This document shows, piece by piece, positions 1 to 24,721 of a stretch of DNA of 24,721 nucleotides (positions within the stretch are counted from its first letter, which is position 1; every line of letters starts with the position of its first letter). This DNA is from a virus. The notes beneath the pieces are model-generated. The model saw only the letters and a program-made list of their open reading frames with translations, did no database searches and had not been told where the DNA came from. A program made the position numbers and the translations under genes. Location of the stretch: IMG/VR virus record IMGVR_UViG_3300037119_001151, positions 1 through 24,721 of that record, one strand, 5' to 3'.

Positions 1-57
1 CGAACGGCCTAGGGCCTCGCGATATGTATGGCTTCAAGCTTCAGGAGGTGAAGAGTA

Positions 58-477
58 GTGCCAGCTGTAGGAACCAAGCCGAAGCCCGAGGGCCAAGCTC
101 TGAACCGGAACAAGCCTGCCCACGAGTGGGTGGAAGTGGAGAACGTGCCCTTCGAGGATGCACCCCAGCTTCCGCCCAGTGCCCCAGGTGGACGTCACTG
201 GACGGTGTGGACTCGCCGGTGGTGGGATGTCGTATCACGAATGCCACACGCTGTACTGTGGGATGAAGCTGACTGGCAGTACGCCTTCGACACCGCTGCA
301 GCCAAGCAGCTGTTCTACCTGAGCGGTGGAGCCACCAACGGTTCAGAGGTGCGGATCCGTGAGAAGGTCATGGGCACCACGTGGGACGCCCGCCGAGACC
401 TCCGGATCCGCTACGTCGACCCGAAGGAAGAGGCACCCCAGGCTGTAGCGAGCATCCATGAGCTCCACAGTATCTGA
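58..477 (+). CDS. Terminase small subunit
   Basis: Probable DNA-recognition subunit of the packaging motor, 139 residues. The GTG start at 58 is preceded by a strong AGGAGG at 43-48. The protein has an N-terminal polar tail, then a Trp-rich core (WTVWTRRWW) and a helical part with ADWQYAF, followed by an arginine-rich C-terminal third containing EVRIREKVMGTTWDARRDLR. In actinophage small terminases, a WW core is typically followed by an E-I-R-L-x-E-like helix and a D-R-R-L-R segment, and this matches that layout. It overlaps the next gene by 20 bases, which suggests translational coupling. I see no clear helix-turn-helix. The first 57 bases of the window hold only this ribosome site and no recognisable gene. 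The call rests on pattern and position. Confidence 0.78.
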   Translation: MPAVGTKPKPEGQALNRNKPAHEWVEVENVPFEDAPQLPPSAPGGRHWTVWTRRWWDVVSRMPHAVLWDEADWQYAFDTAAAKQLFYLSGGATNGSEVRIREKVMGTTWDARRDLRIRYVDPKEEAPQAVASIHELHSI

Positions 478-2245
478 CCTCCTCCTTCCGGGGTACTCGG
501 TCGACCCGCTGACGGGCGCCTGGTGCAGTATCCCGTGGCCCTCCACGTGGGAAGAGAAGGACGCGCTGATCAAGAACTCCATCGCTCCTGGGCTTATCGA
601 CTGGAGCGAAGGGCGCACCGACGAGCCTGGCCTGATCCACTACATGCACGGCACGCCGTGGGAGTGGACCAAGGGGCAGAAGCGGTTCCTGGTCCTGTGG
701 TACCTGCTGGACGAGGATGGCCGGTTCGTCTATCGGTCCGGCGTGAAGCGCGGAGCCAAGGGCACCGGCAAGGACCCCATGCTGGCAGCGATGGCCAACA
801 CCGAGCTGCTCGGACCGGTGGAGCCCTACGACCGCGACGACAAGACAGGCATGTGGATCGCCCGGAAGCGTGGATTCCCACTAGTACAGGTGATGTCCAA
901 CTCGGAGGAGCAGAGCAAGAAGGTCCTCCGCATCGCCAACGGGATGTGGTCCCGAGCTGCGAAGCTCCACTACGAGCTCGACTGCGGTGCGACCCGCACG
1001 CTCATCAAGGGCACGGGCGCCCGGTTCGAAGTTCCCACAGCTGCAGAGGAATCTTCCGAGGGTGACCCTGTCACCTTTGCTGGCATCAACGAGTCGCACC
1101 ACATGAACTCGAGCAACGGCGGGCAGGACAACGCCGACGTGATCCGCCGCAACGTGGCCAAAAGCCCTGCCTCCGTGCAGGCTCGGGTCATTGAGTTCAC
1201 CAACGCGCACCGCCAGGGCATGGACTCGGTCGCCGAGCGGAGCTACGAAGCCTGGCAGCACCAGATGGCTACGGACTATGCCGGCAAGCGGGACATCCTC
1301 TACGACACTATCGAGTCTCCGCCAGACAGCGACATCCTCAGTGAAGAAGGGCGCATGCGCGCTCTCCGCGCGGCGTACATGGACGCTGACTGGAACGACA
1401 TCCAGCGAATCTCGGACGAGATGGCTGACCGGCGGACCACCGTCGCCGACGCCATCCGCTTCTACCTCAACGGCCTCGGCTCTGAGGAAGACAGCTGGGT
1501 GGAGCCAGCCGGGTGGGACCAGCTCGCTGAGCCGCAGGTCGTCGCCGACAAGGACCGCGTCGCGCTGTTCCTGGACTGCTCCAAGAGCGAAGACGCTACA
1601 GGTCTGGTGGGGTGCCGGATCGACGACCTGCCCTATGTCACCGAGGAGAACGCTCGGTACTACCTGTTCAAGCTGGGCGTCTGGCAGAGGCCACACGGGC
1701 TGCCGAAGAAGCAGCTCTGGCGAGCTCCGCGAGCTGAGGTCGACGCCACGGTCAGAGCGGCCTTCAGTCGCTACTACGTCGTGTGGTTCGGGGTCGACCC
1801 CTCCCCGGCCAAGGACGACACCGAGGAAGCCCTGTACTGGACAGCCCTCATCGACTCGTGGCACCAGGACCTCGGGAAGAAGATCCCGGTCTGGTGCACG
1901 CCCAGGCACAGCTGCCTGTTCGACATGCGGCTGTCCGAGCACGGCGGTGCCACGCGGAACAAGGAGTTCACCGAGGCTGCCGAGCTCGTGGCCAAGTGGG
2001 TCGACGAGGAAGGGCTGGACGGCCCACTCCGCCACGACGGCGATCCGATCATGCGGACGCAGGTGCACAACGCGCGTCGCCGTCCGAACACCTGGGGTGT
2101 CTCGCTGGGCAAGGTGACTCGAGACTCCAACAAGCTAGTGGACCTGGCAGTATGCGGGGTCGGTGCAGTGATGGGGGCACGGAAAGCTCTCAACAGCGGC
2201 AAGCTGAAGAAGAAGGCAACCCCCACCCGAGTCATCGTCCTCTAG
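458..2245 (+). CDS. terL: Terminase large subunit (packaging ATPase and nuclease)
   Basis: Motor protein that hydrolyses ATP to pump DNA through the portal and cuts the concatemer; 595 residues, normal for the family. The N-terminal ATPase half has a Walker A-like GAKGTGKD at residues 99-106 and a probable Walker B/catalytic carboxylate in TFAGINESHH with Glu212. The C-terminal RNase H-like nuclease shows three spaced acidic residues: Asp373 in ALFLDCSKSED, Asp447 in WFGVDPSPAKDD and Asp562 in KLVDLAVCG. The ATG at 458 lies inside the small terminase gene, and no strong Shine-Dalgarno site is visible, so coupling to the upstream gene is likely. All expected catalytic features are present. A long reverse-strand frame across this gene is a shadow. 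Confidence 0.95.
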   Translation: MSSTVSDLLLPGYSVDPLTGAWCSIPWPSTWEEKDALIKNSIAPGLIDWSEGRTDEPGLIHYMHGTPWEWTKGQKRFLVLWYLLDEDGRFVYRSGVKRGAKGTGKDPMLAAMANTELLGPVEPYDRDDKTGMWIARKRGFPLVQVMSNSEEQSKKVLRIANGMWSRAAKLHYELDCGATRTLIKGTGARFEVPTAAEESSEGDPVTFAGINESHHMNSSNGGQDNADVIRRNVAKSPASVQARVIEFTNAHRQGMDSVAERSYEAWQHQMATDYAGKRDILYDTIESPPDSDILSEEGRMRALRAAYMDADWNDIQRISDEMADRRTTVADAIRFYLNGLGSEEDSWVEPAGWDQLAEPQVVADKDRVALFLDCSKSEDATGLVGCRIDDLPYVTEENARYYLFKLGVWQRPHGLPKKQLWRAPRAEVDATVRAAFSRYYVVWFGVDPSPAKDDTEEALYWTALIDSWHQDLGKKIPVWCTPRHSCLFDMRLSEHGGATRNKEFTEAAELVAKWVDEEGLDGPLRHDGDPIMRTQVHNARRRPNTWGVSLGKVTRDSNKLVDLAVCGVGAVMGARKALNSGKLKKKATPTRVIVL

Positions 2246-2254
2246 GAGTACGCA

Positions 2255-3676
2255 GTGTCTGAAGCTCCGGCGTTCCTCGTCCTGCAGAACCTTGACGACG
2301 ATGAGGAGAAGATCCGGCAGCGGCTGATCAACCAGCTGCGCCGAGCCCAGATGTCCAACGCGCGGCAGCAGTCCTTCTACGAGGGCTCCCGCTTGGTGCG
2401 GGACCTGGGCATCTCCATCCCGCCCCACCTGCAGAACTTGGAGGCGGTGGCCGCGTGGCCCGAGACGATCGTCGACGTCATCGACGAGCGCTCGGACTGG
2501 AGAGGCTGGAACACCGAGGGCGACCTCGGTCTGGAGGACATCTACAAGGACAACCACCTCGACATCGAGGTAGGGCAGGCGGTCCTGGACGCTCTGATCT
2601 GCGGGCTGGGGTTCCTCACCGTCGGCACGGGCGACGAGGACAACGACGAGCCAGAAGTGCTCGTAAAGGCCGAGTCGCCCAACAGGATGACCGCGACCTG
2701 GGATCCCCGCGTCCGGCGTCCCTCAGAGGCACTGACCGAGCTCCACGACGCGTACCGTCGGATCGAGGGCTGGCGCCTCTACCTGCCAGGGCAGACCATC
2801 ACCACCAAGCGGGTGAACGGTCGACTCGTGGTCACGGACCGCGACCAGCACGAGCTGCCCCGCATTCCGGTCAGCATGATGCTGAACCGTCCGCGGACCA
2901 ACCGGAGCTACGGGCGCAGCGAGATCACCCGTGCAGTGCGAAGCATGACCGAGTCCGGGATGCGCACCCTCCTGGGCATGGAGGTCGCGCGCGAGTTCTA
3001 CGGCACGCAGCAGCGCTACCTCATGGGCGCCGATGAGAGTATGTTCGTGGACATGGATGGCAACCGCAAGACCATGTGGGACGCCATCATCGGCAAGATC
3101 CTTGCACTGCCACGGGATGAGAACGGTGAGACTGCAGAGGTCGGCAGCTTCTCCGCGAGCTCGCCGCAGCCGTTCACCGAGCTGCTGAAGACCTACTCGC
3201 AGATGATCAGCTCGGCCACCGGTGTCCCGGCTACGCACCTCGGCTTCACCACGGACAACCCCACAAGTGCCGACGCCATCGCCCGAGCTGACCTCCGCCT
3301 CGACAAGCGGGCCAAGCGTCGCCACCGGTTCTACGACCTCGGGCTGATCGACCTCGGGGAGACCGCCTACCTCTGGCGGGAGAGCGAGCTCCCGAAGCCG
3401 CGCTCCGTCAACTCGCTGTGGGTCGACCCCTCCACCCCGACCCCGGCTGCGTCGGCCGACCGTGCGGTGAAGATGATCGCGTCCGGTGTCCTGGACCCCA
3501 CGTGGGACTACACCATGGAGCAGTTCGGGATGAACGACGAGGACATCGCTCGGGTGAAGAAGGAGCGGCAGCGGACCGAGGGTCGACGCCGGTTGGCTAA
3601 GATCGCTGACGCCGCCCGTCCACCCGCCACGACTACCACTCCCCCGGAGACCACGGATGTCACTGTCGCGAGCTGA
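2255..3676 (+). CDS. Portal protein, SPP1 Gp6-like
   Basis: Forms the dodecameric ring at one capsid vertex through which DNA enters and leaves. Length of 473 residues fits the SPP1 Gp6-like portal family. The N-terminus has the usual helical start with repeated Arg/Gln (RQRLINQLRRAQMSNARQQSFYEG). The middle contains an RVYLPG-like strand (WRLYLPGQTITTK) and the typical NRPRTNRSYGRSEIT loop. The crown/stem helices follow, with SSATGVPATHLGFTTDNPTS, a family hallmark. The GTG start at 2255 has AGGAG at 2244-2248 overlapping the terminase stop codon. The 3' end overlaps the MuF-like gene by 20 bases. The Thr/Pro-rich C-terminus is low complexity and probably flexible. Confidence 0.93.
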   Translation: MSEAPAFLVLQNLDDDEEKIRQRLINQLRRAQMSNARQQSFYEGSRLVRDLGISIPPHLQNLEAVAAWPETIVDVIDERSDWRGWNTEGDLGLEDIYKDNHLDIEVGQAVLDALICGLGFLTVGTGDEDNDEPEVLVKAESPNRMTATWDPRVRRPSEALTELHDAYRRIEGWRLYLPGQTITTKRVNGRLVVTDRDQHELPRIPVSMMLNRPRTNRSYGRSEITRAVRSMTESGMRTLLGMEVAREFYGTQQRYLMGADESMFVDMDGNRKTMWDAIIGKILALPRDENGETAEVGSFSASSPQPFTELLKTYSQMISSATGVPATHLGFTTDNPTSADAIARADLRLDKRAKRRHRFYDLGLIDLGETAYLWRESELPKPRSVNSLWVDPSTPTPAASADRAVKMIASGVLDPTWDYTMEQFGMNDEDIARVKKERQRTEGRRRLAKIADAARPPATTTTPPETTDVTVAS

Positions 3677-4211
3677 GATCTCGGTCTACCGCTCAGCTCT
3701 CCAGGACGTCAACGCCCTGCTCCAGAGGGTCCTTCGCTCCTTCTGGGCGGGCGTTGACCCGGAGAAGGCGATCGCCGCCCGCAACGATCTGGAGGACTTT
3801 CTCCCGGACGTGCTGGTCGACTACCACCAGGCAGCTGCCGCCGTGGCCGCAGACTGGTACGACCTGAACCGCACTGGTCGTGGGAAGTTCGACGCGATCA
3901 TGCCCGAGCCGCCCGAGCCGGAGCGAGCTGAGATCCTCGCCCGCTGGGCAGTCAGTCCGCTGTTCTCGGCGCAGCCAGACTCCGACGCCGCGCTGTCGAA
4001 GCTCGGCATGGCCAGCCAGCGACTGGTCCTGGATGGCGCTCGCGATACCATCATGGTGTCCTCCGTGAAGGACCCCTCCAAGCCCGGCTGGATCCGCATA
4101 GGTACAGGGGACTGCGACTTCTGCAAGGAGCGTCTCGGCCAGCGGACCACGACCAGCACCATTTTCGACTCCCACGACGGCTGTGGGTGCGGGGCGGTAC
4201 CGGGATTCTAG
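3657..4211 (+). CDS. MuF-like minor head protein
   Basis: Minor capsid protein of 184 residues, encoded directly after the portal as is usual for MuF-type proteins. The N-terminal half is helical. The C-terminus carries the Cys/His signature: WIRIGTGDCDFCKERLG, then FDSHDGCGCGAVPGF at the very end, giving a C-x2-C and H-x2-C-x-C set that could bind a metal. The ATG at 3657 is preceded by GGAGA at 3646-3650 with suitable spacing and starts inside the portal gene. Family members are thought to sit inside the head near the portal and some are injected with DNA. There is no toxin or enzyme extension beyond the short MuF domain. Confidence 0.82.
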   Translation: MSLSRAEISVYRSALQDVNALLQRVLRSFWAGVDPEKAIAARNDLEDFLPDVLVDYHQAAAAVAADWYDLNRTGRGKFDAIMPEPPEPERAEILARWAVSPLFSAQPDSDAALSKLGMASQRLVLDGARDTIMVSSVKDPSKPGWIRIGTGDCDFCKERLGQRTTTSTIFDSHDGCGCGAVPGF

Positions 4212-4288
4212 ACCACCTGCAGAAGCAGGGTAAGCGTTACGTCCACGCTCAAGGACGGTGCAGAACCTGACGAGGTACGGAGATCGAA

Positions 4289-4882
4289 ATGCCGGAAACG
4301 CAGACCCAGCAGGGTACGCAGGGTGACCAGCAGAACACCCAGCAGACCCAGCAGACCCAGCAGGACCAGAGCAAGACCTTCACCCAGGCGGAGGTCGACT
4401 CGCTGATCCTGAAGCGAGCCGAGCGTGTGGCCGCTGACAAGTACAGCGACTACGCCGACCTGAAGACCAAGGCGACCAAGCTGGATGAGATCGAGGCGGC
4501 GAACGCCACCGAGCTCGAGAAGGCAGTCGCCAAGGCGAAGAAGGAAGGCGCGGCGGAGGTGCAGACCTCGGCCAACGAGAAGCTCGCCAAGGCGGAGGCC
4601 CGTGCTCTGGCAGCAGAGGCCAAGTTCCGGAACCCGACGCTCGCCGTCAAGTCGATCGACATGTCCGGGGTGAAGGTCAGCGAGAACGGCGACGTCGACG
4701 CGGAGGCCATCAAGAAGCTCCTCGCCGACTTGGCGAAGGACGAGCCCTACATGGTCGACGACGGCAAGGTGAAGCCCAAGCCGGACGACGCGCAGGGTCG
4801 CGGAGATGGACAGGTCAGCAGAGCCGAAGCCGGCAAAGCTGAAGCAGCAAAGCGGTTCGGCAAGCCTGCCGGGCAGCAGTAG
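4289..4882 (+). CDS. Capsid scaffolding protein
   Basis: Internal scaffold that guides assembly of the capsid shell and is absent from mature heads. The 197-residue protein has a Gln/Thr-rich low-complexity start, then a long charged, Ala/Lys/Glu-rich helix (about residues 30-110) of coiled-coil character. A conserved-looking KFRNPTLAVKSIDMSGV segment follows, and the C-terminus is basic and polar. This composition, and the position between minor head protein and decoration/capsid genes, is typical of siphovirus scaffolds. The ATG at 4289 has GGAG at 4279-4282. No protease signature is visible here or next to it, so scaffold removal would have to occur by exit or by another protease. The 77 bases upstream (4212-4288) show no convincing terminator or promoter. 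Confidence 0.85.
   Translation: MPETQTQQGTQGDQQNTQQTQQTQQDQSKTFTQAEVDSLILKRAERVAADKYSDYADLKTKATKLDEIEAANATELEKAVAKAKKEGAAEVQTSANEKLAKAEARALAAEAKFRNPTLAVKSIDMSGVKVSENGDVDAEAIKKLLADLAKDEPYMVDDGKVKPKPDDAQGRGDGQVSRAEAGKAEAAKRFGKPAGQQ
4328..4368 (+). repeat. Short CAG-rich tandem repeat in scaffold gene
   Basis: Four imperfect copies of a 9-12 base unit built on CAGCAGACC encode a Gln-Gln-Thr run at the N-terminus of the scaffold protein. The reading frame is kept. This looks like slippage-derived low complexity rather than a regulatory site. Confidence 0.7.
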
Positions 4883-4940
4883 CACGTAAGCGGATCGGCA
4901 CCAGGCTGACCGCCTTGAGCACTGAAAGGAAACCCCCGAC

Positions 4941-5327
4941 ATGACGGACATTTCCGTTACCACCGTGGGCTACCAGGCGGAGAAGCGGAGCTGGCTCCTC
5001 GGCCCGCACGGCACCGAGCCTGGCGCCCAGCGAGGGATCACCCTCGACGCGTCCCTGTTCACGGCAGGAACGCACTACCCGAACGGCTACCTGCCGTCGG
5101 GCACCGCGATCAGCCCGGCTGGCGGTCCCTACTCGGGGACCGGTGCCTGCGCTGGCCTGACGTTCTCGTCCGTGCGCATCCCGTCGGCCACCTCCAAGGT
5201 GGCGACCGGGCTGGTCGTGCACGCGTTCGTGAACACCAACAAGCTCCCGTTCCCCTCGGGTACGGGTTCCCTCGGTGCCGGTGGCGCCGCTGCCCTCCCG
5301 CTCATCGTCTTCACGGCAGGTGAGTGA
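4941..5327 (+). CDS. Head decoration protein
   Basis: A 128-residue protein directly upstream of the major capsid gene, the place of lambda gpD-like decoration proteins. It is rich in Gly, Ser, Thr and short beta segments and lacks membrane segments. It has an LPSGTAIS stretch followed by GPYSGTG, VATGLVVHAFVNTNKLPF and a C-terminal LPLIVFTAGE, matching the layout of capsid-stabilising trimers that bind the shell after expansion. The ATG at 4941 has AAAGGA at 4925-4930. The 58 bases before it (4883-4940) contain only weak inverted repeats. The stop codon lies just before the capsid start, so both proteins can be made in similar high amounts. Confidence 0.8.
   Translation: MTDISVTTVGYQAEKRSWLLGPHGTEPGAQRGITLDASLFTAGTHYPNGYLPSGTAISPAGGPYSGTGACAGLTFSSVRIPSATSKVATGLVVHAFVNTNKLPFPSGTGSLGAGGAAALPLIVFTAGE
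5318..5323 (+). promoter_or_regulatory. Ribosome binding site that fixes the major capsid start
   Basis: AGGTGA lies six bases before the ATG at 5330 but directly abuts a GTG at 5324. The spacing favours ATG 5330 (protein starting MAIVFDG) over the longer frame beginning MIMAIV. The site sits inside the last codons of the decoration gene. Confidence 0.7.
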
Positions 5328-5329
5328 TC

Positions 5330-6361
5330 ATGGCTATCGTCTTCGACGGACCGGTGACCCCGGACGCCCTGACCGCTTTCGTTCGTGACGTTCCGTCCCC
5401 GCAGGACCAGGTTCTGAACCTGATCCTCCCGGACCGCGTCCTGAACAAGAACACGATCGACCTGTCCGAGCTGACGCGCACCAACCGCACCGCGCGGTTC
5501 CGTGCGTTCGACGCACGGCTGCACGTCTCCGAGCGCGACGTCAGCTCGACCAAGCAGGTCAAGCTTCCGCCGCTGTCGAGCTCGGTGAGCGTCGGCGAGT
5601 TCGAGCGGCTCCAGCTGGAGTTCGCTCGCCTCGGTGGGACGAACAACTCGGCCATCGTCAACGCCATCTACGACGACGCCACCAACCTCACCCGTGAGGT
5701 GCGAGCCCGCATGGAGCAGGCCCGTGGTGACGTGCTCACGGACGGCAAGTTCACGCTGGCCGGTGAGGGCAACCTCACCATGGAGGCGGACTTCGGTGTC
5801 CCCGGCAACCACATCGTGGCGCCCGGCACCCTCTGGTCCACCGTCGCCACGGCGACCATCATCCAGAACCTCACGGACTGGGTGAACATCTACATCGCCA
5901 CCAACGGATCCCGGCCGATTGGCATGGTCGTCTCCACCCGGATCCTGAACTACATGCTGCAGAACGCTGAGATCCGCACCCTCGCTGCGTCGATGTCCGG
6001 CACCCCCGGTCTCGTCGGTCGCAACGTCCTGGACGCGGCTCTCAGCAACTTCGGCCTGCCGCCGATCGTCCTCGTGTACGACTCCGTCGTGGACGTGGAC
6101 ACGGTGACCACCAAGGTGATCCCGGACGACCGGGTGATCATGTTTGGCGCCGACGTCGGCTACACCGCGTGGGGCATCACCGCCACGTCGCTGGAGCTCG
6201 CCCAGGCTGCCGAGACGGACCTCTCGTTCGAGGACGCTCCTGGCATCGTCGGCGTGGTCATCAAGGAGGGTCCGCCCTTCCGTCAGTTCACCTACGTCGA
6301 CGCCGTCGGCATGCCGGTGCTCGAGAACCCGCGTCGTCTGCTCGTTGCAGACGTCGCCTGA
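5330..6361 (+). CDS. Major capsid protein, E-type (HK97 fold)
   Basis: Main shell protein, 343 residues. It belongs by pattern to the phage major capsid protein E family. Features seen are an N-terminal arm with ALTAFVRDVPSPQDQVLNLILPD; an ARLHVSERD...KQVKLPPLSSSVSVGEFERLQLE strand-helix region; the long helix LTREVRARMEQARGDVLTDGKFTL followed by a DFGVPGNHIV loop; and a C-terminal WGITATSLELAQA...FRQFTYVDAVGMPVLENPRRLLVADV. The last part resembles the axial-domain tail of this family. Starting at ATG 5330 fits the ribosome site; a GTG six bases earlier is less likely. The decoration-capsid order resembles lambda D-E, and the separate scaffold gene fits a capsid without a fused scaffold domain. 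Confidence 0.93.
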   Translation: MAIVFDGPVTPDALTAFVRDVPSPQDQVLNLILPDRVLNKNTIDLSELTRTNRTARFRAFDARLHVSERDVSSTKQVKLPPLSSSVSVGEFERLQLEFARLGGTNNSAIVNAIYDDATNLTREVRARMEQARGDVLTDGKFTLAGEGNLTMEADFGVPGNHIVAPGTLWSTVATATIIQNLTDWVNIYIATNGSRPIGMVVSTRILNYMLQNAEIRTLAASMSGTPGLVGRNVLDAALSNFGLPPIVLVYDSVVDVDTVTTKVIPDDRVIMFGADVGYTAWGITATSLELAQAAETDLSFEDAPGIVGVVIKEGPPFRQFTYVDAVGMPVLENPRRLLVADVA

Positions 6362-6374
6362 TCAGGAGGGCAGC

Positions 6375-6713
6375 ATGGCCAGCAAGAAGAAGCTGAACAC
6401 CTTCGTCCACGTGGACGGGGTGCAGTACGGTCCCGACAGCGACCTGCCCGCAGCGGTCGCCAAGAAGATCGACAACCCCGACGTCTGGGCCAGCGGCTCG
6501 GACGACGAGGACGGTGCGGAGGCAGGGCTGGGCGCGGGAGCGACCGACCTCTCCTCCGGTGGCACCGGGGATGGCGAGGGAGACGGCACGGGCGCAGGTC
6601 CGGACGACGACCAGGACAACCCCGCTGCCGTGGTCGAGTCGCCGTCACCGGCCGAGCCGGAGGTCGAGCAGGACAAGCGTCCGAGCTCGTCGTCTCGGCG
6701 CCGCAGCCGCTAG
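6375..6713 (+). CDS. Small acidic head-associated protein, function unknown
   Basis: A 112-residue protein between the capsid and connector genes, started by ATG 6375 after AGGAGGG at 6364-6370; the frame is open further upstream, but this site decides the start. The first about 40 residues form a small folded-looking part (FVHVDGVQYGPDSDLPAAVAKKI, then NPDVWASG). The remainder is a low-complexity, Gly/Asp/Glu-rich acidic linker ending in a basic SSSSRRRSR tail. Similar short proteins with a V-x-V-x-G-x-x-Y-x-P-G-D-like start occur after capsid genes in actinophages, mostly annotated as hypothetical. The acid-then-basic tail could bind capsid or DNA, but no function can be assigned. It shares its opening pattern with the gene at 7845. 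Confidence 0.8.
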   Translation: MASKKKLNTFVHVDGVQYGPDSDLPAAVAKKIDNPDVWASGSDDEDGAEAGLGAGATDLSSGGTGDGEGDGTGAGPDDDQDNPAAVVESPSPAEPEVEQDKRPSSSSRRRSR

Positions 6714-6729
6714 CTAGGGAGGGGTCGCC

Positions 6730-7125
6730 ATGCCTGAGCCGTTCGCAATTCCGGAGGACGTGGAGGACATCTGGCGACCCCTCACTGAGCAGGAGACCCG
6801 CATCGCGGAGAACCTGCTTGGAAGAGCTAGCCGCATGGTCCGCAGGCGGTTCTCCACCATCGATGCTCGCATCGCCAGTGGAGACCTGGACCCGAAGGAC
6901 GCGGCGGATGTCGTGTCTGCAATGGTCAAGCGGGCCATGCTCACCGCGGATGGAGTCACCCAGCGCACGCAGACTGGTGGCCCGTTCAGCGACACCGAGG
7001 TCTTCGCCAACCCGATGGGGAACTTGTTCTTCACCAACGAAGACCTTTCTGCACTGGAGGATTCCTCGCTCTCGGGAGGGCGTCGTGCGTTCAGCATTGA
7101 CCTAGCCCCGGACGCAGGGGTCTGA
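6730..7125 (+). CDS. Head-to-tail adaptor (Gp15/Gp19/Gp42-like)
   Basis: A 131-residue helical protein expected to form the first connector ring beneath the portal. It has an N-terminal EDIWRPLTEQETRIAENLLGRASRMVRRRF helix pair, an AADVVSAMVKRAM helix and a tail with GPFSDTEVFANPMGNLFFTNEDLSAL. This order, including a G-x-F-S/Y-x-S/T-like turn before an E-D-L-x-x-L helix, matches the Gp19/Gp15/Gp42 phage connector family. The ATG at 6730 has GGAGGGG at 6717-6723. It is followed directly, with no gap, by the GTG of the stopper gene. Confidence 0.85.
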   Translation: MPEPFAIPEDVEDIWRPLTEQETRIAENLLGRASRMVRRRFSTIDARIASGDLDPKDAADVVSAMVKRAMLTADGVTQRTQTGGPFSDTEVFANPMGNLFFTNEDLSALEDSSLSGGRRAFSIDLAPDAGV

Positions 7126-7455
7126 GTGGACACGCCCTGGACTGTTCACGTCCTACCCTACATCGGGACGGTCGAGAACAACTTCGGCAACACCGTCGAC
7201 GCCTGGGCCACCGAGCCGGTGCCCAAGGCGGTGTACGGGTGGGCGCCTGCGGGCACCAACGAGTCCAGTGCCAGCAGGCACACCGTCGTCAGCGACCTGG
7301 AGCTCTTCGCCCCATCGGACTTCATGATCGATTCCAAGGACCGTGTGAGGATCCTTGGCAAGACCTACGAGGTTCAGGGCGAGGTCGAGGACTTTGATCA
7401 CGGTCCGTTCGGCTACCGCCCAGGAGTGCGGGTCAATCTGAAGAGGTTCTCGTGA
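7126..7455 (+). CDS. Head-closure (stopper) protein
   Basis: A 109-residue beta-rich protein in the position of the head-to-tail stopper. Its GTG start at 7126 immediately follows the adaptor stop codon, so translation is probably coupled. Sequence signs are a strand-rich centre with DLELFAPSDFMIDSKDRVRILGKTYEVQGEVEDFDHGPFGYRPGVRVNLKRF. The pattern of a D-R-V-x-I-x-G-x-x-Y-E-V-x-G-E core followed by a G-x-x-x-G-x-x-V-x-L-K-R-x ending is common in actinophage stoppers. Stoppers plug the packaged head and dock the tail. Its last four bases overlap the next gene. Confidence 0.78.
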   Translation: MDTPWTVHVLPYIGTVENNFGNTVDAWATEPVPKAVYGWAPAGTNESSASRHTVVSDLELFAPSDFMIDSKDRVRILGKTYEVQGEVEDFDHGPFGYRPGVRVNLKRFS

Positions 7456-7835
7456 TCCTCCCCTCCGCCCCGATCGTGCTGGTCGCGTTCCTGAAGACCA
7501 ACACCGCGCTGGCTGCGATCCATGGCGGTCGGGTGGGGACCAAGCTGAACGCTGTGTTGCCGGCACTTCGGGTCCAGCGGATCGGCGGGACACCCGACGA
7601 GCCCTGGCGCGACAACCCGGTGATGCAAGTGGAGGCGTGGGGTGCCACCGAGGACGACGTGGATCTCCTCATTCGGACCGTGGTGGACGAGCTCCCCAAG
7701 GTGCGGAAGCCTGTAACCGGTGGGAAGGTCTGGACCTATGTCGTGGACTCCGGACCCTTCTGGGCACCGGACGACCCGAACCTGTCCAACAACAGCAGGT
7801 ACATCATCACCGTTCGACTACTGGTTACATCCTAG
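7452..7835 (+). CDS. Tail terminator protein
   Basis: A 127-residue protein at the fixed position between stopper and tail tube genes. It starts at a GTG within the GTGA overlap with the stopper gene. The sequence shows a helix-rich start, an LPALRVQRIGG strand and MQVEAWGATEDDVDLLIRTVVDELPKV, which is the core pattern of tail terminators (a Q-V-x-x-W-G stretch then a helix of D/E and L). It ends NNSRYIITVRLLVTS, a typical beta C-terminus. Such proteins form a ring that stops tail-tube polymerisation and joins tail to head. Confidence comes from motif and order together. Confidence 0.8.
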   Translation: MILPSAPIVLVAFLKTNTALAAIHGGRVGTKLNAVLPALRVQRIGGTPDEPWRDNPVMQVEAWGATEDDVDLLIRTVVDELPKVRKPVTGGKVWTYVVDSGPFWAPDDPNLSNNSRYIITVRLLVTS

Positions 7836-7844
7836 GAGGAAAGC

Positions 7845-8060
7845 ATGGCCAGCAACAAGTTCGTCGCCGTCCAGCCGATCGACGTCGGCACCGCCCGTGG
7901 CTACAACCCCGGTGACCCGATCACCCAGGATGTCGCCGACAGCCTCGGCCTCACCCTCGGGGAGCAGTACGCCCGTGAGGGCACCAAGGCAGCCGAAGAG
8001 GCTGTCGCGGCTCCCAGCGAGTCGCCCCAGCAGAACACCACCGTTCCGCCCGCGAAGTAA
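7845..8060 (+). CDS. Small protein, function unknown
   Basis: A 71-residue protein with a very good AGGAGGA at 7834-7840, overlapping the preceding stop codon. It begins MASNKFVAVQPIDV and has a YNPGDPIT turn followed by DVADSLGLTLGEQYAREG. The C-terminal third is a Ser/Pro/Gln-rich tail. The opening pattern (MAS-K, V-x-V, then Y-x-P-G-D and a VA helix) recalls the gene at 6375, so the two may be distant paralogues, with each lying beside a structural gene. No catalytic or membrane feature is visible. Small proteins at this place in actinophages are generally hypothetical. Confidence 0.75.
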   Translation: MASNKFVAVQPIDVGTARGYNPGDPITQDVADSLGLTLGEQYAREGTKAAEEAVAAPSESPQQNTTVPPAK

Positions 8061-8064
8061 CACC

Positions 8065-8382
8065 ATGGCCGCGCGTCAGCCCGATGTGAACGCAGCAGCT
8101 CTCGAGCGAGAGCTTCTCGTAAACCCTGATGTAATCAGGGGTCTCGCCGTACTGGGTGAGGCCATCGCGGAGGATGCGAAGGTCAACGCCGAAGCCCTTG
8201 GTCTTCGAGACTCCGGGGCTGGCATCAGGTCCATCCGCTCTGAGATCGGTGCAGACGAGGAAGGTCCCTACGTCCATGTGTCGTGGGACCAGCGCCACTT
8301 CTACATGGCATTCCACGAGCTCGGCACCAGCCACGAGAACGCCAAACCGTTCCTCCGTCCAGCGGCTGACAAGCCCCGGTAG
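8065..8382 (+). CDS. HK97 gp10-like head-tail joining protein
   Basis: A 105-residue protein whose frame is open far upstream but which reasonably starts at ATG 8065, four bases after the previous stop codon. It has an N-terminal helical part (RGLAVLGEAIAEDAKVNAEA), a charged DEEGPYVHVSW strand and the HK97 gp10 family ending FYMAFHELGTSHENAKPFLRPA. The family motif E-x-G-T-S-x-x-x-A-x-P-F-L-R-P-A is clear. Members act in the neck or tail-completion step. No strong Shine-Dalgarno site is seen, so coupling to the upstream gene is likely. A perfect seven-base hairpin lies inside its first third. Confidence 0.85.
   Translation: MAARQPDVNAAALERELLVNPDVIRGLAVLGEAIAEDAKVNAEALGLRDSGAGIRSIRSEIGADEEGPYVHVSWDQRHFYMAFHELGTSHENAKPFLRPAADKPR
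8124..8140. repeat. Perfect 7-bp inverted repeat inside the gp10-like gene
   Basis: CCCTGAT (8124-8130) and ATCAGGG (8134-8140) are exact reverse complements separated by GTA. It lies within coding sequence and is not followed by a T run, so it is not a standard terminator. Confidence 0.6.
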
Positions 8383-8420
8383 AACGACCTTCACAAACAA
8401 GCCGCCAAGGAGGCGCACTC

Positions 8421-9008
8421 ATGCCACAGCCCGCCGTTGCAACTCCGCTCCTCGCAACCGACCCGGGATTCCTCTTCTGGGCTCCCCTCGGTACCGCTGA
8501 GCCCACCCACGCTGTCACCGCGTCGGTCTTCTCCGACGTCTGGGCAGCTGCCTGGATCCGACTCGGTGCCACCGAGGAGGGCCACGCCTTCAACTGGCAG
8601 ACCAGCTACGACCCGGTCACCGTCGCCGAGCTGCTCGACCCGATCAAGTACGTCACGACCGGGCGCAACGGTTCCGTGGCGTTCGCGCTGGCGGACTTCC
8701 ACGCCAACAACGTGAAGCGCGCCCTCAACGGTGGCACGCTGACCTCCACGGGTACCGCTGCCACCACGATGACGACCTACACCCCGCCCGCCCAGGGCGC
8801 AGAGACCCGGTGCATGATCGGCTGGGAGTCGACGGACGGCACGGAGCGTCTGATCGCCTACCAGTGCATCAACACCGGCCAGGTCTCCATCCAGCGTCGC
8901 AAGGGCTCGGCCAACGCCGCGCTCCCGGTGGAGTTCCAGCTGGAGGTTCCCACCTCTGGTCTCCCGTTCAAGTACCTCACTGCGGGCGTCGCCCGTCTGG
9001 GGGCCTGA
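8421..9008 (+). CDS. Major tail (tube) protein
   Basis: A 195-residue protein forming the tail tube of stacked rings. The ATG at 8421 has AAGGAGG at 8407-8413, one of the best ribosome sites in the window, as expected for an abundant structural protein. It has the usual strand pattern: WIRLGATEEGHAFNWQTSYDPVTVAELLDPIKYVTTGRNGSVAFALADF, with a W-x-x-L-G-x-x-x-x-G start and a helix after FALADF. The C-terminus LPVEFQLEVPTSGLPFKYLTA looks like the family's closing strands. Its place directly before the tail-assembly chaperone gene fits. There is no extra immunoglobulin domain at the C-terminus. Confidence 0.87.
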   Translation: MPQPAVATPLLATDPGFLFWAPLGTAEPTHAVTASVFSDVWAAAWIRLGATEEGHAFNWQTSYDPVTVAELLDPIKYVTTGRNGSVAFALADFHANNVKRALNGGTLTSTGTAATTMTTYTPPAQGAETRCMIGWESTDGTERLIAYQCINTGQVSIQRRKGSANAALPVEFQLEVPTSGLPFKYLTAGVARLGA

Positions 9009-9011
9009 GCC

Positions 9012-9521
9012 ATGGCTCTCATCGGCGAGTTCGAAGCAGCTGTCAACGAAGCCGATCCGTCCCGAGAGCCGGATCAGTTCAAGCTCAACGGCGAGATCTT
9101 CACCGTGGCCGACGAGATCAACATCGTGGCGCTCGGCCGGTTCGCTCGGGTCGCGCGGCAGGGCGCGACCACGGACGACATGGAGGGCCTCGCGGCTCTC
9201 GTGGACACCGTGTCCTCGCTGGTCATCGACGAGGACCAGACGCGGTTCCTGGACTCCGCGAGCAAGCACCGCGCCAAGCCCGAGCTCCTGCTCGAGATCA
9301 TCCAGGCGGTGCTGGAGGCGCAGAGCGGACACCCTACCCAGCGACCCTCCGCCTCGTCGGCTGGGTCGTCGGCAACTGGGCCGAGTTCGAAGGCGCCCTC
9401 ATCCTCCGGTCCGTCGTGGCGGGACACTCCGTTCGGTCGCCGCGAGCTGGCGGCAGTGCCGGAGCTCTACCAGGACTTCCTGTCGGTGGAGGGCAACGGC
9501 GAGAAGGTCCTCGCGGGCTGA
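9012..9521 (+). CDS. Tail-assembly chaperone, upstream frame (G-like)
   Basis: The shorter 169-residue product of the two-frame chaperone locus. It coats the tape measure protein during tail assembly and is not found in mature virions in related phages. Residues 1 to about 100 are helical (IVALGRFARVARQGATTDDMEGLAALVDTVSSLV). The G-H-P-T-Q-R-P-S-A-S-S-A-G motif follows, with a Ser/Pro-rich linker; this resembles the actinophage 'GRPTxxPSxSSxG' stretch in these proteins. The end is RRELAAVPELYQDFLSVEGNGEKVLAG. The ATG at 9012 lies three bases after the tail-tube stop. A second frame continues past the stop codon and gives the longer product. Confidence 0.85.
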   Translation: MALIGEFEAAVNEADPSREPDQFKLNGEIFTVADEINIVALGRFARVARQGATTDDMEGLAALVDTVSSLVIDEDQTRFLDSASKHRAKPELLLEIIQAVLEAQSGHPTQRPSASSAGSSATGPSSKAPSSSGPSWRDTPFGRRELAAVPELYQDFLSVEGNGEKVLAG

Positions 9522-9745
9522 CCAGCTGGCCGCTGCGGAAGCTGTTGAACACAGCCTACGCGTACCTGGCTGAGCAGGCAGAGGCTGCTGATGCAGTAGC
9601 CCTGCCTGCTTACAGGGTAGCCCAGCTGAAGGAAGACGAGATTCACGCGAACAGCCGACGGACAGCTCTGGACAGCTGGCTCGAAGCTCCCATGGGCAGG
9701 ACGGCTGAACGTGAAGATGCCCTCGTACGGTTCCTCACGAGTTAG
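9012..9745 (+). CDS. Tail-assembly chaperone fusion (GT-like) by -1 frameshift
   Basis: Extended product in which translation leaves the upstream frame and continues in the -1 frame to the stop codon at 9743-9745. The downstream part after the stop codon at 9519 reads LTSWPLRKLLNTAYAYLAEQ... and then AYRVAQLKEDEIHANSRRTALDSWLEAPMG, typical of a T-like tail. The gene order (tail tube, two-frame chaperone, tape measure) strongly implies frameshifting. No canonical X-XXY-YYZ site is present in the correct phase in the last about 70 codons. The best available point is the terminal GGC before TGA (G-GGC-TGA), which gives about 244 residues. Starting independently at TTG 9545 after a weak GGAAG is possible but would lose the beginning of the conserved tail. 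The exact junction is unproven. Confidence 0.65.
9523..9544 (+). promoter_or_regulatory. Hairpin just after the chaperone stop codon, possible frameshift stimulator
   Basis: CAGCT (9523-9527) can pair with AGCTG (9540-9544), and CCG (9530-9532) with CGG (9536-9538) around a CTG loop, with a GG/A internal bulge. It begins four bases after the GGC codon that ends the upstream frame. Its position suits a frameshift stimulator, but this is inference. Confidence 0.4.
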
Positions 9746-9748
9746 GGG
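9744..9748 (+). promoter_or_regulatory. Ribosome binding site for tape measure start choice
   Basis: AGGGG overlaps the stop codon of the chaperone's second frame. Three possible starts follow in one frame: TTG 9749, GTG 9752 and GTG 9755. Only GTG 9755 has a normal spacing of six bases, so it is preferred. Confidence 0.6.
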
Positions 9749-9754
9749 TTGGTG

Positions 9755-12700
9755 GTGACTTCACTCTCGTCGGTCTTCATTGAGGTCCGCCCCGACACCT
9801 CGGGCTTCTCCTCCGAGCTGAAGACCAAGCTGTCCAAGACCCGTGAGGCGATCGACGTCGCGGCCAGCCTGGACACGAAGAAGTTCGACGCCCAGCTCGC
9901 TTCTCTGAAGACCGAGCTCCGCACCATTCAGCTGACCAGGGCGAACATCCAGGCGGACACCACCGCTGCCAACCTGCGCATCAAGCAGCTGAAGCTGGAC
10001 ATCGCTGGGCTCGACAAGAAGGTCAAGCTCGGCGGCGACACCAGCGAGCTGACCGCGAAGATCCTCGCGGCCAAGGCCGAGATCGCTTCCCTGGGTGGCG
10101 TAAAGGCCAAGCTCTCGATCGACACGGCCCAGGCCAGCTCGAACATCCGCGTGCTCAAGGCGCAGTTGCAGGCGTTCGATTCTGTCGGAGGAGGCGGAGG
10201 CGGGGGCGGGGGCAGCAAGGGTGGCCTCCTGGGAGGCTCCGCCTCCTTCGACCTTGGGAAGATCTTCTCGCTCTACAAGGTTCCTGCTGTAGTTACAGGG
10301 CTTTCGCTTGTCACGGGTGCGGTCGCCGCGCTCGGCGCCGCCTCGGTCGGAGCTGTCGCTGGGTCAGCTCCGCTTGTCGGCGTACTTGCAGCGTACCCGG
10401 CTGTTGCCCTCGCTGCGGGCCAGGCCATGGCTGTCACCAAGCTGTCCTTCAACGGATTCGGTGACGCACTCAAGGCGTTGAACGACCCAGCCACAGACCC
10501 GAAGAAGCTCGCCGAAGCTCTGGATAAGCTGCCTCCCCCGATGCAGCGTCTGGCTCGAGAGGTCTCTGCCGTCCAGCAGGGTGGGCAGATCGACCGGCTG
10601 CGCAACGCGCTCTCAGCTGAGATCGCTCCTGGTCTGTCCAAGGCTCTCAAGTCCGCAGTCGATCTACTGCCCATCGTGCGCAGGGAAGGCTCTGGCACGG
10701 CCAAGGTCCTGGGTGACCTCGCTGCGTCGGCTGCTCAGTCCGCGGACACCCCGTTCTTCAAGGGCCAGCTCTCCCGCATCATGGAGACCAACAACGTCGC
10801 CCTGAAGAACGGTGGCACCGCAGCCATCTCACTGGCGCACGCCCTCTTCAACATCGTGGACGCCTTCCGTCCAGTCCTCGTGTCCATGAGCGAGTACGCC
10901 GTGCGCGGCGCCAAGTACCTGGAGACCACCACCAGAGCAGGGCTCGAGACCGGCAAGCTCGGTGCCTTCTTCGAGCGGAGCTGGAAGCTCGCCCGTGAGT
11001 TCGGTGCTGTCATCCGTGACCTCGCCGTTGGACTGTTCAACGTGGGCAAGGCCAGCAGCTCTATGTCGGGCTTCCTGGGCAAGAGTCTCACTGACGGAGC
11101 CAAGGGGTTCCGGGAGTTCACCGAGAGCACCAAGGGCCAGAACAGCCTGAAGAGGTTCTTCGAGGAGTCCATCCCGGTGGTGCGGGAGTTCGGCCTCCTG
11201 ATCGGGACTGTGGCTCGCGGCATGGCTCGGATGTCCACGGATTCCAACCTGGTCCCGGTCATCAAGCAGATCCGGACCGAGCTTGTGCCCGCCATCGGCG
11301 AGCTCGCCTCGGGCGTCGGCAAGTCCTTCGGTCCGGCGCTGATCAGCGCGGCTACGGCCTTCATCAAGTTCAACAACGCGCTGACCTTCTCACCTCTGGC
11401 AGCTGTTCTGCAGATCATGGCCAACATCGTGATCAAGGTCTCCGACGGAATTGCCGGCTTGCCGTCTCCGCTGAACAAGGTCCTGGCTACCATGCTTGCG
11501 CTGTCGGTCGGTGTCAAGGCAGCGGCCTTCGCTGGCGGAGCTCTGGTGAACGTGTTCGGCCCCATGGCCACCGCGATCAACCTGGTGGCTACAGCGGAGG
11601 GTCGAGCCACCATAGCGACCAACCTTCACACTGCGTCGACGAAGATCTCGGCTGCAGCTGCCAAGACCTTCGCTGCGGTGCAGTGGCTGGTCAATGCAGC
11701 GCTCACAGCCAACCCCATCGGCATCGTGGTGGTCGCGCTGGCTGCCCTTGCCGCTGGACTGATCTACGCGTACAAGCACTCGAAGACCTTCCGTGAGATC
11801 GTCAACGGTGCGTTCAGCGCTGTGAAGAACGTCATGGGCTCGGTGGTCAATTGGATCAGTGACACCCTGATCCCCTTCTTCACCAAGAAGATCCCGGCTG
11901 CGTTCCAGGCTACGGTCCAGTGGGTGAAGAGCAATTGGGGAGTCATCCTCGCCATCCTCACCGGACCCATCGGTCTGGCGACTCGGTTTATCTCGAGCCA
12001 CTGGGACGACATCACCGGCTACTTCAAGGCGGGTCTCCGGTTCATCGGCGGGGTGTTCAAGACCGAGTGGAACGGTCTGCGGGCGATCATCATGACCCCG
12101 ATCAATCTGGCCAAGGACGCCATCCAGAACATCTTCGGCGAGGGCGGTCCGATCCGCTCCGCGTTCTCCCGAGCTGTCACAGCCATCGGCAACATCTGGG
12201 ACGGACTGAAGGCAGCCGCGAAGGCGCCCGTCAACTTCATCATCAACACCGTCTACAACAACGGTATCCGCAAGGTTGTCAACGCCCTCCCCGGCGTGCC
12301 GAACCTGCCCGAGCTGAAGGGGTTCTCCTCTGGTGGGTACACCGGTCCCGGAGCTCGCCACCAGGTCGCGGGCGTTGTCCACGCGGGAGAGGTCGTGTTC
12401 GACCAGCCCGCTGTCAAGGCCGCTGGTGGAGCGCAGGCCCTCGACTCGTTCCGGCAGGGACTGAAGGCGGGCATCGCGAAGCTCCCCGGCTACGCTTCAG
12501 GCGGGGTCGTCTGGCCGACCGTCGGTCGTCGGGTCTCCACCTACGCAGGTCACGACGGTGTCGACATCAACCAGCCACCGGGTCCAGACTTCGGCGCACC
12601 GATCTACGCCTACCGAGCTGGCCGTGTCACCTACGCGGGATCCGGTCGTGGCTACGGCCAGGCGGTCTTCGAGAAGGCCGCAGGATTCCCAGAGGTTGTC

Positions 12701-13723
12701 TACGGGCACATGTCCCGGATCCTCACCCAGACAGGAGCGCTGCTTCGAGCTGGCCAGGTCATCGGCCGCGTCGGCGCCACCGGCAACGCCTCGGGACCGC
12801 ACCTCCACTTCGGCCACCCTGGTGGCTCCTACGCCCAGGCTCTTGCCCTTCTGCGCGGGGCAGGAGCTGACGGCTCGGGGTCTGCCGGGGTTGGTGTCAG
12901 TTCAGCCATCGGCGGCACGGCCTACACAGGCCCGTCTGAGGCCGATGTCTCTGGGGGCCTGAACCCGGCCAAGTGGATCTCCCAGCTGAAGAAGCTGGGA
13001 GGCTGGGGACCCATGCTCGGTGGGTTTGTCGGGAACATCGCTGGGAACGTCAAGGACTGGGCTCTCGGCAAGGTGAAGGCCGCCATCTCCGCAGCGGGGA
13101 GCTTTGCGAGCTCCAAGCTCTCCGGCGGGGTCAACCGCTGGTCCGACACCGTGCGTAGGGTGCTGGACGACATGAACGAGCCCTCTAGCCTGATCGGCAA
13201 GGTGCTTCGCCGGATGGACCAGGAAAGCGGTGGCAACCCGGCTGCGGTCAACCGCTCGGACAGCAACTGGAAGGCGGGCCACCCGTCCGTCGGTCTGATG
13301 CAGGTCATTCGCGGAACGTACTCCGCCTACAAGCCGAACCCGGACGAGGGTCCGTACTCCTACGGTGTGAGCATGAACCCGTACTCCAACATCTACGCGG
13401 GTCTGAACTATGCGCGCAACCGCTACAGCTCGATCGCCGCAGCCATGGACAAGGCGGGCGGCTACGACAGTGGCGGCGTGGCGTTGGGCCAGGGCTACAT
13501 GGCCAAGAACGTGATTGCTCCGGAGCGCGTCCTGTCACCCCGGCAGACAGCTTCCTTCGACAAGCTGGTCGCGACGCTGGAGCGTGACGACCGAAGGGTG
13601 GAGAGGGTGATGGGCGCGCCGCTCATCGGCTCGGCGATCATCCGCGAGACAGTGGACCTTGAAAGGTACGAACGAGAGCGCGCTTTCCGTGAGCGCAGGA
13701 CGAATCTAGGTGGAGCATGGTAA
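9755..13723 (+). CDS. Tape measure protein with M23 peptidase and lytic transglycosylase domains
   Basis: Fills the tail tube, sets its length and enters the cell envelope on infection; 1322 residues from the preferred GTG. The N-terminus (VFIEVRPDTSGFSSELK) is the usual family start, followed by charged coiled-coil sequence and an eight-glycine run near residues 147-155. Hydrophobic segments lie at about 180-226, 575-600 and 652-672. A GGYTGPGARHQVAGVVHAGE motif precedes the enzymatic part. An M23-type domain (about 905-1030) has H933/D937 in HDGVDI and H1016/H1018 in HLHF. A goose-lysozyme-like transglycosylase (about 1145-1235) has the presumed catalytic Glu1157 in DQESGGNPAAVN and SVGLMQV. 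Both active-site patterns look intact. They probably make a local hole in peptidoglycan for DNA entry. The gene overlaps the next by seven bases. Confidence 0.95.
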   Translation: MTSLSSVFIEVRPDTSGFSSELKTKLSKTREAIDVAASLDTKKFDAQLASLKTELRTIQLTRANIQADTTAANLRIKQLKLDIAGLDKKVKLGGDTSELTAKILAAKAEIASLGGVKAKLSIDTAQASSNIRVLKAQLQAFDSVGGGGGGGGGSKGGLLGGSASFDLGKIFSLYKVPAVVTGLSLVTGAVAALGAASVGAVAGSAPLVGVLAAYPAVALAAGQAMAVTKLSFNGFGDALKALNDPATDPKKLAEALDKLPPPMQRLAREVSAVQQGGQIDRLRNALSAEIAPGLSKALKSAVDLLPIVRREGSGTAKVLGDLAASAAQSADTPFFKGQLSRIMETNNVALKNGGTAAISLAHALFNIVDAFRPVLVSMSEYAVRGAKYLETTTRAGLETGKLGAFFERSWKLAREFGAVIRDLAVGLFNVGKASSSMSGFLGKSLTDGAKGFREFTESTKGQNSLKRFFEESIPVVREFGLLIGTVARGMARMSTDSNLVPVIKQIRTELVPAIGELASGVGKSFGPALISAATAFIKFNNALTFSPLAAVLQIMANIVIKVSDGIAGLPSPLNKVLATMLALSVGVKAAAFAGGALVNVFGPMATAINLVATAEGRATIATNLHTASTKISAAAAKTFAAVQWLVNAALTANPIGIVVVALAALAAGLIYAYKHSKTFREIVNGAFSAVKNVMGSVVNWISDTLIPFFTKKIPAAFQATVQWVKSNWGVILAILTGPIGLATRFISSHWDDITGYFKAGLRFIGGVFKTEWNGLRAIIMTPINLAKDAIQNIFGEGGPIRSAFSRAVTAIGNIWDGLKAAAKAPVNFIINTVYNNGIRKVVNALPGVPNLPELKGFSSGGYTGPGARHQVAGVVHAGEVVFDQPAVKAAGGAQALDSFRQGLKAGIAKLPGYASGGVVWPTVGRRVSTYAGHDGVDINQPPGPDFGAPIYAYRAGRVTYAGSGRGYGQAVFEKAAGFPEVVYGHMSRILTQTGALLRAGQVIGRVGATGNASGPHLHFGHPGGSYAQALALLRGAGADGSGSAGVGVSSAIGGTAYTGPSEADVSGGLNPAKWISQLKKLGGWGPMLGGFVGNIAGNVKDWALGKVKAAISAAGSFASSKLSGGVNRWSDTVRRVLDDMNEPSSLIGKVLRRMDQESGGNPAAVNRSDSNWKAGHPSVGLMQVIRGTYSAYKPNPDEGPYSYGVSMNPYSNIYAGLNYARNRYSSIAAAMDKAGGYDSGGVALGQGYMAKNVIAPERVLSPRQTASFDKLVATLERDDRRVERVMGAPLIGSAIIRETVDLERYERERAFRERRTNLGGAW

Positions 13724-16362
13724 TCGGAATCACAGCGGGTACACCCGTACAGAGCGGTGGCACGACCTACGTCGCAAGTCAGAACGTGTCCACTCCAGCT
13801 CTGACGACGGGTGACATCCACGTCATCGTCGTCAGCATCGTGGTCGGCGGTGGATCTCCGGTGGCCACGCTCACTGGCGCACCCACGAACTACACGCAGC
13901 TGACCAACGGCTACTACGAGTTCGACCAGGCGTCCAACGCGGCCATCTACGTCTTCTACCGACAGGCCACCGGCTCGGTCTCCTCGGGCACTGCCACCGT
14001 CACAGCCTCGGGCAGCCAGACCGCCAAGTTTGCGGTCGTCCCGTTCACCATCACTGGTGCGGACACCACCACGCCCTTCCAGATCTCCGGAAACCAGGGT
14101 GGCCTGGGAGCTCCGACCCTGACACCGGCCACGAGCGACAAGACGCTCATCACCTTCCACGGCAACCGCGAGTCCAACTCCACCCCGTCAGCGGGGTTCA
14201 CCTGGACCGCTCCGTCCGGCATGAGCAACATCGGCTCCATCTCGTCGACGACCTCCAACGGTGGTGCTCAGGTCGGCGCGGGCTCCTTCTACCTGACGCT
14301 GTCCTCGACCTCCGCAACGGGCACGAAGACCGCGACTACCTCGAACACCGCTTCCCCTGCAATCGCTGGGTCGATCTCCGTACTGGTCACCCCTGCCGTC
14401 GCGGGCAACACCGCTCCGTCTGCTCCGCTCATCAGCGCGACTCCCGGTGACACCCAGAACGTCATCAACTGGACGGCTCCGAACAACGGTGGCTCCGCCA
14501 TCACGGGCTACACCCTTCAGCGGCGCAGCCCGGCAGGCTCCGGCACCTTCACCACCATCAACAGCCCGGCTGCCGGAGCCACGAGCTTCACCGACACCGG
14601 TCGCACCAATGGGACGAGCTACGGCTACCAGCTCTCCGCCACCAACGCGATCGGCACCTCGGCGTACTCCAACGAGGCGTCGGCCACCCCGACGGCAGCT
14701 GCGTCCACGGGCTACACCGCCATCGTCCTGGCGACCAACCCGGCTCACTACTACCCGCTGAACACCACGAACACCACCACCGACATCGGCAACGCGGCGA
14801 CGAAGATCAACGCCACCAACAACGGCGGTGTCACGTTCGACAGCACCACGGTGAACGGCACGAGCGTCGACTCCGCCCGGTTCTCAGGCAGCAACTACCT
14901 GCAGCTCGCGAACAGCCAGGACTTCTCGGTCACGAAGACCAAGGAGCTGACGATCATGTGCCACTTGATCGTCGACGACTACGACACCTACGCGAGCTCC
15001 AGCCAGTACACCCACTACATGGGCAAGGGTGATTCGGCCAACAACTCGCACGAGTGGACCATGCGGGCCTACCAGACCACCACCTCGGACAACCGTCCGA
15101 AGCGGCACTCCTGCTACTACTACCTGCCTGCAGGTGGTCAGGGCAACGGGTCCTACGCCCAGCCGAACCTGGCCGGTGCGGTCTCGGGTGAGATCAACCT
15201 GACGGCTCCCGAGACCGCCACCCTGGCCATTGGTCAGGAGCACGTCGTCATCGCGCAGTACTGGACCACCGGCTCGGGCTCAGCTCCGGGTGGCATCAAG
15301 ATCTGGTACAACGGTCGCAACTGTGACACCGACACGATGTCCGGTGGCACCGCTCCGGCGCCCGGCATCATCCCGCAGTGGACCACCGAGCCGGTCCGCA
15401 TCGGTCGCCGCGAGGCAGGCGCGAGCTCGGGCAGCCTGAAGGGTCGGATCCGGCGAGTCGGCTTCTGGAACAGGCTCCTCTCCTCTACGGAGATCGGCAC
15501 CCTGACCAACACCACCAACCGAGCTCTGTCGGAGGGCGCCTCGGGATCTGGCACCACGCCGTCCCCGCCGAGCCAGCCAGTCAACGTTCAGGGCGTCCGC
15601 AACACCAGCATCAACGCGGTCGCCACGGTCACCTGGGAAGCTCCGCTCCTGCCGGGCAGCTCGGCGGTCACGGGTTACATCGTCACCCACGACAACGGCG
15701 GGGCGGGCTCCCCGGTGGTCTCGGCAGTGCTGGGGTCCGGCGTGAGGTCCTACGACCTTACGGCTCTTCCCAACGTCACGGTGACGGTCCAGGTGGTGGC
15801 CAGGAACGCGGTCGGCGACTCCACACCAGGTGTCGACCAGATCCCGCCGAACGCCAGCCTGCCGCTGATCGGCACCCTGTCGGACAACTTCAACGCGAAC
15901 CCCTACGCCAACAGGGTCTTCCAGACCGGGGTCAGCCAGATCAACAACCAGCTGGAGCTGACACCCACGGACGCCACGCCACGGGGCACCTACATCCGTG
16001 GGGACTTCCGGTCCCAGGCGATGTTCTACAAGATGACACCGAGCACCACGACGAACGCGATCACCTGCATGTACGTGCGGTCGACCTCGCAGCCGACCAG
16101 GCAGATCCGCATCGCGGTTCTGAACGGGACCATCATCGGACGCTTCGACGACGGCAGCCCTGACGCCTCGTCCTCGACGCGGGTCTTCAGTGCGGTCAAC
16201 GACAAGTACTGGAGAATCTCCCACGACGGCACGAACATCCTCCTCCAGACCAGTCCAAACGCAACAACCTGGAACTCGCTGGCGCGGAGCAACTTCGCCG
16301 CTCCGACCTGGTTGAACGACGTCCAGGCGGGGATCGAGACCTACATCAACACGAGCCTCTGA
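13717..16362 (+). CDS. Large minor tail protein with fibronectin III and LamG-like domains
   Basis: An 881-residue virion protein, probably adhesive. Rough order: residues 1-230, beta-rich domain with TTGDIHVIVVSI and an NYTQL strand; 235-328, fibronectin type III (PSAPLISATPGDTQ, INWTAPNNGGSAITGYTL, YGYQLSATNAIGTSAYSNE); 340-605, concanavalin/LamG-like domain (HYYPLN, SARFSGSNYLQL, GGIKIWYNGR, KGRIRRVGFWNRLLS); 617-710, second fibronectin type III (VTWEAPLLPGSSAVTGYIV); 715-881, jelly-roll-like end beginning LSDNFNANPYANRVF. The fibronectin and LamG-like modules commonly bind sugars or surface polymers in phage tails. The ATG at 13717 is inside the tape measure gene, after AGGTGGAG. It lies unusually before the Dit-like gene. 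Receptor and host ligand are not readable from sequence. Confidence 0.82.
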   Translation: MVIGITAGTPVQSGGTTYVASQNVSTPALTTGDIHVIVVSIVVGGGSPVATLTGAPTNYTQLTNGYYEFDQASNAAIYVFYRQATGSVSSGTATVTASGSQTAKFAVVPFTITGADTTTPFQISGNQGGLGAPTLTPATSDKTLITFHGNRESNSTPSAGFTWTAPSGMSNIGSISSTTSNGGAQVGAGSFYLTLSSTSATGTKTATTSNTASPAIAGSISVLVTPAVAGNTAPSAPLISATPGDTQNVINWTAPNNGGSAITGYTLQRRSPAGSGTFTTINSPAAGATSFTDTGRTNGTSYGYQLSATNAIGTSAYSNEASATPTAAASTGYTAIVLATNPAHYYPLNTTNTTTDIGNAATKINATNNGGVTFDSTTVNGTSVDSARFSGSNYLQLANSQDFSVTKTKELTIMCHLIVDDYDTYASSSQYTHYMGKGDSANNSHEWTMRAYQTTTSDNRPKRHSCYYYLPAGGQGNGSYAQPNLAGAVSGEINLTAPETATLAIGQEHVVIAQYWTTGSGSAPGGIKIWYNGRNCDTDTMSGGTAPAPGIIPQWTTEPVRIGRREAGASSGSLKGRIRRVGFWNRLLSSTEIGTLTNTTNRALSEGASGSGTTPSPPSQPVNVQGVRNTSINAVATVTWEAPLLPGSSAVTGYIVTHDNGGAGSPVVSAVLGSGVRSYDLTALPNVTVTVQVVARNAVGDSTPGVDQIPPNASLPLIGTLSDNFNANPYANRVFQTGVSQINNQLELTPTDATPRGTYIRGDFRSQAMFYKMTPSTTTNAITCMYVRSTSQPTRQIRIAVLNGTIIGRFDDGSPDASSSTRVFSAVNDKYWRISHDGTNILLQTSPNATTWNSLARSNFAAPTWLNDVQAGIETYINTSL

Positions 16363-18026
16363 TGGCAGTCGACAGCTTCGGGATCACCCAGCTGAAGCCG
16401 ACCATCTCGGGCGGCACAGTCTGGGAGGCCAGCTGGAACACCAGCCGGTCGTTCACGGGCCAGGACCCCAACGACACCTGGTTCGACGCGGACCATGGCA
16501 GCGCGAGCTACAGCGTGTCCGGCGGGGTCCTGTCGGCTGGTGGCTCCACCATCCGCATGTACATCCACGACCCAGCTCTCGTCAAGCAGTGGCGGGACAC
16601 CGAGATGACGGTGTACTTCAAGCGGGTCTCGGACAGCTCGCCTGCCTATGCAGGTCTCACTGGAATCGCTCGGTCCAACCACGGCACCATCGGGTCGGAG
16701 ACCTCCAACCTCTGTGACACTCGCGGTGTCGGGGCTCGGATGCGGATCGACGGGCACATCGACTTCGAGAAGGAGATCAGGCACCCCAACTCCACAGCGG
16801 TCGCCAACAAGACCTACTGGTCAGGCGGTCTGCCGACCGGGCAGTGGATCGGCTACAAGTACCTCTGCTACGACCTGCCCACGGGTGACGTGAAGCTCGA
16901 GCTCTACATCGACACCACGGATGGGACCAACGGCGGAACCTGGACTCTGATCAACGAGTTCACCGACACCGGCAGCAACATGGGCAGCGGCACCGCCTGC
17001 GCCACGGGCATCAGCCCGTCCATGCGGCTGACCAATGCTCCTACCCGATCTGGGTCGGAGACCGGCAAGCCGAACATCACCTGCTACTTCCGCACCGACA
17101 ACGTGAACACGAACGGCATCCAGTACAAGCGGATGTCCGTCCGGGAGATCGATGTCTCCGGTACCGTGGTCACGCCTCCTCCGCCAGCTGCAGTCAAGGT
17201 CATCGCTGACGACTTCAACGTCGGTGGGGTCGTGGTCGTCCCGGTCATCAAGACACTGGCCGACGACTTCAACGTGAGCAGCGCGGTCGTCGCCCCGTCG
17301 GCTCCGCTCAGCTTCTTGGGCACGCCGCTGAACGGCGGAGCTGACCTGGACTGGATCCAGCCGGATACGGGCGACGTGGTGACAAGCTACACCATCCGAG
17401 CTAGCGGCCTGAACGTGCCGATCCGGAGGTACACCGTCCCGACCGCTGGCTCCTGGGAGCTCTCGGGCTTGGTCAACGGAGTCATCTACACCTTCGAGCT
17501 GACGGCACAGTCGGCCTCGGGTCCGTCTCCGACGGTGACTACCACGGTGGCGCCGACGGGCTCTGCTGCTTCTCCTAGCGCTGGTGCGGTCCTCCCCGCA
17601 CCGATCGCCCCGGACGCACCGACGCTGACGACAGCAACGTCAGGAGACGGTGGGGCGACCATCGCCTGGACAGCTCCGAGCTACGACGGTGGCGGGGCCA
17701 TCACCAACTACACCGTCGTCGCGGTCGGTCCCACCACCGTGGAGCGGACGGTAGGAAACGTCCTGACGACGACCCTCGCTCCGATGACGAACGGCAGTGC
17801 GTACAACGTGACCGTCGTCGCCACGAACGGCGTCGGTTCCTCGGTTCCGTCCAACACTCTCTCGGTGACGCCTGCTTCTGGCGGTGTGGTCATCGAGCCT
17901 CCACCCGTGGTCATCCCTCCGGTCAGTCCGGTCGAGGCGCCCATGGTGGAGGCGTTCCCTGCCACGTTCCCACTGAAGCCATCCAATTGGCTTCTGAGCG
18001 CAGAGGAGGCGGCAGCGAATGGTTAG
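16362..18026 (+). CDS. Minor tail protein with concanavalin-like N-terminus and two fibronectin III domains
   Basis: A 554-residue protein starting in a TGATG overlap with the preceding gene. Residues 1-265 resemble the polysaccharide-lyase-7/concanavalin-like fold of actinophage tail proteins, with WRDTEMTVYFKR, RMRIDGHIDFEKEIRHP, WIGYKYLCYDLPTGDVKLELYIDTTDG and the closing YFRTDNVNTN...YKRMSVREID. A duplicated short segment follows at about 278-310. Fibronectin type III domains lie at about 313-400 and 414-507 (ATIAWTAPSYDGGGAITNYTVV; YNVTVVATNGVGSSVPSN). The end is Pro-rich (EPPPVVIPPVSPVEAP). I cannot show lyase activity; the fold could simply bind polysaccharide. The likely role is host-surface attachment along with the preceding protein. 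Confidence 0.78.
   Translation: MAVDSFGITQLKPTISGGTVWEASWNTSRSFTGQDPNDTWFDADHGSASYSVSGGVLSAGGSTIRMYIHDPALVKQWRDTEMTVYFKRVSDSSPAYAGLTGIARSNHGTIGSETSNLCDTRGVGARMRIDGHIDFEKEIRHPNSTAVANKTYWSGGLPTGQWIGYKYLCYDLPTGDVKLELYIDTTDGTNGGTWTLINEFTDTGSNMGSGTACATGISPSMRLTNAPTRSGSETGKPNITCYFRTDNVNTNGIQYKRMSVREIDVSGTVVTPPPPAAVKVIADDFNVGGVVVVPVIKTLADDFNVSSAVVAPSAPLSFLGTPLNGGADLDWIQPDTGDVVTSYTIRASGLNVPIRRYTVPTAGSWELSGLVNGVIYTFELTAQSASGPSPTVTTTVAPTGSAASPSAGAVLPAPIAPDAPTLTTATSGDGGATIAWTAPSYDGGGAITNYTVVAVGPTTVERTVGNVLTTTLAPMTNGSAYNVTVVATNGVGSSVPSNTLSVTPASGGVVIEPPPVVIPPVSPVEAPMVEAFPATFPLKPSNWLLSAEEAAANG
17196..17302 (+). repeat. Two-copy 54-base repeat encoding a DDFN linker
   Basis: The segment encoding VIADDFNVGGVVVVP is followed 54 bases later by one encoding TLADDFNVSSAVVAP; GACGACTTCAACG is exact at 17208 and 17262. 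The frame is maintained. Confidence 0.75.
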
Positions 18027-19026
18027 TGCAGGAGCCATCAAGCAGCTGGCTCTGGTGGAGACCTACGAGGACGACTTCGGGGTGATCCGTGTTCTGGATT
18101 CCTTCCGGATCACGCCGTCCTTCGGAGCAGTCTGGTACCGGAGCCTCGACATCGGGTTCCCCGCAGTGCGGACCTCCAGCCAGGAGAACCCTGGCGCGGA
18201 TGGAACTTACGACGAGACGCAGTTCACTGGAGCTCGGTCGGTGGGACTCACGGGCGTCGCCATCAACAACGCCTTTGGTGACCTTCCGGACGACAACGGG
18301 TGGACTCCTGAGATCGGGTGGAACAGCTCCTCCTGGTTCATCACGGAGCTCTCAGCGTGGGCGTCCCCTGGTCGGCGGTGCAAGCTCTACTTCACCGACG
18401 ACTCCGGTGTCGCACGGTACATGGAGATCCGCGGAGACTCGTTCTCCGCTCCTCTGGACAAGGACGCTGGAAACTACAGGGCTTTCAACGCCGGGTTCAT
18501 CAACCCGTCAGGGAAGATCTTCTCCTTCAACGAGGATCCGGGTGCCACCCCGGACGGTCGGAACATCAAGGTCGTCGGGCAGACCACTGTCGCCTCAGCT
18601 GGCCGCACCTACCCGGAGCTCGGTCCGTACCTCCGGGACTACCCGCATCTCCTCCCCAGCGGTCTGGTCTACCAGGGCTCGGTCTCGAACGGCTTCGTAG
18701 CCAAGGCGTATGCCGGCAACACGCCGATGACGAACCCGCGCATCAAGGTCACCGGTCCTGACGGACAAGTTCAGAGCATCGGGATTAGTGGATACTCCGC
18801 TCCCGCTGGAACGGTGGTCATCTTCGACACCATCAACAAGACGATCACCGCCTCGGACGGGACGTCGCTCGACCAGTACAAGACTGCCCCACTACAGTGG
18901 CCGGTTCTCAAGACCGGGCGCGTTGCAGGGCAGCCGCGCGGTTCCAACCAAATCGACTTCCAGATCGACACAGGCTCAACCGACGCCTACGTTGAGATAA
19001 TCTGGAACGACGCCGACCTGATGTGA
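18019..19026 (+). CDS. Distal tail protein, Dit-like minor tail protein
   Basis: A 335-residue minor tail protein starting at ATG 18019, overlapping the prior gene by eight bases and preceded by GAGGAGG at 18003-18009. The N-terminal half carries a strand-rich domain (LDIGFPAVRTSSQENPGADGTYDETQFTGARSVGLTG, CKLYFTDDSGVARYMEIRGDSFSAPLD). The next part has the junction IFSFNEDPGATPDGRNIKVVGQ, then TYPELGPYL with an A/G-x-T-Y-P-like strand, and a galectin-like C-terminal half ending YVEIIWNDADLM. The first-half pattern and position before a hub-like gene suggest the Dit family, which connects tube to tail tip. The call is by pattern only; generic 'minor tail protein' is safe. Confidence 0.75.
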   Translation: MVSAGAIKQLALVETYEDDFGVIRVLDSFRITPSFGAVWYRSLDIGFPAVRTSSQENPGADGTYDETQFTGARSVGLTGVAINNAFGDLPDDNGWTPEIGWNSSSWFITELSAWASPGRRCKLYFTDDSGVARYMEIRGDSFSAPLDKDAGNYRAFNAGFINPSGKIFSFNEDPGATPDGRNIKVVGQTTVASAGRTYPELGPYLRDYPHLLPSGLVYQGSVSNGFVAKAYAGNTPMTNPRIKVTGPDGQVQSIGISGYSAPAGTVVIFDTINKTITASDGTSLDQYKTAPLQWPVLKTGRVAGQPRGSNQIDFQIDTGSTDAYVEIIWNDADLM

Positions 19027-19038
19027 TGGGAGTAGGGA

Positions 19039-20154
19039 ATGGCTGAAGCACTGTGGGTCCAGGCGACTGGAGTCGACTACACCGCTGCGGAGGATCGCCG
19101 CCTGATCGGGGCGATGTTCTCTCCAGGCACGATCAACGGGCTGGTCCAGTCCGTCGGCTCTGGGCTGAACATGAGTGTCTCGGCCGGACGCTGTGTCATC
19201 TCGGATGGCGCGGGTGGGGCGTACCTGGCGTACTTCGACGCGGCCACGACGGTGGCTGTCCCTGCGAGCTCGACGCGCAACGTCCACGTCGTCATCGACA
19301 CTGGTACTGGACAGGCCACCATCACCACCAACTCGGTGGGTGTCACGCCGAGCCAGCCGTTCCTCTCACTCGGGTCCGTGGTCGCTGGGGCAGCTTCCAT
19401 CACCTCCGTCAACACGGGTCGGGTGGCTGCCCAGGTGGTCGCTGGTGGCGGTGCAGCCACGTCGATCACCAACGACGTCGCCAACATGAAGTTCCACTAC
19501 CAGGCTCTGGGTAGCGCTCCGGCGTACCTCTGGGGCAGCAACGCCAGCGGAGACGCGTACACATTCTCCGTCGGTGCGGTGTCCGTCGGATCTGCCACCT
19601 TCGCCACCAGCGCTGGTTCGGCCAGCACCGCTGGTTCCGCCACGACCGCTGGTTCCGCCACGACCGCAGGCACCGCGACCAACGCGACCAACGCCGTAGG
19701 CTTCACGACCTTCGGTGCGTCCAACTGGGAGACTAACGGGGTCTACCACTTCAACAACGCCTCCGCCATCCGGCTCGAAGCTCCGTTCCTCACGGGTGGT
19801 GCCTACCCTGGGGTCCTCTGCCGGACGTCGGTGGACGGTGCGCTCGTGGTCTCCTCGTCGTCCCAGCGCTACAAGAAGAACATCGTCGACCTCGCCACGC
19901 CGGTCGAGCAGCTCCGCCAGATCAAGCCACGCAACTTCGAGATGGACACCGAGCACCCACGGGTCGCGCCGGATGAGACCGGTGTCCTCGGTGGGTTCAT
20001 CGCGGAGGAAGTTCTGGAGGTCTTCCCCGAAGGCGCCTTCGTGGTCGACGGGCAGGCGGAGAACGTCAGCGACCGCGCACTCCTCGCAGGCGCCTACAAG
20101 CTGATCGGCGACCTCTACGAGAAGATCGAGGCACTTGAGGCTCGGCTGGCCTGA
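19039..20154 (+). CDS. Tail fibre/tip protein with C-terminal S74 intramolecular chaperone
   Basis: A 371-residue fibre-like protein. The N-terminal part (residues 1 to about 150) resembles actinophage tail-fibre bases, with NGLVQSVGSGLNMSVSAGRCVI and VHVVIDTG. Residues about 190-215 are Ser/Thr/Ala/Gly repeats, perhaps a thin shaft. The C-terminal about 97 residues fit the peptidase S74/intramolecular chaperone auto-processing family: SQRYKKNIVDL, QLRQIKPRNFEMD, GFIAEEVLEVFPE and a final helical AYKLIGDLYEKIEALEARLA. The cleavage Ser would be Ser275 in SSQRYKKN, followed by Gln where Asp is common. This domain would trimerise and then remove itself. ATG 19039 follows GGGAGTAGGGA. The stop overlaps the next start as TGATG. 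Confidence 0.85.
   Translation: MAEALWVQATGVDYTAAEDRRLIGAMFSPGTINGLVQSVGSGLNMSVSAGRCVISDGAGGAYLAYFDAATTVAVPASSTRNVHVVIDTGTGQATITTNSVGVTPSQPFLSLGSVVAGAASITSVNTGRVAAQVVAGGGAATSITNDVANMKFHYQALGSAPAYLWGSNASGDAYTFSVGAVSVGSATFATSAGSASTAGSATTAGSATTAGTATNATNAVGFTTFGASNWETNGVYHFNNASAIRLEAPFLTGGAYPGVLCRTSVDGALVVSSSSQRYKKNIVDLATPVEQLRQIKPRNFEMDTEHPRVAPDETGVLGGFIAEEVLEVFPEGAFVVDGQAENVSDRALLAGAYKLIGDLYEKIEALEARLA
19609..19679 (+). repeat. 18-base tandem repeat in the fibre shaft
   Basis: About four copies of an 18-base unit (two exact: CCGCTGGTTCCGCCACGA) encode a six-residue Ala-Gly-Ser-Ala-Thr-Thr type repeat. It lies between the fibre base and the S74 domain. Confidence 0.7.
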
Positions 20155-21404
20155 TGTCGGACTGGACCCTGCTCCACATGAGGAGCCCACTGAATACAGC
20201 CGGTGGAAGCACTGGCCAGTACGGCGAGCTTTCCATGGCGTCGAGCCGGAGCTTCAGCTTCTCCACCGAGCAGCCTGCCACGCTCAACTTCACGATGCCC
20301 GGCAACCACCGGCAGACAGGGCAGATCGAGCCGCTGGTCTCAGACGTGCTGGTGTTCCGGGACGACTACCCGGTCGACCGGTTCCGGGTCGTGTCTCGAG
20401 CTCTGACCAAGGACTCTGGACGGATGACCGCCACGTTCGCAGCGGTCTCCTACCGTGCTCTCCTGGACGCGTGGATCTTCCACGACAGCGACACTCGGTC
20501 CTGGGCCAGCCCGATCGAGCAGACGCTGATGGCCTGGAACATCCTGAACGAAGGACAGCTGAAGTCGTCTGGTGGTTTGGGCATCACTCGCGGCGTGCTG
20601 CCCCAGACGGCTGTCAACCGGACCCTGACGGGCTCAGCTGCCGACGGCGACGCCAACCGCCCTGAGTACTTCTTGGCCGGGATGAAGCGCAGCGAGGCCA
20701 TCGACAACATCGCGCACATGATCAACGGCTTCGAGTGGAGCATCGAGCCGGACGTCGGAAACCCTTACAGGGCACTGAAGTTCAACACCTGGAACTTCGG
20801 CCAGCGCAACCAGCACGCCACCCGCTCCGACCTCCTGCTCGACGATGGCGGCTCCATGATGTCGTGGAGCCACACGGTCACGCCGACCGAGTACGCCAAC
20901 GTCATCCGCTTCACTGGAGCGGACACCACGCAGGAGAACGACTCCGAGGTGCAAGCCACACCGATCCTCCCGGCGTGGTCGCCGAGCTCGCGCAACCCGA
21001 CGGGCGGTGCCTCAGAGGGACGCTGGGAAAGGGCTCTAAGCGACACGGGCCTGACCACCCAGCAGGCGGTCAACGACCGAGCTCCACAGGCGTTCGCAAA
21101 CGCGCACAACTATCTGCCCGAGATCACTGCCACTCTTCGACGGGGGAGCTGGCGAGGACCGGAGCAGCTCTGGCTCGGAGACAAGGCGCGACTGATCATC
21201 ACCGAGCCAGTCCTTGGACCTGCTACGGGGGAGGACGAATGGATCCTCTACATCGACGAAGACGTGCGAGTCGTGGAGGTCAAGGTGAACGTTGACGACT
21301 TGGGCGCAGAGGACGTCCAGCTCTCCCTGAATCGGCCGGCATTCTCGACCCTCAGCTCCTCTCGGAACCTGAGCGACCGCCTCACCCGGTTGGAGATACG
21401 GTGA
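20154..21404 (+). CDS. Gp37/Tal-like tail hub protein (ReqiPepy6 Gp37-like)
   Basis: A 416-residue protein of the siphovirus ReqiPepy6 Gp37-like type, expected in the tail hub or tip. The start in TGATG couples it to the fibre gene. Signs are an N-terminal beta domain (SFSFSTEQPATLNFTMPGNHRQTGQIEPLVSDVLVFRDD, FRVVSRALTKDSGRMTATFAAVSYRALLDAW), a central WSHTVTPTEYANVIRFTGA and a C-terminal LWLGDKARLIITEPVL with EDVRVVEVKVNVDDLGAEDVQLSLNRP. The central segment with helix QTLMAWNILNE and the R-x-E-A-I-D-N-I helix fits hub proteins that grip the tape measure tip. No hydrolase motif is seen here, consistent with the tape measure carrying the wall-cutting domains. Confidence 0.8.
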   Translation: MSDWTLLHMRSPLNTAGGSTGQYGELSMASSRSFSFSTEQPATLNFTMPGNHRQTGQIEPLVSDVLVFRDDYPVDRFRVVSRALTKDSGRMTATFAAVSYRALLDAWIFHDSDTRSWASPIEQTLMAWNILNEGQLKSSGGLGITRGVLPQTAVNRTLTGSAADGDANRPEYFLAGMKRSEAIDNIAHMINGFEWSIEPDVGNPYRALKFNTWNFGQRNQHATRSDLLLDDGGSMMSWSHTVTPTEYANVIRFTGADTTQENDSEVQATPILPAWSPSSRNPTGGASEGRWERALSDTGLTTQQAVNDRAPQAFANAHNYLPEITATLRRGSWRGPEQLWLGDKARLIITEPVLGPATGEDEWILYIDEDVRVVEVKVNVDDLGAEDVQLSLNRPAFSTLSSSRNLSDRLTRLEIR

Positions 21405-21435
21405 ATGAGGAACCCAATCAGCTGGGGGGCAAGGG

Positions 21436-21687
21436 ATGAACTTTCCCAAGGTCACACGCGACCTGATCCTGTTCGTAGCAGGTCTGGCAGGTGTGGTCTA
21501 CGAGACCGTCGTCGTGAAGATCGACCGGCCGACGCTGCTCATAGTGTTCTCAGGGATGATGGGGCTGCCCGTATTCCTCAGACGAGACGAGAAGGATCCA
21601 CCCAATGACCCTCCTCAGCAACCGCCCAGCTCCACCCCAGACTCCAGCAGCTCTAGCGGCGCGACGTCAGGGGCGGAAGGTGGGTGA
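21436..21687 (+). CDS. Small membrane protein, holin-like candidate
   Basis: An 83-residue protein with two likely membrane spans: about residues 8-26 (LILFVAGLAGVVYETVV) and 33-48 (TLLIVFSGMMGLPVFL), separated by a short K-I-D-R turn. The soluble tail is Pro-, Ser- and Gln-rich (PPNDPPQQPPSS). The ATG at 21436 has a GGGGG stretch and AAGGG upstream; the separate frame beginning at 21405 is a shadow. A two-span small protein next to two further membrane genes is compatible with a holin or a lysis regulator, but I see no family signature and no endolysin in the window. A structural membrane protein cannot be excluded. Confidence 0.7.
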   Translation: MNFPKVTRDLILFVAGLAGVVYETVVVKIDRPTLLIVFSGMMGLPVFLRRDEKDPPNDPPQQPPSSTPDSSSSSGATSGAEGG

Positions 21688-21691
21688 TCAC

Positions 21692-21775
21692 GTGCGCCAG
21701 TACCGTTGGACGATGTACTACGTTGCCTTCGTCGTAACGGTGATTCTATTCATGATGCTCTTGGGATGGGACTGA
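21692..21775 (+). CDS. 27-residue single-span membrane microprotein
   Basis: A short open frame not shared with its neighbours: GTG 21692 to TGA 21773-21775. It starts MRQYRWTMYY and continues through VAFVVTVILFMMLLG to the final WD. The basic N-terminus and about 15 hydrophobic residues make a single membrane span with N-in orientation likely. GGAAGGTGGG at 21674-21684 supplies a well-spaced ribosome site. It fits exactly between the stop of the preceding gene and the ATG at 21781, leaving four and five bases. Its length is below common annotation cut-offs. The function is unknown; a holin-regulating or small pore peptide is a reasonable but untested idea. Confidence 0.62.
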   Translation: MRQYRWTMYYVAFVVTVILFMMLLGWD

Positions 21776-21780
21776 TCAGG

Positions 21781-22173
21781 ATGAGCGAGAGGCCGACGGT
21801 TGAACAAGGCGAGCAGGGGGTCCAAGGTGAGCGTGGTCCGCGTGGGGAGCCGGGGACGATGACGCCAGCGGATCGCTTGCAGGTCAGGAAGACCGACCGT
21901 CGGCTTCTCATCCTGTACCTGGTGGGTATTGCCCTGCTTGTCTGGGTGAGCATCAATCAGGTACACAGTGACATCGACCGCAAGATCTTCCAGAAGGCGG
22001 TCATCGAGAACTGCCAGGCCAACCAGGCGAACACCAGGAACTTCAACAAGTTCATTGACCAGTTGATCGTGACCTACAACAGCTCTCGAGTCCTGACGCA
22101 AGCTGAGAAGCAGGAGCGAGAGGTCTTCTTCCAGGCTGCGAAGGGCAATGTCCCGAGCTGTCCTCCGCTGTGA
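21781..22173 (+). CDS. Membrane protein with collagen-like N-terminus
   Basis: A 130-residue protein when started at ATG 21781, five bases after the microprotein stop; ATG 21766 would overlap that gene but gives only MGLIR extra, and the frame is open further upstream. Residues 10-25 contain five Gly-X-Y triplets (Gly at 10, 13, 16, 19, 22 and 25), including GERGPRGEPG. RKTDRR precedes one membrane span at about 42-58 (LLILYLVGIALLVWVSI). The positive charge suggests N-in, leaving a 70-residue outer helical part with two cysteines (ENCQANQ and the final PSCPPL), which may pair. It forms a tight group with two other membrane genes. Role unknown; lysis cofactor or envelope-spanning structure are options. 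Confidence 0.75.
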   Translation: MSERPTVEQGEQGVQGERGPRGEPGTMTPADRLQVRKTDRRLLILYLVGIALLVWVSINQVHSDIDRKIFQKAVIENCQANQANTRNFNKFIDQLIVTYNSSRVLTQAEKQEREVFFQAAKGNVPSCPPL

Positions 22174-22208
22174 ACAACCCACAACACCAACACCCGTAGG
22201 AGAATCTC

Positions 22209-22577
22209 ATGGCAGGCTTGACCAACGGAGAGTCCCAGGCGACTCTCGACGCGCGCTTCCCGACCACGGGTGGCACCGACCACATCGCGTACTCCGTGAA
22301 CGGCACCTCGGAGTTCGCGGGCCTGGCGCGCACTCCCATCGGTGCGACCGGCTGGTCCGCCGCGACCGCAGCTGACCCCTCGGTGAAGGCGAACGCCAAC
22401 GCCCTGACCTCCGCAGCCGCGAGCTCCGGTGGCACGGTGACGCACTTCGCCATCTACTCGGCTCTCACGGCGGGTACCCAGCGCACGGACTGGACCACCC
22501 TCGCCGCGTCGCGCACCGTCGCCACGGGTGACCAGCTGACCCATGCGGCGTCGGCCATCCAGGTCACGCTGACCTGA
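22209..22577 (+). CDS. Tail-fibre-like protein, small
   Basis: A 122-residue Ala/Thr/Ser-rich protein; ATG 22209 follows TAGGAGA at 22197-22203. The sequence has VTHFAIYSALTAGTQRTDWTTLAA and TGDQLTHAASAIQVTLT at its end. An F-A-I-Y-S/T-A-L-T-x-G-T...W motif followed by G-D-x-L-x-x-A is common in short phage tail-fibre-like proteins of actinophages. It has no signal sequence or membrane span. It begins a new group of fibre-like genes after the membrane cluster. The assignment is based on motif resemblance only. Confidence 0.65.
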   Translation: MAGLTNGESQATLDARFPTTGGTDHIAYSVNGTSEFAGLARTPIGATGWSAATAADPSVKANANALTSAAASSGGTVTHFAIYSALTAGTQRTDWTTLAASRTVATGDQLTHAASAIQVTLT

Positions 22578-22581
22578 TCCC

Positions 22582-23307
22582 GTGGCCCTGTCCTACCTCG
22601 CCAGCTCGACCTTGCAGGCTGGCACGACGTCGTTCTCGATCGGGGCGCCCACGGGTACCGCGATTGGGGACTTGGAGATCATCCACATCTCCAACAAGCT
22701 GGGGTCGAACACCCCGACGACGCCGACGAACTGGACGTTGGTAGGTACGGCAGCAGTCGGCACGGGTGCGGACGGTGCAGGCACTGGTCAACTACGGGTG
22801 ACAGTCTTCGCTCGGGTCTGGGATGTCACCCCTGCGTCGGTCACCGTCGCGGTCCCGTCGGGCAACTCCGGGACGGGCGGGTCCAAGACCTACCGGAAGG
22901 CAGGCGGAGACCCCGACTTCATCGTCAACGCCTCCTTCGGGTCGGACACGACCAGCGGCACTGCGTTCGCCACGACTCAGGATGTTGACCAAGGGTTTGT
23001 AACCGGCGACCAGGTGTTCATCCACGGGTGCACGACCACCAACACGACTCGTTCTGGCGAGGGCGCGACCGTCCCGGGTTGCACCATCGCTGCTGTTACC
23101 GGAATCGAGTCCGGTGGTTCAGCCACCGGCAATGACCAGTACGCCTGGACCTACAGGACCAACGTCACGGCGGGTTCTCAGACCGGACCAGCCACAACGA
23201 GTGCCACCCTGGCAGCCGCCTCGACAGGCGGAGCCGTGGTCGTTCGCATCAGCATCGCAGCTGCTCCGCTACTACAGCCCATCATCGTCATGCCACCGAG
23301 GAGATAA
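22582..23307 (+). CDS. Fibre-like minor tail protein
   Basis: A 241-residue Gly/Thr/Ala/Ser-rich protein using GTG 22582, four bases after the preceding stop; no good ribosome site is visible, so coupling is likely. The N-terminal part (SLQAGTTSFSIG-like, then TGTAIGDLEIIHISNK, TPTNWTLVG, TVFARVWDVTPASVTVAV) resembles the N-terminus of the large protein at 13717 (TTGDIHVIVVSI, PTNYTQL, IYVFYRQATG). This suggests a shared beta domain used in two virion proteins. The end is hydrophobic and basic (LLQPIIVMPPRR). It lacks the fibronectin and LamG-like domains of the larger protein. A tail-fibre or capsid-surface role is inferred from context. Confidence 0.65.
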   Translation: MALSYLASSTLQAGTTSFSIGAPTGTAIGDLEIIHISNKLGSNTPTTPTNWTLVGTAAVGTGADGAGTGQLRVTVFARVWDVTPASVTVAVPSGNSGTGGSKTYRKAGGDPDFIVNASFGSDTTSGTAFATTQDVDQGFVTGDQVFIHGCTTTNTTRSGEGATVPGCTIAAVTGIESGGSATGNDQYAWTYRTNVTAGSQTGPATTSATLAAASTGGAVVVRISIAAAPLLQPIIVMPPRR

Positions 23308-23309
23308 CC

Positions 23310-23747
23310 ATGGCTCGTTTCGTTGCAGGCGGTTTGACCACCGCCGGATCCACCACTCTTCCGGTCGCTGCCCTCGTCGGCAGTGCCTCGGTCTTGGCCC
23401 GCATCCGGGAGATCGGCGTCTTCAACACGACGTCCACAGCGGTAACCCTCAAGCTCTGTCGGCTGTCCACGGCGGGCACTCCCGGTGCGACTCTCACAGC
23501 CGCAGCGATGAACAGCGACCCCGCGACCAACGTGGCCGTGGCCAAGAACACCTACACGTCCACTGCCCCGACGACTACTGATCTCGGCTTCCGCGCTGTC
23601 CTGGGGGCAGCGGTCGGCTCGGGCTTCGTCTGGACCTTCGAGGACTTCGATCTGACGACCCTCGTCGCCGCCAACGCAGGTGTGGGCATCCTCGTGGAGA
23701 ACGGAACCGGTCAGGCACTGCAGGTCTACTTCAAGTGGTACGAGTAG
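23310..23747 (+). CDS. Fibre-like minor structural protein
   Basis: A 145-residue beta-rich protein starting at ATG 23310 with GAGGAG at 23298-23303. It begins MARFVAGGLTTAGSTTLPVAALVG and contains IREIGVFNTTSTAVTLKLCRLSTAGTPGA, a compact-sheet pattern met in short actinophage structural proteins of unassigned role, and ends GVGILVENGTGQALQVYFKWYE. There is no membrane span. The neighbourhood of other fibre-like proteins suggests a tail-tip or fibre component. Confidence 0.68.
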   Translation: MARFVAGGLTTAGSTTLPVAALVGSASVLARIREIGVFNTTSTAVTLKLCRLSTAGTPGATLTAAAMNSDPATNVAVAKNTYTSTAPTTTDLGFRAVLGAAVGSGFVWTFEDFDLTTLVAANAGVGILVENGTGQALQVYFKWYE

Positions 23748-23751
23748 CCAC

Positions 23752-24721
23752 GTGTCTAACCTGATCCGGTACGGTGTACCGCGCTTCTCAGGAGACGCAG
23801 CAGGTCGCGGGGGACGGATCGTCTCCCCGGCAGCTGTCGACGCTGGAGGTGTGCAGTACCCAGCTGACGGAACCGTCGACGCGACATCGTCGGTCACCGG
23901 TGAGGTAACGTCCCTGCTGCTGCCGAGCTCGGGGACGTCTGCCAGCGCAACAACGGTCTCAGGCTCGGCAGCCCTTCTTCTGCCGAGCTCGGGCACTGTC
24001 GCTGGGGCGGCGACAGTCTCGGGCTCGGCAGGGGTTTCTCAGCCCAGCTCCGGCTCGGTTGCAGGAACCAGTGCGGTCTCGGGTTCTGCAGCGGCCAAGC
24101 TAGTCAGCTCCGGCTCGGTTGCAGGAACCAGCTCGGTGAGCGGTTCGGCGATCATCCAGTACCCCGCGTCGGGCACCGTCCCTGCGACGAGTGCGGTGTC
24201 CGGCGCGGCTTCCCTCGCATTGCCGGCCTCCGGCTCTGTCGCTGGAACCAGTGCGGCGTCCGGCGCGGCCATCATCCGCTACCCCGCATCTGGCACTGTT
24301 GCAGGGGTCTCGGCGGTCTCGGGTTCGGCAGGGGCAAAGCTGCCCAGCTCGGGCACCGTCGCGGGCACCTCAGCTGTCTCGGGTGCAGCGATCGTCCAGT
24401 ACCCCGCGTCGGGCACCGTTGCCGCCACTACAGCGGTGTCCGGCGTAGCCATCATCCGCTACCCCGCGTCTGGCACCGTCGCCGCGACCAGCGCTGTTAG
24501 CGGGTCCGCCGGAGTAGGCCAGCCCGCGTCTGGCACCGTCGCCGCGAGCTCGGCTGTCAGCGGCTCGGCCATCATCAGCTCCTCGGCCTCGGGCACGGTC
24601 GTCGCGACCAGCTCGGTGAGCGGTGCCGCAACCGTCCTGACTCCCGCTTCGGGGACCGTCGGAGCGGTCACCACGACGTCAGCCAGCGCCACGGCCCAGC
24701 TCCCCGCTGCGGGAGCCGTAC
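23752..24721 (+). CDS. Repeat-rich tail fibre-like protein (5' part only)
   Basis: Open frame from GTG 23752 to the end of the window, 323 codons with no stop, so the gene continues beyond. After MSNLIRYGVPRFSG and a Gly/Arg patch, there are at least 15 tandem 20-residue repeats with a consensus near YPASGTVAATSAVSGSA plus three variable residues. Each unit splits into two related halves of ten residues, both carrying Ser-Gly. Reading frame is kept throughout and every unit is 60 bases. This pattern suggests a long beta-solenoid or thin fibre shaft; the receptor-binding end would lie outside. The start lacks a clear ribosome site and sits four bases after the previous stop codon, implying coupling. 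No enzyme signature is seen. Confidence 0.8.
   Translation, partial: MSNLIRYGVPRFSGDAAGRGGRIVSPAAVDAGGVQYPADGTVDATSSVTGEVTSLLLPSSGTSASATTVSGSAALLLPSSGTVAGAATVSGSAGVSQPSSGSVAGTSAVSGSAAAKLVSSGSVAGTSSVSGSAIIQYPASGTVPATSAVSGAASLALPASGSVAGTSAASGAAIIRYPASGTVAGVSAVSGSAGAKLPSSGTVAGTSAVSGAAIVQYPASGTVAATTAVSGVAIIRYPASGTVAATSAVSGSAGVGQPASGTVAASSAVSGSAIISSSASGTVVATSSVSGAATVLTPASGTVGAVTTTSASATAQLPAAGAV
23821..24721 (+). repeat. Tandem 60-base coding repeats (15 or more units)
   Basis: Each unit carries a strongly related block encoding P-A/S-S-G-T/S-V at the same place, 60 bases apart, from 23821 to the window end. Copies vary most in the four residues before the Pro (QY, RY, KL, AL, GQ classes). There are no unique spacers between units. 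Confidence 0.9.

Follow-up and report, generated by a model that had tools for sequence, protein, structure and literature searches.

The repeat gene at the end of the window (the whole stretch of DNA analysed, 24721 bases, which is all of record IMGVR_UViG_3300037119_001151) probably encodes the shaft of a virion fibre that is docked by a short terminal peptide, has its array exchanged by recombination and changes its length in unit steps. The window covers part of the genome of an uncultivated actinobacterial siphophage, and its large terminase shares ~60% identity with its counterparts in Mycobacterium phages (Sparky and TChen among them). In the mechanism that we propose, the N-terminal peptide would dock the fibre to the virion, with a 145-aa protein of predicted jelly-roll fold as the most likely site or neighbour of docking, and the 20-residue units would build a regular rod, rich in beta structure and longer or shorter according to their number. 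The array would grow or shrink by one or two units per event and, over longer periods, would be swapped as a whole by recombination for an unrelated one, leaving the docking tag and the gene of the jelly-roll protein in place. The relevant features, in order along the window, are:

22209-22577: Gp80-like gene, 122 aa, matching PF23140 Gp80 ('fiber I' of podophage GP4) at 33 bits against a cut-off of 27
22582..23307, plus strand: upstream gene, 241 aa, body without a detected family
23269..23304, plus strand: C-terminal tag of the 241-aa upstream gene, LLQPIIVMPPRR
23310..23747, plus strand: conserved 145-aa neighbour, a predicted jelly roll and 'hub' candidate
23752..24721, plus strand: putative repeat fibre gene, GTG start, 323 codons present, open at the record end
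23752..23784, plus strand: N-terminal tag (M)SNLIRYGVPR, a motif common to relatives
23815..23829, plus strand: second N-terminal element RIVSP, of the form R-[IV]-[IV]-x-P in many relatives, weaker than the first tag
23860..23922, plus strand: first unit, divergent, 21 codons, PADGTVDATSSVTGEVTSLLL, read directly
23923..24702, plus strand: 13 units of exactly 60 bases each, consensus PASGTVAATSAVSGSAIIQY
24703..24721, plus strand: start of a fifteenth unit, PAAGAV, truncated where the record stops

The repeat gene and its array

The repeat gene is a single open frame that runs from the GTG at 23752 to 24720 and off the record end, and neither the stop codon nor the frameshift on which the original prediction had been staked occurs before that point. 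The start at GTG 23752 is supported by the peptide MSNLIRYGVPR, which stands identically behind an ATG in locus L038 and behind a GTG in L037. Fifteen units had been predicted from 23821 onwards; the count was nearly right, there being 14 full units (one of 21 codons and 13 of exactly 60 bases) and a partial one, and the array is real, but 23821 falls in the N-terminal linker and the units begin at 23860. The 60-base units start at 23923, 23983 and so on to 24643, and the partial unit at 24703.

The predicted regularity was borne out, with a residue autocorrelation of 0.52 at lag 20 against a best value of 0.24 in 2000 shuffles over lags 5-44, but the proposed make-up of the repeat was not. 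Within a unit, the first and second halves share only 2-4 of 10 residues, and the lag-10 autocorrelation (0.227) lies inside the shuffle range, so the repeat is a 20-residue unit and not a pair of alternating decapeptides. A higher-order duplication of four units had also been suggested; the AKL/IIQY (24043/24103) and AKL/IVQY (24283/24343) pairs that prompted it exist, but similarity at a lag of four units reaches only p = 0.065. Adjacent units resemble each other above expectation (p = 0.006), which fits local tandem duplication. Across the 13 units, S3, G4, S13 and A16 are invariant, V6 and G14 occur in 12 of 13, V12 is nearly invariant and positions 17-20 are variable. Agreement between units at codon positions 1, 2 and 3 is 0.60, 0.63 and 0.37, and this agreement at the first two positions with little at the third indicates old copies under protein-level selection and not fresh duplicates. 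Instead of being near-identical, as had been supposed, the copies are 43-75% identical in DNA and 35-80% in protein when the divergent first unit is left out; with such DNA identities, the idea that recombination between them changes fibre length quickly is unsupported.

No family was found for the window repeat protein in Pfam, PHROGs or NCBIfam. A collagen-like fibre is not indicated either, as the unit consensus has a period of 20 and no period-3 pattern of Gly-X-Y triplets, and there was no collagen Pfam hit. A tblastn search of GenBank phages with this protein and those of three relatives found nothing, which is weak evidence given the low-complexity filtering of the query, while the two N-terminal tags gave chance hits only in GenBank phages. 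Searches of IMG/VR with the repeat protein and with two DNA patterns for the unit found no match and, judged by these searches, the window's exact unit is private to the window within IMG/VR. Four loci that came from the DNA pattern (L030, L031, L033 and L034) were rejected as unrelated reading frames with stops.

On the 5' side of the array lie genes for a tape measure (with M23 and SLT domains), fn3 proteins, a Dit-like protein, an S74-chaperone protein and the Gp80-like protein. The gene had been called fibre-like, and it does sit in this tail-gene region, a placement in the tail module that is expected of a virion fibre; its product would be located on the virion. The S74-chaperone fibre gene carries an 18-base tandem repeat of its own (4.7 copies, 19602-19685, GSATTAG-type residues), and the gene at 4289-4882 has three exact copies of ACCCAGCAG at 4337-4363, in a Gln/Thr-rich stretch.

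Probable exchange of arrays and change in unit number

The 145-aa gene has 108 relatives in IMG/VR, and 80 loci were retrieved with its protein. A strongly periodic frame lies at most 7 kb downstream of the 145-aa gene in 60 of these 80, a count that takes in contigs present in duplicate and a handful of calls that are probably false (for example L096 and L101). The relatives' units are 14-24 residues long, mostly 20, and their repeat genes share a design in which the tag M-S-x-L-[IV]-R-Y-x-x-P is followed by a tandem array. The loose form of the tag is present at 39 of 45 N-termini (shuffles: mean 2.3, maximum 8), where start codons were chosen partly with the tag motif in mind, the tagged start being mostly the first or sole alternative. 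The N-terminal segment is conserved among relatives and the rest is variable, as is looked for in a fibre anchor. Some arrays are broken by domain-size segments that are non-repetitive, as judged by sequence alone and with no family assigned. The arrays of L062 and L108 match the repeat part of PHROG phrog_14065 (E = 2e-25 and 1e-27), of unknown function, and through them a similar repeat can be traced to catalogued phage proteins; the window protein itself does not match this family. A second, shorter repeat of ~9-12 residues (RPNSGTTARP, HFDEPTPAG) occurs at the C-termini of the repeat proteins of L016, L023, L084, L089, L095 and L106.

Among phages that are 82-88% identical in the 145-aa gene and carry different array types (L050, L051, L054, L056 and L058), blastn homology ends 4-64 bases past that gene, at the tag. 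Between L084 and L095 it ends 107 bases past the gene, and between the window and its two nearest relatives at the gene's end. Array sequences are usually without detectable relation even where the 145-aa neighbour is 80-90% identical: of the 26 locus pairs whose 145-aa proteins are 80% identical or more, 6 have arrays with a detectable relation when the threshold is set conservatively, at the highest score that any reversed sequence reached. The window array has no detectable relation to the arrays of the two loci nearest to it, which share 80-83% identity with the window in the 145-aa protein; it best matches the array of L097, a distant locus, and does so in register, with z = 8.1 relative to unit-permuted controls. 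With homology that ends at the tag and unrelated arrays beside similar 145-aa genes, replacement of the array by recombination is the simplest reading of these sequences; rapid divergence in place may account for some of the array differences.

Homology breaks at the tags would also be seen if these were recombination boundaries only, that is, short stretches of conserved DNA that guide module exchange and have no binding role. We consider this improbable, because third codon positions in the tag differ while the peptide is kept: among five close relatives, codon identity at positions 1, 2 and 3 is 0.85, 0.94 and 0.40, which indicates that it is the peptide and not the DNA that is preserved. 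Distant phages, too, have the tag peptide in common but share little DNA. We retain docking as the proposed role of the peptide, and note that tag and neighbour might be conserved together either because recombination breaks there or because the two bind.

The number of units does vary among related phages, and it does so in whole 20-residue steps. The large gaps within homologous arrays are of 20 or 40 residues (L050, L056 and L061; L072 with L076), the aligner having broken some of the 20-residue gaps into 3+17 or 13+7, and a few single-residue gaps occur besides. Gaps of 20 or 40 residues are as expected of a structured repeat. They represent some four or five independent length changes, as the comparisons share events. 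The quick change of length that had been foreseen is not seen in the relatives: the repeat proteins of L084 and L106, 75% identical, are equal in length and align without gaps, and L047 and L049, on contigs 99.3% identical, have the same array. Array length thus appears to change in whole units, and slowly. In the literature, we found no paper on tandem repeats of phage fibres with concerted evolution or change in repeat number.

The fold of the proposed shaft and known fibre systems

Run on the single sequence, AlphaFold2 (AF2) folded the window repeat protein into a regular solenoid whose strands recur at 20-residue intervals (mean pLDDT 62, pTM 0.55), and the array model had no match in the PDB (best E 1.9). 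AF2 is known to give repeats solenoid folds that are confident yet unrealistic (PMC11795689), and for that reason the model does not decide the fold. It may be that the Ser/Gly/Ala/Thr-rich repeat is an intrinsically disordered spacer, a flexible tether and not a rod, which would agree with its low-complexity composition and with an AF2 confidence that is low to moderate from a program that tends toward solenoids on repeats (PMC11795689). Yet the period is fixed at 20 residues over 13 exact steps, in-array gaps measure 20 or 40 residues and are not arbitrary, S3, G4, S13 and A16 are invariant with V6 and V12 nearly so, and conservation is found at codon positions 1 and 2 only; we hold disorder to be rather unlikely.

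The rod that we favour could be built from one chain's stacked coils, as a monomeric beta-solenoid adhesin in line with the repeating two-strand coil originally suggested, or as an intertwined trimer. The regular strand pattern of the AF2 model, repeating every 20 residues, would suit a single chain, and phmmer found one weak match of 20-residue period, to the LRR protein 8z5u (E = 4e-4). That match is not robust, since 1 of 300 unit-permuted controls equals or exceeds its score against this single target and other members of the family give no match, and likeness to LRR proteins was rejected; nor is there any PDB fold match with E < 1. Phage fibres are usually trimers, and we regard the monomeric solenoid as doubtful; the shaft may be trimeric.

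Adenovirus and reovirus fibres attach at a base that contains jelly rolls, a point shared with the plan proposed for the window. Their layout, with a triple beta-spiral shaft (PMC4259310), resembles that of the proposed window fibre, in that an N-terminal virus-binding sequence is followed by a shaft of short beta-repeats whose length depends on repeat number. Unlike them, the window protein has no match to any Pfam shaft-repeat family up to E = 0.1, and its units are ~20 residues long and unrelated in sequence between relatives. The adenovirus and reovirus shaft is trimeric, as that of the window may be; no head domain was seen in the window, where the gene is cut.

Modular phage tail fibres and tailspikes have a conserved N-terminal anchor and a variable remainder, and the relatives here are like them in having a conserved N-terminal attachment part, a variable remainder and mosaic exchange. 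Side fibres are mosaic and attached by an N-terminal domain (PMC13243795), but the conserved part here is a peptide of ~11-25 residues and not a domain, and what is exchanged is a repeat array. The fibre system of podophage GP4 (PF23140 Gp80; PDB 8JOU) is represented in the same gene cluster of the window by the GP4-type part at 22209-22577, the protein of which matches PDB 8jou_a weakly. Neither the repeat protein nor the 145-aa protein matches PF23140 or GP4 fibre I, and hhalign with the Gp80-like gene gave a probability of 0.1.

The predicted jelly-roll neighbour and a putative cassette

The 145-aa protein, our candidate docking partner, was modelled by AlphaFold2 with 24 relatives as a confident jelly roll (pLDDT 90.2, pTM 0.85). 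In the PDB the model has weak matches to viral jelly rolls, and in BFVD it matches phage proteins that are uncharacterised. Searches of Pfam, PHROGs and NCBIfam gave no family for the protein, and no relative was found among 50,697 GenBank phages. A close relative of the gene is present in a Nocardioides prophage and, of 342 genomes from the family of that relative, in that one genome only.

The predicted fold weakly resembles capsid jelly rolls, and the protein has a very weak profile match to the capsid decoration protein 9ocb_H (E = 0.53), so that the jelly roll might sit on the capsid and the repeat protein be a head fibre or decoration, not a tail fibre. We think this unlikely, as the genes stand at the end of the tail module, away from the capsid genes, and tail tips, too, commonly contain jelly rolls. 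It counts against the proposed docking that the repeat gene is at least one gene away from the 145-aa gene in 24 of 49 loci with an assigned start, so their adjacency is not obligatory. Iterative HMM searches of the loci with seven other window genes found no relatives and, among the tail genes, only the 145-aa gene was therefore seen to travel with the cassette.

On the other side of the 145-aa gene, the body of the upstream gene varies between phages, and its product ends in an LVMAP-like motif in 23 of 60 loci, compared with 8 of 997 control C-termini (shuffles: mean 0.75, maximum 4); the regular expression was written post hoc from these sequences, so the counts overstate specificity. Examples are IPPILVMAPRR and LPDLVMAPLSYR, beside LLQPIIVMPPRR in the window. 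This tag is present in 21 of 25 loci in which the repeat gene is adjacent and in 2 of 22 in which it is not (Fisher p = 2e-7, inflated by relatedness). In L059, the tagged upstream protein is a laminin-G/ConA-like lectin. The arrangement suggests a cassette of tagged adhesin, jelly roll and tagged shaft.

LVMAP-like ends occur on unrelated upstream proteins in the window and in L039, L048, L059, L060, L068, L071, L074, L079, L084, L095, L106, L018 and others.

We put forward tentatively that uncultivated phages possess an undescribed modular appendage system, in which the jelly-roll protein would be flanked by two otherwise unrelated families with docking peptides at their facing ends (C-terminal and LVMAP-like in the adhesin-like upstream protein, N-terminal and of the form [LI]-[IV]-R-Y-x-x-P in the downstream shaft), adhesins and shafts being freely exchangeable if the tag is kept. 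The layout resembles that of known modular fibres, and what would be new is the cassette of tag, hub and tag, as drawn from sequence statistics. If true, appendages would change by a simple rule, in which only the short tag peptide and the small protein with the jelly roll persist and the rest is replaced, and the tags would make appendage genes recognisable in metagenomic viruses despite bodies without similarity. Differences in unit steps would likewise make shaft length an evolvable, countable trait, and a changed shaft may benefit the phage.

In L041, L062 and L075 the end of the upstream gene holds, by eye, the same repeat type as the locus's own downstream repeat gene, as if units had spread between neighbouring genes. 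Between related phages, neighbouring segments were also seen to change place (positions counted from where the 145-aa gene ends), at 72-77% identity over both pairs: -2039..-1502 in L037 corresponds to +82..+622 in L038, and -2091..-1693 in L050 to +906..+1294 in L051.
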